Assembly: GCF_029855125.1 (NCBI RefSeq)
Contig: NZ_CP123229.1
Span: 3,268,501-3,332,500, forward strand
Length of the DNA: 64,000 bases
Direction: 5' to 3'
Source: Methylocapsa sp. D3K7
Lineage (GTDB): Bacteria; Pseudomonadota; Alphaproteobacteria; Rhizobiales; Beijerinckiaceae
A program made the translations under genes and the position numbers. How positions within the stretch are numbered: position 1 is the first letter of the stretch; each line of letters begins with the position of its first letter. Below are positions 1-64,000 of the stretch, piece by piece. The notes under the pieces are model-generated. The model was given only the letters and a program-made list of their open reading frames with translations. It searched no databases and was not told where the DNA came from.

Positions 1-1239
1 TTGCCGGACAATGCGCTGGTCTTCACCGACGAGTCGCATGTCACCATTCCGCAGATCGGCGCCATGTACCGCGGCGACTTCCGGCGCAAGGCGACACTCG
101 CCGAATATGGGTTCCGGCTGCCGTCGTGTCTCGACAACAGGCCTTTGCGCTTCGAGGAATGGGACGCGATGCGGCCGCAGTCGATCCATGTCTCGGCGAC
201 ACCCAGCTCTTGGGAAATGGAGCGCGCGGGCGGCGTCTTCGTCGAACAGATCATCCGCCCCACCGGGCTTATCGATCCGCCGGTCGAAATCCGGCCCGCG
301 CGTGCGCAAGTTGACGATCTTTTGGGAGAAGTGCGCGAGGTGGCGGCAAAAGGCTACCGCAGTCTTGTCACCGTGCTCACCAAGCGCATGGCGGAAGACC
401 TCACCGAATATCTACATGACCATGGCGTTAGAGTGCGCTACATGCATTCCGACATCGACACGATCGAGAGAATCGAAATCATCCGCGATTTGCGGCTCGG
501 TGCTTTCGATGTGCTCGTCGGGATCAATCTTTTGCGCGAGGGGCTGGATATTCCCGAATGCGCCCTTGTCGCGATTCTTGACGCCGATAAGGAAGGGTTT
601 TTGCGCAGCGAAACATCGCTCGTGCAGACGATTGGCCGCGCTGCGCGTAATGTCGATGGCAAGGTGATCCTTTATGCCGACCGCGAAACCGGATCGATGA
701 CGCGTGCCCTCGCCGAGACGAGCCGCAGGCGTGAAAAACAGCAAGCCTACAATGCCGAAAATGGGATCACGCCCGCCTCGATCAAACGCGGGATCGCGGA
801 TATTCTGGGCTCGGTCTATGAGCAAGACCATGTCACGGTCGATGCGGGTCTTTCGGCGCCGGAGATGCTTGCCGGGCATAATTTCAAGGCGGCAATCGCC
901 GATCTCGAAAAGCGCATGCGGGACGCCGCCGCCAATCTCGAATTCGAGGAGGCCGCGCGGTATCGTGACGAATTGAAACGCCTGCAAGCGGTTGAACTCG
1001 CCATCGCCGATGATCCGCTGGCAAGCCAGCGCGATGTCGAATCGCAGGCCGGATCTTTTCAAGGCGAGCGCAAATATGGACGCGCGGCGAACCTGCCGGC
1101 CAGCCGTCCGCATAAACCGACCGATGCCGAGATGGGGCCGCATAATTTTGGCGGCGGCGAAGCCAAGCCGCGCGAGAATGGGAGGCCGCGTTCATCGGGG
1201 GGCAAGGGCGGGACAAGTTGGAAGGGGAAGCGGCGATAA
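1..1239 (+). CDS. uvrB: UvrABC system protein B, C-terminal part (5' end outside window)
   Basis: This is the C-terminal 412 residues of the UvrB damage-recognition helicase of nucleotide excision repair; the reading frame is open at base 1, so the N-terminal part with the Walker A motif lies upstream. Visible family signatures are the DESHVT segment near residue 11, VSATPSSWE near 65, the superfamily 2 helicase motifs [13 protein letters not shown] (about 174-186) and QTIGRAARN (about 210), and the UVR coiled-coil motif [15 protein letters not shown] (about 317-331) that contacts UvrC. After the UVR motif there is a tail of some 75 residues rich in Gly, Arg and Lys, longer than in E. coli; such tails occur in alphaproteobacterial UvrB. 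The next gene follows after 75 bases on the same strand. Confidence 0.97.
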
Positions 1240-1314
1240 CGTGTCCTTGATCGATATTTCTTATGCATGATGTGCGAAGATGCCACCGGGTTCAGGCGGA
1301 GCTAGTGGAACTCC

Positions 1315-3147
1315 ATGACTCAAAAAATCGAGGACTATGCAATTATTGGCGATTGCGAGTCGGCGGCTCTCGTCGGGCGCGATGGTTCGGTCGATTGGCT
1401 ATGCTGGCCGCGTTTTGATTCGCCTGCCTGTTTCGCCAATCTCCTCGGCACCAAGGACAATGGCCGGTGGCTGATCGCACCGGTAGACCCCGCCGCCAAG
1501 ATCACGCGGAACTATCGTGGCCATACATTGATTCTCGAAACCGCGATCGAGACCGCGGACGGTACCGCCGTGGTTACCGATTTCATGCCGGTGCGCACGC
1601 CAGGCACTCATCTCATACGTCTCGTGCGGGGCATCAGCGGCAGCGTTAAGCTGCGCACCGAGCTTGTCATCCGTTTCGACTATGGCGCGGTCGTGCCATG
1701 GATGCGGCGCCGTGATGACGGAAGTCTGCACGCGGTTGCTGGGCCAGACCGTTTGGTGCTGCGCACGCCCATAAGCCTTCGCCCGCACGGACGGACGCAT
1801 GCCGGTGAATTCACGGTCACTGCCGGAGAAACAACGGATTTCACGTTGAGCTTCGGCATCTCCTACGAGGATGTGCCAAGGGCCATCGATCCATATGCCG
1901 CGCTCGTACAAACGGAGCGGAGCTGGGGAGGCTGGTCGAAACCGTTTGAAGGTGCCGGGGATTGGTCTGAGGCGGTGATCCGCTCGTTGCTAACCTTGCG
2001 CGCAATGATTTTTCAGCCGAGCGGCGGGATCGTCGCCGCGCCGACCACGTCGCTGCCGGAGCAATTGGGCGGCTCGCGCAATTGGGATTATCGCTTTTGC
2101 TGGCTGCGCGACGCGACCTTTACATTGCTCGCGCTGATGAACGGCGGCTATGCCGAGGAAGCGACACGATGGCGTGCTTGGCTGATCCGTGCCATAGGCG
2201 GCGAACCGGCGCTGGTCCAGGTTCTCTATGGGCTGGGAGGAGAGCGTTGCATTCCTGAACGGTCGCTTCCCTGGCTTTCCGGATATGGCGGCGCAACGCC
2301 GGTCCGTGCAGGAAATGCGGCGTCCGGCCAGTTGCAGCTCGATATTTATGGCGAGGTGCTCGATGCGCTTTACCAAAGCCGCAAGCGCGGGCTCGTCGCC
2401 GACGCTGCCGACTGGATGTTGCAAATCGAGCTGCTGAAACATCTCGAAACGATCTGGGAATTGCCCGATGAAGGCATTTGGGAAGTGCGCGGCCCACGTC
2501 GGCATTTCACCTATTCGAAAATCATGACTTGGGTTGCCTTCGATCGCGCCGTTAAGAGCATCGAGGAGTTTGGTTTTGTCGGGCCGCTCGATCATTGGCG
2601 GCATCTTCGACAACGCATTCACGAGGATATTTGCGCCAAGGGTTTTGATTCTGAACTGGGCTCTTTCACGCAGAGCTACGATTCAAAAGTTCTTGATGCC
2701 AGTCTCCTCATGATGGCCCTCGTTGGTTTCTTGCCGCCCAGTGACAAACGCGTGCTCGGCACAGTCGGTGCGATCGAGCGGCACTTGATGGTGGATGGTT
2801 TGGTGAGCCGTTACGATACGCGAAAGGCTAACGACGGGTTGCCCGAAGGCGAAGGCGCGTTTCTCGCTTGCAGCTTCTGGCTTGTCGACAATCTCGTGCT
2901 TTTGGGGCGGTTCGAGGACGCTCGCAAACTGTTTGAGCGGCTTCTTCTACTTCGGAATGACCTTGGTTTACTGTCCGAGGAATATGATCCTGCGTCGAAA
3001 TGCCTCGTAGGTAATTTTCCTCAGGCCTTTTCGCACATCGCCTTGATCAACTCCGCCTATAATCTCGCCCGCGCGGCCAAACCCGCAGAACAACGCTCCG
3101 GTGCCAAGGCTCCAGAGGCGGGAGAAGATCGAATCGCTCTTTTTTGA
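1315..3147 (+). CDS. Glycoside hydrolase family 15 protein (glucoamylase/trehalase-like)
   Basis: A 610-residue protein with the full GH15 layout: an N-terminal beta-sandwich opening with IEDYAIIGDCESAALVGRDG and SVDWLCWPRFDSP (residues 4-40), then an (alpha/alpha)6 barrel from about residue 210. The barrel carries NWDYRFCWLRDATFTLLAL near 260, GIWEVRGPRRHFTYSK near 390 (probable catalytic acid Glu) and LPEGEGAFLACSFWLVDNL near 510 (probable base). Family members hydrolyse alpha-glucosidic bonds in glucans or trehalose; bacterial homologues of this length without a signal peptide are often cytosolic trehalases or dextrin glucosidases. No export signal is visible, so a cytosolic role is likely. 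Substrate cannot be fixed from sequence. It faces the luxR-type gene tail to tail with 21 bases between. Confidence 0.9.
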   Translation: MTQKIEDYAIIGDCESAALVGRDGSVDWLCWPRFDSPACFANLLGTKDNGRWLIAPVDPAAKITRNYRGHTLILETAIETADGTAVVTDFMPVRTPGTHLIRLVRGISGSVKLRTELVIRFDYGAVVPWMRRRDDGSLHAVAGPDRLVLRTPISLRPHGRTHAGEFTVTAGETTDFTLSFGISYEDVPRAIDPYAALVQTERSWGGWSKPFEGAGDWSEAVIRSLLTLRAMIFQPSGGIVAAPTTSLPEQLGGSRNWDYRFCWLRDATFTLLALMNGGYAEEATRWRAWLIRAIGGEPALVQVLYGLGGERCIPERSLPWLSGYGGATPVRAGNAASGQLQLDIYGEVLDALYQSRKRGLVADAADWMLQIELLKHLETIWELPDEGIWEVRGPRRHFTYSKIMTWVAFDRAVKSIEEFGFVGPLDHWRHLRQRIHEDICAKGFDSELGSFTQSYDSKVLDASLLMMALVGFLPPSDKRVLGTVGAIERHLMVDGLVSRYDTRKANDGLPEGEGAFLACSFWLVDNLVLLGRFEDARKLFERLLLLRNDLGLLSEEYDPASKCLVGNFPQAFSHIALINSAYNLARAAKPAEQRSGAKAPEAGEDRIALF

Positions 3148-3168
3148 GCGCTTGCCGTTCGCCAGCCG

Positions 3169-3861
3169 CTACTCGACTTGCAACAGCAGCGCGACGAGTT
3201 CGCTTTGCCGGTGCGTATCGGTCTTGGCGAACACGGATTTCAACTGATTGCGCGCCGTCTCGCGGGAAATCTTCAATTCCCTGGCGGCGATATCGGGAGG
3301 TGCGCCACGCGCGATGATACAGGCGAGCTTCGCCTCCGACGGGGTCAGGCGGAATGTCTTGGCGAGAATCGTTGCGGGCGGCCCCGGCCTCGGACCTAGG
3401 GCATTCAACGTCATGAGGGCATGGATTTCCTGCCCCGGGTGATGTTCCGGCCCTTCAAAGGGCCAAATCCGCACGATCACCGGCAATTTGTCAGTACGAG
3501 GGACGATCACCGGTTCCACCGCCAAGGAATTCAAACGGGGCGGGCCGGACAGTTGATCGATCGCGTCCTTGATAAGAGTTCGCGAGTCTAGGTCGCGAAC
3601 GAACAGCCGCCGGTCCTTGATTTTGATATTGTTGTCGAAAACGGCTTCCGCCGCGCTGTTTACGTCGACAACAAATCCGTGCCGGTCGAGGGCGATCGCG
3701 GGGAGCCGCATCGCGTTGAGCGTGGCGGTCGGAGAAGCCGCCGCTCCGCGCGCTCCAGAGACAGCCGCGATTTCGATCAAACGCCGGGTGAAGGTAGCAA
3801 GAATGCGTTCTTCTTCAGCGCGCAGGTTGCCGATGTCGGTTTCTTTTTCCAAAACAGTCAT
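3169..3861 (-). CDS. LuxR-type DNA-binding regulator with PAS-like sensor region
   Basis: A 230-residue regulator. Residues about 165-225 form a GerE/LuxR helix-turn-helix (LTPSEAKLACIIARG, then ISRETARNQLKSVFAKT and HRQSELVALLLQ). The N-terminal half resembles a degenerate PAS fold (PAIALDRHGFVVDVNSAAEA near residue 54), so it probably senses a small molecule or redox state. There is no receiver domain and no autoinducer-binding signature. It is transcribed away from thrS out of an AT-rich gap and is convergent with the GH15 gene; no target is evident. The ATG at 3861 is the natural start. Confidence 0.8.
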   Translation of the reverse strand: MTVLEKETDIGNLRAEEERILATFTRRLIEIAAVSGARGAAASPTATLNAMRLPAIALDRHGFVVDVNSAAEAVFDNNIKIKDRRLFVRDLDSRTLIKDAIDQLSGPPRLNSLAVEPVIVPRTDKLPVIVRIWPFEGPEHHPGQEIHALMTLNALGPRPGPPATILAKTFRLTPSEAKLACIIARGAPPDIAARELKISRETARNQLKSVFAKTDTHRQSELVALLLQVE

Positions 3862-4551
3862 TTTGCACCAGTAATCAGTTGATTTTAATCGGAATTAATC
3901 GCTCCGCGCTTATTCTCAATCACTCTCTTTTTTCAGACGCGCTAGCAGAACCAAAACGGGCCAGCTGGCGTCCATTTTTTTGTTAAAGAATTTTATGACG
4001 AATAACAAGCGCTAACAATCGTGTAGTTAGAAGCTCCTTTCAAAAAGGTGAGTGAAACGGCTAAGAAACCCCAAAACCTTCGTAGTTTGACGATAGAAAA
4101 AAAAGAAGCCTCTGATTTCACTCGATATATAGGAGACTTAAAGCCGCATTTTGGGCTGTTCGCAGTGTGTTTCATCACATCACAACTCCCACAAGTATCA
4201 AATTAAGATAAACATTAATCGTTTTTAACAATAAAAAATTATTTGCTCAGTAGCGAAAGTTCACTTTCAGTAGCAACCGCTCTCACAAATGTAAATCATA
4301 TGATCGGGCGCATTGCAATATGTCTTATTGCAGCAAAGGCAACAGTTAAGCTTACTGCAATGAATCTTTCGTCTTTCATAGCTTGAACACAACAGTTAAA
4401 AGTCCTCAGAACATTCTGAAAGAAAGGTGTGCTTGCACCTTACGCAATACGACGGTTAGGTTCTCCCGATCGATTCGAGGGTACCCCCGAATGCGCCAGT
4501 AAATGCTTACGCCGATTGGTATCTGCGAGTGAGCAGCAAGGAGATGACCCC
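3862..4551. other. AT-rich intergenic region between a luxR-type gene and thrS
   Basis: These 690 bases are clearly AT-rich between about 3980 and 4420, unlike the GC-rich surroundings. I see no convincing gene: the only open frame (minus strand, 3993-4178) codes for 61 residues with no recognisable features. Short repeats are present: AACAGTTAA occurs at about 4341 and 4391, ATTGCA occurs twice around 4313-4331, and GAAAGT/ACTTTC form a small inverted repeat near 4255-4268. The region must hold the promoters of both divergent neighbours. It could be a remnant of transferred DNA or a long regulatory leader of thrS. Confidence 0.6.
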
Positions 4552-6489
4552 ATGATTTCCGTAACTTTTCCGGACGGCGCAGCACGCCCGTTCGAACCGG
4601 GAGTGAACGGGTTCGAGATCGCCAAAAGCATTTCGCCATCCCTCGCCAAGCGGGCGGTTGCGATGACACTTAATGGTGCGTTGCACGATCTCGCCGATTC
4701 CCTGACACAGGATGCGGCGATAGAGTTCGTGACCCGGGACGATCCACGAGCACTCGAACTCATCCGTCATGATGCCGCGCATGTGCTTGCCGAGGCGGTG
4801 CAGACGCTCTTTCCTGGCACTCAGGTCACCATAGGGCCGGTGATCGAGAACGGCTTTTATTATGATTTCTATCGGGCGGAGCCGTTTACGCCGGAAGATT
4901 TCGCCGCGATCGAAAAAAAAATGGCCGAGATCATCGCGCGCGACAAACCTTTCACCAAGGAGATTTGGACACGCGAACATGCCAAGGCCTGGTTCGAAAC
5001 GCATGGCGAGGCATTCAAGGTTGAACTCGTCGATGCAATTCCCGGACATGAAGATTTAAAAATCTACAAGCAAGGCGATTGGCTCGACCTCTGTCGCGGT
5101 CCTCACATGACCTCGACCGGCAAAGTTGGGAGCGCCTTCAAATTGATGAAGGTTGCGGGTGCCTATTGGCGCGGCGATTCGACAAAACCCATGCTGCAGC
5201 GAATCTACGCCACGGCCTTCGCCAAGCAGGAGGAACTGAGCGCCTATCTCAAGCAGCTCGAGGAGGCCGAGCGGCGGGATCATCGCAGGCTCGGACGGGA
5301 AATGGATCTGTTCCATTTTCAGGAAGAGGGACCAGGCACGGTGTTCTGGCATCCTAAGGGCTGGACGCTCTTTCAGACGCTGATTTCCTATATGCGGCGG
5401 CGCCAGGAGGCGGCCGGCTATATCGAAGTCAACACGCCGCAGGTGCTCGACCGCGCGCTTTGGGAAACGTCGGGCCATTGGCAGACGTTTCGTGAAAATA
5501 TGTTTCTCACCAAGACCGAGGACGAGCGCATCTTCGCGCTGAAGCCGATGAATTGTCCCGGCCATATTCAGATTTTCAAGAATGGTTTGAAGTCCTATCG
5601 CGACCTGCCTTTGAAGATCGCCGAATTCGGCGTGGTGCATCGCTATGAGCCGTCTGGCGCCTTGCATGGGATCATGCGGGTTCGCGCCTTCACCCAGGAT
5701 GACGCTCATATTTTCTGCACCGAGGACCAGATCATGGCCGAGGCCTTGAAGGTCAATGATCTCATCCTGTCAATCTATGCCGATTTCGGGTTTCACGACA
5801 TCGTCGTCAAGCTTTCGACCCGGCCCGAAAAACGCGTGGGCACCAATGAGGCCTGGGATAAGGCGGAAGCGGCATTGACGCGCGTGCTCGAACACATCGC
5901 CGAACGTGGCCTCAAGACGGGAATCAATCCGGGCGAAGGTGCCTTCTATGGGCCGAAGCTCGAATATACGTTGCGCGATGCGATTGGCCGGGAATGGCAA
6001 TGCGGGACGACGCAGGTTGATCTGAACATGCCTGGCCGGTTCGGCGCCTTTTATATCGGGGCCGACAGCGAAAAGGTGACGCCGGTGATGATCCACCGCG
6101 CCATGTTCGGCTCGCTGGAGCGCTTCACGGGGATTTTGATCGAGCATTTCGCCGGTCATCTGCCCTTGTGGCTGTCGCCGCTGCAGATCGTCGTCGCGAC
6201 GATCACGCAGGAGGCCGACGATTACGCGGGCGAAGTGATCGCGGCGGCGCGTAAGAGAGGGCTGCGGGCGGAGGGCGATCTTCGCAACGAGAAAATCAAT
6301 TATAAGGTACGCGAGCATTCGCTCGCCAAGATTCCGGTCCTCATGGTTCTCGGCAAGAAGGAGGCGGCCTCGCGCGCCGTCTCGATCCGGCGTCTTGGCT
6401 CACAGGATCAGACGCAGATGGGACTCGACGAGGCTTTGAGCCAGCTTGCTGAAGAGGCGGCGCCGCCGGATGTGAAGCGGGGTTTGTAG
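4552..6489 (+). CDS. thrS: Threonyl-tRNA synthetase
   Basis: A class II aminoacyl-tRNA synthetase that charges tRNA-Thr, 645 residues from the ATG at 4552, the usual length. The order is complete: N-terminal TGS domain ([17 protein letters not shown], about 1-62), an editing domain with the [17 protein letters not shown] segment (about 73-90), and a catalytic core with motif 2 ([20 protein letters not shown], near 364-383), the Zn-binding Cys in MNCPGH, motif 3 near the residues [14 protein letters not shown], and an anticodon-binding domain. The frame is open upstream to 4429, but the ATG at 4552 is preceded by AGCAAGGAG and matches the family start, so I chose it. Transcribed alone; the AT-rich leader upstream is unusually long. 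Confidence 0.97.
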
Positions 6490-6611
6490 GTGCCTCAAAA
6501 AGTCACGCATGCTATTGGCTCGTCCGTGCGCAGCACGCTGTCTTGGCCAAAGCGCGCCTTATAGGCCGCGCGGATCGCCTCTATGCGAGTGTCCGAATCG
6601 GCTGCTGGCGC

Positions 6612-6935
6612 TTACCAGATCAGCAGCAGGCGCGAGGTTTCCTTGACGAGTGCGCCGGCGCTATCGCGCCATTGCCCGTAGCCCGTGAGCACGGTGAGAC
6701 CATCGGGAAAGCGAGGCGTGATTTCGGTTGCCACGAACGCCGCCCATTCTTCCTCGCTGGCCGGGGTCAAGCTCTCGTGCCCCGAGCCGAACACAAGTTC
6801 GAGACGTGCCATGGGTTTCGCCGCGTTATGGCACGTAAGCCCGCCGCCCGTAAGCGCGGTCGGCGCCCGAAGATAAGGGGCAATCAGCAAACCCGCGGCC
6901 ATCATGATGGCGCCAGAGACAACGGCGGTGCGCAT
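6612..6935 (-). CDS. DUF3574 domain secreted protein
   Basis: A 107-residue protein with an N-terminal hydrophobic segment (MRTAVVSGAIMMAAGLLIAP) that looks like a signal peptide or anchor, followed by a DUF3574 domain: ARLELVFGSG, EEEWAAFVATEITPRFPDG, LTVLTGYGQWRD and ETSRLLLIW are the conserved blocks. Function of the family is unknown. I chose the ATG at 6935 because it gives a signal peptide and a normal length, although the frame is open to 7106 inside rsmA. It is the last gene of the minus-strand lptG-lptD-surA-pdxA-rsmA run, 32 bases after rsmA, and is convergent with thrS. Confidence 0.82.
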   Translation of the reverse strand: MRTAVVSGAIMMAAGLLIAPYLRAPTALTGGGLTCHNAAKPMARLELVFGSGHESLTPASEEEWAAFVATEITPRFPDGLTVLTGYGQWRDSAGALVKETSRLLLIW

Positions 6936-6967
6936 GTGAGTTCCTTGATAGCGGAAATGATCTGCGA

Positions 6968-7864
6968 TCATGGCATTGCGGGTTCTTGATCCGCGCGCAT
7001 ATCCTCGAGCGCCCGAGACAATGCGGCAAATCCTTCGATGCCGATGGCTTCCGCTCTTAATGCCGGGTCGATCTCCGCGCGGGCAAGCAAAGTTCCGGCA
7101 TCGCAATCCTTGATCGTTTTCAACGACTGCCGCAGCATCTTGCGCCTTTGCCCAAAAGCCGCTTGCGTGACCTCCGACAAAAGACGCGCCTGGCAGGTCA
7201 TGGGAGAGACACGCGGAACAAGTTCGACCACCGCCGAGGTCACTTTCGGGGGCGGAGTGAAGGCAGAGGGCGCAACGTCAAAAAGAAGACGTGTGGTGCA
7301 ACGCCAATTGCACAGCACCGCGAGGCGGCCATAGGCGGCGCGCTCGGCCGGGCTCGCAATGATACGCTCGGCCACCTCGCGCTGAAACATCAAAATGAGC
7401 CGGTCGAACCACGGCGGCCAAGGCTCGGTTTCCAGCCAGCGGACCAGCAGTGCGGTGGCGATGTTGTAGGGAAGATTGGCGCAAACGCGTGCAGGTCTCG
7501 CCTCGCCAACCAGCCGCCCGAGATCGACGTCCAGCGCGTCACCTTCGATAACTTCGAGCCGCCCGGGATAATGGTCCGCGATCTCGGCAAGCGCTGGTAG
7601 ACAGCGCGCGTCGCGCTCGACCGCGATGATTTTTTGCGCACCTTCCGCGAGCAATGCCCTGGTCAGACCGCCAGGACCTGGGCCAATCTCGACAATCAGT
7701 GCGTCGGTCAGCGGCGCTGCCGCGCGGGCGATGCGGCGGGTGAGATTAAGATCGAAAAGAAAATTCTGGCCGAGCGATTTCTTGGCAAGGAGCCCATGCG
7801 CATTGGCGACCTCGCGAAGCGGTGGAAGACCATCGAACTGGTTTCCTCCTGCAGATCGTGACAC
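6968..7864 (-). CDS. rsmA: 16S rRNA (adenine1518/1519-N6)-dimethyltransferase RsmA/KsgA
   Basis: This enzyme dimethylates two adjacent adenosines in the 3'-terminal helix of 16S rRNA late in 30S assembly. The AdoMet fold is complete: motif [12 protein letters not shown], motif [12 protein letters not shown], acidic loop VERDARCL, and catalytic motif [13 protein letters not shown], then a C-terminal helical domain. No ATG serves as start: GTG at 7864, 25 bases past the pdxA stop, gives 298 residues, while a TTG at 7942 inside pdxA would give 324. I favour 7864 on length and spacing, with moderate certainty. It lies in the conserved surA-pdxA-rsmA order. Confidence 0.95.
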
Positions 7865-7889
7865 GGTTTTCGCGTTTCCCGGTTGTGAA

Positions 7890-8939
7890 TCAATGTCCGG
7901 TGTGTTTGGCTGCACCGGCACGGCGCGCGAGCTTACCGGCAAGCCTCAAGGCCGCGATCAGGCTCGCTGGATCCGCGACCCCCTTTCCGGCGATATCGAA
8001 AGCCGTGCCGTGGTCGGGAGACGTGCGGATCAAGGGAAGCCCCAAGGTCACGTTGACCGCTGTATCGAAGGCCACGGTTTTCACCGGGACCAAGGCCTGA
8101 TCGTGATACATCGCAATGACAACATCGTAGTTTTTCCGTGCGTCCGGACGAAACAGACTATCGGCGGGGTAGGGTCCGCTCACCGCGATACCCGCCGCCG
8201 CAAGATCAGCCAGCGCCGGTGCAATGACGTCTATTTCCTCACGGCCCATCGCGCCGCCTTCGCCCGCGTGAGGGTTAAGGCTCGTGAACGCAAGACGCGG
8301 CTTTCTGATGCCAAACCGCGAGGCAAGGTCATGCGCCACGACGAGGCCGGTTTCCACAAGGAGCGCGCGCGTCAACATGGACGGCACACGCGAAAGCGGA
8401 ATGTGAACTGTGGCGGGGACGACAGAGAATTTCGGTGACCAAATCAGCATCACGGCCCGTGCCCTGGTGCCGAAATGGCGTTCGGCCAGCTCCTCAAGGA
8501 ACTCGGTGTGGCCAGGGTAGCGAAAGTGGGCGCGATAGAAGAGTTCTTTGGCGATGGGATTGGTGACAACGGCCGAAGCCTTCTTGGCGCGGATGAGCTG
8601 CACGCAGGTTTCAATAGAGGCGATGGTTCCGGCTGCATCCCTTACATCCGGGAAGCCCGGTTTTCCAAAAGCCGCATGATCCAACGCAAACACCGGCAAT
8701 GCGTGGCGAAACACCGAAGCAGCATCGGCATCGCCGACGATTTTGATCGGAACATTTAAGTCCAAGCCGCGCGCGGTGGCGGCGAGTTGCCCAACATTGG
8801 TGACGGCCAAAAAAGGCGGAAAGTCTGGATTTTCATGCGTCTTAAGCCAAGCCTTCAATGTGAGTTCCGGCCCGATACCCGCGGGATCTCCTTGTGACAA
8901 TGCTAGAGGAAGAATATTTGCCGGATACGGTCGCGCCAT
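7890..8939 (-). CDS. pdxA: 4-hydroxythreonine-4-phosphate dehydrogenase
   Basis: PdxA oxidises 4-phosphohydroxy-L-threonine in the DXP-dependent route to pyridoxal 5'-phosphate. The 349-residue protein shows the family blocks [17 protein letters not shown] at the N-terminus, [11 protein letters not shown] (metal-ligand region), [18 protein letters not shown], and [12 protein letters not shown] with the metal-binding His. The ATG at 8939 is preceded by an in-frame TTG at 8942 and is the better start. It sits between surA and rsmA in the same transcription direction, as in many proteobacteria. Confidence 0.96.
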
Positions 8940-9053
8940 CAATATCTCTCTGTTCGGCGATGAATGCCTAAGTTGCTGCGAAGGGACGAGTCCAAGCAGC
9001 CGATCTAGAGCGAAGGCAGCGTAAGAGCCGGGGGCTTTCTTTGCCGCCGTGCT

Positions 9054-10007
9054 TCAGTGCTTTACGATGACGGCTTTCGCCCGTAATTCCTTGAGTCGGC
9101 GTTCGCTGTCGGCTGCGGTATGAGCGGCAAGAATCTTCTGCGAGATCACAGCACGTGCCGCACTATCATCCTTGGCGGCGCCTTTGGAGCACACTGCGAT
9201 CATTTCAAGCCCTTCGTTCGAGCGTTGCGGCGCTGTAAGGTGACCTACGGGAGTCTTGTCGAGCAATTGACGGAAAGTCTCACCGATTTCAATGGAAGTC
9301 TTGATCAGCGGATCGCGCACCGTCACGTCGTTGAGGCTGCGGGCCAGACGCAAGCCGCTGTCGCAATCGGTGAATTGCGTCCGCAATTGTTCGGCGTCAT
9401 GGGCTCGCTCGTTCAACGCCGCGGGCGTTGCCGAGCGCGGTATCGCAAAGATAATCTCGCGCAAAGTATACGAGGTTCCGGCTGCTGCCTTGCCGCCTTG
9501 CTTAGCAAGTTCGGCGCGCACCTGTTCTTCGCTCGCTTCGACACCTTTGTTCAGCGCTTGCACCAGCACATCGAAAGCCATGTCGGCGCGGTAATGCGCT
9601 TTGAAGTGATCCGCGGTCACACCGGCATGCTGAAACGCCGCCACCAATGCATCTGGAGCGATTTTCATCTCCTGCGCCGCCTTGATGATTTGCTGCGAGA
9701 TGTCGTTATCCCGTGGATTGATGCCAAACTTGCTTGTTTCCTGCGTTTCGAGACGATCGGTAAAGAGACTTTCGATTGCCGCATCACGGGTCGCCGGTTT
9801 GTGCAGCACGCGCAACATTTTCATCCGCTCGTCGATATCAATGTCTGTGATCGGATCCCCATTGATGCTGGCGACGATTGCCTGGGCGACCGCGGGCTTG
9901 CTAGAAATCGCATTAAACGCGGCGATTGCAGCGGCGGCGCAAATCGCAAAACGCAAATAAGCGACGCGCGCGCTGCCATTCTTAGGCGCATCGGCTTTCA
10001 TCTCCAT
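9054..10007 (-). CDS. surA: SurA-like periplasmic chaperone / peptidyl-prolyl isomerase
   Basis: A 317-residue periplasmic folding factor for outer-membrane proteins, directly downstream of lptD, where alphaproteobacteria keep surA. Residues about 18-42 are a hydrophobic export signal ending in KPAVAQA. A SurA N-terminal chaperone domain follows (AIVASINGDPITDIDIDERM), and the C-terminal half (YTLREIIFAIPRSATPAALN onward) resembles one degraded parvulin domain rather than the two of E. coli SurA; isomerase activity is therefore uncertain. The ATG at 10007 has the ribosome site GGGAGAAGAGG immediately upstream; a GTG at 10028 is also in frame. Confidence 0.85.
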   Translation of the reverse strand: MEMKADAPKNGSARVAYLRFAICAAAAIAAFNAISSKPAVAQAIVASINGDPITDIDIDERMKMLRVLHKPATRDAAIESLFTDRLETQETSKFGINPRDNDISQQIIKAAQEMKIAPDALVAAFQHAGVTADHFKAHYRADMAFDVLVQALNKGVEASEEQVRAELAKQGGKAAAGTSYTLREIIFAIPRSATPAALNERAHDAEQLRTQFTDCDSGLRLARSLNDVTVRDPLIKTSIEIGETFRQLLDKTPVGHLTAPQRSNEGLEMIAVCSKGAAKDDSAARAVISQKILAAHTAADSERRLKELRAKAVIVKH

Positions 10008-10070
10008 GACCCTCTTCTCTCCCTTCACGCCGGCGCCGTTCTGGGCCGCCAGATTTTAATTATACCCGGT

Positions 10071-12767
10071 TCAATAGTTGACGCCATCGAGCGACGTTGT
10101 GTTGAGGAAAGTCTTGTTGAACTTCGCTTCCCCCAAGGTGCGTAATTGCAGTTGCAGGAGCACGGTTTGGTTGCGCACCAGGGACCCGCTTCCGTAATCT
10201 TGATAAATCGAGCTGTAGTTCACGGAAAAACTCGTGCACTCGTCCTGATAGCCGGCACCGATCCCATAGGCGGCGATCGCGAATGCGCCAGGATTGGTAT
10301 AGCCGATCACGGCCGGGGGATAGAGATGGCGGCTCATATCGAACGTGATGTTGCCCTGCGCGAAATAATTCTCGCTGATCTTATAGCGTGACGAAAACGC
10401 AAGGCCTTCGCGGCGAACGTCATACCCAATAACAGGCTGCGCCTGATAGTTGGCGAATTGAACCGACCCCGTTAGTGCCCCGAAATTATAATTTGCAATC
10501 AGGTCCACACGCCGCGCGTCCAAGGAGCTGACATCGAAGCGCGCCTTGGCGACAAAAGAGAAAATCGAATTGGGAGCGATCGTCAGGGCGCCGACGTAAT
10601 CGGAGAGCCGTGTATCGAGCCCCGAACTTAAGCCGACATTGGCGGCGTCCGGTGTCGCGTAGGAATTGGTGCCGGCGACTTGATAGGATTGGCCGCCGAT
10701 CAAGTTGATATACCCGCCATTGTTGAACGTCATCGTGAACTGGCCGCCGTAGTTGGCCCTGGTCCCGGTTTCAAACCGATCGTAGCCTGAATATTTGCTC
10801 CAGTCGAACAGGTTGGAAGAGTCAAAGACGAGGCTCTGGGCATCCAAGTTTACCAGCGAATTCGAGCCGATTTGCTGATCGGGACGAACAATGATCTGGC
10901 CAATCGGCTCGAAAACGATCGAGGCGAAGCTAAACTTGGCAAAGAAGGGATAACGATAATCCAGCCCCAGTCCCGGCATAAACTCGCCGAAAAAACTCGT
11001 GTCTTTGTTGCCGACAAAATTCAACTGCGAAAGGTTGAAATAGGTGGAAGAGCCGGCCGCCGATGCGAAGGTGTAGCTATTCGTCGTATTGATATCGAGC
11101 CATTCGCCATTCGCGCGTGCAAAGGCGAAGGGTGTGAACACTTCGCCGATCGGATCGATGAATTGGCGTTTCCAGGACGCCTCTAGCGTGGCGCGCGTGT
11201 AGTCGCCGCCGACACCGCGCAAAAGGCAATCGCCGATCGTTTGGCCAGGCACATAAAGACCAAAAGGATTGGTTTTTGTGACAGTACTCTGGCAAATGTC
11301 ATAGAGACCATAAGCACTATCCAATTTACGTGGCCCGACCGCCTCGAAGCTCGCGGAGCTCGCGGAAAGGCTGGTGAGATTGAAGTCGAGTTCGGCTTGG
11401 CCGCCAATGCCGAAGGATTTGGCCGGGTCGATGTCGAAGGTCTTATTGTAGTCCCAGACTGGATGCGCGGTCGGCTGCTGGGGCTGAAAGTCGTGGCTCG
11501 ACAGGCCCTCGAAGGAATAACCGCGAAGATCGAAATAGCCGCGATCATGTTGTCCGGTCAGATAAACGGTCGAGGTTGTTTCGCTAAAATAATTGGAAGA
11601 CAGTGTCTGACTCGGCACATGATAGTCGTTGAGGTACCACTTGTCCGAGAGCAGGGTGAATTCCCAGCCAAACTTCCAGTAATCGGCGATATAAAACAGG
11701 CCCTTGCTTTCGAACGAGCCGCGCAGGGACTGATCGCCCGAGCCATAGGGCGCCACAGGGAAAACCGTGTTGTTCTGCTCGGCTATTCCCGTCGCACGGA
11801 TATAATATTCGCCGCTCTCGAACCGCTGGCGCCATTCCGCCTTGGCAAAGAACCCTTGCTGGGAAAAATAAGTCGGCGTGAAGGTCAAATCGTAATCGGG
11901 TGCGAGCGCCCAGAAGATCGGAATACCGACGCCAGCCCCGAGATTGCCGCTATAGGCGAGATAGGGGGAAAGAATTCCTGACTTCCGGGTAACGGTTGGG
12001 TCGGGCGCCGAAAAAAACGGCACGTAAGCGATTGGGATGCCCAAGAACTCAAGCCAAGCATCCTCATAATAAATCATTTTTTCGTCGTTCTTATGGATGA
12101 TGCGCTTGGCGCGCACTCGCCACAGTGGCGGCTTGTCGGGATTGTCCTTGCAAGCCTCGCACGCCGTGTAGGTCCCCTTGTCGAACACCGTGGTTTCGCC
12201 TTCGATGCGTTCGGCGCGAGGGGCGCTGAAATAGGTCTTGTAGGTCCCTTTTTCAAAAGTGTTCCCCGAGGGATAGTAATAGGGTTTTGGCGGGGTATCG
12301 GCGCGTAAGCTTTCGATAAAACCGTCGCGGAAATCGTCGGTGAGATCGAAGCTCTCGCCGTGAATGATAGTGCCGTCGCTTTCGGTCAATTTTGCGTGAC
12401 CTTCGGCATAAACGCGGCCGGTATTGCGATTATAGATGACTCGATCGGCCTCGAGCACCTTCTCGTTGTAGTAAACTCTCGCGTTGCCTTCCGCCGAAAC
12501 CGTGTTCTTTTCGGTGTCATAGCGAAGCTCGGTCGCTTCGACGAACATTTTTCGATTCGCCCCGGCCGCCTGTTGGGTGGCCGCGGCCTCAACGGCGAGG
12601 GCCGGAGGCGAGAAGCTTCCCGTCAGCAAAGCTGTACAGACGAGCGTCAGCGAAAAAAGGATATACCGCCGCGCCCGCGCAACCGGTGCGGTTAGCCCCA
12701 ATTTGGCGCCGAAGGCGCGAAGCGCGGGGACGATCGCAGCACTACCGGGGCAAAAACGCCGCCCCAT
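10071..12767 (-). CDS. lptD: LPS-assembly protein LptD
   Basis: LptD is the outer-membrane barrel that inserts lipopolysaccharide into the outer leaflet. The 898-residue product has a signal region (RRYILFSLTLVCTALLTG near residue 35), an N-terminal OstA/jellyroll domain (about 60-200) and a long C-terminal beta-barrel. The four-Cys arrangement of E. coli is reduced here: CEACKD near 280 and scattered Cys further on. The frame is open to 13103, but the ATG at 12767 shares one base with the lptG stop (TGATG), which fixes the start. It is co-transcribed with lptG and surA. Confidence 0.94.
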   Translation of the reverse strand: MGRRFCPGSAAIVPALRAFGAKLGLTAPVARARRYILFSLTLVCTALLTGSFSPPALAVEAAATQQAAGANRKMFVEATELRYDTEKNTVSAEGNARVYYNEKVLEADRVIYNRNTGRVYAEGHAKLTESDGTIIHGESFDLTDDFRDGFIESLRADTPPKPYYYPSGNTFEKGTYKTYFSAPRAERIEGETTVFDKGTYTACEACKDNPDKPPLWRVRAKRIIHKNDEKMIYYEDAWLEFLGIPIAYVPFFSAPDPTVTRKSGILSPYLAYSGNLGAGVGIPIFWALAPDYDLTFTPTYFSQQGFFAKAEWRQRFESGEYYIRATGIAEQNNTVFPVAPYGSGDQSLRGSFESKGLFYIADYWKFGWEFTLLSDKWYLNDYHVPSQTLSSNYFSETTSTVYLTGQHDRGYFDLRGYSFEGLSSHDFQPQQPTAHPVWDYNKTFDIDPAKSFGIGGQAELDFNLTSLSASSASFEAVGPRKLDSAYGLYDICQSTVTKTNPFGLYVPGQTIGDCLLRGVGGDYTRATLEASWKRQFIDPIGEVFTPFAFARANGEWLDINTTNSYTFASAAGSSTYFNLSQLNFVGNKDTSFFGEFMPGLGLDYRYPFFAKFSFASIVFEPIGQIIVRPDQQIGSNSLVNLDAQSLVFDSSNLFDWSKYSGYDRFETGTRANYGGQFTMTFNNGGYINLIGGQSYQVAGTNSYATPDAANVGLSSGLDTRLSDYVGALTIAPNSIFSFVAKARFDVSSLDARRVDLIANYNFGALTGSVQFANYQAQPVIGYDVRREGLAFSSRYKISENYFAQGNITFDMSRHLYPPAVIGYTNPGAFAIAAYGIGAGYQDECTSFSVNYSSIYQDYGSGSLVRNQTVLLQLQLRTLGEAKFNKTFLNTTSLDGVNY

Positions 12768-13852
12768 CAACCGTCCTCCTGATTCAACAAGGCGAAGGCG
12801 CCAAGCAGACTTGCGACGATCGCCGGAGACCATCCGGCGACAAGCGGATTGAGCAAACCAGAGCCGCCGAGGTCGCCGACCAATTTTGTCGCAACATAAA
12901 GCACGAAGCCTGCGCCCACGCCACCCAAAACCATCTTCTGGATTCCACCAAAACGAAAAAACCTTAAGGAAAAGGCCGCTGCGATTAACACCATAGCGAC
13001 AAACAAGAGCGGCCTTGCCAAAAGCGTGTGGAATTGGAGCCGGTAGCCGAGTCCGTCGAGACCCGCCGTCTCGGCAGCGGCGCGCAGCGATTGTAATTCC
13101 CAAAAAGGCACGGAATCAGGCGCGATGGCGCCTTCCATAATTTCATTCGGTGAAACGCTCGCTGCAAGCAGATAGGTGCCGGCGGCAAAGGGTTCTTCTC
13201 CCGGCGACATCAGCCGCGCGTTGTCAAATTGCCACACACCCGGCCAAAGTTTGGCGGTAGGTGCCGCAATCCTTTGTTCGAAGGCCCCAGCGCGATCGTA
13301 GACATAAGCGATGGCGGAGGTGAGTTTCGTGCCATCCGCCGACGCTTGGCCAGCCTTGATGAAAGCCTCTCCATCGATTCCCTGCTGTCTGATCCATAAG
13401 CTTGCGTCATCGTTTTGCTTGCCATTGCGGCCGAAAAGCTGGGTCTCGATCGCATCCGCTCGATGCTTCATCGTCGCGGAGAGCGGATTGAACAGGATCA
13501 CCGACGCAATTCCGGCCGTGACCGCGATGGCGAGCGGGGGAACCAAAAATCCCCAGACCGAGACGCCCACGGCCCTGGCGACGAGCAGCTCCAATGTGCG
13601 CGTGAGGGTCAGGAATGTCGCCATGGTGCCAAACAACACGCAGAAAGGCATGATCTGCTCGGTCACGGAGGGGACCCGGAGCAAGGAAAGGTAGGCGATA
13701 AATCCTGGCGAGACTCCTGGGATGTCGCCGCTCCGTCGCAACAACTCAACGAAGTCGATGACGTAGATCATGGTGGAAATCATGAGAAAAACCGCGCCGA
13801 TCGTCTGCAGGAAGCGCGCCGACAAATAACGGGAAAGTGTCCAGCCGATCAT
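12767..13852 (-). CDS. lptG: LPS export permease LptG
   Basis: An inner-membrane subunit of the LptB2FG transporter that extracts lipopolysaccharide from the inner membrane. The 361-residue product has the YjgP/YjgQ layout: a TM1 segment (FLQTIGAVFLMISTMIYVI), TM2-3 around residues 50-110, a periplasmic jellyroll domain (about 130-270) and three C-terminal TM helices (LLFVAMVLIAAAFSLRF, MVLGGVGAGFVLYV, SPAIVASLLGAFALL). Start at 13852 (MIGWTLSRYLS) fits the family; upstream in-frame codons lack homologous sequence. The stop overlaps the lptD start. The partner lptF, usually just upstream, is not present. Confidence 0.93.
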   Translation of the reverse strand: MIGWTLSRYLSARFLQTIGAVFLMISTMIYVIDFVELLRRSGDIPGVSPGFIAYLSLLRVPSVTEQIMPFCVLFGTMATFLTLTRTLELLVARAVGVSVWGFLVPPLAIAVTAGIASVILFNPLSATMKHRADAIETQLFGRNGKQNDDASLWIRQQGIDGEAFIKAGQASADGTKLTSAIAYVYDRAGAFEQRIAAPTAKLWPGVWQFDNARLMSPGEEPFAAGTYLLAASVSPNEIMEGAIAPDSVPFWELQSLRAAAETAGLDGLGYRLQFHTLLARPLLFVAMVLIAAAFSLRFFRFGGIQKMVLGGVGAGFVLYVATKLVGDLGGSGLLNPLVAGWSPAIVASLLGAFALLNQEDG

Positions 13853-14465
13853 CGCGCGGATTCCGTTTTGGCTTTTTTGGGGCAAACACATGGCGCTTCC
13901 CGCGTCCGGGCGCTCTTCAATTTTTGGAAGGACATGTCCGCCATTGTGCCTATGAAATTGCCAAATCGTGGTTGGATTAAAAGACTTATCGAGTGCAAGC
14001 CGGTAGGCTCGCGGCGGTTCTCTTCGGTGCGGCTCCCAGCGTTGGCCTTCCTATCCTTTGTCTCCTTTATAAACCTAATAAAATCAATAGTATATTCGCT
14101 ATACCGGGCGGCGAACCCTTGCTGCCCCGGCGGCTTGGAATTCCGCATCCGTGAAAAAAACCCAAACAATAAGGCGTGGCGGTTTTTTGGCGGACGTGGG
14201 GCGCTGTCCCTCGGATCGTGGCGAAGACCCTCCCCGAACGTCAATGCCGGGAAAAACGCGGCAGGGTTTTGCCCAGCCACCCGGCCTTTCACAAGGCGGC
14301 CGGGCGATCACCATTCTGAAAGGGTTTCCGAGCGGCTCGCACGGGGAGTCCAACACATTGATTTTCAACAATCTATTTCATGATAAACGTTTCTATTGAC
14401 GGGGAAGCGCGGTACCCGGACAAGACGCCGGATCAAACGCGCCTCCGGCGCTGGCAGAGGAACAG
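13853..14465. other. Gap between lptG and pepA, where lptF usually lies
   Basis: 613 bases separate the divergent lptG and pepA genes. I see no coding sequence with family features. A minus-strand frame of 147 codons (13849-14292) has a composition unlike a protein and no membrane segments, so it is not LptF. An AT-rich patch at about 14060-14105 (TATAAACCTAATAAAATC) is the likely promoter zone for the lpt operon, and 14360-14400 (AACAATCTATTTCATGATAAA) may hold the pepA promoter. Confidence 0.6.
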
Positions 14466-16061
14466 ATGATCGAGACGATGAAAATCGAATTTGCCGCTCT
14501 TGCGGCATTACCGCCGCAAACGCCCCCGCAGGATTCACCAGGACCCGGGGGCAAGGCGGCGGCTGCGCGGACGCTTGTCATTTTCATGGGCAAGGACTTT
14601 GTTTTCGGCGCCGCGACCCTGCACCTCATCGGCGATCAAGGTGCAGCACTGGTCAAGAAGGCGGCCGCCGCCGTCAAGTTCAAGGGAAAGGCGCTGACCG
14701 CGCTTGATCTTATCGCTCCGGCCGGGCTTGCCGCCGAACGGCTCCTGGTGATTGGCACCGGCGGCGAAGACTTGGAAGGCAAAACCAAAAAGGATATGCC
14801 GCCACAGCCGGACGATTACGCGAGCCTCGGCGGTTTTGTGATGGGAAAGCTCGGCAAAGCAGCGTGTGCCACCATCGCTTTTGATCCGCCGCGCCCGCCT
14901 GTAGATCCGGCCGGAGCGGCCGCCGATTTCGCGCTTGGGATGCGGCTGCGCGATTACCGGTTCGATCGCTACAAGACCAAGAAAAAGGACAAGGACGAGG
15001 ATGCGGCGGCGAAGGGACGTGCCGACATCATTATTGCCGTCGATAAGCCAGCCGCCGTCCGCAATAAGGTCAAACGGGGGGAGGCGGTGTCGGCCGGCGT
15101 ATTCACCGCCCGCTCGCTTGTCAATGAACCCGCGAATATCCTTTACCCCGAAGAGTTCGCCGATCGCGCCTTGGCGCTAAAAAAACATGGCGTCGAGGTG
15201 ACGGTTCTCGATCTCGCGGCGATGCGGGAACTCGGCATGGGCGCGCTTCTTGGCGTCGGGCAAGGATCGGTGCGCGAGAGCCGCATCGTCATCATGCGCT
15301 GGCGCGGCGGCAAGGGCGCCAAAGCCAAGTCGAAGCCGATCGCCTTCGTTGGCAAGGGTGTCTGCTTCGATACCGGCGGCATTTCGATCAAGCCGGCCGC
15401 CGGAATGGAGGACATGAAGGGCGATATGGCGGGAGCCGCTTGTGTCGTCGGCCTTATGCAGGCTCTTGCGGAACGTAAAGCCAATGTGGACGTGGTTGGT
15501 GCCATCGGTCTGACGGAAAACATGCCGGGTCCGGATGCGCAGCGTCCTGGCGACATCGTAACGTCGATGTCGGGCCAGACGATTGAAGTCATCAACACAG
15601 ACGCCGAAGGGCGTCTCGTTCTCGCCGATGTGCTCTGGTATGTGCAGGACAAATTCAAACCGCAATTCATCGTCGATCTCGCAACGCTAACCGGCGCGAT
15701 CCTCGTCGCGCTCGGCCAGGAGCACGCGGGTCTGTTCACCAACAATGACGAGCTTGGCGAGAGGCTCATCGCGGCGGGCAAGGTCACCGGCGAGAAGCTC
15801 TGGCGGATGCCGCTTGGCCCGGTTTACGATAAAATGATCGACTCGAAGTTCGCCGACATGAAAAATACCGGTGGCCGTCACGCGGGTTCGGTCACCGCCG
15901 CGCAATTCCTCCAGCGCTTTGTCAATGGCACGCCTTGGGCGCATCTCGATATCGCGGGCACCGGCATGGGGTCGCCCGCGAGCGAGACCAATCAAAGTTG
16001 GGGCTCGGGATTCGGCGTCCGCCTGCTCGACCGTCTTGTCGCCGATCATTACGAGGGTTGA
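14466..16061 (+). CDS. pepA: Leucyl aminopeptidase (M17 family)
   Basis: A cytosolic, two-metal aminopeptidase that removes N-terminal residues from peptides; some PepA also bind DNA. The 531-residue protein has an N-terminal macro-like domain (about 1-190, with a Lys-rich [15 protein letters not shown] insert near 175) and a C-terminal catalytic domain bearing [15 protein letters not shown], the metal-binding DMAGAA segment and the signature [16 protein letters not shown]. The divergent position beside the lpt operon is conserved in alphaproteobacteria. An internal ATG at 14478 (MKIEF) is an equally possible start. Confidence 0.95.
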
Positions 16062-16084
16062 GTTTTGTCCGCGAGGCCGCCGGT

Positions 16085-17188
16085 ATGAGTGAGCGGTTGC
16101 AAGCCTTCTATCGCATTCGCGCTGACGCGTCGGTGATCGAAGACCGCGCGCTGGGAGTCGCGATCGAGCAGAGCGTCGAGGCACCGCTCGCGGCGGTCCA
16201 CAATCCGCGCGTCTTGTCCGATATCGTCGGCCAGGTCGCGGCGATCGAAGATCAGGGAGATGGATGGTTTGGCGTGCGTATCGATCTTGCCGCCGAGACG
16301 ATCGGCGAGGATGCCGGTCAGCTTCTCAACATGCTATTTGGAAACAGTTCGCTCTACGAGGACGTGATTCTCGATGACGCGGTTTTTCCGGCAAGCTTGG
16401 TTTCGGTTTTCGGCGGTCCGCGTCATGGCGTCCCAGGTCTCTTCGCACGCGTGAAAGCGGAGGGACGGGCGCTCACGTGCTCGGCCCTTAAGCCGCAAGG
16501 AATTCCCCCAGGAGAATTGGCGGCAATTGCGTACAAGCTGGCGCTTGGCGGGGTTGATTACATCAAGGACGATCATGGGCTCGCGAACCAGGCGTTCAGT
16601 CCCTTCGAGGAGCGGGTTCGGGCATGCGCCGCCGCCGTTCGCAAGGCCTGTGTGGCGACCGGTGGACACACGCGCTATGTGCCAAATCTCTACGGTCACT
16701 TTGGCCAAATGGAGCGGCAGCTCGGCATCGCCCGCTCGGAAGGCCTCGATACAGTGATGATCGCGCCGATGATCGCCGGTGTTGCGACGCTTCAGGCGCT
16801 GCGCCAGACTCATCGGGATTTTGCCTTCCTCGCGCATCCGGCGATGACCGGAGCCGCGCGCCTTTCCCCTTATCTGTTCGCCAAACTGTTTCGCCTTTTT
16901 GGCGCCGATGCGATCATCTTTCCCAATCCCGGCGGCCGTTTTGGCTATAGTTTAGAGTGCTGCGGAAAGATCTTAAGCGCCGCGCGCGGCACATGGGATG
17001 GGCTGCGCCCCAGCCTGCCCGTGCCGGCCGGAGGAATGACCTTGCAACGGGTGCCGGAATTGCTCAACTATTATGGTCGCGACGCAATGCTTTTGATCGG
17101 CGGCGCGCTGTTGTCATCGCCTCCGGAAACACTCGTCAACGAAACCGCTGCCTTCGTCCGGGTGGTTGCAGGCTATCGCTATGAATGA
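16085..17188 (+). CDS. RuBisCO-like protein (form IV), large-subunit family
   Basis: A 367-residue RuBisCO large-subunit homologue that should not fix CO2. The N-terminal ferredoxin-like part is about 1-125 and the TIM barrel about 126-367. By motif comparison K136 in SALKPQG corresponds to the form I catalytic K175 and K161 in YIKDDHG to the carbamylated K201; D163 matches D203, but H164 replaces the metal-ligand E204. HPAMTG (near 294) stands where HRAMH is expected, and PAGGM retains the phosphate-binding glycines. It begins 24 bases after pepA and runs directly into a cupin gene. In Rhodospirillum rubrum such a pair turns methylthioribulose 1-phosphate into methylthioxylulose 5-phosphate and then DXP plus methanethiol; that role is inferred here. 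The frame is open to 15935, but MSERLQAFYRI is the family-like start. Confidence 0.9.
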   Translation: MSERLQAFYRIRADASVIEDRALGVAIEQSVEAPLAAVHNPRVLSDIVGQVAAIEDQGDGWFGVRIDLAAETIGEDAGQLLNMLFGNSSLYEDVILDDAVFPASLVSVFGGPRHGVPGLFARVKAEGRALTCSALKPQGIPPGELAAIAYKLALGGVDYIKDDHGLANQAFSPFEERVRACAAAVRKACVATGGHTRYVPNLYGHFGQMERQLGIARSEGLDTVMIAPMIAGVATLQALRQTHRDFAFLAHPAMTGAARLSPYLFAKLFRLFGADAIIFPNPGGRFGYSLECCGKILSAARGTWDGLRPSLPVPAGGMTLQRVPELLNYYGRDAMLLIGGALLSSPPETLVNETAAFVRVVAGYRYE

Positions 17189-17195
17189 GGGCTCG

Positions 17196-17639
17196 ATGGC
17201 TGTGCGGAAAGCGGCGTCGGATTTCGCGTGGGAAGGGGTCGGGCGTCTCCCCTATAAGGAGGCGGACGGCGTGCCATTCAAGGCGATTTCCCGTCAGACC
17301 TTATTTTCGGATCCAAGACTGAGCGGCGAGTTGCGCTATTTCGAGATTGAACCTGGCGGATTCTCGACCCTCGAGCGGCATGCCCACATGCATGGCGTCA
17401 TAATTTTGCGCGGCGGCGGCCAGTGTTTGGTTGGCGCCGAGATTCATGCGCTCAGTCCTTATGATCTCGTCACGATAGAGCCCTGGACTTGGCATCAGTT
17501 CCGGGCCGGGCGCCAAGAGCCCTTGGGATTTTTGTGCCTCGTCAATAGCGAACGCGACAAGCCGCAGTTGCCGAGCACGGAAGAGCTTGCGGTGCTGCGC
17601 GCGAACCCCGCCGTGGCGCGGTTCTTCGATGAGTCCTGA
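17196..17639 (+). CDS. Cupin-domain protein, candidate methylthioxylulose 5-phosphate sulfurylase
   Basis: A 147-residue single-cupin protein. The barrel has RYFEIEPGGFSTLERHAHMH (His cluster of cupin motif 1), VIILRGGGQCLVG, and a motif 2 His in IEPWTWHQFRAG, so a bound metal is likely. It resembles the cupin that follows the RuBisCO-like gene in R. rubrum and cleaves methylthioxylulose 5-phosphate. Starts at 17166 and 17181 inside the upstream gene are possible; 17196 has GAGGG five bases upstream and I prefer it. Translational coupling to the RuBisCO-like gene is likely. Other salvage genes (mtnA, mtnP) are not in view. Confidence 0.78.
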   Translation: MAVRKAASDFAWEGVGRLPYKEADGVPFKAISRQTLFSDPRLSGELRYFEIEPGGFSTLERHAHMHGVIILRGGGQCLVGAEIHALSPYDLVTIEPWTWHQFRAGRQEPLGFLCLVNSERDKPQLPSTEELAVLRANPAVARFFDES

Positions 17640-17806
17640 ACGGCTTGCTCTTCCGGATTTTGGAGCCTGCTGATTTTATGAGTGTTGAATAAATTCAAAT
17701 GTCATACAAATGGGGCTGATGCTGCTATGGGTATATGTTCTGCCAATACGGCTTGCATGATCCTAGGTCCCGGACCAAACCTTGAGTCTTCAAAGAGGAG
17801 AGTTGC

Positions 17807-18364
17807 GTGAAAAGACTCATCGTCGTGACGGGTTGTCTCGTCTTCCTGCCATTGCCAGTCCTCGCCAAGGCGAGATCCACCGGCGTCCCGGTTTTCAATG
17901 TGGCGCCGGCCTGCCAGGAAGCCCGCGCCTTTGTCGGCGACAATAAAACCTTAGCGTATCAAAGCTGCATGAAGGACGAAAACGACGCGCGCGCCGAACT
18001 CACGCGAAAATGGGCGCATTTCAAACCGCAAGACCGGAGCGATTGCGTGGCGCAAGGCGCGGCTCCGATGCCAAGCTATGTGGAAATTTTGACGTGCCTA
18101 GAAATGAGCGAAGAGGCGGGCACGCTCTATAATCCCGATGGCACCGCCCGCGCTAATCCAGGTCCCGCGAAGCAAGGGTTGTCCTCGCCGGCCATGACGG
18201 CCCCCGCCGGCATTTCGCCGACGGCACCCGTGCCTCCGGCAGTCGCGGCGCCCAGCAGCCCTGTGCCAGATCTTGGTCCGGGTTCCATGCCAAGTGTTGC
18301 GCCAAGCCCTGAAAATGTTCTAAGCCCAGACGTAGTTGCGCCCCCTCAAAAATTGCCGGAGTAG
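17807..18364 (+). CDS. Secreted protein of unknown function, Pro/Ala-rich tail
   Basis: A 185-residue protein starting at GTG 17807, preceded by a strong ribosome site (GAGGAG near 17796). It has a signal peptide (KRLIVVTGCLVFLPLPVLA), then a compact region of about 100 residues with four Cys (PACQEA, YQSCMKDE, SDCVAQG, LTCLEM) that may form two disulfides, and a low-complexity tail rich in Pro, Ala, Ser and Val. I do not recognise a characterised family. It stands alone between the cupin and DUF502 genes. Confidence 0.75.
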   Translation: MKRLIVVTGCLVFLPLPVLAKARSTGVPVFNVAPACQEARAFVGDNKTLAYQSCMKDENDARAELTRKWAHFKPQDRSDCVAQGAAPMPSYVEILTCLEMSEEAGTLYNPDGTARANPGPAKQGLSSPAMTAPAGISPTAPVPPAVAAPSSPVPDLGPGSMPSVAPSPENVLSPDVVAPPQKLPE

Positions 18365-18421
18365 CGGCTGTCTTCTTCCAAACGAAGCTTGAGTAGATGG
18401 TTGAATTGACGGCTAGGGCAG

Positions 18422-18452
18422 AAAAAAGGGCGGAGATATCTATCCCCGCCCC
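18422..18452 (-). terminator. Intrinsic terminator on the minus strand
   Basis: On the minus strand a GGGCGG...CCGCCC hairpin with an AU-rich centre is followed by TTTTTT (complement of 18422-18427). No T-run follows it on the plus strand, so it acts leftward and implies a minus-strand transcript where no protein gene exists. Confidence 0.7.
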
Positions 18453-18602
18453 TTAGAGTCCTGTCCATTACCTCTTCTCTTGCCTTGCCTTCTACGCAAA
18501 GACGTCACCACGCGGTGGCGATGAGACAAAAGAACAAGCGTCCTCCCAAGACTTGGACTACGGCGCCGAGTTGAGTAACGGCTTCGGCCTTCAACGGCTT
18601 AC
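18422..18602 (-). ncRNA. Candidate structured small RNA, minus strand
   Basis: No gene occupies the minus strand here, yet a typical intrinsic terminator reads leftward at 18422-18452. About 180 bases upstream lies a plausible promoter: TGACAT (18631-18636), 16-base spacer, TAAGTT (18609-18614). Between them, bases 18524-18534 and 18475-18485 can form an 11-pair helix in the transcript (UUCUUUUGUCU with AGGCAAGAGAA, counting G-U pairs) enclosing a CACC/GGUG apical hairpin near 18506-18517. Size and long-hairpin shape would suit 6S RNA, but I cannot confirm that class by sequence alone. Confidence 0.38.
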
Positions 18603-18774
18603 GGCCGGAACTTAGCTCACGTGAAAGGCAATGTCACGCACAAATAGGCAGAATGTTTCTTGAAAAGCACAAATGTGAAAATAATTTCGAGGGTGGTTTA
18701 AATTTGAAAAAATAAAATTTTTGCGACGCGAAGCGCCGGAACCTGTAAACGTTTCCGGTGCTGCGGGAAAAGCC

Positions 18775-19506
18775 ATGACGAAAGTACCGTTCGAGACACT
18801 GTCTTCCCATGAAGGAGATGGCTTGACGCCGAACCCGAGAGGCCCAGGCCTTGGCTGGCGCATTCGCAATTGGTTCTTGACCGGGGTCATCGTCGCCGGT
18901 CCCCTCGCAACGACCGCCTACATCGTCTGGTGGTTTGTCGATACCATTGACACTTGGGTCAAGCTCCTCGTCCCCGTCGGGTTTTGGCCGGATAGATATT
19001 TGCCGTTTCAGTTGCATGGCTTCGGCGTGGTTTTCGCGTTTATCGGGCTCACTCTCTTGGGCTTTCTCGCGGCCAATCTCGCTGGCCGGACCCTCATCAG
19101 GCTCGGTGAATCGATGTTGACCCATATGCCGGTTGTGCGTTCGATCTATAAAAGCGTGAAGCAGATCTTCGAAACCGTGTTTTCCCAATCTGGCACTACG
19201 TTCCGCAAGGTCGGGATGATCGAGTTTCCAGGTCCTGGCAAATGGTCCCTTGTTTTCATCTGCGCGGCGCCTGCCGGTGGCATCGCGGAGTATCTTTCAA
19301 ATGAGGAGCATGTTTCGGTTTTTTTGCCCTGCACTCCAAATCCGACGACAGGGTTTTACTTTTTTTTGCCAGCTCGCGATGTGATCGAACTGCAAATAAG
19401 CCCGGATGCCGCGGCGAAGTTAATTGTCTCATGCGGCGTCATTCAACCGGACGCCAGCACGGTCGTTGCGGAACTCGGCAAACAGCGCGACCGTATAAAA
19501 GCATGA
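18775..19506 (+). CDS. DUF502 family inner-membrane protein
   Basis: A 243-residue protein with two membrane helices (WFLTGVIVAGPLATTAYIVW near 31-50; GFGVVFAFIGLTLLGFLAAN near 83-102) followed by the DUF502 conserved core: LGESMLTHMPVVRSIYKSVK, then VGMIEFPGPGKWSLVFIC and the PNPTTGFYFFLPARDV segment. The family is widespread and functionally uncharacterised. A TTG frame begins at 18721, but the ATG at 18775 gives the normal N-terminus. The AT-rich stretch 18690-18720 just upstream may be part of the promoter. Confidence 0.9.
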   Translation: MTKVPFETLSSHEGDGLTPNPRGPGLGWRIRNWFLTGVIVAGPLATTAYIVWWFVDTIDTWVKLLVPVGFWPDRYLPFQLHGFGVVFAFIGLTLLGFLAANLAGRTLIRLGESMLTHMPVVRSIYKSVKQIFETVFSQSGTTFRKVGMIEFPGPGKWSLVFICAAPAGGIAEYLSNEEHVSVFLPCTPNPTTGFYFFLPARDVIELQISPDAAAKLIVSCGVIQPDASTVVAELGKQRDRIKA

Positions 19507-19612
19507 TCACCTATCCCGGCCTTTCAGGATCTCGCGTTTGACCTCTTGAAACGGGGTCGTTAACAGGGGAGCGTGCCGCGATCGCGGTGCCTTGAAGCGC
19601 GCGGACTGCGGC

Positions 19613-20578
19613 ATGGCTGTTTATACGGAAGTCAATGAAGCGGAGCTGGCGGGCTTTCTCGCCGATTACGATCTTGGCCAGGTTCTGGCCTTGAAGGGAA
19701 TCGCCGAAGGGGTTGAGAATTCCAATTTTATTCTGCACGTCGAGTCCGGCTATTTCATCTTGACGCTCTATGAAAAGAGAGTCGACGAACGTGACCTGCC
19801 GTTTTTTCTTGGACTGATGGAGCATTTAGCTGATCATGGGCTGACCTGTCCCCAGCCAGTGCGCAACAGACATGGCCGTGCGCTTGGTCGACTCGCGGGA
19901 CGCCCGGCGGCGGTCGTGACTTTCCTCGAAGGCATGTGGGACAACCGCCCGAGTGTCCGCCGTTGCGCCGCCGTTGGCGAAGCGCTCGGCAAGCTGCATC
20001 AGGCAGGCGCCAGTTTTGCGGGCTCGCGCGCCAATGCCTTGGGCATCGAGGCGTGGCCGGTTCTGTTCGAAGAGGCGCGGGCACGCGCGGGTGAAATCCA
20101 GCCGGACCTCGCCGAGGAAATAGAAAAAGAGTTGGCTTTTCTTGCCGGAAAATGGCCGCGTGATTTGCCGCGTGGCGTCATCCATGCGGATCTTTTTCCT
20201 GACAACGTGCTGTTCGTCGGCGATGAATTGTCAGGGCTCATAGATTTCTATTTCGCCTGCACGGATGAACTCGCTTATGACGCGGCCATATGTGTCAATG
20301 CTTGGTGTTTTGAACCGGATGGTTCGTTCAACATCGGCAAGGGGCTGGCGTTTTTTGGCGCCTATGAGAGCGTGCGCAAGTTAGACGCCGACGAGATCGA
20401 AGCGCTTCCTGTCCTGGTGCGTGGCGCGGCGCTTCGTTTTGCCCTGACCCGCCTCGTCGATTGGCTGAATGTTCCATCCGATGCCCTGGTGCATCCGAAG
20501 AACCCGCTCGAATATTTTGGCAAATTGCGCTTTCACCAACAAATCAACAACGCCCGCGAGCTTGGTTTGCTGCGATGA
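19613..20578 (+). CDS. thrB: Homoserine kinase (choline-kinase-like type)
   Basis: Phosphorylates homoserine for threonine synthesis. This 321-residue protein belongs to the aminoglycoside-phosphotransferase/choline-kinase-like homoserine kinases of alphaproteobacteria rather than the GHMP type. Visible are the nucleotide-binding start [12 protein letters not shown], the Brenner motif [13 protein letters not shown] with catalytic Asp and Asn, and the metal-binding DFY segment ([12 protein letters not shown]). The ATG at 19613 matches the family N-terminus ([12 protein letters not shown]). Its stop overlaps the rnhA start by four bases, a conserved thrB-rnhA arrangement; ispH, often upstream, is absent. 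Confidence 0.94.
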
Positions 20579-21012
20579 ACGGCGAGGTTTCGATCTGGAC
20601 CGACGGGGCCTGTTCCGGCAATCCAGGCCCTGGCGGCTGGGGCGCCATCCTGTGCAGCGGCGCCCACGAAAAGGAGCTTTTTGGCGGCGAATCGGCAACC
20701 ACCAACAACCGCATGGAATTGACCGCTGCGATCGCCGCTCTGGAGGCATTGAAGCGGCCATCGATCGTCCATCTCCACACGGATTCGAATTATCTCAAGG
20801 GCGGCATCACCACATGGATCGGTTCCTGGAAACGCAACGGCTGGCGCACTGCCGATAAGAAACCTGTCAAAAATATCGATTTATGGCAAAGGCTCGAGGA
20901 GGCGGCCGCGCCGCACACCATCGATTGGCGCTGGGTCAAGGGGCACGCCGAGGATGTCATGAATGAACGCGCCGACGCGCTTGCGCGCAAAGGCATGGCG
21001 GCGTTCAAATAG
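20575..21012 (+). CDS. rnhA: Ribonuclease HI
   Basis: Cleaves RNA in RNA-DNA hybrids (R-loops, Okazaki primers). The 145-residue protein has all catalytic acids in context: Asp in [14 protein letters not shown], Glu in [12 protein letters not shown], Asp in [11 protein letters not shown] and Asp in [11 protein letters not shown], plus the active-site His in WVKGHAEDV. The ATG at 20575 overlaps the thrB stop as ATGA, so expression is probably coupled. Confidence 0.96.
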
Positions 21013-21062
21013 AACCGGAATCGTCGCCGTGCTTTTGCGTAGCAACCATAAGGACCCGCCAC

Positions 21063-21356
21063 ATGATCTCATCCGTCAACCCCTTCATAGCGATTGGCGT
21101 CATCGCCTCAACCGCTGCGACGGATTCGGCCTATGTGTTCTTCAATGCCGCCGTGTCGGGAAGACGCCGTGTCTCGGCCGCCAATTGGAGCGCCATCTGG
21201 TATCTTTTGTCCGCGTTCGCGGTCATCAGCTATACGGAAAACGCTCTGTATGTGCTGTTCGCCGCGCTGGGTTCGTGGCTCGGCGCGTTTGCTTCAGTGA
21301 CATGGCTCGTCCGGGGCCGCGATGCCGACACGAAGGAGCGCCATAGCCCGCCGTGA
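21063..21356 (+). CDS. Small membrane protein of unknown function
   Basis: A 97-residue protein with two or three predicted membrane helices (NPFIAIGVIASTAATDSAYV, IWYLLSAFAVISYTENALYV, LFAALGSWLGAFASVTWLV) and a charged C-terminus. A weak ribosome site (AAGGACC) precedes the ATG. It follows rnhA by 50 bases and is convergent with the peroxiredoxin gene. I do not recognise a characterised family. Confidence 0.65.
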   Translation: MISSVNPFIAIGVIASTAATDSAYVFFNAAVSGRRRVSAANWSAIWYLLSAFAVISYTENALYVLFAALGSWLGAFASVTWLVRGRDADTKERHSPP

Positions 21357-21371
21357 TGTCGCACGACGCAC

Positions 21372-21857
21372 CTAAAGCTGCTTCAGCAGGGCTTCGGCGC
21401 TCGACGTTTCAACTTTGCCCGCTGCCGTTTCGGGATTGAATTTCCGGACAATCCCATTGTCGACGATCATCGCATAGCGCTGCGACCTCTGCCCAAGCCC
21501 GCGCGCGGTAAGATCGAGCGAAAGTCCAAGCGCGCGGGCGAAATCCCCATTGCCGTCGGCGAGAAAAACGATCTTGTCTTTGGCTCCGGCGTGCTTTGCC
21601 CAAGCGTCCATAACGAAAACGTCGTTGACGCTGGTTACGGCAATGTCATCGATGCCGCGCGCTTGGAACTCTTCGATGTTGGCGAGAAATCCGGGCAAAT
21701 GGTTTTTGTCGCACAATGGGGTGAAAGCGCCGGGCACACCGAAGAGAATCACTTTGCGCCCTTGAAATATTTGATCCGTGGTCCGCACTTGCGGTCCGTC
21801 CTCGGTCATGACCGTAAAATTTGCCTTGGGGAGAGGATCGCCCGTCTGAACCGTCAT
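21372..21857 (-). CDS. Peroxiredoxin of the Prx5 type
   Basis: A 161-residue thiol peroxidase of the Prx5/redoxin group, reducing hydrogen peroxide and organic hydroperoxides in the cytosol. The peroxidatic Cys is C49 in VPGAFTPLCDKNHLPGF, and the partner Arg lies in RGLGQRSQRYAMIVDNG. I find no second Cys, so it would act as a 1-Cys enzyme relying on an external thiol such as glutathione. It is a single-gene unit facing a small membrane protein gene. Confidence 0.92.
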   Translation of the reverse strand: MTVQTGDPLPKANFTVMTEDGPQVRTTDQIFQGRKVILFGVPGAFTPLCDKNHLPGFLANIEEFQARGIDDIAVTSVNDVFVMDAWAKHAGAKDKIVFLADGNGDFARALGLSLDLTARGLGQRSQRYAMIVDNGIVRKFNPETAAGKVETSSAEALLKQL

Positions 21858-21959
21858 TGCCGCTCCGTCCGCCTTCGAGGTTGATCCGGTTACCTTCCCG
21901 GTTTGTGCGACATTTTTGAGATCGTGCTCGCTTAGGATCGTACCTTGCAGCCGTCAGCG

Positions 21960-22796
21960 TCACTTCGAGGGGGGCGTCTCGAGGTCAATCCCGAATTCGT
22001 AACTCTCGCGGGCGCCTTTCAAGGTGAGCGTGACTGGAACCGGCGCTTTGCCGCCGGCGCGGCTGGCCGCTTCCGGCTGTTCGACCGCCTCGATCAAGAA
22101 CGCATCCTTGTCCAACTTTCGTGTTTCGAAATACCAGCCGGGCGGGCCTTCCGCGAAAAGATCCTCTACGGGTGTTGTTGGGGATAACCGCCAGACGGGG
22201 GACAGCGCCGTTACATCGCGATTGACCTTAACTTTGGTGTCCCGCTGTTGCGGCGTCAGGCGAACCGGGACTGCGGCTTCGGCGGCGGCAATGGCGGATG
22301 CCTCCTCGCTGGCAGCTCTCGCCGTCTGATTGGGATCGAGAGTAATGCTCACCTCGGCTTTCGAGGGCAGGCAAAGGCGCAGGCACACCGCGTAGGACAA
22401 ATTCACCGTCAAAACCACTGGGCGGCTTGCGTCCTTGGGCGTGACATGAATTGGAAACGTCACTTTGTCACGGTATCCGAAAGCTTCGGTTCCGTCTTCG
22501 TCTATACGCATCGGCGCTGGATAGAAAACATCAAAACTGGCGGCGTTCACCGAGGCTTCGAAGGAAAATACCGGAGGCACCCCGGCGCCTCCTGGCATGC
22601 GCCAATATGTCAGAGCGCCAGGATCAAGCTGAATTTCAAGTCCGGCGCGATAAAAACCCTGCGGCGAAATTCTGTCAGCGGCAATCAGCCGCAACGAGGA
22701 TTTCTGTCCTAAAACCCACGTGCTCGCGTAAGGAGCACCGTCTACACTGGAGGAAAATATCAGGAAGGAAAGGTTTGCACAGACAAACAGCACCAT
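21960..22796 (-). CDS. Secreted protein with DsbD N-terminal-like (thiol:disulfide interchange) domain
   Basis: A periplasmic protein of 278 residues from the ATG at 22796, with a signal peptide (MVLFVCANLSFLIFSSSVDG) and a domain resembling the N-terminal part of DsbD: GLEIQLDPGALTYWRMPGGA, then YRDKVTFPIHVTPKD and the paired Cys in SYAVCLRLCLPSKAEVS. In DsbD this pair accepts electrons from the membrane domain, which is not present here. A C-terminal sheet region follows. Upstream in-frame starts at 22904 and 23048 are possible; the last would overlap yqgE. Partner proteins are not evident. Confidence 0.78.
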   Translation of the reverse strand: MVLFVCANLSFLIFSSSVDGAPYASTWVLGQKSSLRLIAADRISPQGFYRAGLEIQLDPGALTYWRMPGGAGVPPVFSFEASVNAASFDVFYPAPMRIDEDGTEAFGYRDKVTFPIHVTPKDASRPVVLTVNLSYAVCLRLCLPSKAEVSITLDPNQTARAASEEASAIAAAEAAVPVRLTPQQRDTKVKVNRDVTALSPVWRLSPTTPVEDLFAEGPPGWYFETRKLDKDAFLIEAVEQPEAASRAGGKAPVPVTLTLKGARESYEFGIDLETPPSK

Positions 22797-22962
22797 TGCG
22801 TGACGAATGGGAGTTGAAATCTGGAAAGAGATTTGCAAGGGAGGATGCCGATGGAAAGAATGAGGCCAACCATTGTGTGACAAGGCCCGGAATTTATTTT
22901 GCATTGGGAAAAGCTGCAACTTGGATTGTTTCAATTTCGTTTGACCCCTTGAGGCGCGTGAC

Positions 22963-23583
22963 ATGGCATCGATAAAGGCTCCGACGGCTTCCCGGCAAGG
23001 CGGGAGAGGGTTTCTTGACGGGCAGTTGCTGATTGCGATGCCCGGCATGGCGGATGATCGCTTTGCCCGTTCCGTGATTTATGTCTGCGCCCATTCCGAG
23101 GAAGGTGCGATGGGAATCATCGTCAACCGGCCAGCCGAAAGGGTCGATTTTCCGCAGTTGCTGGTGCAACTAAAAGTGATCGGTCCGGATGAAGCGATCC
23201 GTCTCCCCGCTGAGGCGAGTTCATTTCTGGTTTTGAATGGCGGACCCGTCGATACAAGCCGTGGTTTTGTCCTGCATTCCAATGATTTTTCGATCGACAA
23301 TTCGACTTTACCGATCGGCGGCGGCGTGTCTCTGACCGCGACGATCGATATTTTGCGGGCGATCGCTGATGGATCTGGGCCTGGCCAGGCCCTGCTTGCC
23401 TTGGGCTACGCCGGCTGGTCGGCTGGTCAGCTCGAGTCGGAGATGCAGCACAACGGTTGGCTCAATTGTCCGGCCGATCCCTCACTTATCTTCGATTCCG
23501 CTCTAAGTTCGAAATATGAACGGGCGCTCCGCAATGCGGGGATCGCCATCGGGCATCTTTCCTCTGACGCCGGGCATGCGTGA
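22963..23583 (+). CDS. YqgE/AlgH family protein
   Basis: A 206-residue cytosolic protein of the UPF0301 family: [58 protein letters not shown] and [19 protein letters not shown] are the conserved blocks. AlgH has been linked to alginate regulation in Pseudomonas but its activity is unknown. It is divergent from the DsbD-like gene, sharing a short promoter region of about 160 bases. Confidence 0.93.
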
Positions 23584-23749
23584 GGGCGTGAGTGTCCGCA
23601 GCTCACAATCTAGCGAACTCTCTCGAAAACGCATTTCTGCTCCAGAGCGTTGTTGCGCATAGCGCGGAATAGGCGCATTCTATGTGTCAATTTGACGCAA
23701 AGCCACGGTTGAGATGTCCCGCCAACCGCGAAGCTTCAGGGAGGAAATG

Positions 23750-24181
23750 ATGACCGTTGCTCGCATACTTGCGGCGAAGGGAAGAGACGTCGTTACAACC
23801 CAGCCGCACCGTACCTTGGCCGAGGTCGCCGCACTTTTGACGGCCAAAAATATTGGCGCGGCCGTTGTTGCCGATTCGCAAGGCCGTATCCTGGGCATGA
23901 TATCGGAACGCGATATTCTCCATGCGGTCGCCGAGTCTGGCGCAGCAGCGCTCAACGATGCCGTCTCCAAGCATATGACCGCAACGGTCGTGACCACCCA
24001 TGAAGACGAATGCGTCGATGTGGCCATGGAAAAAATGACCCTACGCCGCTTCCGCCATTTGCCTGTCATAGCCGATGGGAGATTGGTTGGCCTCGTGTCC
24101 ATCGGCGACGTGGTCAAATACCGGCTTGAGCAGTTGGAGCATGAGCATCAGGCGATGCGCGAATATATCGCGACCGCGTAA
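23750..24181 (+). CDS. CBS-domain protein
   Basis: A 143-residue protein made almost entirely of two CBS motifs (about 15-65 with IGAAVVADSQGRILGMISER, and 80-130 with FRHLPVIADGRLVGLVSIGD), which pair into a Bateman module binding adenosine nucleotides. A short C-terminal helix (LEQLEHEHQAMREYIA) ends it. GGGAGG precedes two adjacent ATG codons at 23747 and 23750. Small stand-alone CBS proteins of this type are common in alphaproteobacteria; the partner is unknown. Confidence 0.9.
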   Translation: MTVARILAAKGRDVVTTQPHRTLAEVAALLTAKNIGAAVVADSQGRILGMISERDILHAVAESGAAALNDAVSKHMTATVVTTHEDECVDVAMEKMTLRRFRHLPVIADGRLVGLVSIGDVVKYRLEQLEHEHQAMREYIATA

Positions 24182-24199
24182 CCGCGCGCGGGACAAGAC

Positions 24200-25324
24200 T
24201 CAGCGCGGCGCGAACACGGTCAGCGGTGGAACCGAGGCAATATCGCTGGTGATCTCCGGGAGTGCCCGGCGGGTGGCCTCGCGGCCGACCTCGATAAGTT
24301 CGTCGGCGCGGTGAAAATCGAAGAGACCGAATTTGCCGAGCCGGGCGTTGATGAGAACGTCGGGGGGATCGCCGGCGAGGCGTGACCGCGATATCCTGCC
24401 CTGTGCGATATTGAACGCATCCATCATGGCGTTTGCAATCCCCGGCGCGCCGTCTTCCCGTTTGCCAAAAAGCCGGCGCAGATTGCCGCCCATGCCGCCG
24501 AAGATGCGGGCGCCCAAGGTTCGTTCCGCCGCGGGGCCGCCGAAGCTTCGTTCGAGCGTTGTCTCGATCGACAAAGGATCGGGAAGGACGGTCCCGCGAA
24601 AGGTCGTGTCGCCAACCAGATTGACGGCGATGACAATTTCCGCGCCCAGCGCGCGGCAAAGGGTCACCGGGATGGGGTTGACGAGAGCGCCATCGAACAG
24701 CCAGCGCCCATTGATCTTGACGGGCTCAAAAATGCCGGGAAGGGCATAGGATGCACGGATCGCATCCGCGACATTGCCTTTGGTCAACCAAATTTCGTGC
24801 CCAGTGCCAAATTCCGTCGCGACGGTCGCGAAACTCCTGTCGAGTTCGTCGAAGCGGCGGCCGCCGAATTCCCGTTCGAGTTCACGCCGAAGTCTGTCCC
24901 CGCCGAGAAAGCTCACGCCCGAAAAAGACACGTCCATCATGCTCAAGACACGCTTCTTTGTCAGATTGCGTGCGAAATGCGCGATTTCCTGGAGCTTTCC
25001 GGCGGCATAGGACCCACCGACCACGCCGCCGATGGAGGTGCCCGCGACGACATCGGGATAAATTCCGTGAGCGTTGAGTTCCAGCAAGACGCCAATATGC
25101 GACCAGCCGCGCGCGGCACCCGCCCCAAGCGCAATACCAATCACTGGCCTGCGCGTGGCCGGAACGCCGGGATATTCGACGGGCTCATGATGATCCGCAC
25201 CAGCAATGTTGCGGTAAAACGGAGGCACTTTGTTCAATTGTCCAGTCCTCGCGTGAGCGCCATGGCTTGAACGATCCCGGTTTGACGGTCCCGCCAATGG
25301 ATCCTTGGCCTTGACCATGAACAT
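24200..25324 (-). CDS. Patatin-like phospholipase (RssA/NTE type)
   Basis: A 374-residue serine acyl hydrolase. The oxyanion loop GAGAARGWSHIGVL, nucleophile elbow GTSIGG and the catalytic Asp in LFDGALVNPIPV form the Ser-Asp dyad. The N-terminal 60 residues are poorly conserved and lack an export signal, so the enzyme is probably cytosolic or membrane-associated. The C-terminal 110 residues contain no clear domain. Substrate is probably phospholipid or lysophospholipid. It is the first of three minus-strand genes with hisI and folE upstream, but a 196-base gap to hisI makes co-transcription uncertain. Confidence 0.9.
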   Translation of the reverse strand: MFMVKAKDPLAGPSNRDRSSHGAHARTGQLNKVPPFYRNIAGADHHEPVEYPGVPATRRPVIGIALGAGAARGWSHIGVLLELNAHGIYPDVVAGTSIGGVVGGSYAAGKLQEIAHFARNLTKKRVLSMMDVSFSGVSFLGGDRLRRELEREFGGRRFDELDRSFATVATEFGTGHEIWLTKGNVADAIRASYALPGIFEPVKINGRWLFDGALVNPIPVTLCRALGAEIVIAVNLVGDTTFRGTVLPDPLSIETTLERSFGGPAAERTLGARIFGGMGGNLRRLFGKREDGAPGIANAMMDAFNIAQGRISRSRLAGDPPDVLINARLGKFGLFDFHRADELIEVGREATRRALPEITSDIASVPPLTVFAPR

Positions 25325-25520
25325 GTGACCTTCTTCCAGATTGTTCCGCTTTTTAATTGAAAATTCTTGAAGATGGTACGCATCCAGTTACGAAAATACG
25401 AAATTGAGCAAGGCGCGAGTCCTATTCAGGGTTTTCTCTTTCACATCATTTTTATCCCGAGCCCGCCCTTTCTCAATGCCGTGCCTGGCTGCTCCGTTCC
25501 CATTTGAGATCGGAATTGCC

Positions 25521-25895
25521 TCAATCGAAAACAAGCTTAGCGGGTCCGCCGCCCGGCGCAATCTTACGATAGAAGCAAGAGCGGCGGCCGGTATGGCAAG
25601 CCCCCCCATCGCCGCCGGCTTCGACGGTGATCAGCAAGGTGTCCTGGTCGCAATCGGTCCTGATTTCGATGACTTTTTGGACCTGGCCGGAGGTATCACC
25701 CTTCCGCCAAAGCGTCTTTCGGGATCGTGACCAATAATGCGCGATGCCGGTTTCAAGCGTCAGCCGCAGGGCTTCCGCATTCATATAGGCGAGCATGAGG
25801 ATTTCCCCGTCGCGCGCATCCTTCGTTACGCAGACGATGAGCCCATCGCCATCGAAGTGCGGCGTAAACGCCGTTCCCTCTTCCAATTCATTCAT
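25521..25895 (-). CDS. hisI: Phosphoribosyl-AMP cyclohydrolase
   Basis: Catalyses the third step of histidine synthesis, opening the purine ring of PR-AMP. The 124-residue stand-alone enzyme (no HisE fusion) carries the Mg-binding [14 protein letters not shown] region and the Zn-ligand Cys in [14 protein letters not shown], with the substrate-binding [19 protein letters not shown] block. It follows folE by 30 bases, a conserved alphaproteobacterial order. Confidence 0.95.
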
Positions 25896-25925
25896 AATGG
25901 TGTGGATCGAGGCCGGGACGCCGCT

Positions 25926-26564
25926 TCATTTGCCGTGACGCAGCATGGTTAAAAAACGCACTTGCTCGGCGGGATCGTCGCGAAAGACGCCGGTAAATTG
26001 CGTGGTGATGGTTTCGGCGCCGGTCTTGCGGACACCGCGCATGGACATGCACAGATGCTGCGCTTCAAGCATCACGGCACAGCCGCGCGGGCGCAGATGG
26101 CGATCGATCGCGTCAACAATCTGCGCGGTCAAGGCCTCTTGTGTTTGCAGCCGCTTCGCAAAGACATCGACAAGTCTTGCAAGTTTGGAAAGACCAACGA
26201 CGCCTGAGTCGGAAGGGTAGTAGCCGATATGCGCCGTACCGAAGAAGGGCACCATGTGGTGCTCGCAGTGCGACGAAAACGGGATATCGCGGACGAGAAT
26301 GACATCGTCGTAGCCATGAACTTCCTCGAAGACGCGGGAAAGCACCTCCGTTGCGTCTTGCTTATATCCGGAAAAGAATTCCTCGAAGGCCTTGGCGACG
26401 CGTTTTGGCGTATCACGCAACCCCTCGCGTGCGGGATCGTCGCCAGCCCAGCGCAAAAGCACCCGCACCGCCGCTTCTGCTTCTTCGCGGGTTGGAAGGA
26501 CGGGCAGGATCGTGCTGGTTTGGGGTTGCTGGCGTTCAGGCAAGGACTTAACCACGGCATCCAT
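25926..26564 (-). CDS. folE: GTP cyclohydrolase I
   Basis: Converts GTP to dihydroneopterin triphosphate for folate synthesis. The 212-residue protein has a variable N-terminus, then [20 protein letters not shown], the Zn-ligand block [19 protein letters not shown], and the C-terminal [14 protein letters not shown] with the second Zn-ligand Cys and the catalytic His. Upstream of hisI, likely one transcript; divergent from the IscU-like gene. Confidence 0.96.
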
Positions 26565-26740
26565 GTGGCGCCTCCAAAGTTATCATGAGCGTCCCAGGCT
26601 TTGCCCTCGGGAGAGCACCGGACGGACGGTTGTCCGGGGAGTTTTGCCTGGAAATTTGCCAGATCTCGTTCGCCAAACCCTCACTTCCTATATAGGATGC
26701 GGACGGCGGCGTCATCTGATCTATTTTGCCGGGCGAAACC

Positions 26741-27193
26741 ATGCTTCCCGACCTCTACAATCATCGTATTCTTGATCTGGCGGCCAATATTCCCCGCCAG
26801 GGGAGGCTCGCGGCGCCGGAAGCCACCGCGAAAGCCCATTCAAAACTGTGCGGTTCGACGGTCATCGTCGATCTCGTCATGGCAAATGGTCAAGTCGTCG
26901 ATTTCGCCCACGACGTAAAGGCCTGCGCGCTCGGTCAGGCGGCGGCGTCCATCATGGCCCGGCATGTCATCGGATCGAGTGCACCGGAACTGCGCGGGCT
27001 GCGCGATCAAGTCCGCGCGATGCTCAAGGAAAATGGGCCGCCGCCGGGCGGCAAATGGGCCGATATCGCGGTGCTGGAGCCGGTACGCGATTACAAGGCC
27101 CGCCATGCCTCAATGCTGCTCACCTTCGACGCGACGGTTGCTTGCGTGGAACAGATCGAAGCCACCGCTGGCGCCGCTGCAGATCAACTTTAA
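26741..27193 (+). CDS. IscU/NifU N-terminal-like iron-sulfur scaffold protein
   Basis: A 150-residue protein of the NifU N-terminal/IscU fold. Three Cys occupy scaffold-like positions (HSKLCGSTVIVD, DVKACALGQAAAS, DATVACVEQIEA), though the first is followed by Gly-Ser rather than the usual GDQ, so its cluster may differ from canonical IscU. Alphaproteobacteria keep such a gene next to folE and hisI. The ATG at 26741 follows a TTG at 26726. Divergent from folE. Confidence 0.8.
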   Translation: MLPDLYNHRILDLAANIPRQGRLAAPEATAKAHSKLCGSTVIVDLVMANGQVVDFAHDVKACALGQAAASIMARHVIGSSAPELRGLRDQVRAMLKENGPPPGGKWADIAVLEPVRDYKARHASMLLTFDATVACVEQIEATAGAAADQL

Positions 27194-27228
27194 AACAAAA
27201 AACCATGAGCGATCTCGTCGCTCATGGT
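27191..27228 (-). terminator. Intrinsic terminator of the MipA-like gene
   Basis: An 11-pair perfect hairpin (ACCATGAGCGA at 27202-27212, TCGCTCATGGT at 27218-27228) is followed on the minus strand by TTTTTTGTTTT, complement of 27191-27201. It ends leftward transcription of the outer-membrane protein gene and probably also stops the convergent scaffold gene, whose stop codon overlaps it. Confidence 0.85.
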
Positions 27229-27269
27229 CTCGGAAGGGATCGGTGCTGAAGCCGCGAAAAAGCCAGCGC

Positions 27270-28118
27270 TCAAAACCAATTCATGTTGAAGGTGTAGGCG
27301 ACGAGGGCACCGGCGGTCATACTGTCCAACGAGCCAAGCCGGTTGGGAATGGGGCTTCCGCCGGCGCTGCTGACGTAACGATTGACGCCGCCAAACACCG
27401 TAGCGCTCCATGCCTGGTCGAACTGATATTTGATGGAGCCAAAGCCGCCGACCGAGGCCAATCCGCCGTGGGCTTGATACGGAAAGAGGTTGCCGTTCAA
27501 GAACGCTTCAATCGGTGTCACCGAGAAATATTGGCTCACGAACTGATTGTCGCCGAGCTGGAAGCGCGGACCAGCGGCAAATGTAAAGGCGCCGTAGCGT
27601 GCGACAAGATCGATCTCGACATTGGAGTCGAAACCCTGGGCGCCGCTGATGCCTTGACGAGCCTCAACGCGGGCGCGAAGCCATTCGGCCGGCCACAATT
27701 CCACAAAGCCGCCAAGTTCAGCGGTGAAGCCGATGTTGTGCAGGCCGAAGAAGTTGTTGTTGTTGCCAAGTGTGCCAACGCCGCCGCTCAGGGTGCGCTC
27801 CGAAATAAAGCGCGCGACCGGGCCGGCCTTGATCCAGGGGAGGTCCAAGAGCGCGATGCCAAATCCATCGTCGGGGGACACAAAGGGTTCGGGCTCGCCC
27901 GGACGCCGGTAGGAGATGTAGCCCGTCGGCCAAATAGAAACGCTATTGGCGCCGGGAAAGGATGTGAAAACCTCGGGTCCGACGCCTAAGGTGATCGTCC
28001 AGCCCTCGACTGGGGCAGGGGGTGGAGGTGTGAGGTCCGCCGCATTGGCGGCCGATGCCGTGATCGCGATCAAGCTCGCGAAGGAGAAGCGCTGTGCAAA
28101 GGACAAGGTACTACCCAT
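27270..28118 (-). CDS. MipA/OmpV-family outer-membrane protein
   Basis: A 282-residue exported beta-barrel protein. The signal peptide (RFSFASLIAITASAANA) is followed by a Pro-rich stretch, alternating beta strands (WTITLGVGPEVFTSFPGAN, FTAELGGFVELWPAEWLRAR) and a C-terminal Phe (YTFNMNWF), the usual outer-membrane assembly signal. MipA/OmpV proteins have been linked to murein hydrolase scaffolding and stress; the exact role here is unknown. A terminator follows at 27191-27228. Confidence 0.8.
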   Translation of the reverse strand: MGSTLSFAQRFSFASLIAITASAANAADLTPPPPAPVEGWTITLGVGPEVFTSFPGANSVSIWPTGYISYRRPGEPEPFVSPDDGFGIALLDLPWIKAGPVARFISERTLSGGVGTLGNNNNFFGLHNIGFTAELGGFVELWPAEWLRARVEARQGISGAQGFDSNVEIDLVARYGAFTFAAGPRFQLGDNQFVSQYFSVTPIEAFLNGNLFPYQAHGGLASVGGFGSIKYQFDQAWSATVFGGVNRYVSSAGGSPIPNRLGSLDSMTAGALVAYTFNMNWF

Positions 28119-28202
28119 TTTTTTGAGCCAATCGAAATCCTGAACAGTATGATCTGTCGCAACTTGTCTCGCCAGTGCATATCTGCCACAGGTTCCGGAA
28201 TA

Positions 28203-28538
28203 ATGATCCGCGCGGCGTCAAGACACATGCAAGTTTGGTCCCGGATGATCCGCTACGGAGCGCATCTTGTCATCCGCGCTTATCAGCTGACACTGTCATC
28301 GATTGCCGGAAATCATTGCCGGCATTTGCCGACCTGTTCGGCTTATATGGATGAGGCCATCGCGCGGCATGGACTTTGGGCGGGCGCGGTCATGGGCGTT
28401 GCGCGCGTTCTCCGCTGTCATCCTTGGGGGACGTCCGGCTTCGACCCGGTGCCCGAGACTTTGCCGCGCGATGCGCGCTGGTGGCGGCCCTGGAGTTTTG
28501 TCCCGCCAAGGCACGATGAAGGCGGCAGCGTTAGCTAA
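28203..28538 (+). CDS. yidD: Membrane protein insertion efficiency factor YidD
   Basis: A small membrane-associated protein helping YidC insert inner-membrane proteins. The 111-residue product has the family core LVIRAYQLTLSSIAG, HCRHLPTCSAYMDEAIARHG and VARVLRCHPWGTSGFDPVP with its conserved Cys residues. The frame is open upstream to 28149; starts at 28203 and 28227 are both plausible. It is not beside rpmH-rnpA-yidC here, which is common in alphaproteobacteria. Its last four bases overlap the end of the opposing rlmB gene. Confidence 0.93.
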   Translation: MIRAASRHMQVWSRMIRYGAHLVIRAYQLTLSSIAGNHCRHLPTCSAYMDEAIARHGLWAGAVMGVARVLRCHPWGTSGFDPVPETLPRDARWWRPWSFVPPRHDEGGSVS

Positions 28539-29482
28539 CCCGCGAGGCCCACGTGCACCAGTGTCAGCGCCACAGCGCAGGCATTTGAAACATTCAGGCT
28601 CTTGATGGCGCCGGGCATCTCAAGCCGAACCAAGACATCGCAATTCTCCCGGCTAAGTCGGCGCAGACCCTTGCCTTCGCCGCCGAGCACCAGCGCGACA
28701 GGCCGCCGCAATGGAACCTCTGCCAGGCTTGTTTGGGCGTCTGAATCGAGTCCGAGGCGCAAATAACCCATGTCGCCCAATTGTTCGAGCGCCCGCGCAA
28801 GATTGACCACTCTGACGATTGCTACATGCTCAAGACCGCCGGACGCGGCTTTCGCGACCACGCCAGTGAGCTCGGGGGCGTGACGTTCCGTCATCACCAA
28901 GGCATCCACGCCAAACGCCGCCGCCGTGCGCAGGATCGCACCGGCATTGTGTGGGTCGGTGATCTGATCGAGCACCAGCACAACACCGCTTTGCGAAACG
29001 ATGCTGGAGAGATCGAGAGGCTCCAGCGGCTGCGCCTCAAGCATGACGCCTTGATGCACGGCACCCGCGCCAAGCCGCCGGGCGAGATCCTCGGCCGTCA
29101 CGAGATGGAGAGAAGGGCCCGCGCGGGCGATTTCGTCTTCGAGCCGATGCGCGGCGGCTTCCGTGGCATAAACATCGAGGATTTTTCGCCGCTGGACACG
29201 CAATGCTTCGCGAACCGCGTGAAAGCCGTAAAGGACAACCGTGCCGCTTCCCGCCTGGCGGAACTTTGGCGCGTGAAGCGGTGCGTAGATTTTCTTGGCT
29301 GCGATGGTCTGGGCCGCGCGAGGCTCCTCTCGACGGCTTTCGGCGGACGCGTTTGGGCGCAACGGTGAATTTGGCGCGTTTTTATGTTTGGCGGAGGCGG
29401 GGGACCGGGCGCCGGGGCGATTTGATTTGTGGCGCGTCACCTTGGCAGGTCCAAAAGAGGTTAAGACCCTTGTTCCTGTCAC
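28535..29482 (-). CDS. rlmB: 23S rRNA (guanosine-2'-O-)-methyltransferase, RlmB-like
   Basis: A SPOUT-fold enzyme that 2'-O-methylates 23S rRNA (Gm2251 in E. coli). The order is a basic, disordered N-terminal extension (about 1-78, rich in Arg, Pro and Ala), the substrate-binding domain (VLYGFHAVREALRVQRRKI) and the SpoU motifs DQITDPHNAGAILRTAAAFG, LVLGGEGKGLRRL and IKSLNVSNACAVAL that build the trefoil knot. The start is uncertain because no ATG occurs before the conserved region; GTG at 29482 or 29440 may be used. The minus strand reads away from tRNA-Tyr. Confidence 0.92.
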   Translation of the reverse strand: MTGTRVLTSFGPAKVTRHKSNRPGARSPASAKHKNAPNSPLRPNASAESRREEPRAAQTIAAKKIYAPLHAPKFRQAGSGTVVLYGFHAVREALRVQRRKILDVYATEAAAHRLEDEIARAGPSLHLVTAEDLARRLGAGAVHQGVMLEAQPLEPLDLSSIVSQSGVVLVLDQITDPHNAGAILRTAAAFGVDALVMTERHAPELTGVVAKAASGGLEHVAIVRVVNLARALEQLGDMGYLRLGLDSDAQTSLAEVPLRRPVALVLGGEGKGLRRLSRENCDVLVRLEMPGAIKSLNVSNACAVALTLVHVGLAG

Positions 29483-29545
29483 AATACGCCTGGCCGGGCA
29501 ATGCGGATGGGCAAGGCCGCGGCAAATTCCGCGCCGGATTTTGGG

Positions 29546-29574
29546 TTGACAGCGGCAAGCCCGGTTCGCATAAG
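29546..29574 (+). promoter_or_regulatory. Sigma-70-type promoter of tRNA-Tyr
   Basis: TTGACA (29546-29551) and CATAAG (29569-29574) are separated by 17 bases and lie 27 bases before the first base of the tRNA, the right distance for a tRNA promoter. Confidence 0.65.
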
Positions 29575-29600
29575 CGCGTGCGCCCGTGCAATTGGGTGCT

Positions 29601-29685
29601 GGGGGAGTGTCCCGAGTGGCAAAGGGGGCGGACTGTAAATCCGCTGGCTATGCCTTCGTAGGTTCGAGTCCTACCTCCCCCACCA
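29601..29685 (+). tRNA. tRNA-Tyr (anticodon GUA)
   Basis: An 85-base class II tRNA. The acceptor stem GGGGGAG (29601-29607) pairs fully with CTCCCCC (29675-29681); anticodon GTA is at 29635-29637 after T33; a long variable arm follows; the T arm contains GTAGG TTCGAGT CCTAC. Discriminator A and an encoded CCA end the gene at 29685. A promoter lies just upstream. Confidence 0.97.
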
Positions 29686-29932
29686 GTTTCCCGTTATATT
29701 TTCAAATTTAACGCTCTTGGATGCCTGAGCGAATCAAGCATTTTGCCTGTTGAAGCGCAGCTTCCGCTAGTTAAAAATCGTGAGCGGCGACGCCGGGCCG
29801 CGCGGGCTCGAAACGCCCTGGGGAAGGACGGCGCGTAGCTTACATCCCCTGCCATAGACGGGTCATGCAGCTATCCGCCGTATCTCACAAGAAAGACGCA
29901 AGTATAAATTCGACGTGATGCAGTCGAAACTA

Positions 29933-29980
29933 GAGCGCTTTCCGATCAGGTGGAATCACCTGATCGGAAAGAAATCGCTC
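29933..29980. repeat. Palindromic element 1 (REP-like hairpin)
   Basis: TTTCCGATCAGGTG (29939-29952) and its perfect complement CACCTGATCGGAAA (29957-29970) surround GAAT; outer GAGCG/CGCTC (29933-29937, 29976-29980) extend the stem. Similar hairpins are dispersed in Hyphomicrobiales genomes, from general knowledge; I see no second copy in this window. Confidence 0.8.
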
Positions 29981-29995
29981 AAAATCAAAGAGCTG

Positions 29996-30039
29996 GTGCA
30001 TGTTCAGAAAAAGTTGATCAACTTTTTCTGAACATGCAC
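29996..30039. repeat. Palindromic element 2, 44-bp perfect palindrome
   Basis: Bases 29996-30017 and 30018-30039 are exact reverse complements with no loop; arms begin GTGCATGTTCAGAAAAAG. It follows element 1 by 15 bases, and together they look like one mobile intergenic repeat. It also lies about 58 bases beyond the stop of the minus-strand L,D-transpeptidase gene and may stop its transcription. Confidence 0.8.
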
Positions 30040-30097
30040 TCAGTCACAAGCCAACAGCTAGCCTGTCGAATGGCACCAGGCCACCGCTTGTAACGAT

Positions 30098-31546
30098 CTA
30101 ATGATCAGCTTGAGCGACGGTCGAAAATCCGGCCCTCAGATCCGCAATCGCCTTGGCCGCGCGTTCGGCAGGCGTCAGGGCTGCTTGCGGTTTTGCTGGT
30201 GACGGGGCCGCGACGGAGTTCTGCGGCTTGCCGTTGCTGGTGGTGTCGCGCGGCTTACTGCTCGCAGACGGCGAGGCGTCACCGCGCTTCGGCGGCACGC
30301 GAGCCGGGGACGCTGCCGGAACCGCTGTTTCTGCGGTGGAACTCGGCTTTTCGGCGGGAGCCTGAGCGTCAGCTTTCGTATCCGAGGGTTTCCCGCCCCA
30401 GATGCGGTCAAGCCACGAGGATTTGGCGGGCTCGGGAGGGGTGGCTGCCGCCAGCGTGACCGGTTCGCTCGGCTTTACATCCGCGCTTGGGGCGGCATTG
30501 GCGAGCGCCTTGGCCGCGCCAGGTTTGACCGCCGCCTGCTTGCTCGCCACCGTCATCCGGCCCTTTTTCCCTTTGCCCTCATTGAGCGCAACATCCACCG
30601 GACCTTTGGCAAGTGCCTCGGGACGGCTTGCGTAGCTCAACAGCGAAGCGAAATCGGGATGCTGCCCGCCATCGACATAAACCGTATGGATGGGACGTAC
30701 GCCGCTGGTGACGAGTTCGGCCACTTTTTCGTCGTCGCGTTTTTGCTTGGCCGTCACTTCGGCTTGGGTCTCGTCATTGTGCTTCAAGGGCGGGCAGGCG
30801 CTGGTCGCCTCGAAATGCGAGCCATCGGCGGGGACGGCATTGAAGACATAATGTTTGTTGCAGACGCCGACCGCGACGTCCTGCTTGGTCACTTCGAAAT
30901 TATCGGAACCTTCCTTCAACTGTTTCCAAAAACCGATATTCTGATCGAGCCGGTATTTGGCGAGGTTTTCCGCGGTCATATGAAACGGATAGGATTGCAT
31001 CTGGATGGCGCGCTGACCGCTGGCGAAGGATTCCCTTGCGATCGCATAGATCTCGGCGATTTGACCATCGGTCATCGAAAAACAGCCGGCCGACGAACAG
31101 ATGCCATGCACCATGATCGAGCCGCCGGAGTGTCCAAGCGCGCGATCATAGGCATTGGGATAGCCGACGTCGAAGGAGAGATAATAGGCGGAATTCGGGT
31201 TCATATGGGCTGGCGTGATCGAATAGAAGCCTTCCGGAACCTGGCGGTCGCCTTCCCGCACCTTGGGGCCGAGCTGCCCGGACCAGCGGCACATCGGATA
31301 GGATTTCAAATAGGCATAATGCCCATCCGCCTTCATCTTCCAGATCTCGAACTCCGCTTCCTTTTTATAGGTGCGAATGAGGATCGGGGCACTCTTTGAA
31401 CTTCCGATCGCCTCCATCTCGGCGACGGTCTTCGGTGAAACCGGCGTGAGGGATCGTGAGGTCACGGGAGAGAGACTGGACTCTTCGCAGCCTGCCAGAA
31501 AACCGCCCGAGAGGGCAATCACAGCGAAGGCCGGGAGCCGTTTCAT
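30098..31546 (-). CDS. L,D-transpeptidase lipoprotein (YkuD domain)
   Basis: A 482-residue envelope enzyme. The lipoprotein signal MKRLPAFAVIALSGGFLAGC ends in a lipobox with Cys20. The YkuD catalytic domain (about 50-240) carries the nucleophile motif IMVHGICSSAGCFSM, so it should cross-link or anchor peptidoglycan, as YafK-like proteins do. The C-terminal 200 residues are low-complexity, rich in Ala, Pro, Lys and Ser, perhaps spanning the periplasm or binding peptidoglycan. An ATG at 31564 is also in frame. Upstream accA lies on the same strand with a gap of 213 bases. Confidence 0.87.
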   Translation of the reverse strand: MKRLPAFAVIALSGGFLAGCEESSLSPVTSRSLTPVSPKTVAEMEAIGSSKSAPILIRTYKKEAEFEIWKMKADGHYAYLKSYPMCRWSGQLGPKVREGDRQVPEGFYSITPAHMNPNSAYYLSFDVGYPNAYDRALGHSGGSIMVHGICSSAGCFSMTDGQIAEIYAIARESFASGQRAIQMQSYPFHMTAENLAKYRLDQNIGFWKQLKEGSDNFEVTKQDVAVGVCNKHYVFNAVPADGSHFEATSACPPLKHNDETQAEVTAKQKRDDEKVAELVTSGVRPIHTVYVDGGQHPDFASLLSYASRPEALAKGPVDVALNEGKGKKGRMTVASKQAAVKPGAAKALANAAPSADVKPSEPVTLAAATPPEPAKSSWLDRIWGGKPSDTKADAQAPAEKPSSTAETAVPAASPARVPPKRGDASPSASSKPRDTTSNGKPQNSVAAPSPAKPQAALTPAERAAKAIADLRAGFSTVAQADH

Positions 31547-31759
31547 GAAGGGGTTATGCCGCATGGATATTCTCGCCTGCCGAGCTAATCGTCTAGGAAT
31601 GCCAGCTTAATGCCGGTATCCTTGTGGGAAGGTTACCGGAACCTTCATCCAATCGACGACATTCTAAAGCTCGGTTAATGGCAAAATAAGGATTTAAAAC
31701 CGGCGAACACAAGGTACGCGCGGATTTCCAGCGGGGTGTGTCTTGGATGCACCGGCGGC

Positions 31760-32713
31760 TTATATTTTGCGGCCGATATTTAAGAATTTCGTCGTTCGCA
31801 CGGCACGGAGTTCGGTGGGTGACATACCCCAATACTCCTCCAACGCCATGGCGATGGCATCGCCGGCGGCCGTGATCGCCGCGTTCGGATCGCGATGGGC
31901 ACCGCCCATCGGTTCCCCGATGATCCCGTCGATGATTCCGAATCTGTGCAGATCTTGTGCAGTGATTTTCATATTCACAGCGGCATCCTCGGCGCGCGAG
32001 GAATCCCGCCAGAGAATGGACGCGGAGGCTTCCGGCGACGCGACCGTGTAGATCGCATGCTCGAGCATCAAGACGCGATTGCAGCTCGCGATTGCGATGG
32101 CGCCGCCGGAGCCGCCTTCGCCGAGAATCAGGGCGATGCTCGGCACTCCCAGTGCGAGCGAAGCGTCGGTCGCCCGGGCGATCGCCTCGGCCTGGCCGCG
32201 TTCCTCGGCGTCCACGCCGGGAAACGCCCCCGCCGTGTCGACCAGGGAAACGACCGGCAAACCAAAACGGTCGGCAAGATGCATGAGGCGCACGGCCTTG
32301 CGATATCCTTCCGGCCGCGCCATGCCGAAATTATGCTTGATTCGGGCCTCGGTGTCGGAGCCCTTTTCCTGGCCTATGATGCAGATCGAACGGCCGCGAA
32401 ACCAGCCAAAACCGCCAACGATCGCTGAGTCCTCGCCAAATTGGCGATCACCCGACAGCGGCGTGAAATCCTGCACGAGCGCCTTGACGTAATCGCTGAA
32501 ATGCGGCCGTTGCGGGTGGCGCGCGACTTGTGTCTTCTGCCATGGCGTAAGATTGGCATAAAGGTCGGCGAGGGCTTTCTCGGCCTTGCCTTCGAGCCGC
32601 GACAGTTCCTCGCCAATGGCAACGGCATCGCCCTTCGCGGCGAGCACGCGCAATTCCAATACCTTGGCTTCAAGTTCGGCGACGGGTTTTTCAAAATCGA
32701 GATAGGTGCGCAT
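31760..32713 (-). CDS. accA: Acetyl-CoA carboxylase carboxyltransferase subunit alpha
   Basis: One half of the carboxyltransferase that makes malonyl-CoA for fatty acids. The 317-residue protein shows the coiled N-terminus (YLDFEKPVAELEAKVLELR), IVGGFGWFRGRSICIIGQEK, VSLVDTAGAFPGVDAEERGQ and LGEGGSGGAIAIA, the oxyanion-forming glycines. Length and order match E. coli AccA; accD is elsewhere, which is normal. Confidence 0.97.
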   Translation of the reverse strand: MRTYLDFEKPVAELEAKVLELRVLAAKGDAVAIGEELSRLEGKAEKALADLYANLTPWQKTQVARHPQRPHFSDYVKALVQDFTPLSGDRQFGEDSAIVGGFGWFRGRSICIIGQEKGSDTEARIKHNFGMARPEGYRKAVRLMHLADRFGLPVVSLVDTAGAFPGVDAEERGQAEAIARATDASLALGVPSIALILGEGGSGGAIAIASCNRVLMLEHAIYTVASPEASASILWRDSSRAEDAAVNMKITAQDLHRFGIIDGIIGEPMGGAHRDPNAAITAAGDAIAMALEEYWGMSPTELRAVRTTKFLNIGRKI

Positions 32714-32912
32714 TGCTGCCGGGCATGTTTGCGAGGTCGTCGCCTCGATCGTTGTGTCGCGACGCCAATTTTGGAAAATTCGCGCGTTGAGCCAACGCCC
32801 GGGGAGTTCCGCTCTTCGGCCATTGCGGGGCTAGGGAGCGCGGAAACTGGCCATTTTGAACCGCGAAGTCAAGCAGGAGTGTGCGCGGCACCGTCAGCGC
32901 GGCAAATGAGTG

Positions 32913-33377
32913 TCAAGCCGCGTGCGAGGCCGTCTCGCCAATCAACACCGCGTATAGCGCGCTGACGTCGCGCGCGGCACGAAGTTTTGACGTGATCTTT
33001 GGATCGCGGAGCATACGCGCCAGCCGCGCGAGCGCCTTCAAATGGTCGGCGCCAGCCTTTTCCGGTGCAATCAAAAGGCAAATGAGATCGACCGGCGCGC
33101 CGTCGAGGGAATGGAAATCGATCGGCCGGGCGAGCCGTGCAAAAATCCCAAAGATCGAGTTTGCCTTGGCGAGCTTGCCGTGCGGAATGGCAATCCCCTC
33201 GCCAATGCCCGTCGATCCAAGACGTTCACGCTGAAGCAAGGCGTCAAAGATTTCCCGCGCATCCAGTCCGGAAATCAGGGCGGCCCGATCGCTCAACTCT
33301 TGAAGAGCATGTTTCTTGGTATTCACCTTGAGCGAGGGGACAACCGCCTCGGGGGTGATCAAATCGGTCAGCAGCAT
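32913..33377 (-). CDS. ptsN: Nitrogen PTS enzyme IIA
   Basis: A regulatory IIA protein of the PTS-Ntr chain, phosphorylated on the His of GIAIPHGKL (near residue 66). The 154-residue sequence starts MLLTDLITPEAVVPSLKVNT and is full length. It controls potassium transport and nitrogen or carbon balance through protein contacts. It lies downstream of hpf in the conserved rpoN-hpf-ptsN order, 95 bases from hpf. Confidence 0.95.
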   Translation of the reverse strand: MLLTDLITPEAVVPSLKVNTKKHALQELSDRAALISGLDAREIFDALLQRERLGSTGIGEGIAIPHGKLAKANSIFGIFARLARPIDFHSLDGAPVDLICLLIAPEKAGADHLKALARLARMLRDPKITSKLRAARDVSALYAVLIGETASHAA

Positions 33378-33472
33378 GGTTTGAAGTAATCCGGTATTGG
33401 TCCGCTAGAGGGACAAAATTGCGAAGAGACGGCGGGGACAGCCCGGTGGCGGCTCGCCTGCCTCCGGTCTTT

Positions 33473-34063
33473 TCATTCCCGGCCGGGGTCAATCCAACCG
33501 ATATTTCCGTCAGGTCGGCGGTATACGACATTGGTCCGCCCATCGGAAGCGCGACGAAAGACCACAAGCGCGGCGTTGGTCGAATCGAGCTCCATGGCGG
33601 CACCGGATACAGTCATTTCCCTGAACCCCGAAGATGGCTCCGCGATGACAGCCGGGAAAAGATCAAGCGGGTTTTCGGTGTCCGTTGGGAAAGACTCCGG
33701 GGCCTCCAAGGGCGCCTCCCCGGTTAACGCGTGATTCATCAGGGCCTTGCCATCCGCCGCCGGGCTGCCATGACGATCCGCGAGCCGATCCCGATGCCGC
33801 CGAATCTGATTTTCCACGAGGTCAGCGGCCCGGTTGAAGCTGGCATAAGGTTCCTGTGCCTTAGCGTCCGCCTGCAATGTTGCGCCGGAGCTGAGGTGCA
33901 AGGTGCAGTCGGCCCGAAATCCAGAGCCTTCCGGTTCCACCGTGACATGGCCAGCGACCATCGCCGTCCGGTATTTGCTCAAAACAGAATCGATTCGTGT
34001 TTCAATATGGGTCCGAAAAGCCAAGCCGATGTCCAAATTCTTGCCCGAAACTCGCAATGTCAT
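33473..34063 (-). CDS. hpf: Ribosome hibernation promoting factor, long form
   Basis: A 196-residue long HPF. The N-terminal domain (MTLRVSGKNLDIGLAFRTHI to about residue 100) binds the 30S decoding site; the C-terminal domain (AAMELDSTNAALVVFRRASD, then RTNVVYRRPDGNIGWIDP) mediates 100S dimer formation. A ribosome site GGAGAG precedes the ATG. The gene follows rpoN by 447 bases on the same strand and may respond to nitrogen or stationary-phase signals. Confidence 0.94.
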   Translation of the reverse strand: MTLRVSGKNLDIGLAFRTHIETRIDSVLSKYRTAMVAGHVTVEPEGSGFRADCTLHLSSGATLQADAKAQEPYASFNRAADLVENQIRRHRDRLADRHGSPAADGKALMNHALTGEAPLEAPESFPTDTENPLDLFPAVIAEPSSGFREMTVSGAAMELDSTNAALVVFRRASDGRTNVVYRRPDGNIGWIDPGRE

Positions 34064-34510
34064 CGCCTACTCTCCTTTGCCGGAGGCCTTTTTGCATATC
34101 GTTCGTGCAAACGCCGTTGGCGCAAATCCACCAAATATCTGGCAAATTTTACGCGGCTATCCCGTTGCCCGGCAGCTACGGCCAACAGTTCCAGATTTGA
34201 AATATCGGTATTGCCGATCTCAAAGGGAATATAAGCGGGAAAATTCAAAAAATGTACCATAAGCGGAGCTGGCATCGCGAAATCCGGTACAGAGCCTTCA
34301 CCATGCCATTGAAACATCCCGCCCGCCACCCTGGTGGCCGCCGGACAATCGAAGGGTTAGGAGGCTCTCCCCCATGAGTCAATCACCCGGGAAACTCTCT
34401 GCGGCTTGCTTGGCAAGCTCCAGTATGGGGCACAGGCCAGCAAAATAAGCATAGGCACTTTGATTAAGAATGCATCCGCATACTGCAGCAGCACCCAAGC
34501 CTCGCCATCG
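34064..34510. other. Gap between rpoN and hpf
   Basis: 447 bases without a supported gene on either strand. It should contain the hpf promoter on the minus strand. I found no clear sigma-54 (GG-N10-GC) site and no intrinsic terminator. Confidence 0.5.
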
Positions 34511-36070
34511 TCAGCTCCTTGCCTTTTCCCGCCGCCGCTCGACGGAAGAAGGGATTTTGAGGCTCTCCCGGTATTTGGCGACGGTACGCCTGGCGATGTC
34601 GATATTGATGGCCTTCAATTTTGTGACGATCGCGTCGTCGGATAGAATTTGTGCGGGATTTTCCTGATCGATCATTTGCTTGATCCGGAAACGCACCGAT
34701 TCCGCCGAATGGGCATCGCCGCCGTCCCCTGCCGCGATCGAGGCGGTAAAAAAATATTTGAGTTCGAAGAGGCCGCGAGGCGTCGCCATATATTTGTTCG
34801 ATGTGACACGCGATACCGTGGATTCATGTACGCCCACCGCCGCTGCGATCGTCTTGAGGTCAAGGGGCCGTAAATATTCGACGCCCCGCAAGAAGAAGGC
34901 TTCCTGTTGGCGGACGATTTCACTGGAAACCTTAAGAATCGTGCGAGCCCTTTGCTCAAGACTTTTCGTCAGCCAGTTCGCCGATTGGCGGCAAGCGGAA
35001 ATGAAATTCCGCTCTGACTCTTTCCCCTTTCCCTTTCCGACACGAGCTACATAGGATTGATTGACCAAAATACGGGGAAGCACATCCGTATTCAGTTCGA
35101 CATGCCACAAGCCGCCTTGCAGCGGCCGCACGATGACATCGGGGAAAATCGTTTCGATCGAACCGCCGCCGAACGCCCGTCCAGGCTTTGGGTCAAGCTG
35201 CCGGATCTCGCCGAGCATGTCGAGGACATCTTCTTCCTCAACATTGCAAATCTTACGGAGCGCCGTGAAATCACGTTTGGCGAGCAAATCCAAATTTTCA
35301 ATGAGCGCTTGCATGGCCGGGTCGAAACGGTCGCGCTCACGCAATTGGATCGCGAGACATTCGGCGAGATTGCGTGCCCCAACCCCGGACGGATCAAATC
35401 CCTGAATGAGGCGGAGGACGCTTTCCACGCGCTCGAGCGGTGTGTCAAGGCGATTGGCGATGTCGTCTAGGGAACCCGTGAAGTAGCCATTTTCATCGAT
35501 TGAATCGATCAAGATTTGCCCGATCATCCGGATCGCCCGGTCGGCTGAAGCAAGGGTCAATTGGCCTTCCAAATGATCCTTAAGGCTCGTCTGTGCCGCG
35601 ACATAGGCCTCGATGTTGGCGGCCTCTCCGTCGCCGCTTCCGCCCGAAGTCCCGGACCAAGACGTCGCCGATAGGCCCGAGCCCTCCGGTTCGGGGGCCA
35701 GTTCAACCGTTGCCCGCGGCTGGCCATCATCGAAACTGTTTGACAATTCGGTGCCAAGGCTTGCCTCCAAGGCGCCACGGTCCGTCGCCAAGTCGTCGCG
35801 ATGCCAGTCACCGTCGGCCGCTTCGGCAAAGCCCTCGCCATTAAGCCCGCTAAGCTCAATGCCACCGTCCACGCCGGCATCCTCGCCGCGGATTTCCGGC
35901 TCGGGTCCGTCGTCGGCGCGTTCAAGCAACGGGTTGCGTTCGAGTTCTTGCTCAACAAACGCGGTCAATTCGAGATTGGAAAATTGCAGCAGCTTGATGG
36001 CTTGCAGGAGTTGCGGCGTCATGACCAAGGACTGGCTCTGCCGCATGACAAGCTTTGTGGAAAGCGCCAT
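34511..36070 (-). CDS. rpoN: RNA polymerase sigma-54 factor
   Basis: The alternative sigma factor used with enhancer-binding activators. The 519-residue protein has region I (MRQSQSLVMTPQLLQAIKLL, activator interacting), an acidic linker (about 55-130), the core-binding domain, the -12-binding helix-turn-helix (TIAAAVGVHESTVSRVTSNK) and the RpoN box ARRTVAKYRE near the C-terminus. The frame is open to 36199; ATG 36070 gives the family start MALSTKLVMRQSQ. It lies between lptB and hpf, as in other rhizobia. Confidence 0.97.
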   Translation of the reverse strand: MALSTKLVMRQSQSLVMTPQLLQAIKLLQFSNLELTAFVEQELERNPLLERADDGPEPEIRGEDAGVDGGIELSGLNGEGFAEAADGDWHRDDLATDRGALEASLGTELSNSFDDGQPRATVELAPEPEGSGLSATSWSGTSGGSGDGEAANIEAYVAAQTSLKDHLEGQLTLASADRAIRMIGQILIDSIDENGYFTGSLDDIANRLDTPLERVESVLRLIQGFDPSGVGARNLAECLAIQLRERDRFDPAMQALIENLDLLAKRDFTALRKICNVEEEDVLDMLGEIRQLDPKPGRAFGGGSIETIFPDVIVRPLQGGLWHVELNTDVLPRILVNQSYVARVGKGKGKESERNFISACRQSANWLTKSLEQRARTILKVSSEIVRQQEAFFLRGVEYLRPLDLKTIAAAVGVHESTVSRVTSNKYMATPRGLFELKYFFTASIAAGDGGDAHSAESVRFRIKQMIDQENPAQILSDDAIVTKLKAINIDIARRTVAKYRESLKIPSSVERRREKARS

Positions 36071-36180
36071 GATTACGCGAACCCTCAAACAAACGCCCCG
36101 GCACGGGAGGCGAAAATGGCCTTCGTCGGCCCGTTTCTTGCATAAATTCAAGGTATAGCACAGATTTGTACGGCGTCTAC

Positions 36181-36201
36181 CGGTGCCAATGCAAGGCACC
36201 G
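36181..36201. other. Hairpin upstream of rpoN
   Basis: CGGTGCC (36181-36187) pairs with GGCACCG (36195-36201) across a 7-base loop, between lptB and the rpoN start. No T-run follows on either strand, so it is either a factor-binding palindrome or an attenuating structure. Confidence 0.35.
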
Positions 36202-36349
36202 CTGACCTCGGGGTCCCTCCCCCTTAGGCCTTATCTCATTGTTTTAAATGTGGTTTACCGGCGTCTGCGGGGAAGACTGAAGCCTGATACTCCGCACCAG
36301 CGCGGAAATTAATGGTCCGGAATCCTTCAGATCAACCGACACTGCGCCG

Positions 36350-37219
36350 TCAAAGACGGAAGCCTTCGCCGAGATAAAAGCGACGCACGTTGGGATCTTC
36401 GACAATATCGGCGGGAGTGCCTTCGACCAAGACCCGGCCGCTATGGATGATGTAGGCACGATCGATCATTCCGAGAGTTTCCCGGACATTGTGATCGGTG
36501 ATGAGAACGCCGATCCCGCGTCGTTTCAGGTGTTGGACCAGAAGTTGAATGTCACCCACCGCTATCGGATCGATTCCGGCGAAGGGTTCGTCAAGCAGCA
36601 TGAAGGATGGACGGCCGGCCAAAGCGCGGGCGATTTCGCAGCGGCGCCGCTCGCCGCCGGAAAGCGCGATCGAGGGCGTTTTGCGCAAGCGCTTGATGTC
36701 GAACTCTTCGAGAAGGGCTTCGAGTTCGCTGGCGCGTTTGCGTTTGTCGGATTCGATGATTTCGAGGACGGCGCGAATATTGTCCTCGACGTTGAGGCCG
36801 CGGAAAATCGAGGCCTCTTGCGGCAGATAGCCGATCCCAAGGCGGGCCCGCCGGTACATGGGCAGCCGGGTCACGTCGTGACCATCAAGTTCAATGAGCC
36901 CGCCGTCGGGCCGGATCAAGCCCGTGATCATGTAAAAGAGCGTGGTCTTGCCGGCGCCGTTCGGGCCAAGGAGGCCAACCACCTCGCCGCGTCCGACTCT
37001 CATGCTGACATCTTGGACGATCTGGCGAGCCTTGTAGGCTTTACGCAAATGATGCACCGCGAGCACCCCATGCGCCGCAGGGTCCGCTTCACGGCTCCGG
37101 GTCATCTCTTTCGCCTTTTCGGGGCCAGCGCCAGGCATCCCGCGCCGTGCGGCGGTGTCAAGGTCCACGATATCCTGATCTGCTTCCATTATCCTCTGAT
37201 CCAGCGCCGGAACCGCCAT
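36350..37219 (-). CDS. lptB: LPS export ABC transporter ATP-binding protein LptB
   Basis: The ATPase of the LptB2FG extractor. The ABC signature set is complete: Walker [11 protein letters not shown]-loop GYLPQEASIFRG, signature [16 protein letters not shown], Walker B FMLLDEPFAGIDP and the H-loop in ITDHNVRET. An N-terminal extension of about 50 residues precedes the family start VLAVHHLRKAYKARQ. ATG codons at 37219 and 37189 both have ribosome-site-like sequence, so the start is uncertain. Downstream of lptA by 180 bases; the same transcript probably includes lptC and lptA. Confidence 0.95.
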   Translation of the reverse strand: MAVPALDQRIMEADQDIVDLDTAARRGMPGAGPEKAKEMTRSREADPAAHGVLAVHHLRKAYKARQIVQDVSMRVGRGEVVGLLGPNGAGKTTLFYMITGLIRPDGGLIELDGHDVTRLPMYRRARLGIGYLPQEASIFRGLNVEDNIRAVLEIIESDKRKRASELEALLEEFDIKRLRKTPSIALSGGERRRCEIARALAGRPSFMLLDEPFAGIDPIAVGDIQLLVQHLKRRGIGVLITDHNVRETLGMIDRAYIIHSGRVLVEGTPADIVEDPNVRRFYLGEGFRL

Positions 37220-37399
37220 TCGTGGCGCCCCTTCCAGCTGGAATACGACGCGCGGCCACGCGGTGACGAGGGGACACAACAGGGACGCGGAGTACAAGAC
37301 GCAACGATCCTCGTCAAAGCGGCACCGACCGTAGCTGCTCCAGCTCCCATTTACGACTCATGAAATTTCCACCCGATTGCCGCAGCGCGCAACCAATTC

Positions 37400-37999
37400 T
37401 CATTGCGTTTTTGGTTCTTGCCCGGGTTTCGCGGGGGCCGGCCGCTTTTCTTTCGCCTCTCCAGTGCCGCCGTTTGGCAAAAACATGCTGCGGACGCGCC
37501 CGGTGACCGCGGCTTGCTTGGTTGTCAAGTCGTATATTAATTTGTCGCCCTTGGTCACGTTCGGGCCCTGCGTCAAGGTCACATTGCCGATGAGATAGAC
37601 CTTGTTTTCGGATTTTTCGTAGATGCCGCTGTCGCCGGTGCCAATCTGATCCTTGGAAATGATGGTCACGGGACCCGCTGCTTCCATGCGGCGGACCTGG
37701 CTTGACGAGGACGGCGCTCCGGCTGCGGCCGACGCATCCTTTGGAGTTAAATAAATGACAAGTGTCGTCGCCTCCAATTTGCTCTGTCCTTGCGTCGCGA
37801 CGACATTCCCGGTGTAGACAAGCTTCTGCTCCTTATCGAAATAATCGAGTTTGGCGGCGTCGATGTTGACCGGCTCCTTGGAATCGCCGCCCGGTAAGAC
37901 TGCGCCCGAATGCGGCTTTTCCGCAACCGCCGGAAACACCGGGAGGGCTGTCACGAGAAAGGCGAGAGCGAGCAGACAGCAACACCCGCGGCTGCTCAC
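37400..37999 (-). CDS. lptA: Lipopolysaccharide transport periplasmic protein LptA
   Basis: The periplasmic bridge protein of LPS export. The 199-residue product begins at GTG 37999, overlapping the lptC stop (GTGA), has a signal peptide (CCCLLALAFLVTALPVFPAVA) and an OstA domain with LDYFDKEQKLVYTGNVVATQ and KVYLIGNVTLTQGPNVTKGD. A Lys/Pro tail ends it. Order lptC-lptA-lptB is conserved. Confidence 0.93.
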   Translation of the reverse strand: MSSRGCCCLLALAFLVTALPVFPAVAEKPHSGAVLPGGDSKEPVNIDAAKLDYFDKEQKLVYTGNVVATQGQSKLEATTLVIYLTPKDASAAAGAPSSSSQVRRMEAAGPVTIISKDQIGTGDSGIYEKSENKVYLIGNVTLTQGPNVTKGDKLIYDLTTKQAAVTGRVRSMFLPNGGTGEAKEKRPAPAKPGQEPKTQ

Positions 38000-38658
38000 C
38001 TCAGGGAGTCCGTTGAGTCATTGCCTGGCACAGGCTCGTCCGCCCCCGAATCAATGACCGAATTGACATCGCCGCCGAACGAAACCTTGTGGCCATTGTC
38101 GCTGACATCCAGCTGCTGTGCGGCGACGGTTCCCCCGGCCAGATTGACCTTGACAGGGCCGTCGGAAACGAGACCGCCCGTCTTGAAATCGATCCGCGCA
38201 GTCTTCAAACGGATATCGTAACCAGAGCTATTTTTGATTTGAACGTTGCCTTCCAGCGTCATTTTGTCGTGCAGATTGTCGTAGACCCCCCGTGCGGCGC
38301 GCACCCATGTCGTCGAGGCGTCCGCCGCGCCAATCTTGGAATCGATGTCGAGAAGTTCGGTGATGTTCGGCACCGCGATGTCCTGGATTCCGGATCGCGC
38401 CCTGATTTCGAAGGGATGGCCATTCTTCTGGACACCGGTGATTTTCGGCGACTCGACGGTGATTTTGGTGCCATCGACGCCAACCTTGCCGATCGAAATA
38501 TCGACCGGCAGGCGCCGCAAGGGGTTGAGCAGGACGGCCGCCGGAATGAGCACGACCGCGAGGAGCGATCCGGTGATCGCGACGCGGCGAAACCAGCGCA
38601 CGCGCACCGTGTGCTGGCTGGCCGCCTTGAAGCCGCCCCGTGAACGCGCCGGGCTCAT
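37996..38658 (-). CDS. lptC: LPS export periplasmic-facing protein LptC
   Basis: A single-span inner-membrane protein passing LPS from LptB2FG to LptA. After a TM helix (VAITGSLLAVVLIPAAVLL) comes a beta-jellyroll of the YrbK type (ESPKITGVQKNGHPFEIRAR). From the ATG at 38658 the product is 220 residues; an in-frame TTG at 38868 would add 70 residues of no clear conservation. The stop overlaps the lptA start. Confidence 0.9.
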   Translation of the reverse strand: MSPARSRGGFKAASQHTVRVRWFRRVAITGSLLAVVLIPAAVLLNPLRRLPVDISIGKVGVDGTKITVESPKITGVQKNGHPFEIRARSGIQDIAVPNITELLDIDSKIGAADASTTWVRAARGVYDNLHDKMTLEGNVQIKNSSGYDIRLKTARIDFKTGGLVSDGPVKVNLAGGTVAAQQLDVSDNGHKVSFGGDVNSVIDSGADEPVPGNDSTDSLR

Positions 38659-39045
38659 GTCGAATCCCGCCGCGCCGAAGCTCTGATTGTTTCGCGAGCC
38701 GGGATCAGCGCCGCCGGCAGCGTCGCGAGCGGCGCGGCTATCCGCCCGGCCCGGGTTGGCCACCGCAAGCTGTCCCGTGCCACTCAAGGGAATCGCCCGT
38801 CTGCCAGGAACATCTGACGGCTTCCTTGTTTGCAGGGCTTCAGACTGAGACAAACTATCAAGCTCCAACTGCGGTCAATACCTTAAGCCACGATCGGCCA
38901 TGAAACGCAGGTTTAGAAAATCCTTCAAAGATATTAATAATTTGGCGAGACGGCCTTGAGATGGCGCCCGCGGCTCGCCGTGCCACGTTTGTTCAAACAG
39001 CAAGCAAGCAAGGCAAAGTCATGGCAGGTATAAGCCAAAGCATGG

Positions 39046-39660
39046 CTATTCATGCGAGAATATATCCGCATCCGCCCACCCCATGAGGTCGAGGCGTGCA
39101 CGTTCCGGCAGGAAATCGAAACAAGCCTTGGCAATGCGGGCGCGGTTTTCGCGTTGCAGCATGACGTCGAGGCGCAGACGCAAAGCATGCAAATACAACA
39201 CGTCGGACGCCGCATAGGAAAGCTGAGCCTCCGACAACGTGTCGCCGCCCCAATCGGAACATTGCTGCTGTTTTGACAAGTCCACACCGAGCAATTCTCG
39301 GGTCAAATCCTTCAAGCCATGCCGGTCGGTGTAGGTTCGCACGAGCTTGGAGGCGATTTTCGTGCAGTAAATGGGCGCCGCCATGACGCCGAAGGTCTTG
39401 AACAGAACCGCGACATCGAAGCGCGCGTAATGGAACAGTTTGGTGACGTTCGGGTCGGCCAGAAGCCGTTCGATATTTTTTGCCCGCGTCTGCCCCGCCG
39501 CGATTTGAACGACATCGGCGGACCCATCGCCGCGCGACAATTGGACCACGCAAAGCCGGTCGCGATGCAGAACGAGACCTTGGGTCTCGGTGTCGATCGC
39601 CACGCAATCGCCGAAATCGGCATCGTCCGGCAGGTCGCCCTTATGAAATGTGATGCTCAT
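39046..39660 (-). CDS. nrnC: NrnC-type 3'-5' exoribonuclease (RNase D-like)
   Basis: A 204-residue DEDDy exonuclease lacking the HRDC domains of RNase D. Catalytic residues are visible in VAIDTETQGL, LFHYARFDVAVLFKTFG and the ExoIII motif YAASDVLYL. Alphaproteobacterial NrnC of this length degrades dinucleotides such as pGpG, so a role at the end of RNA and cyclic-di-GMP turnover is likely. It lies upstream of lptC on the same strand, with a gap of about 390 bases. Confidence 0.88.
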   Translation of the reverse strand: MSITFHKGDLPDDADFGDCVAIDTETQGLVLHRDRLCVVQLSRGDGSADVVQIAAGQTRAKNIERLLADPNVTKLFHYARFDVAVLFKTFGVMAAPIYCTKIASKLVRTYTDRHGLKDLTRELLGVDLSKQQQCSDWGGDTLSEAQLSYAASDVLYLHALRLRLDVMLQRENRARIAKACFDFLPERARLDLMGWADADIFSHE

Positions 39661-39839
39661 TGGGCGCGCCTATCACTGGCAGGCAAACTTAGCAAGCTGC
39701 ATTGGGCCTTCCACCCGCACAGGCCCAACAGAAATTTCTTCGATCTGCCACGATCAAAATTTCCGGAGATCTAAGTTAAGGGAACTTCCCGGCAAGGCCG
39801 TGGTTAGCCACAAGTCGCGGACAAGATGGAGAAACAAGG

Positions 39840-40118
39840 ATGAGGAAGAAATTTGGAATAGCCGTGGTCGCGGCCCTGCTCGCCGCGCCAGTCGCCGCTC
39901 ATGCTCAGGGCGTTTTCGGCGGAATGCAGCGCGGCGCGGCGGAAGGCAGCTACGCCGCTGGCCCTGTTGGCGGAATTGTCGGGGGCGCTGTGGGGGGTGC
40001 GGTCGGCGGTGTGAATGGCGCGCTTGGCGTCGACCCGGGCTACGCGCACCGTTCGGCGTATTACCATCACCGGTACCGCTACCATCGCCGCGGGTATCAT
40101 CACTACCATCACTACTGA
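39840..40118 (+). CDS. Secreted glycine-zipper protein with His/Tyr-rich tail
   Basis: A 92-residue protein: signal peptide ending AAHAQG, a Gly-zipper stretch (VGGIVGGAVGGAVGGVNG) that could insert into or line a membrane, and a C-terminal tail of about 27 residues rich in His, Tyr and Arg. The tail could bind metal ions. No family with known function is recognised. The ATG at 39840 is preceded by GGAG at a longer than usual distance. Confidence 0.68.
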   Translation: MRKKFGIAVVAALLAAPVAAHAQGVFGGMQRGAAEGSYAAGPVGGIVGGAVGGAVGGVNGALGVDPGYAHRSAYYHHRYRYHRRGYHHYHHY

Positions 40119-40155
40119 TATCATGGCACCTGGCGCCGATGAAGCGGCGCCATTC

Positions 40156-40977
40156 TCATGTCAAAAGACGAAAATCGGCCAGCACCGGCACATGATCGGA
40201 CGGCCGCTCCCAGTTTCGGCTATCGCGAAGAACGCGCGCACCCTCCAGGCAGGGCTTGAGGCTTTCGCTGACCCAGATATGGTCGAGCCTGCGGCCCCGG
40301 TCCGATTTTTCCCAATCCCGCGCGCGGTAGCTCCACCAGGTATAGAGGCGTTCCTCGGGCGCAACAAAATGACGGATCGCGTCAACCCACGGTCCCGCTT
40401 CGCGCAGAAAATTAAGCTTATCGACTTCCACAGGCGTGTGGCTCACGACCTTCAACAGAGCCTTGTGATTCCAGACATCTGTTTCGAGCGGCGCAATATT
40501 GAAATCCCCCACCATGACGGAGTTGCCCGCCGCAACCTTGCAGGAGCCCGTCCAGGCCGCCATTTCGTCTAGAAACTGGAGCTTATGGGCGAACTTCGGA
40601 TTGATCGCGGGATCTGGCTCGTCACCCCCTGCTGGTACATAGAAATTATGCAATGCAATCAATTTGCCGCCTACGCCCGGGGGAGCCAAAGCTATGGCGA
40701 TATGGCGCGCATCGCCTTTTTCACAAAAGGAACGGCGGTCGATAAGCTGAAACGGAATTTTTGAGGCGACCGCAACCCCGTGATAGCCCTTCTGGCCATT
40801 GATGGCGACATGCGGATACCCGAGCTTATGGAACGCGGTCAGGGGAAACTCGCTGTCCCTGCATTTCGTCTCCTGAAGGCAAAGAACATCGGGCGCCGCT
40901 TCGCTCAAGAAGCGGGCAACAAGATCGATTCGCAAACGGACAGAATTAATATTCCAGGTGGCAAGGGTGAGACGCAC
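40156..40977 (-). CDS. xthA: Exodeoxyribonuclease III
   Basis: AP endonuclease and 3' exonuclease for base-excision repair. Of 273 residues from GTG 40977, the active-site blocks LCLQETKC, VMVGDFNIAP, RRLDHIWVS and SDHVPVLADF carry the catalytic Glu, Asp, Asn and His. The GTG is preceded by CGGAG; an ATG further out at 41055 would add 26 unconserved residues. Single gene, minus strand. Confidence 0.95.
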   Translation of the reverse strand: MRLTLATWNINSVRLRIDLVARFLSEAAPDVLCLQETKCRDSEFPLTAFHKLGYPHVAINGQKGYHGVAVASKIPFQLIDRRSFCEKGDARHIAIALAPPGVGGKLIALHNFYVPAGGDEPDPAINPKFAHKLQFLDEMAAWTGSCKVAAGNSVMVGDFNIAPLETDVWNHKALLKVVSHTPVEVDKLNFLREAGPWVDAIRHFVAPEERLYTWWSYRARDWEKSDRGRRLDHIWVSESLKPCLEGARVLRDSRNWERPSDHVPVLADFRLLT

Positions 40978-41105
40978 GCACGACTCCGTTGGAACCAGTG
41001 CGCCCGATTGATCACGCAATGACCCCTGCCGCAAGCGCGGCAGCCAAAGCCCCACAGCTATTTATGGGTGCGGAGACCCGCGGACTCATTGGACCACGTT
41101 CCGCG

Positions 41106-41142
41106 AAAAAAAAGGGCGCCCGGCCAATGGCCAGACGCCCTT
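41106..41142 (-). terminator. Intrinsic terminator on the minus strand
   Basis: AAGGGCG and GGCC (41112-41125) pair with GGCC and CGCCCTT (41129-41142); on the minus strand the stem is followed by eight T (complement of 41106-41113). It ends the candidate small RNA and separates xthA from the LolA-like gene. Confidence 0.85.
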
Positions 41143-41230
41143 AGGAGCGAGACATCACCGGGAGGGGTCCGGTAACTTTAAGATCCAGGCGGAACGGGGG
41201 GGTACGCCTGATGACCTGCTTCGCTCACAT
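41106..41230 (-). ncRNA. Candidate trans-acting small RNA with C-rich loops
   Basis: A promoter, a folded body and an intrinsic terminator line up on the minus strand in a gap without genes. The transcript would begin near 41230 and end at the T-run at 41106, about 125 bases. It folds into hairpin 1 (CAGGCG/CGCCTG, plus-strand 41186-41191 and 41205-41210) with loop UACCCCCCCGUUC, hairpin 2 (ACCGG/CCGGT, 41157-41161 and 41169-41173) with loop ACCCCUC, and the terminator hairpin. Pyrimidine-rich loops that can pair with Shine-Dalgarno sites are typical of alphaproteobacterial regulatory RNAs such as AbcR or SuhB/MmgR; which family, if any, is unknown. Confidence 0.6.
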
Positions 41231-41236
41231 CCAGGT

Positions 41237-41264
41237 AACATAAACTGTCGCCACCGCGTTTCAA
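41237..41264 (-). promoter_or_regulatory. Promoter of the candidate small RNA
   Basis: Read on the minus strand: TTGAAA (41259-41264), 16-base spacer, TATGTT (41237-41242). Transcription would start around 41230, just before the folded region. Confidence 0.5.
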
Positions 41265-41400
41265 CCCGTCCCGCAGCCCCCGCCCGCCGGGAAATGTGGC
41301 CTCGAATGTTTGTTTTGGCTCTTCAAAATCTTCCAAATGATTGAAAAATATCTAATTTCGGAGTGCGGGCGAATGCCGGAGGATCTTTTCGCCGTCTTCC

Positions 41401-42108
41401 TCAATTATTTGTGTTCAGGAGTCTTTCCTGGGTGATCTGGAACAGATTTGGATCAGGCTTTTTGGTCAGATCGATATTGAACAGCGAGACCAGCGTCTCA
41501 TAACCTTGCGGATCGATGACTTGCCACTGTTTGAGGGTAAATTTCGCCGGATCAAAGAGCAGCTTGATTTGCGAGGTTCCGCCGAATGTCGCTTTGTCCT
41601 CGACGAGAATGGTGACCGCTTCGGGCTCGCTCTTCACATCGATGACCTTAACGTCGCGGCTGAGATCGACCTGGTCCTTGAGCAGAAATTTCAGCGGCGT
41701 CTGACTGATAAAGTAAATGTCCTTCGTCGCGGTCTTGCGGTCATGCACCGCCACCGAAAGGCCGTCGGCAACGATCTCGAGCGTTGAGGGTGCCGCATAT
41801 TCAAAGCGCAACCTGCCGGGCCTTTGGACGAAGATCTTGCCTTCCGAGCGTCGGCCGTCCGGGCCGATTTGCACGAAATCGCCGCTCATCGTCGTGGCGG
41901 AATTGAAATAGGCATTGGCCTTTTGGATGGCGGCCAGAGGTTCCATTGGAACAAATGGGGGCGGCGCTTTGACCGGCGCAGCCGCCGGCTTGGCAATGGC
42001 CGCCGCTGGCTTGGCCGGTTTGGGATTACCAGCGGAAGGGTCCGCCTGAAGCGGTGCCACTCCGGCGAGAACGACAGAAAATACAATAATAAATACCGTC
42101 CGCTTCAT
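41401..42108 (-). CDS. LolA-like outer-membrane lipoprotein carrier
   Basis: A 235-residue periplasmic protein with signal peptide MKRTVFIIVFSVVLAGVAPL, an Ala/Pro/Lys-rich linker (about 22-52) and a LolA fold (YFNSATTMSGDFVQIGPDGR, then VQRPGRLRFEYAAP and a C-terminal sheet). LolA accepts lipoproteins released by LolCDE; the linker is longer than in E. coli. Start 42108 gives the signal peptide; the frame is open to 42171. Confidence 0.85.
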   Translation of the reverse strand: MKRTVFIIVFSVVLAGVAPLQADPSAGNPKPAKPAAAIAKPAAAPVKAPPPFVPMEPLAAIQKANAYFNSATTMSGDFVQIGPDGRRSEGKIFVQRPGRLRFEYAAPSTLEIVADGLSVAVHDRKTATKDIYFISQTPLKFLLKDQVDLSRDVKVIDVKSEPEAVTILVEDKATFGGTSQIKLLFDPAKFTLKQWQVIDPQGYETLVSLFNIDLTKKPDPNLFQITQERLLNTNN

Positions 42109-42322
42109 ATGGCCCGCCTTGATTCGTGAGAATCTGCGCAAATAGACCCTGATCCCATCAAATACGATCATTCAAGGTCTTATCACGTTGTTTTCTCCCG
42201 CGATCTCTTAACTCTGCACCTTTTTACCATCATGCGCTAGACAGACCGTAACGATCCGGGGAGTTGGAGAGGTCCTGGTATTGCGCGCCCGCAACCTGCG
42301 AAATCCGGCAGAGGAAGTCCAG

Positions 42323-43522
42323 ATGCCGGCTATCTCTTTGAAATCACTCTCAGAGCAGGACGCAGCCCCGTCGCCAGCACTGCGGATCGGGATCGTCATC
42401 GCCCATTTGGGCAGTGGCGGCGCAGAAAAAGCCGCGGTCGTCCTCGCCAATGGCCTTGCCGAGAGGGGCTATTTTGTCGATTTGCTCACGTGGCAAGCAG
42501 CAGGGTTCTATCTCAAAGATGTGTCGCCAAAGGTCTCGAGGATAGACTTGTCAGCTGGGCGAAGACCCAACACAATCCAAGTCATAGCTTCCCTCATGCG
42601 ATATCTGCGGCAGAAACAACCTGCAATTATTTTCCCTCATCTGGAAAAACCCTCGCTTTTGGTAATTGCCGGCGGTCTGCTGTCCGGCTACCGCAGAATC
42701 GTGCCGTGTATTCAGATTGATCTTATCGCTTACGCTGCGATTCATCACAACCCGCGACACCGCTTACGCCGCTGGCTGCTGATTTGCTTGGTGGCCATCC
42801 TTTATCGTCTGACTCCCCGAGTTGTTGCCGTTTCGGAGGGTGCGGCGCAAACTGCACGCCGGCTGCTGTCGCCGTTCGGGCCATCCATCCAAGTCATTTA
42901 CAATGGTCTCGACTATCCGGGGCTTGCGTCCCAGGCGCAACAACAGGTCGAGGAGGCGTGGCTGCTGGAGAAGACGGTTCCAGTCATCGTGACTTGCGGC
43001 CGGCTGACACAGCAGAAAGCACAAGACACTTTACTGCGCGCCTTTGCCGAATTGCGCCGGGCGATGCCGGTGCGGCTGGTGATTTTGGGCGAAGGCGAAG
43101 AGCACGAGGCTCTGTTGGCGCTTGCACGTCGGCTCGGCGTGGCCGCAGATGTATTGCTGCCGGGGACTGTTACAGAACCAATCGCCTGGTTTGCCAAAAG
43201 CGACCTATTCGTTCTTCCGTCACGCTGCGAAGGACAAGCGCTGGTGCTGATCGAGGCGTTGCTTGCGGGCGTTCCAATTGTCAGTACCGATTGCCCCTCC
43301 GGGCCTCGCGAAGTCTTGGCGCACGGACGCTTTGGCACGCTTGTGCCAGTGGACGATGTCGCGGCGCTGACTGAGGCCATGTCGTTTGTGCTAAAAAGCG
43401 CACCGGATATCGACAAGGGTGCTCTGACACAACATCTTGAAAAATTCACCGCCGATCGAATGATAGACGGATATCTGGCCGCGGAAATGTTTGTGGCCGC
43501 TGGGCAACCGCTGATTCGATAG
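42323..43522 (+). CDS. Glycosyltransferase family 4 protein
   Basis: A 399-residue GT-B glycosyltransferase. The N-terminal domain opens with LRIGIVIAHLGSGGAEKAAV, the C-terminal one has VIVTCGRLTQQKAQDTLLRA and the nucleotide-sugar motif PSRCEGQALVLIEALLAGVP, whose two Glu bind the donor. It probably adds a sugar to a surface glycan or lipid; acceptor unknown. GAGGAAG precedes ATG 42323; TTG 42281 is in frame. It is a single gene convergent with egtD. Confidence 0.88.
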   Translation: MPAISLKSLSEQDAAPSPALRIGIVIAHLGSGGAEKAAVVLANGLAERGYFVDLLTWQAAGFYLKDVSPKVSRIDLSAGRRPNTIQVIASLMRYLRQKQPAIIFPHLEKPSLLVIAGGLLSGYRRIVPCIQIDLIAYAAIHHNPRHRLRRWLLICLVAILYRLTPRVVAVSEGAAQTARRLLSPFGPSIQVIYNGLDYPGLASQAQQQVEEAWLLEKTVPVIVTCGRLTQQKAQDTLLRAFAELRRAMPVRLVILGEGEEHEALLALARRLGVAADVLLPGTVTEPIAWFAKSDLFVLPSRCEGQALVLIEALLAGVPIVSTDCPSGPREVLAHGRFGTLVPVDDVAALTEAMSFVLKSAPDIDKGALTQHLEKFTADRMIDGYLAAEMFVAAGQPLIR

Positions 43523-43545
43523 CTTCGTGAATAGGAAGCAACGCT

Positions 43546-44516
<971 letters not shown>

Positions 44517-44520
<4 letters not shown>

Positions 44521-45815
44521 GCGATCTCCGAGGCGAGGCGCAGTCCCATGAATTGCCAGCGCTGGTGAGGATAAAAAAAGTTTCGATAGGTGGCACGCAC
44601 GTGCCCTTCCGGCGTCACGCAGGAGCCGCCGCGCAGGACATGCTGGCCGACCATGAACTTGCCATTGTATTCGCCCAGCGCCCCTGAAGGCGCGCGATAC
44701 CCAGGGTAGGGCAGATAGGCACTCCCCGTCCATTCCCAAACGTCGCCGAACATTTGCCTGGGCCGCGTGTCATTGCTTGCGGGAGCCGGCAGCGGCCGCA
44801 GCGCATTCGAAGCGAGCGTGTTGCCTGTCGCGGGCAAGCCCCGCACGGCCAGTTCCCACTCGAACTCGGTGGGCAGCCGGTGACCCGCCCAGCGGGCAAA
44901 GGCGTCGGCCTCGTAATAACTCACATGCGCAACGGGCGCGGCGCAATCGAGGGGACGCAAGCCTTCGAGCGACATGGCCAGCCACTCTCCGTCGCGCTCC
45001 TCCCAATAAAGGGGCGCCCGCCAGCCTTCCCGGTTGACGATTGTCCAGCCATCGGCAAGCCAGAGGGAAGCCGTGCGATAGCCGCCGTCCCCGATGAAGG
45101 CGAGCCATTCGGCGTTGGTAACGAGGCGGTCGGCGAGACGGTATGGATGGATCAGCTCGCCATGGCGCGGCGTTTCATTGTCCCACGCAAAACTTTCGCC
45201 GCCGTGGCCGATCTGATGGATGCCGCCCGTAAAGCCGATCCAGCGCAACGGCTCTGGCTCGCCGCGATCCTGGCGTGGACGCGGTGCAAGATAAGCCGGA
45301 CGCAACGGATTAGCGGCAAAGAGCGCAAGAACATCTGTGAGGAGCAACTCCTGATGCTGCTGCTCATGATTGATGCCAAGTTCGAGAAGACGCGCCAGTT
45401 CCGATCCGGCTTCAATGCCGCGTTCGACAAGCTTCTCGAGTCCTGCGTCGACATGGGCGCGATAAGCGAAAATCTGCTCGCAGCCCGGCCGTGTGAGAAG
45501 CCCGCGTTGTGGCCGCGGCTGGCGCGGGCCGTGCGTTTCATAATAGGAGTTGAAGCAAAAATTGAAGGCCGGATCGAAAATCTCATAGCCCTCAAGGTGC
45601 CTCGAAAGAATGAAGGTCTCGAAGAACCAAGTGGTGTGGGCGAGGTGCCACTTCGCCGGGCTGGCGTCATCCATGGCCTGGACGGTCATGTCCTCGGCAC
45701 TCAGAGGCTGTACAAGGCGCAAAGAAAGCTGACGGCTTTCGGAAAGCCGGGACCATATCGCACGGGTTTGGGGTAGCGGCAAAATCGACGAAGTGATCGC
45801 GGACGATTGCGCCAT
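44517..45815 (-). CDS. egtB: Ergothioneine biosynthesis sulfoxide synthase EgtB
   Basis: A non-haem iron enzyme that joins a thiol to hercynine and oxidises it to the sulfoxide. Of 432 residues, the N-terminal DinB-like half bears the iron-binding His residues in KWHLAHTTWFFE and NHEQQHQELL, the C-terminal half is an FGE-sulfatase fold (GHRLPTEFEWELAVRGLP, FGDVWEWTGSAYLPYPGY, VLRGGSCVTPEGHVR). The ATG at 45815 is chosen; one at 45866 is possible. egtA, egtC and egtE are not near. Confidence 0.94.
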
Positions 45816-46237
45816 AACTACCTCCCATGCCGCCAAGCGTCCCGACAGCAATTTTAGAATAAACAACTTTGGCGTGACTGGGTTAAAGCGCTTGGCTGTT
45901 GTTTCAATGCAGAAATGCTATGATGGGATAACTCGCGGCAAAACCGTGTCCATCGAAAGGACCAGTTGATAACGCGGGGAAGGCAATTGGGTTCCGCACC
46001 GCTTCAGCTGATGTATCTCCATAAATTTGATCAAATAACTGCTACAATCATGCCCAAACGTTCTACGTGAAACGTTTGGATACGATTGGCAGGTCTGAGA
46101 ACTCATAGCGTATGTCCAGTGGCACGCAGAACAGCAGAAAATCGGTAATTTTGGACAGCCGATAGCGCGCGGCTTGACAATTTGCCGTTGTCCTAATTCC
46201 GGTTGGGGTGCGCCGCGAAGAGCAAGCAGGAGACCCC
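45816..46237. other. Divergent control region egtB / phosphoketolase
   Basis: 422 bases between divergent genes. It contains palindrome 1 (46045-46089). TTGACA at 46174-46179 suggests a promoter for the phosphoketolase gene, but no good -10 lies at the right distance (TAATTC follows after 14 bases), so this is weak. No gene is apparent. Confidence 0.5.
46045..46089 (+). repeat. parS-like palindrome 1 (diverged copy)
   Basis: Inverted arms CCAAACGTT (46054-46062) and AACGTTTGG (46071-46079) surround a core related to parS; the right half ACGTGAAACG is intact, the left half is changed (CGTTCT). The whole 45 bases align without gaps to the element at 48632, same orientation, about four of five bases equal by eye. 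It lies 148 bases before the phosphoketolase start. Confidence 0.75.
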
Positions 46238-48601
46238 ATGCCAGAATCTCTGTCACCTGAACTCCTCGAGAAAATGCACGCCTATTGGCGCGCGGCAAAT
46301 TACATCTCGGTCGGGCAAATCTATCTGCAGGACAATCCGCTGCTCGAATCCCCGCTCAGGCATGAACATATCAAACCCCGTTTGCTGGGGCATTGGGGCA
46401 CCACGCCGGGGCTAAATTTTCTTTATGTGCATCTCAACCGGCTGATCAAAGACAACGATTTGAACATGATTTACGTCATCGGTCCCGGTCACGGCGGCCC
46501 AGGGATCGTGGCGCAGACATATCTTGAAGGAACCTACACGGAATTTTATCCGGCGATTGAGCGCAGCCGCAACGGTTTGCAGCGGCTCTTCCGGCAGTTC
46601 TCCTGGCCCTATGGAGTTCCAAGCCATGTATCGCCGGAAACACCCGGCTCCATCCATGAAGGAGGTGAGCTCGGTTATTCCTTGGCGCATGCCTATGGCG
46701 CGGCTTTCGACAATCCAGATCTGATCGTTGCCTGTGTTATCGGCGATGGCGAGGCGGAAACCGGGGCACTGGCGACCAGCTGGCACTCCAACAAATTTTT
46801 GAACCCCGCGCGCGATGGTGCTGTTCTTCCGATCCTTCATCTCAACGGGTTCAAGATTGCCAATCCCACCGTGCTGGCCCGCATCAGCCGGCAAGAACTC
46901 ACGGAACTCATGTGGGGCTACGGCTATGATCCCCATTTTGTCGAGGGCGACGAACCGATGGCCGTGCATCAGTCTCTCGCCGGGACGCTTGATCGTATTC
47001 TTGCGCGGGTCCACGAAATTCAGGCTAAGGCACGGTTGGATCCGGAGAGCGAAGACGTCGAGCGCCCGCGCTGGCCGATGATTGTGTTCCGCACGCCCAA
47101 GGGTTGGACCGGACCGAAATTCGTCGACGGCGAGCCCGTCGAAGGGACATGGCGCGCGCATCAAGTTCCGATCGCCAAGTTTACGAACCCGGAGCACATC
47201 AAGCTGCTCGAAGATTGGATGTTGAGCTACCGGCCGCGTGAACTCTTCGACGCGCATGGCAAATTGCGTGAGGACATTGCGGCGCTCGCACCAACGGGCC
47301 ATCGCCGCATGGGTTCGAACCCGCACGCCAATGGTGGCGAGTTGCTGCAGCCGCTTTCGATGCCCCACTTCCGCGATTATGCCGTGGTGGTGCCTCACCC
47401 CGGCTGTATCGAAATGGAGGCGACGCGGGTCCTCGGAAGCTATTTACGCGATGTGATGAAACTCAATCTCGACAAAAAGAATTTCCGGCTGTTCGGGCCG
47501 GACGAGACCGCGTCGAACCGCTTGAGCGCCGTCTTTGAAATTTCGGGCAAGGAATGGATGGCCGAGGTCGAAGCGGTCGATATTAATCTCAGCGTCAAAG
47601 GCCGCGTCATGGAGGTTTTGAGCGAGCATCTCTGCGAGGGCTGGCTCGAAGGCTATCTTCTCACCGGCCGCCACGGTCTGTTCTCCTGTTACGAGGCCTT
47701 CATCCACATCATCGACTCGATGTTCAATCAGCACGCCAAATGGTTGAAAACCACCCGCAAAATTCCATGGCGCAAGCCGATTGCGTCATTGAATTATTTG
47801 CTCACCTCGCATGTCTGGCGGCAAGATCACAATGGCTTTTCCCATCAGGATCCCGGCTTCATCGATCATATCGCGAATAAGAAAGCCGATGTCGTGCGCA
47901 TCTATCTGCCGCCCGACGCCAATTGCCTGTTGTCGGTCGCCGACCACTGTTTTCGTAGCCGCAACTACGTCAATTTGATTGTTGCGGGCAAACAACCGGC
48001 ATGGCAATGGCTCGACATCGAGTCGGCCGTTCAGCACTGCACGATCGGTGCGGGTGTCTGGCACTGGGCCAGCAACGATGACGGCGATCCCGACGTCGTC
48101 ATGGCCTGCGCGGGCGATGTTCCTACCCTCGAGACGCTGGCCGCCGTTACACTTTTACGCAGCTATGTGCCGGACATCCGCGTCCGGGTCGTCAATGTCG
48201 TGGATCTGATGGTCTTGCAGCCTCAATCCGAGCACCCGCATGGTTTGGAAGACCGGGATTTTAACGAGCTGTTCACAACCGGTAAGCCGGTGATCTTCGC
48301 TTACCATGGCTACCCGGCGATGATTCACAAGCTGACCTACCGGCGGCGCAATCATGACAATATTCATGTGCGCGGCTACAAAGAAGAGGGGACCACCACG
48401 ACTCCCTTCGATATGGTCGTCTTAAACAATCTCGATCGCTATCAGCTCGCACTGGATGCGATTCGGCGTATTCCAAGGCTCAGCGATCAGGTCGGGACGG
48501 CGGAGGCCCGGTATTGGGCAACGATGGAGCGGCATAAGCTCTATATCAGCGAGCATGGCGACGACATGCCGGAGGTTCGCGACTGGCGCTGGAACTTGTG
48601 A
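46238..48601 (+). CDS. xfp: Xylulose 5-phosphate/fructose 6-phosphate phosphoketolase
   Basis: A thiamine diphosphate enzyme splitting xylulose 5-phosphate or fructose 6-phosphate with phosphate to acetyl phosphate. The 787-residue protein is full length: [15 protein letters not shown] start ([15 protein letters not shown]), [12 protein letters not shown], the TPP motif [28 protein letters not shown]-like PKGWTGPKF, and HGYPAMIH near the C-terminus. ATG 46238 has GCAGGAGA upstream. No phosphotransacetylase or acetate kinase gene is adjacent, so use of acetyl phosphate depends on genes elsewhere. The gene is bracketed by parS-like palindromes. Confidence 0.95.
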
Positions 48602-48631
48602 GAACGCTCGGGTTTGTCCGAAACTGGCTTT

Positions 48632-48664
48632 CAATCGTACCAAAATGTTTCACGTGAAACGTTT
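48632..48664 (+). repeat. parS-like palindrome 2, left part (split by IS)
   Basis: Arm AATCGTACCAAAA (48633-48645) and core TGTTTCACGTGAAACG (48646-48661) lie 30 bases after the phosphoketolase stop. The core differs from the bacterial parS consensus TGTTTCACGTGAAACA at one base. The other arm is displaced to 51542-51551 by the insertion sequence. Confidence 0.85.
48657..48664 (+). repeat. Target-site duplication, left copy
   Basis: AAACGTTT adjoins the outer end of the left terminal repeat; the identical octamer adjoins the right one at 51534-51541. Eight bases is the size made by IS1595-family elements. Confidence 0.9.
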
Positions 48665-48689
48665 GGCGATTATGCACTTGACTGAACAA
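48665..48689 (+). repeat. Left terminal inverted repeat of the IS
   Basis: 25 bases beginning GGCGATTATGCACTTG, perfectly matched by the complement of 51509-51533. Confidence 0.92.
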
Positions 48690-48761
48690 GATAGCCAAGC
48701 TAGCGATTCGCGTGTCGCGTCCGATGATTCGGATGTGGCTGGCGCGCCCGCGAATATCCAA

Positions 48762-49535
48762 TCATTTGATAAACCCGAGGCGGCGGCACTCTGCTTCCGC
48801 ACCCACCAAGACGCGCTCGACTTCGCTCGCCATGGCGTTGAGGACTCTCGTCGCAGGATTGCCGCTCTGAGTCTCAATTCCCTCGATGCCTATATCGAAG
48901 GTGAATCTGCCATTTATGTAGGGATTAAGATCAGAGGCAACGATCGCCAATATCAATTCCTTTTTGTCCGGGTTCCAGCTCGATCCGGAGAGCCCGGTGC
49001 CGACGACGAAATTGTTAGGGAGACGGGCCGAAAATTTGGCCTCAGCCTTGGTAACGTTAAGCGGAACCAAGGCGCAATGTTTCTTGGTGTTACACAGCTT
49101 GTTCAAGGCCCAAAGGGTGTCATTTCCTCCTTTGTATGGCTTGAAGTTGACAAACAACGTCACGATTTCCGAGGGGATATCTTGGGCGACGTTCCGTCGT
49201 TTGAGATTGTTATCGAGCCCGGCAAGGTCGTCTGCAAACGGGAAAGCGGTCCTTTTGGGAGCGGTCTTTCCGCTGGCGAGAGCGGCAGCGTAACCCGATT
49301 GATCCAACACAGATCGCAAATTGATGGCAACGTCGAACAAGACGGATGGCAGAGTATTTGGGGGTTGTATCGAGAACTGAATTTTGTGGATATTCTGTCC
49401 AGGTTGAGACTCTTTATCGATAACGTAGGACCATGGCTTGCTATTGAGAAAATCTCCAACGATTGCTTTGAATTCGGTGATGTGTTGATGTGCGCGTCTG
49501 AGTGTCGCGCGAGGGCTATCGAAAACATCTGCCAT
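48762..49535 (-). CDS. IS passenger protein of an uncharacterised family
   Basis: A 257-residue protein. It begins DSPRATLRRAHQHITEFKAI and contains LFDVAINLRSVLDQSGYAAA, TAFPFADD and FKPYKGGNDTLWALNKLCNT followed by KKHCALVP. I recognise these blocks from a widespread family of hypothetical proteins; the helical NLRS(A/V)LD and KH features vaguely recall HEPN-like RNases, but no catalytic R-x4-6-H is evident, so I give no function. A plus-strand frame of 364 codons over the same DNA is its shadow. The ATG at 49535 overlaps head-on with that of a small plus-strand gene. Confidence 0.8.
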   Translation of the reverse strand: MADVFDSPRATLRRAHQHITEFKAIVGDFLNSKPWSYVIDKESQPGQNIHKIQFSIQPPNTLPSVLFDVAINLRSVLDQSGYAAALASGKTAPKRTAFPFADDLAGLDNNLKRRNVAQDIPSEIVTLFVNFKPYKGGNDTLWALNKLCNTKKHCALVPLNVTKAEAKFSARLPNNFVVGTGLSGSSWNPDKKELILAIVASDLNPYINGRFTFDIGIEGIETQSGNPATRVLNAMASEVERVLVGAEAECRRLGFIK

Positions 49536-49698
49536 GGTCGAAAAACCTGATCCAACAAAAGATCCTGAATTCCAGAAGGTGATCCGTCACTTTGTGACGA
49601 CGCCGCATAAGACCCACAAGCCGCTTGGAAAGCCTAAATCCAAAGCGACAGCCAGTCCGAAAAAGCGGGGACAGCCGAAGATATCTACTGAGGCTTAG
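49534..49698 (+). CDS. 54-residue passenger protein
   Basis: A small, highly charged protein starting MVEKPDPTKDPEFQKVIRHF, continuing with a Pro/Lys-rich stretch (TPHKTHKPLGKPKSKA) and ending KISTEA. The (D)P-x-DPEFQ(K/R)V plus HKPLGK pattern recurs in small hypothetical proteins of other bacteria, from memory. Its ATG (49534-49536) shares bases with the ATG of the opposing 257-residue gene (CCATGG). No good ribosome site is seen upstream, so leaderless translation is possible. Confidence 0.62.
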   Translation: MVEKPDPTKDPEFQKVIRHFVTTPHKTHKPLGKPKSKATASPKKRGQPKISTEA

Positions 49699-50392
49699 TC
49701 CCGACAAAAAGGACCGCGCTATCTTCGCTAATACCACCGTTTCCCGTCATCATGGCAGTCGGCGGAATGGCATTCTTTCCGAATGGAATGCCAGAAGATT
49801 GCAAAGCAGATTCAATCAAAGGAGCATCCTCGCTTTTGGAATTAGGAACAGATATCCCGAAATAAATTGCCCCAGATAGGGTTAGTGATTGAAACCCAAT
49901 TGTCCACTTAGCTTCGCTAAAAATATTTGCGATTTGAATAGCTAGATATAGTGATTCTGGGTCATTTGCCACGTGGGCAATTGTAGCTGTGCCAGTACGC
50001 TGAGATAAGCTTGCCAAAAGCATCTGATGTTGTGGTTGGGTTAGTACCCGCCATGCGAGCTTAGCTTTAAGGCGTTCGGTTTCGAGTTTGGCCTTTTCTG
50101 TTTCAAGTTCGAGAGTCTTTGCGCGCTCGTTCGCTAAGGAAGAAGCCTCTTGGGCTTGCCGTGCCGCAGCTTCGGCTTGCGATATTCGCTCGCGAGCGTC
50201 GGTCTTATAGCGTTCAAGTTGGCGATCCTTATTCTCCGACGAAATCGCAGAAAGTCTCCAAAGTGCTACACTGAAAAACAGTGCCGCTGCGACAGACGCA
50301 AGATACAGGACATTCGTCCAATTCAAGAGCCCCTCTACGGAGAACCCGAAAATGGTGCCCTCCTGGTTATTCATTGGCTTTTCCATTTTCAT
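49685..50392 (-). CDS. IS passenger protein with TM segment and coiled coil
   Basis: A 235-residue protein with one membrane helix (NVLYLASVAAALFFSVALW, about 27-45), a long coiled coil (about 55-115; Glu, Lys, Ala-rich heptads as in ELETEKAKLETERLKAKLAW) and a C-terminal globular domain (about 120-235) with TIAHVANDPESLYLAIQIAN and IYFGISVPNS. The function is unknown. Starts at 50392, 50386 or 50374 are possible. Its end overlaps the small plus-strand gene tail to tail. Confidence 0.75.
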   Translation of the reverse strand: MKMEKPMNNQEGTIFGFSVEGLLNWTNVLYLASVAAALFFSVALWRLSAISSENKDRQLERYKTDARERISQAEAAARQAQEASSLANERAKTLELETEKAKLETERLKAKLAWRVLTQPQHQMLLASLSQRTGTATIAHVANDPESLYLAIQIANIFSEAKWTIGFQSLTLSGAIYFGISVPNSKSEDAPLIESALQSSGIPFGKNAIPPTAMMTGNGGISEDSAVLFVGTKPQ

Positions 50393-50535
50393 GATGCTCA
50401 CGATTGTAGTTGTCGTGGCTTTCGGAATTTCTGATCAATGGCACAAGAATCATCGGCGCCATTGATCGTAAGGGTAGATGCCGTCATTTGTTCATCATTT
50501 TCCGACGCCATCTATTGAAATATTTGGCCTGCTGT

Positions 50536-51471
50536 TTAAACGGTCGTGGCTTCACGAGGTATGCGATACGTGAGACGCTTGCCCTCGATACCCTTGAGGG
50601 CTTTCGCCGCACGTTCTCCATCCTCGACGCCTAAAGCTGTACGATTGTTGTAGCGAAAATCAAATTCGCTTAAATAGCGATGCAAATGCTTCTCTGAGCA
50701 GTGTTGATAAACGCCTTTCATGCCGCGTTTGAAGACGCTGAAATAGCCTTCAACGGTGTTCGTGCTGATGATGCGATCGCTCTCGTAGCGCACATATTCA
50801 TCAGCTTTATGCTGGACAGTTTCATGGCTCGCGAAGTCAGAGCCAAGGCGGCTATAGTGACCGCCTTCGTCGGTCATCATTGCAGTTTCGCGTGCTACAT
50901 TCTTGCGGATGATCGGCATGACATCGGCGGCGCTGGTTCCATCGACATGAAAGGAGCGAACTTGCCCGCCACGCTCGACAAGAGACAGCACCGCGTTTTT
51001 GTGCCCATGGCCGCGACGTTTTGTAGAGCCTTCTTTCTTTCCGATAAAGGTTTCGTCAGCCTCCACAATGCCGCCAGCGCCGCCCATAGGCGCAAGACCG
51101 CCAGCGCGCATACCTTCGCGGATGCGCATTGCCATAAACCATGCTGTTTTGTAGGAGCCAAAGCCCATCATGCGGAACAATTGATGCGCGCTCATGCCCT
51201 TTTTGCTGGAAGTCAAAAGATGCGTGGCCAAAAGCCATTTGTGCAACGGAATGTGCGAACGCTCGTAAAGGGTTCCGGTGCGAACGGTGAACTTCTCGCG
51301 GCATTGGCGGCAGTGATACCAACCCGGCCCCATGGACTTGCCGCCAAGTTTGCTAACCGTCTCAGACAGGCCGCAATGAGGGCAAGTCGCGCCATTCGGC
51401 CAGCGGGAAGCCTCTATCACTTCGCGGGCTTTGTCTTCGTCAGTGAAAGCTGGATTGGTAAGATCGCACAT
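50536..51471 (-). CDS. IS1595-family transposase (ISXO2-like)
   Basis: A 311-residue DDE transposase. An N-terminal Zn ribbon has Cys30/Cys33 (CPHC) and Cys54/Cys57 (CRQC); catalytic acids are D139 in IVEADETFIGKK, D201 in MTDEGGHY and E241 in NTVEGYFSVFKRG; the family pattern continues HLHRYLSEFDFRYNNR. All three acids are present and the frame is unbroken, so the enzyme should be active. It lies near the right terminal repeat. Confidence 0.96.
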   Translation of the reverse strand: MCDLTNPAFTDEDKAREVIEASRWPNGATCPHCGLSETVSKLGGKSMGPGWYHCRQCREKFTVRTGTLYERSHIPLHKWLLATHLLTSSKKGMSAHQLFRMMGFGSYKTAWFMAMRIREGMRAGGLAPMGGAGGIVEADETFIGKKEGSTKRRGHGHKNAVLSLVERGGQVRSFHVDGTSAADVMPIIRKNVARETAMMTDEGGHYSRLGSDFASHETVQHKADEYVRYESDRIISTNTVEGYFSVFKRGMKGVYQHCSEKHLHRYLSEFDFRYNNRTALGVEDGERAAKALKGIEGKRLTYRIPREATTV

Positions 51472-51508
51472 GGTCAGCTCCTATGACGCTAACTCTGTCA
51501 CAAGAGCT

Positions 51509-51533
51509 TTGTTCAGTCAAGTGCATAATCGCC
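51509..51533 (-). repeat. Right terminal inverted repeat of the IS
   Basis: Perfect 25-base complement of the left end; its outer end is the complement of GGCGATTATGC. The transposase start lies 38 bases inside. Confidence 0.92.
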
Positions 51534-51551
51534 AAACGTTTTGGTACGATT
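51534..51551 (+). repeat. Target duplication and right arm of palindrome 2
   Basis: AAACGTTT (51534-51541) repeats the octamer at 48657; the following TGGTACGATT completes the right arm TTTTGGTACGATT when one copy of the duplication is removed. Confidence 0.88.
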
Positions 51552-51736
51552 AGGGAGAAAAAACGGTGCAAGGCCTCATACCTCTGACGGGCTTTACGCG
51601 AGTCGGATTCCACGGAAATTTGGTCTTTTGTGCGGGTTTGTGGCGATCCTCTACGCGGAAGCCTCTCCGCTATTCCTCAAGATAATTTATAGGATTAAGT
51701 TAGGGATCCCGTGATTCGCGGGGCGGGACTTTTTCC

Positions 51737-54700
51737 ATGAAAGACTTTTTTGAGAGTTATTTGCGCCTCCTGCGCCAAGACCGCGACGACAAAACCGAGC
51801 ACTCGGATCGCGGCGCGCTTTTAACCCTCTTGAACGCGGCGGCTCATGCGGCCGACTCGGGCATCCGAATTATTCACGAGGCGAAAAAGGTGCACGGCTC
51901 TGGTGCGCCTGATTTCAAGGTGATGAAGGCGGCGATGATCCTCGGCTATGTCGAGAACAAGACCGTCGGCGAAAACCTTGATCAAATTCTCAAGTCGGAT
52001 CAGATCAAGCGCTACAAAGCGCTGTCGAAAAACATCCTTCTGACGGATTACCTGCAGTTCATCTGGATCAAGGACGGAAAGGTCAACGCCCGCGACATCA
52101 TCGCCTTCCAGGACGATCTCGAAGGCAGGCCAAAAAAGCCGCGCGAGGAGCGCGTCAAGGCGGTTCCCGACTTGTTACGCGGCTTCTTCTCCATCGCGCC
52201 GGAAGGCATCGGACGCGCGCAGCAGCTTGCGTTGGCCCTCGCCACGCGCAGCCAGTTTCTGCGCGACTTTCTCGACCTTGAATTGCGGCGCCAGGAAAAG
52301 GAGCACCGGGAAGGGCGCCTTTATGGCCTCTATCAGATTTTCCGCGATCAGGTTTTTCATGAACTCGCGCTTGGCGAGTTTGCCGACGCCTTCGCGCAAA
52401 TGCTCGCCTATGGACTTTTTCTCGCGAAGCTCAATTCCAACGGCGAAGTGATCACGCTCGTCAATGCCCGCCAGTTCGTGCCGGGTTCGTTCCGCCTCAT
52501 CCGCGAGCTGGTGCAATTTCTCGACGATCTTAGCGCGCCGGAGTACACCGAAATTCGCTGGGTGGTCGAGGAACTCCTGTCCATCGTGAACGGGCTAGAC
52601 CTGCACGCGATCCGTGAAGACCTCTCGTTCAAGCACCGCAAGGCGATCAGCCGCAAGGTGAGGGCGCAAGACGAGGAAGAGCATCGGCTCTTCGAGCGTG
52701 ATCCATTCATCTACTTCTACGAGGATTTCCTCGCAAAATATGATGCGAAAATGAAAAAGGCGCGCGGTGTCTATTACACGCCGCCTCCCATCGTGAATTT
52801 CATCGTGCGCGCGGTTGACGACATTTTGAAAGACACCTTCGGCATCGCGCAAGGCCTCGCGGACCACAAGCGTGTCACCGTGCTCGATTTCGCCTGCGGT
52901 ACCGGCACGTTCATTCTCGAAGTGCTCGAACGCATTTTTGAAAATATTGGCGGCGCGGATTCAGCCAAAGCGGGCCTCGTCGTGCGTGAGCATATGCTGA
53001 AGAACGTGTTCGGCTTCGAATATCTCATCGCGCCTTACACGATCGCACATCTAAAACTCTCGCAATATCTCGCCGACAAGGGCCATGCCTTGGCGGATGG
53101 TGAGCGGTTGCAGGTATTTCTGACCAACACGCTTGAGCCAATGGAGGCGCAGAGAAATTTGCTCCTACCCGCGCTTTCAGAGGAATCTGCAAATGCACAA
53201 CGCGTCAAGGAAAAGCCCATTCTGGTTATTACCGGGAACCCTCCTTATTCCGGTCATTCCAAGAACAAGGGGGCGTGGATAACGGCATCGATTGAGGAAT
53301 ACAGGAAGGGCTTTCCAGAGCTATCGAAGCCCGGACAAGGAAAGTGGCTACAGGACGATTACGTGAAATTCATTCGCTTCGCGCAAATGAAAATGGACGG
53401 TGGAATATTCAAGGTTGAAGATAAAAATGGCCAATTACGCGAAGTCCATGTCGAAGGTGTCGAAGAAGGTGTCGTCGGCATTATCACTAACCATTCATGG
53501 CTCGATAACCCGACTTTTCGCGGTATGCGCAAGTCGCTGATGAATTCATTTAATCAGATTTATGTCCTCGATTTGCATGGCAACGCAAAAAAGAAAGAGC
53601 GCGCGCCAGATGGCGGTGATGACAAGAATGTTTTCGATATCGAGCAAGGCGTCGCGATCAGTCTATTTGTAAAAAAGAAAGGGCTGGAGCTCGGCATTTC
53701 CCATGCCGACCTGTGGGGGAGCAGATTATCCAAATATGAGACTGTGGCGGAATCAACTAAGGACGACGTCGAGTGGCAATTTTTTCAACCTGCCGCGCCA
53801 GACTTTCTGTTTGTCCCGCAGGATAATGCCCTCGCGACCAAGTACCAGATGCTTTGGTCGGTACCGCAAATTTTTGCGCTAAACGGGGATCCGGCACCTT
53901 GCCTGGTCACAACCCACGATCAATTTGCGATTTCTTTCTCGCCAAACGAATCTATCTCGAAAGTCCAGGCTCTTTTATCCACAAATGATGAGAGCGAGGC
54001 TCGCAGGCTGTTCCGGCTTTGCTCGCAAGGCCAGTGGGACTACCAACAGGCGAAAGCAGCGCTTGCTGTTCTGAATTTACCCAAATTAACGGCTACGATC
54101 ACATACCGGCCGTTTGATAAGCGTTGGACGATTTGGAACTCTCACGTTGCTGTGCATAGGCGCGAACGCGTTATGCACCATATGATGCACAATAATATTG
54201 GTCTCCTTACATGCCGACAAATTGCTTCAGGGCATTGGGAGCATGTATTTGCAGCCGGTTGTGCCGCAGATGATTGCGTTATTTCTAACCGTACAAAAGA
54301 ACGGGGTTACCTGTTCCCGCTGTACCTCTATCATCCGCCGGAAGGCTCGCGCCGCGCGAAAGCAGATCTCTCCAGAATCACCGAATCTCTCGTCGGCAAA
54401 TCCCGCATCGAAAACATCGCGCCTGCCTTCCGCAAATGGCTCGATGAAAAATATGAACTCCATTTCTCGCCAGAGGAATTGTTCGGCTACATCTACGCCA
54501 TTCTCCACGCGCCGACATACCGCACCAAATACGTTGAGTTCCTGCGCAATGACTTTCCGCGCGTGCCATTTCCCGAATCGGCCGACGATTTCGAAACCTT
54601 GTCGGTTTTAGGTTGGGCGCTGGTGCAAGCGCATCTGTTGCGCGATTCTCCGCGACGAGGATTGGCCTCCTATCATGGCAAGGGCGGCCACACGGTCGAA

Positions 54701-54961
54701 GCCGTGCGCTATTCGCCAGAGCAACAGGCGATCGCGATCAACAAGACCCAGTTTTTCAAGCCGGTGCCACAAGCCGTGTGGGATTTCCACATCGGCGGTT
54801 ATCAGGTGCTCGACAAATATCTGAAGTCGCGCAGGGGCCGCACGCTCTCGCTTGACGAAATCAATCATGTGTCCGCTATCGCCGACAGCCTCGTCTTCAC
54901 TATTGAGCAGATGGCGAGGATCGACGAAGCTTATCTCGCCGCCTTTCCTGATCGGGGATAA
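51737..54961 (+). CDS. Single-chain restriction-modification enzyme (type IIG / ISP-like N6-adenine methylase)
   Basis: A 1074-residue fusion enzyme. Residues 58-75 have a PD-(D/E)xK nuclease signature (P58-D59, E73 and K75 in YVENK). The central gamma-class adenine methyltransferase shows motif X (YYTPPPIVNFIVRAV, about 345), motif I VLDFACGTGTFILEV (about 382) and motif IV NPPY (about 501). The last 350 residues resemble the specificity domain of type ISP enzymes (ELFGYIYAILHAPTYRTKY, FPRVPFPESADDF). There is no helicase, unlike true ISP enzymes, so it should cut and methylate alone. No separate methylase or specificity gene is adjacent. It lies 200 bases beyond the IS. Confidence 0.88.
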   Translation: MKDFFESYLRLLRQDRDDKTEHSDRGALLTLLNAAAHAADSGIRIIHEAKKVHGSGAPDFKVMKAAMILGYVENKTVGENLDQILKSDQIKRYKALSKNILLTDYLQFIWIKDGKVNARDIIAFQDDLEGRPKKPREERVKAVPDLLRGFFSIAPEGIGRAQQLALALATRSQFLRDFLDLELRRQEKEHREGRLYGLYQIFRDQVFHELALGEFADAFAQMLAYGLFLAKLNSNGEVITLVNARQFVPGSFRLIRELVQFLDDLSAPEYTEIRWVVEELLSIVNGLDLHAIREDLSFKHRKAISRKVRAQDEEEHRLFERDPFIYFYEDFLAKYDAKMKKARGVYYTPPPIVNFIVRAVDDILKDTFGIAQGLADHKRVTVLDFACGTGTFILEVLERIFENIGGADSAKAGLVVREHMLKNVFGFEYLIAPYTIAHLKLSQYLADKGHALADGERLQVFLTNTLEPMEAQRNLLLPALSEESANAQRVKEKPILVITGNPPYSGHSKNKGAWITASIEEYRKGFPELSKPGQGKWLQDDYVKFIRFAQMKMDGGIFKVEDKNGQLREVHVEGVEEGVVGIITNHSWLDNPTFRGMRKSLMNSFNQIYVLDLHGNAKKKERAPDGGDDKNVFDIEQGVAISLFVKKKGLELGISHADLWGSRLSKYETVAESTKDDVEWQFFQPAAPDFLFVPQDNALATKYQMLWSVPQIFALNGDPAPCLVTTHDQFAISFSPNESISKVQALLSTNDESEARRLFRLCSQGQWDYQQAKAALAVLNLPKLTATITYRPFDKRWTIWNSHVAVHRRERVMHHMMHNNIGLLTCRQIASGHWEHVFAAGCAADDCVISNRTKERGYLFPLYLYHPPEGSRRAKADLSRITESLVGKSRIENIAPAFRKWLDEKYELHFSPEELFGYIYAILHAPTYRTKYVEFLRNDFPRVPFPESADDFETLSVLGWALVQAHLLRDSPRRGLASYHGKGGHTVEAVRYSPEQQAIAINKTQFFKPVPQAVWDFHIGGYQVLDKYLKSRRGRTLSLDEINHVSAIADSLVFTIEQMARIDEAYLAAFPDRG

Positions 54962-55037
54962 CTCAAAACCCGGCTCGCATCGGCCGGCGCCTTGGGGCAT
55001 TATCATGTTGATTCATCTCTCCGAGCGCGGTGAACTC

Positions 55038-55322
55038 ATGGCTCGCGGCCGTCAAACCGACCTCTTTGCAAGGGAAACGCCGTCCGACCTGTTCGGCGCG
55101 GAGGCCGTTCCCGCCTATCGGCCCGATTCCGACAAGGTACGCGCGAGATTGCACAAAATTCTCGCCGAGGCGCGGGCGGCGCAAACGTCCCCCTTGGAGC
55201 CCGCGCGCGTTTCGCTCTATCGCACGATTTTCCCGCAGATGACGCTCTTTCTGCCCGAGGATGAAGCCGCCCAATTGCGCTTCGAGTTCGAGGCGGAAAT
55301 GGCGCGGCTAGAGACAGCCTGA
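55038..55322 (+). CDS. Small conserved protein of unknown function
   Basis: A 94-residue soluble protein: MARGRQTDLFARETPSDLFG, a Pro-Tyr-Arg-Pro turn, then a helical part KVRARLHKILAEARAA and RTIFPQMTLFLPEDEAAQLR. I know similar hypothetical proteins from rhizobia but no function. It follows the restriction-modification gene by 76 bases; co-transcription is possible. A start at 55005 is also in frame. Confidence 0.7.
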   Translation: MARGRQTDLFARETPSDLFGAEAVPAYRPDSDKVRARLHKILAEARAAQTSPLEPARVSLYRTIFPQMTLFLPEDEAAQLRFEFEAEMARLETA

Positions 55323-55329
55323 GCGTCCC

Positions 55330-56982
<1,653 letters not shown>

Positions 56983-57493
56983 GAAGAACCTTGGTCTTTC
57001 GTTGAGAAGATAGGCTGGGGAGGGTTTACCTGCGCGGGGCAGGGCGGTCCAGGCCGCTCGTGGAAAGCTCATCGCAATGACAAAAAACTCGCGACCTTGG
57101 TACAGCGGGGCAGGCGACGAATCTATTTCGGCTGATTCGCAGGCTCCCGTTTTTAAGCTGTAACGCTACAATAGCGAGCCGCCAGGCCCCGCTGCCGCTG
57201 TATCAAAATGACGCATGTGACATCTTGCGCAGTCCTTCAGCCCATCATTTATCACAAAGGTCTGATGGTGAGGAGCAATCGTTATTCGTGCGGCGGCTGA
57301 TGTTTGAACCCATATGGGGGAAGCGAGAGGCTTTGGCGCCGGGCATATTGCGCCGATGCTAAGGATGGATCCGAGAAACATGAGCACTTTAGGTGAAATT
57401 AAACAAACCGGTAGTGCCCCCAAAACTCATTTGGGGGAAGCGCAAGCCCCGCGTCCTGACAATAGTCCAGGTGATGTTCGGCAGGATGGTCAG
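56983..57493. other. Divergent region ettA / TetR gene
   Basis: 511 bases with no supported gene. In-frame ATG codons at 57314, 57365 and 57380 could extend the TetR protein by up to 60 residues of low-complexity sequence, which I think unlikely. No clear promoter or operator palindrome is visible. Confidence 0.45.
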
Positions 57494-58099
57494 ATGATGC
57501 GGACGGAAAGAGAATCCAAGGAGAAAGACACTCATAAGCTGATTGTCGAGGTCGCGGAACGTTTGTTCCGTCAAATCGGGTTTCAGAAAACGACGGTCGC
57601 GGATATCGCGCGCGAACTGCATATGTCGCCGGCGAATGTCTATCGTTTTTTCACGGCGAAGTCGGAGATCAACGAGGCCGTCTGCATGGACCTCCTCAGC
57701 AAGATCGAGGCCGAGGCGGAAAAAATTGCCGCGTCGCGCGGCGGCGCCGCTCAGAAAATCCGCAATCTGTTCAGCTCCGTGGAAAAAACCCATCGCAAAC
57801 TGTTTATGTACGACCGGAAGCTGCATGATTTGATTGATGCGGCGATCACCGAGAACTGGGCCATCATGCGGCGGCACGCGGAACGCATGGCGGCGATCTT
57901 GGAGCAGATCATCGCGAGCGGCATGGCCTCGAACGAGTTTCCGAAAGGAGACGCCGCGCTGGCCTCGCGGCTCGTCAACACCGCCTGCATAAGATTTTGT
58001 CATCCGCGGCTGATCGTCGAATATGAACAGGAGCCAGAGCCGACCCTCGACCAAATGATCGGCTTTTGCCTCGCAGCGCTGGCTAGGCCGACCGCTTGA
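57494..58099 (+). CDS. TetR-family transcriptional regulator
   Basis: A 201-residue repressor: N-terminal helix-turn-helix (VAERLFRQIGFQKTTVADIA, then ELHMSPANVYRFFTAKSEI) and an all-helical ligand domain with the C-terminal block VNTACIRFCHPRLIVEYEQE. The following RND exporter gene, 327 bases downstream on the same strand, is the obvious candidate target. Two adjacent ATG codons at 57494 and 57497 have GGATGG upstream. Confidence 0.88.
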   Translation: MMRTERESKEKDTHKLIVEVAERLFRQIGFQKTTVADIARELHMSPANVYRFFTAKSEINEAVCMDLLSKIEAEAEKIAASRGGAAQKIRNLFSSVEKTHRKLFMYDRKLHDLIDAAITENWAIMRRHAERMAAILEQIIASGMASNEFPKGDAALASRLVNTACIRFCHPRLIVEYEQEPEPTLDQMIGFCLAALARPTA

Positions 58100-58426
58100 A
58101 CTCAAGCCCGCGGGGGCCTCTCTCCGCGGGTTGTCCCGGCCCCGTGCCCCACGGCGTTAGTGGCTTGAAACCTTGCCGATCGCCTGACCAGCCACGCCAA
58201 GGGTTAACTTTTTCCCCATTACCTCAGCAAAAACGTGCGCCGACCGCTCAGGCTGGCCAGCTATGCTGCAATCCATAACCCGCCCTGTCAAAAAGCTCAT
58301 CGCAGGCTTTCGTTCCGAGATGCCTAATGCTGGGATTTTTTGAGGGATTTCCGTATATGACATAATTTTATAGGGTCCGGAGCCGCTATAAGGGGATCGC
58401 GAATCGGCGGCATTCCGGAGGAAGAA
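58100..58426. other. Gap between TetR gene and exporter gene
   Basis: 327 bases without a gene. The AT-rich TATGACATAATTTTATAGGG at about 58357-58376 may hold the exporter promoter; a ribosome site GGAGGAAGA adjoins the TTG start. No clear operator palindrome was found. Confidence 0.45.
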
Positions 58427-60793
58427 TTGGCGATTGAAGATGCTGGGCTGGCCGGAAGGGGTGCCAAAAAACGGCTGCACGATCTGGCACTCGGTCTCGA
58501 GCGGATTGGCCTCGTATCTTTGTATTTTCCCCGTGTTGTCGCAATTGTGGCGGTCATTCTCGCGATTGCGGCGGGTTTCGGTGTCACCCGGCTGAAGGTC
58601 GATGATTCGCTCAGCCAATTGTTCCGTTCCGATACACCGGAATTCAAGCAATATGAGGAAGTGACCCGGCAATTTCCGTCGAGTGAGTTCGACGTGCTGG
58701 TGGTTATCGAAGGCAAAAGGCTGCTCGACCGTGAATCGGTTGAAAAGCTCCGCGACCTCATCACGGACTTGCAACTGATCGATGGCACGCGCGGCCTGAT
58801 TTCAATTTTCTCGGCGCGCCAGGCGCCGCGCACTAACGAAATTCCGGCACCTCTTTTTCCTGATCCGCTGCCTGAAGGGCAAGATTACCAGTCCCTTATC
58901 CATCGCGTAATGGCCAATGAGATCATCCGTGGCAAGCTTTTGTCGGAAGATGGCCAACTCACCTTGGCCGTTGTCGCACTCGATCCTGCCATCGTTCAGA
59001 GTACCAAGCTCGGCACGACAATCGGGGAGATCCGCAAAACCATGCGCGAGGATCTCGCTGGGCTCGGTCTCAACGCGGAACTGTCCGGCGTTCCCGTCAT
59101 GCAGCTCGAGATACGCACCGCGGTCGAGCGTGACCGGCTGATCTACAACATCGCAGGCTTCACCGCCGGCTGCCTTATTGCGATTCTCTTTTTCCGCCGC
59201 GTTTCCTTCATGATCATCGCGGCAGGACCGCCTTTGATCGCCATAGTGTTCGCCCTCGGAACCCTGGGATGGCTCGATTTCCGCCTGAACATGTTCCTCA
59301 ATGTGATGACGCCGCTCATCATGGTGATCAGTTTTTCCGACAGTATGCAGCTTACCTTCGCGGCGCGGGACCGCCTGCTGGCTGGGCAGGACAAATACAA
59401 GGCTTTGAAAGGCGCGCTTTTGGTCGTCGGCCCGGCCTGTGTTTTGACCCATGCGACAGCCGCCGTATCCTTCACGGCGTTGCTTTTTTCTGAATCGGAG
59501 CTGATTCGGAGTTTTGGCGAAGCGGGAGTGATTGCGACCATCATCGCGCTCGCCGCCGTGCTGATCCTAATGCCGCTGCTTGGGGTCCTGCTGTTGCGGA
59601 AGGAAACAGACTTCGCGTCCACGGTCGCCGGCTCGGATCTTGGGGTTGACGCCTTGCGCCGATTTTGCGGCTTCATTGCCGCCCGCATGATTCACCGACC
59701 GGCCCTTTACAGCCTAGCGGGTCTGCTGGTGGTCGCCGGGCTTGCGTTCTTCTATGCCCATATCGAGCCGCGATACCGGCTTGCCGATCAGGTGCCGGAC
59801 CGGCAGCAGGCAGTCGCCGCGAGCCATCGTCTTGATGCCAAACTCACCGGCGCCAATCCGATCGACGTACTCATCGAGTTTCCAAAGGGGGCATCGCTTT
59901 ACTCACCGGAAACGCTCAGTGTGATCGCGGAGGTCCATTCCCTTATCGAGAAACAAGCGGGCGTCGGCAATGTCTGGTCTCTCGAAAGCTTGCGGCGGTG
60001 GCTGGTCCAGGCCGACAAACCCGGCAGCGCTACCTTAAAGAGCTATGTCGCCATACTGCCGGAATATTTGACACGGCGGTTCATTTCGGCTGGCCAGGAT
60101 GCCGTTGTCGTCTCGGGCCGCATCCCGGACTCCGACGCCAGCCAGCTCCTTCCCATCGTCGAGACGCTGGACAAATCGCTGACGGCAGTCCGTGCGCAAC
60201 ATCCAGGATACCAAATTTCCGTGACGGGTCTTTCAGTGATCGCGGCACGCAACAGCGCCATTATGATCGAAAAATTGAATCGCGGCTTGACGGTTGAGTT
60301 CGCCTTCGTCGCAATCTTTATTGGTGCGGCATTCCGCTCTGTGGTCGTCTTTTTGGCCGCGATCTTGCCCGGTATTTTTCCGGTCGTTGCCTCGGGGGCA
60401 TTGCTGCGGGCAACGGGGCAAGGCCTGCAGTTCGCCAGCGTCGTTGCCTTGATCGTCTCGTTCGGACTGGGCCTCAGCGCGACGATCCATTTTCTCAACC
60501 GGTTGCGGCTGGAGGACGATCCAACCCAAGATCCAGGCGTTGCCGTCGAGCGTGCGACCGTTCTCGTCGGCCCCGCGCTGATTCTGACATCGGTGGTGCT
60601 TGCCTGCGGCTTGGCAGTCACGGTGTTTTCCAGCTTGCCGTCGCTGCGGCTGTTTGGCTGGCTGAGCGCATTCTCAATGTTAGCGGCGCTGACCGCCGAC
60701 CTCTTCATTCTGAGGCCGACAGCCACGGTTCTGCGCCGGCTCTCGCGCCGCGCGTTGGCTTGGCGCAAAAGTCAAAGGATGCCTGGAAACTAG
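58427..60793 (+). CDS. RND-superfamily exporter of the MmpL type
   Basis: A 788-residue polytopic inner-membrane protein starting at TTG 58427 with a strong ribosome site. It has the duplicated RND layout: TM1 (VVAIVAVILAIAAGFGVT), periplasmic loop (about 65-245), five TM helices (about 248-395), TM7 and a second periplasmic loop (about 430-630), then five TM helices. SFSDSMQLTFAARDR in the first half and FGLGLSATIHFLNRLR in the second are the TM4-type proton-relay positions (Asp versus His region). Such proteins move hydrophobic lipids such as hopanoids; the cargo here is unknown. A TetR gene lies upstream. Confidence 0.88.
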   Translation: MAIEDAGLAGRGAKKRLHDLALGLERIGLVSLYFPRVVAIVAVILAIAAGFGVTRLKVDDSLSQLFRSDTPEFKQYEEVTRQFPSSEFDVLVVIEGKRLLDRESVEKLRDLITDLQLIDGTRGLISIFSARQAPRTNEIPAPLFPDPLPEGQDYQSLIHRVMANEIIRGKLLSEDGQLTLAVVALDPAIVQSTKLGTTIGEIRKTMREDLAGLGLNAELSGVPVMQLEIRTAVERDRLIYNIAGFTAGCLIAILFFRRVSFMIIAAGPPLIAIVFALGTLGWLDFRLNMFLNVMTPLIMVISFSDSMQLTFAARDRLLAGQDKYKALKGALLVVGPACVLTHATAAVSFTALLFSESELIRSFGEAGVIATIIALAAVLILMPLLGVLLLRKETDFASTVAGSDLGVDALRRFCGFIAARMIHRPALYSLAGLLVVAGLAFFYAHIEPRYRLADQVPDRQQAVAASHRLDAKLTGANPIDVLIEFPKGASLYSPETLSVIAEVHSLIEKQAGVGNVWSLESLRRWLVQADKPGSATLKSYVAILPEYLTRRFISAGQDAVVVSGRIPDSDASQLLPIVETLDKSLTAVRAQHPGYQISVTGLSVIAARNSAIMIEKLNRGLTVEFAFVAIFIGAAFRSVVVFLAAILPGIFPVVASGALLRATGQGLQFASVVALIVSFGLGLSATIHFLNRLRLEDDPTQDPGVAVERATVLVGPALILTSVVLACGLAVTVFSSLPSLRLFGWLSAFSMLAALTADLFILRPTATVLRRLSRRALAWRKSQRMPGN

Positions 60794-60805
60794 GCCCCGA
60801 CGCCC

Positions 60806-61321
60806 TTATCCCTTGCGCAAAGCGATCGATACAGCCGAGATATCGCTGTCGCCTTGCGGCCTGATCGTCACCGATTGCTTGTCGCCGTGGGTCCGGACAT
60901 CGAGATGCGCCGCGAAGCCGGCTCCCGTTACATTCACCGCGATATCCGAACTTCTGACACGGCCGGATAAGCTCCCGGACATGCCTCGCGTCGCCTCGCT
61001 CCATGAACCGGAAAGTAGGCCCGCTTCCGACTGAACATTGCTGGTGATTTCCAGCCGGTAGCTGTCGCTTGCGCAGCGAAGAGTCTGTTGAATCGCTTTG
61101 CCGGTCGCGTTAACCGCATACGTTGCCCTGCAGCGAATGCGTTCGGCAGCGCCGCTTGTCAGGGTGACTGTTCCCGAACCGGACCAATGCCCGGATAATC
61201 CAACGAATGGATTTTCGGCTCCTGGTTCGGCATGGATCTGTGGAGAGAGGCACAAAATCGTGCAGGCCGCAACCGCACCTTTGAGCCGGCGAACAATGAG
61301 TGTCGAAAAAAATGAGGCCAT
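60806..61321 (-). CDS. Secreted protein of unknown function
   Basis: A 171-residue protein with a signal peptide (LKGAVAACTILCLSPQIHA) and a beta-rich domain: FVGLSGHWSGSGTVTLTSGA, ERIRCRATYAVNATGKAIQQ, LRCASDSYRLEITSNV. Two Cys (RIRC, LRC) could pair. Homologues occur in Hyphomicrobiales as hypothetical proteins; no function is known to me. Convergent with the exporter, 12 bases apart. Confidence 0.75.
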   Translation of the reverse strand: MASFFSTLIVRRLKGAVAACTILCLSPQIHAEPGAENPFVGLSGHWSGSGTVTLTSGAAERIRCRATYAVNATGKAIQQTLRCASDSYRLEITSNVQSEAGLLSGSWSEATRGMSGSLSGRVRSSDIAVNVTGAGFAAHLDVRTHGDKQSVTIRPQGDSDISAVSIALRKG

Positions 61322-61464
61322 AATCCTTGATCCTAATGTCAGATAAGAATCATCAGCATTGATATAACGTCAATTCACTTCTTTTATGCTAACAGTTTTG
61401 CAAACTAAACGCCAGTTTGCCGGGACTGGTTGCAAGATCCGTGGCAATTATACTGCGCCTGATT

Positions 61465-62748
61465 TTAGCCCTGCCCTAAGTTGCCCGCCCGGCCCTTCGA
61501 CTGGATAAGCCCCAGCCCGAAGATTGCAGCCGACAACAAAACCATCGCAGGGCCGAAAATGCCAACACTGATGAAGGCAAGATTCATGAGTGTGACGAGG
61601 CAAGCTCCCGCCGCTGCCGAATAGAACGAGTCCCGGCCGCGCCGCGCCGCGCCGCGGAGCAAGATAAACACCGCAAATGACGCCGCTAGGACAGCTGCCC
61701 AGAGCATGGCTTTTCCCATCTCGATCGAAAGCTTTGCCGCTGCGGTCACGGCATCCCGCGAACCGGCGTTCACTGTTTGGTATACAGGTAACAGTGCGGG
61801 GAATGTGCCGGCCCCATCCCCAAAGAACGGGGCATCGTTCAGGATGCGCTGGGTGAGTTCGATCGCCACCGGATCTTTTTTGACGAAAGCGAATCGTGGG
61901 TCGGGATCGCCTGCCGCGACTCCCATCAAAGCTGTTGCGATAACCGCCGCGGTGACGCCGATCGCGGCGGCGCCCAACCGTCCGAGTGCCCAACGGCGGA
62001 TCGCCACGATGGCGATGAAGGTGAGAAAACCAGAGCCCGCTGCGAAAGCCAGTGACCCCGCCCGTGTCGCCCAGACGGCGGCCGCGCAAATCACAAAGGC
62101 GATCAAGCATGCGGCCATTGCAACTGGAAATTTCTTTCGAGTTTTGCTTGTTCCGGAGCGGCGAGTCTCGTGTCGCTCAAAAACAAGCATGGCGCAAGCG
62201 GCCGTCAGGGTTACACCAAGACAGGCGCAGTCGCGCGCTTCATCGCGCATCGCGAGAACATTGAGCCCGAAAAGATCTCGCAAAAGGGAGGCGACGGAGA
62301 TGAAGACGGTAACCGCCGTCGCGCCAATCAGCAGCGATTCGGCACGGTCGCGATTGATCGCGACCGCCGCCGCCAGCGCGACCATGCCGACCGCCGACAG
62401 ATAGCTCACAAGGGCCACCGCAGTTGCTCCAATGTCGACGCTAATGCTGCCAAAGACGCCGCGGGTGAAACCGGGGTTCACGCTCGTCCATACGGGATTT
62501 GCCAAAAAGGACAACGGCAAGATCTGCACGATCATCAAAACAGCGGGGAAAGCCGCAGCCAAAACAAAGGGCCGCGATATGACCGTGGACATGTGCTCGG
62601 CCTCGCCGGGTGCCAATTTGAGGGAGACGAGAATCAGGCCGGCAGCGAGCAACAGCGGAATGAAATAAGGAATAACCGGTCCGCCCACCGTTACGATCGC
62701 GGGGCAAAGTGCGAGGAGTCCAAGAAGGATGGCTAGGGCGAAGGGCAT
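61465..62748 (-). CDS. O-antigen ligase-like membrane protein
   Basis: A 427-residue protein with about ten membrane helices and a larger periplasmic loop (about 285-330: FVKKDPVAIELTQRILNDAP, FFGDGAGTFPALLPVY), the layout of Wzy/WaaL-type polymerases and ligases. No signature motif settles which. Its position beside a GDP-fucose synthase gene suggests surface polysaccharide assembly. It shares direction with that gene across a 72-base gap. Confidence 0.65.
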   Translation of the reverse strand: MPFALAILLGLLALCPAIVTVGGPVIPYFIPLLLAAGLILVSLKLAPGEAEHMSTVISRPFVLAAAFPAVLMIVQILPLSFLANPVWTSVNPGFTRGVFGSISVDIGATAVALVSYLSAVGMVALAAAVAINRDRAESLLIGATAVTVFISVASLLRDLFGLNVLAMRDEARDCACLGVTLTAACAMLVFERHETRRSGTSKTRKKFPVAMAACLIAFVICAAAVWATRAGSLAFAAGSGFLTFIAIVAIRRWALGRLGAAAIGVTAAVIATALMGVAAGDPDPRFAFVKKDPVAIELTQRILNDAPFFGDGAGTFPALLPVYQTVNAGSRDAVTAAAKLSIEMGKAMLWAAVLAASFAVFILLRGAARRGRDSFYSAAAGACLVTLMNLAFISVGIFGPAMVLLSAAIFGLGLIQSKGRAGNLGQG

Positions 62749-62820
62749 GGATTTATAATGTTCTGGGAGGAATTGAAACGGGCTTAATGATCGCGGTGAT
62801 ACAGGAGATTTCCCCGCAAG

Positions 62821-63798
62821 TCACGTGGCTGCTGGGAGACTGGGGGCTTTGCGGGATTCCGTCTCCGCGTACCACCGGTAAACTTCCCGGATGCCCTCCT
62901 CGAGGCCTGTTTTTGGTCGCCAGCCGAGCGCCGCCAATCGGCTTGAATCCATCATCTTGCGGGGCGCGCCATCCGGCTTGCTGCGATCGAATATAAGTTT
63001 TCCGCCGAACTCCGCCGCCCGTCCCACCATCTCCGCAAGTTCGCGGATGCTGACGTCGAAGCCGGCGCCACAATTGATCGGTTCGCTCACGACATAGTGA
63101 TCCATCAAAAATACCACGGCGTCCGCCAGGTCATTGGCATGAAGAAACTCCCGCAAAGGTGTACCGGTGCCCCAGATGACAACCTCGGCGTCGCCAGCCG
63201 CCTTGGCCGCATGGAATTTGCGGATGAGGGCGGGTAAGACATGGCTGGTTGAAAGATCGAAATTGTCGTTCTGGCCATAGAGATTGCAGGGAATGACGCT
63301 GATGTAGCTGCGGCCATACTGGCGCGCGAGCGCTTGGCACATTTTGATGCCGGCGATTTTCGCGATTGCGTACCATTCGTTGGTTGGCTCAAGCGGTCCG
63401 GTCAACAGGGCGTCTTCCTTGATCGGTTGCGCCGCGAATTTTGGGTAGATGCAGGAGGATGCAAGAAAGATTAACCGCTCGACACCGGCGAGATGGGCGG
63501 CTTGAATGACATTTGTTTCAATCGCGAGGTTATCGAAGAGGAAATCCGCGGGACAGGAGTCATTGGCGAGGATTCCGCCAACCTTGGCCGCGGCGAGGAT
63601 AATGACATCCGGTTTGGCCCATGCCACCCATTGCCGGACGGTGTCTTGCTCGCGCAGATCGACATCCCGGCGGTCCACTGTAAGAAGTTCGGCGTCAACC
63701 TCTGCGAGGCGGCGCAGGATCGCCGATCCAACCATTCCGCGATGGCCGGCGACCCAGATCTTCCGTTTGGCAGTTGCATGGACCGCGAAATTTCCCAT
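62821..63798 (-). CDS. fcl: GDP-L-fucose synthase
   Basis: A short-chain epimerase-reductase making GDP-L-fucose from GDP-4-keto-6-deoxymannose. The 325-residue protein has the NADP motif VAGHRGMVGSAILRRL, catalytic Ser-Tyr-Lys in ASSCIYP and YAIAKIAGIKMCQ, and the sugar-binding ISVIPCNLYGQNDNFD. Its partner gmd is not in the window and may lie beyond 64000. Probably supplies a surface glycan with the O-antigen-ligase-like neighbour. Confidence 0.94.
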   Translation of the reverse strand: MGNFAVHATAKRKIWVAGHRGMVGSAILRRLAEVDAELLTVDRRDVDLREQDTVRQWVAWAKPDVIILAAAKVGGILANDSCPADFLFDNLAIETNVIQAAHLAGVERLIFLASSCIYPKFAAQPIKEDALLTGPLEPTNEWYAIAKIAGIKMCQALARQYGRSYISVIPCNLYGQNDNFDLSTSHVLPALIRKFHAAKAAGDAEVVIWGTGTPLREFLHANDLADAVVFLMDHYVVSEPINCGAGFDVSIRELAEMVGRAAEFGGKLIFDRSKPDGAPRKMMDSSRLAALGWRPKTGLEEGIREVYRWYAETESRKAPSLPAAT

Positions 63799-64000
63799 AA
63801 AATATTCTTCGGGTTCGGCCGCGTATTTTTGTCACGATTGCACCGGGATTTGCCGGTTATTTTCGTAGCTGCAAACGCGCCTCGCAAAGCTTCAACCCCG
63901 GGTCACCCTTTACTCGTAAGAGAAGGCTAACGCTGCGTCCGGCTTACGCGAGAAACGCTGCCGAATCAGCCTCAAGCTGCGTTGCGAAGGACCTGCCTTT

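Follow-up and report, generated by a model that had tools for sequence, protein, structure and literature searches.

Palindromic elements with a parS core are scattered around the chromosome of Methylocapsa sp. D3K7

The window, a stretch of 64,000 nucleotides from Methylocapsa sp. D3K7, carries a phosphoketolase gene (xfp) with a palindrome on either side (Table 1). The downstream palindrome, starting at 48633, is interrupted by an insertion sequence. Rejoining its flanks with a single copy of the duplication AAACGTTT gives a 42-bp palindrome with 1 of 21 pairs mismatched, as an earlier note on this DNA had described. That note had placed a second palindrome before xfp; it is present but degenerate, with 5 of 22 pairs mismatched over 44 bp and two changes in the 14-bp core. 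The "same orientation" ascribed to the two copies has little meaning, since the element is a palindrome. The insert belongs to the IS1595 family by its DDE_Tnp_IS1595 transposase, terminal repeats and 8-bp duplication, and it holds two more reading frames without a Pfam match. The outer module, by which the element continues to the right of the insert, occurs only beside these palindromes in the 416 kb of this genome searched with nhmmer, a sample composed of stretches chosen around elements. Taken from the window alone, before genome counts, the likeness of the core to parS is suggestive only (with up to 3 mismatches allowed there is one match where 0.17 are expected; 16 of 100 shuffles equal that).

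Table 1. Features of the split and degenerate elements and their surroundings (positions in the window).
Feature	Position	Strand	Basis or remark
Degenerate element copy, imperfect 44-bp palindrome, core GTTCTACGTGAAAC	46045..46088	.	R1 model match, genome 3314545-3314590, E about 2e-5
xfp, phosphoketolase, merely a neighbour	46208..48601	+	Gene end 45 nt before core
Split element, left part: arm AATCGTACCAAA, spacer, core, rest of duplication	48633..48664	.	R1 match, genome 3317131-3317164, E 8e-11
parS core GTTTCACGTGAAAC of split element	48647..48660	.	Sequence
8-bp target duplication AAACGTTT, copy 1	48657..48664	.	
IS1595-family insertion sequence, 2,869 bp, terminal inverted repeats GGCGATTATGCACTTGACTGAACAA	48665..51533	-	
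IS1595-type transposase	50536..51471	-	PF12762 + PF12760; 1 of 4 PF12762 matches in genome
Target duplication, copy 2	51534..51541	.	
Copy 2 and remaining right arm, TGGTACGATT	51534..51551	.	R1 match, genome 3320034-3320053, E about 0.02
Outer module ("A half")	51558..51638	+	nhmmer E 8e-9

The exact 14-mer GTTTCACGTGAAAC occurs 61 times in the 4.15-Mb genome (all 61 were read); 59 of these copies are dispersed and two lie near parB, at a distance of 3.5-3.8 kb. The core is therefore identical to the parS of the organism's own par locus, which bears out the parS likeness seen earlier. Allowing one mismatch adds only one site (62 versus 1 for the reversed control). The 38-bp armed form is found 57 times at up to 3 mismatches versus 0 for its reversed control. 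Both arms lie within 3 mismatches in 56 of the 57 uninterrupted dispersed sites, and the remaining one matches the 38-bp pattern with 4; the view that the long arms mark something more than a plain parS is upheld. Other genomes of the order (396 sampled, none from the same genus) hold 0-5 exact 14-mers each, and an exact search for the armed pattern found nothing in viral contigs. Within the genome the outer parts of the copies are strongly divergent while the core is invariant, as compared without the two par-locus and the two IS-split sites.

The dispersed sites lie around the whole circle. In all mapping the origin was assumed from the position of parB, and on this basis the comparison with the origin suggested in the earlier note gave no origin-proximal location of the kind known for parS: the nearest dispersed site is 140 kb from parB and the origin region is, if anything, avoided (p 0.017). 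This spread, unlike the origin-domain parS of other bacteria, is a point against a reading as ParB-loading sites. The sites are spaced nearly at random (p 0.16 for the largest gap and p 0.38 for the variation in spacing); these statistics cover 57 positions, i.e. 56 dispersed sites and the degenerate copy at 46045, without three later-found sites that each lie more than 1.2 Mb from parB. Nearly all sites are intergenic (53 of 56 outside our ORF calls), and the nearest gene end is a 3' end for 41 of 56, compared with 1934 of 4000 random positions (p 2e-4). Many random copies were to count against a special role of the palindrome according to the earlier note. The copies are indeed many, yet not random, since they are nearly all intergenic, conserved and partly orthologous. 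A KOPS-like polarity along the replichores was rejected, with 19 outer modules pointing toward the assumed origin and 19 toward the terminus.

Among 15 genomes of the genus the network is present in six, namely this genome (G000), G003, G005, G006, G010 and G012, and absent in the other nine. Its bearers are grouped as a clade by the identity of their ParB to that of G000, which is 80% for G006, 70% for G010 and 73-77% for pieces from G003 and G005, against 60-65% in the nine genomes lacking the network; comparison with the G000 ParB found no ParB in G012. In some cases the dispersed sites occupy orthologous positions among the five network-bearing relatives. Eleven of 18 ortholog-anchored pairs were used, as seven failed the flank filter, and in these one-sided comparisons the core is identical at 154 of 154 bases, the arms at 124 of 132, the spacer at 14 of 22, the next 32 bp at 256 of 352 and the sequence beyond 250 bp at 6789 of 8404 (81%); this conservation is biased upwards, because the relatives' sites (nrdJ excepted) were located by core and arms and a core within one mismatch was demanded. 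The three nrdJ comparisons, located via the gene and not the motif, gave 42 of 42 for the core and 35 of 36 for the arms. Drift affects the spacer and the flanks, with core and arms preserved. The core is substituted with the arms kept at 4 of the 20 sites listed for G003 (24 counted), which means that an unchanged core is not needed at every site; it is a further point against ParB loading.

The frame adjoining parB looks like parA. The single ParB of 300 aa keeps the equivalents of R173 and G201, residues reported as conserved for parS, and is the probable cognate parS-specific protein as judged from these residues. It is the only full ParB among four PF02195 matches in the genome; two more matches are ParB_N portions of longer frames that resemble DNA methyltransferases by eye, and the last is a fragment beside methyltransferase-like frames. 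The par-locus parS of G000, G006 and G010 is abutted by a box, TTTAGAA-N3-TTCTAAAA, at 14 of 15 positions (5 of 5 sites read), while the box score is at most 6 at the par-locus parS of G008, G009 and G011 (6 of 6). In G012, where 32 of about 64 matched places were read, mostly the best-scoring, the same box adjoins 31 of these dispersed sites with a score of 12 or more of 15; 5000 random positions score at most 10. It is missing from the dispersed sites of G000 and from the samples of G003, G005, G006 and G010 (best 4-9 of 15), which also speaks against the ParB-loading reading. SMC is matched in all 15 genus genomes, in 14 of them above the cut-off, and in G005 the gene is in pieces. Loss of SMC is thus ruled out as the reason why dispersed parS are tolerated.

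The best explanation, to which we give a probability of about 0.6, is that the dispersed elements are composite ParB-loading sites spread over the chromosome, with a putative partner at the arms and a role in chromosome organisation or segregation. In its favour stand the number of exact cores compared with the rest of the order, their preservation at sampled orthologous places, the decay seen in G011, the independent variation of the arms, the box in common with par-locus parS, the ParB residues and the presence of SMC. The palindrome is the middle part of a composite element that lies between genes and has about 60 copies around the chromosome, its core being the organism's own parS. ParB would load at each core, and a second putative DNA-binding protein would occupy the arms. 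These read TTTGGTACGAT with variants, or take the form of the TTTAGAA box at the par locus and in one species. The partner perhaps confines or positions ParB, and such a network may act far from the origin. A bolder form of this proposal, a many-centred chromosome, is tentative and in our estimate somewhat short of even odds: in one lineage of the genus the ParB-loading sites would have spread to about 60 places, the accessory box would have been added to the par-locus parS, and ParB would work along the whole chromosome rather than at the origin alone.

The elements may instead belong to a family of intergenic repeats, passive or once mobile, that acquired a parS sequence and whose parS core matters little to the cell. 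REP/BIME and ERIC palindromes are extragenic and dispersed and prefer the 3' sides of genes. The present elements are likewise extragenic (53/56) and mostly 3' of genes (41/56), a preference that also fits a passive repeat. They are modular, the outer module being seen only beside the palindrome in the sampled 416 kb. The substituted G003 cores agree with such a family, as do the element numbers, which differ widely between related species (the R1 model counts being "at least" values for each genome, with up to 150 candidates scored), and single loci such as nrdJ, where the element is present or absent depending on the relative. However, the core stays constant (61 exact against one with one mismatch) where the outer parts vary strongly, it is intact at sampled orthologous places whose surroundings beyond 250 bp are only 81% identical, and the out-group G011, where the nrdJ and ddl copies have visibly decayed, shows the appearance of elements in decay. 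The elements also differ from REP and ERIC in lacking a covarying hairpin, in their exact parS centre and in some positions common to several species. We regard a passive repeat as unlikely, at about one chance in five.

It is less probable still that the elements are bound by a different nucleoid or regulatory protein, for instance one like Noc or like Fur/Irr, and resemble parS only secondarily. Noc of Bacillus is a ParB relative which uses palindromic sites (NBS) away from the origin. The arms are kept at the G003 sites with altered core, and the accessory box presumably resembles the Irr iron-control box. Against this, the core has the sequence of the par-locus parS of this organism and not that of NBS, PF02195 yields no Noc-like paralog beside the one full ParB, and most sites are nearest to a 3' end, not to a gene start. 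Unlike NBS, the sites also occur opposite parB and have additional arms. An RNA-level element (terminator or 3'-UTR hairpin) is improbable. A 20-bp stem is possible and the position after stop codons would suit it, but the arms pair in 90.0% of cells versus 90.1% when shuffled, i.e. there is no covariation. The arms vary independently, which argues for DNA-protein sites rather than RNA hairpins. By eye there is no regular U-run past the stem; a search against Rfam found nothing at 13 element loci, and its sole match in the window was a distant tRNA. Recombination sites that imported xfp, suggested by its position between two copies, can be practically dismissed: 59 dispersed sites lie at many other genes, no integrase was found among eight nearby frames scanned, and in G010 the aligned egtD-egtB block is followed at a distance of 0.4 kb by an intact element, close to where the 46045 copy would be, with no xfp in the 6-kb stretch at that element. 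The flanking of xfp looks incidental, and no evidence favours its import.

The ParB-loading reading invites comparison with known partition systems. With chromosomal ParABS the elements share the identical 14-bp core, the parB gene, the parA-like neighbouring frame and the two par-locus parS. Whereas parS elsewhere are few and, according to excerpts of PMC7022226, mostly in the origin domain, about 60 sites are spread here over the chromosome, with long arms, outer modules and mostly a gene 3' end nearby. In Pseudomonas aeruginosa ParB is found genome-wide beyond the origin cluster at hundreds of 7-bp half-parS sites (excerpts of PMC7022226); the present sites differ in being full 14-bp palindromes in conserved composite elements. 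Tens of scattered palindromic sites, as here, are also described for the partition protein SegB of Sulfolobales (39 peaks in one species), where they are tied to chromosome folding (excerpts of PMC12284271). SegB is, however, archaeal and a different protein, its sites are mostly intragenic, and the same excerpts mention no such arms.

About 60 intact parS cores around the chromosome, together with a ParB having the usual parS residues and with SMC, break the origin-proximal rule. That rule takes parS as an origin-proximal mark through which the origin becomes the part of the chromosome that is pulled, and as a place of SMC loading. The scatter of parS-core sites hints at an unusual organisation of a bacterial chromosome and offers a natural experiment on how such a cell keeps a single direction of segregation and folding, and on the role of the putative arm-bound partner. 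As the network is present in some members of the genus and decayed in a near relative, the gene of this partner should be findable by comparison.

IS1595-type insertion sequences, moreover, appear to land preferentially in the dispersed elements. Three of the four IS1595-type transposases of the genome sit within parS-core elements. The 8-mer AAAC[AG]TTT occurs 75 times inside elements and 22 times outside them in the 416 kb chosen around elements, the latter extrapolating to about 220 in the genome. A preference for this 8-mer by itself could explain part of the targeting.

The window lies entirely within one contig of 4,151,390 bases. The earlier note had described a parS-like palindrome as two copies flanking the phosphoketolase gene xfp and had proposed a genome search; the flanking copies stand, and the search places them in a much larger set. 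The 14-mer GTTTCACGTGAAAC has 61 exact matches in the genome; allowing one mismatch raises the number to 62, against 1 for the reversed control. All 61 exact sites were inspected: two belong to the par locus, 3.5 and 3.8 kb from parB, and the remaining 59 are dispersed, two of these being interrupted by an IS. A 38-bp armed pattern is found within 3 mismatches at 56 of the 57 uninterrupted dispersed sites and with 4 at the last one (reversed control, 0). The other 396 genomes of the order sample (397 with the own genome, and no further member of its genus) contain 0 to 5 exact 14-mers each. A close pair of elements (genome positions 1318452/1319379) and a triplet (3223409/3224387/3226052) each include one degenerate member, which suggests local duplication.

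Each half of the element is formed, from the centre outwards, by GTGAAAC, a free 2-bp spacer and an arm. The arm is TTTGGTACGAT in 76/114 halves, with variants including TTTTGTCCGAT (13) and TTTGGTAAGGT (6). Within one element, variation in one arm is independent of that in the other, as would suit protein half-sites rather than a hairpin. Diverged outer modules lie outside the arms. The commonest of them, the A half, has 38 matches at E <0.01 in 416 kb of the genome chosen around elements, all beside these palindromes (the profile was trained on 35 of these 38 halves), and two more weak ones (E 0.25), likewise beside elements. By our own heuristic gene calls, 41 of 56 sites have a 3' end as their closest gene end, versus 1934 of 4000 random intergenic points, and 3/56 sites fall inside an ORF call.

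The split palindrome of the window (see table) is as previously described: once joined, its flanks form a palindrome of 42 bp in which a single pair is mismatched. The diverged second copy at 46045 is likewise real, being a degenerate version with 5/22 pairs mismatched; it is among several degenerate or IS-split copies picked up in the genome by R1, the sequence-only profile of the element. Two reading frames inside the IS, 48679-49550 (+) and 49685-50401 (-), have no Pfam match and are perhaps passenger genes. Directly after the element, positions 51737-54961 encode a 1,074-aa Type ISP restriction-methylation protein. Adjoining xfp, positions 43546-45866 encode a histidine-specific methyltransferase (PF10017) and an FGE-sulfatase/DinB_2 protein, probably the ergothioneine-synthesis proteins EgtD and EgtB.

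Features of the interrupted element (window positions)
Feature	Position	Remark
IS1595-family element	48665-51533	target duplication AAACGTTT
A half	51558-51638	resumes right of the window IS

The armed 30-mer (up to 2 mismatches) is present in 6 of 99 genomes including the own one, all six among the 15 of the genus: 58 in the own genome (G000), 32 in G006, 24 in G003, 22 in G005, 11 in G010 and 3 in G012. Counted over both strands, the R1 rows number 36 to 146 in these six genomes and 0 to 11 in the nine others of the genus, all of them lower bounds. Several sites occupy orthologous places across relatives. At the 11 of 18 ortholog pairs that passed the flank filter, one-sided comparison shows core identity of 154/154 bases, with 124/132 in the arm, 14/22 in the spacer and 6789/8404 beyond 250 bp.

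Since the relatives' sites were mostly found through the motif itself, the region downstream of nrdJ, located by the gene alone in 14 genomes, is the fair case for conservation. An intact core is present there in G000, G003, G005 and G006. G010 has no core-like match downstream of nrdJ, and 8/14 genomes have none there at up to 2 mismatches. In G011 (L242) the element there is decayed, its core carrying 3 changes, and a second decayed copy occupies the ddl position (L235) of the same genome, which has no intact network. The element is therefore older than the G011 split or reached both lineages, and then decayed in G011; relatedness here means ParB identity, not a species tree. In one of the eight, G001 (L226), the nrdJ downstream region holds an inverted repeat, TTTGTCCGATTT...AAATCGGACAA; it lacks a parS core and resembles the outer arms.

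The genome encodes one full ParB of 300 aa, and the frame adjoining parB looks by eye like ParA. Arg173 and Gly201, absolutely conserved in ParB according to PMC7383237, are kept in a by-eye alignment to that numbering. Of three other PF02195 matches, two are by eye the start of DNA methyltransferase-like frames; the third is fragmentary and lies next to frames of that kind. The ParB_N frames at L068, L069 and L070, DNA methyltransferase-like by eye and one of them broken up, are probably mobile or prophage DNA; L068 and L069 lie near recombinase-like frames. SMC is matched in all 15 genus genomes, in 14 above the cut-off.

In the mechanism we propose, ParB would load at every core, a partner protein on the arms would confine or position it, and the network would move or shape the chromosome far from the origin. 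The main rival to this is that the elements are an intergenic repeat family in which parS is carried but not used. The 14-mer itself is printed in 16 open-access papers, PMC7022226, PMC7383237 and PMC8429893 among them. No report of chromosome-wide parS was recognised by titles and abstract openings in the open-access literature; the nearest parallel found for dispersed sites is SegB in archaea (PMC12284271).

A TTTAGAA-N3-TTCTAAAA box, which resembles the Irr iron-control box, abuts at 14/15 positions two par-locus parS each in G000 and G010 and one in G006; the six par-locus parS of G008, G009 and G011 score 6 at most. In G012 the box at ≥12/15 abuts 31 of the 32 dispersed sites inspected (L234-L251, L269-L291), mostly the best-scoring of about 64 matched places, and the opposite arm is mostly of TTTGGTCCGAT or TTTTGTCCGGT type. 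It is absent at the dispersed sites of G000 and at those sampled in G003, G005, G006 and G010 (scoring 4 to 9 at best); the maximum for random positions is 10/15, attained by 5/5000. The occurrence of the box at both kinds of site links the dispersed elements with the centromere proper to this lineage. The G010 par-locus sites at 2042918 and 2042955 (L255) flank one single TTTAGAATTATTCCAAAA box.

The element is also a repeated landing site for IS1595-type insertions. Three of the four PF12762 loci in the genome lie inside these elements: 3379710-3382309 (L058), 935999-938261 (L217) and window 48633-51551; the fourth, at 591.9 kb, has no element nearby by R1. Two of the three insertions have duplications AAACGTTT and AAACATTT in the same phase. 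At the third, the core is lost and the two flanks stop at mirror positions, where their 8-mers, AATTGTTT and AAACGTTT, are unequal. The terminal repeats differ among the three loci.
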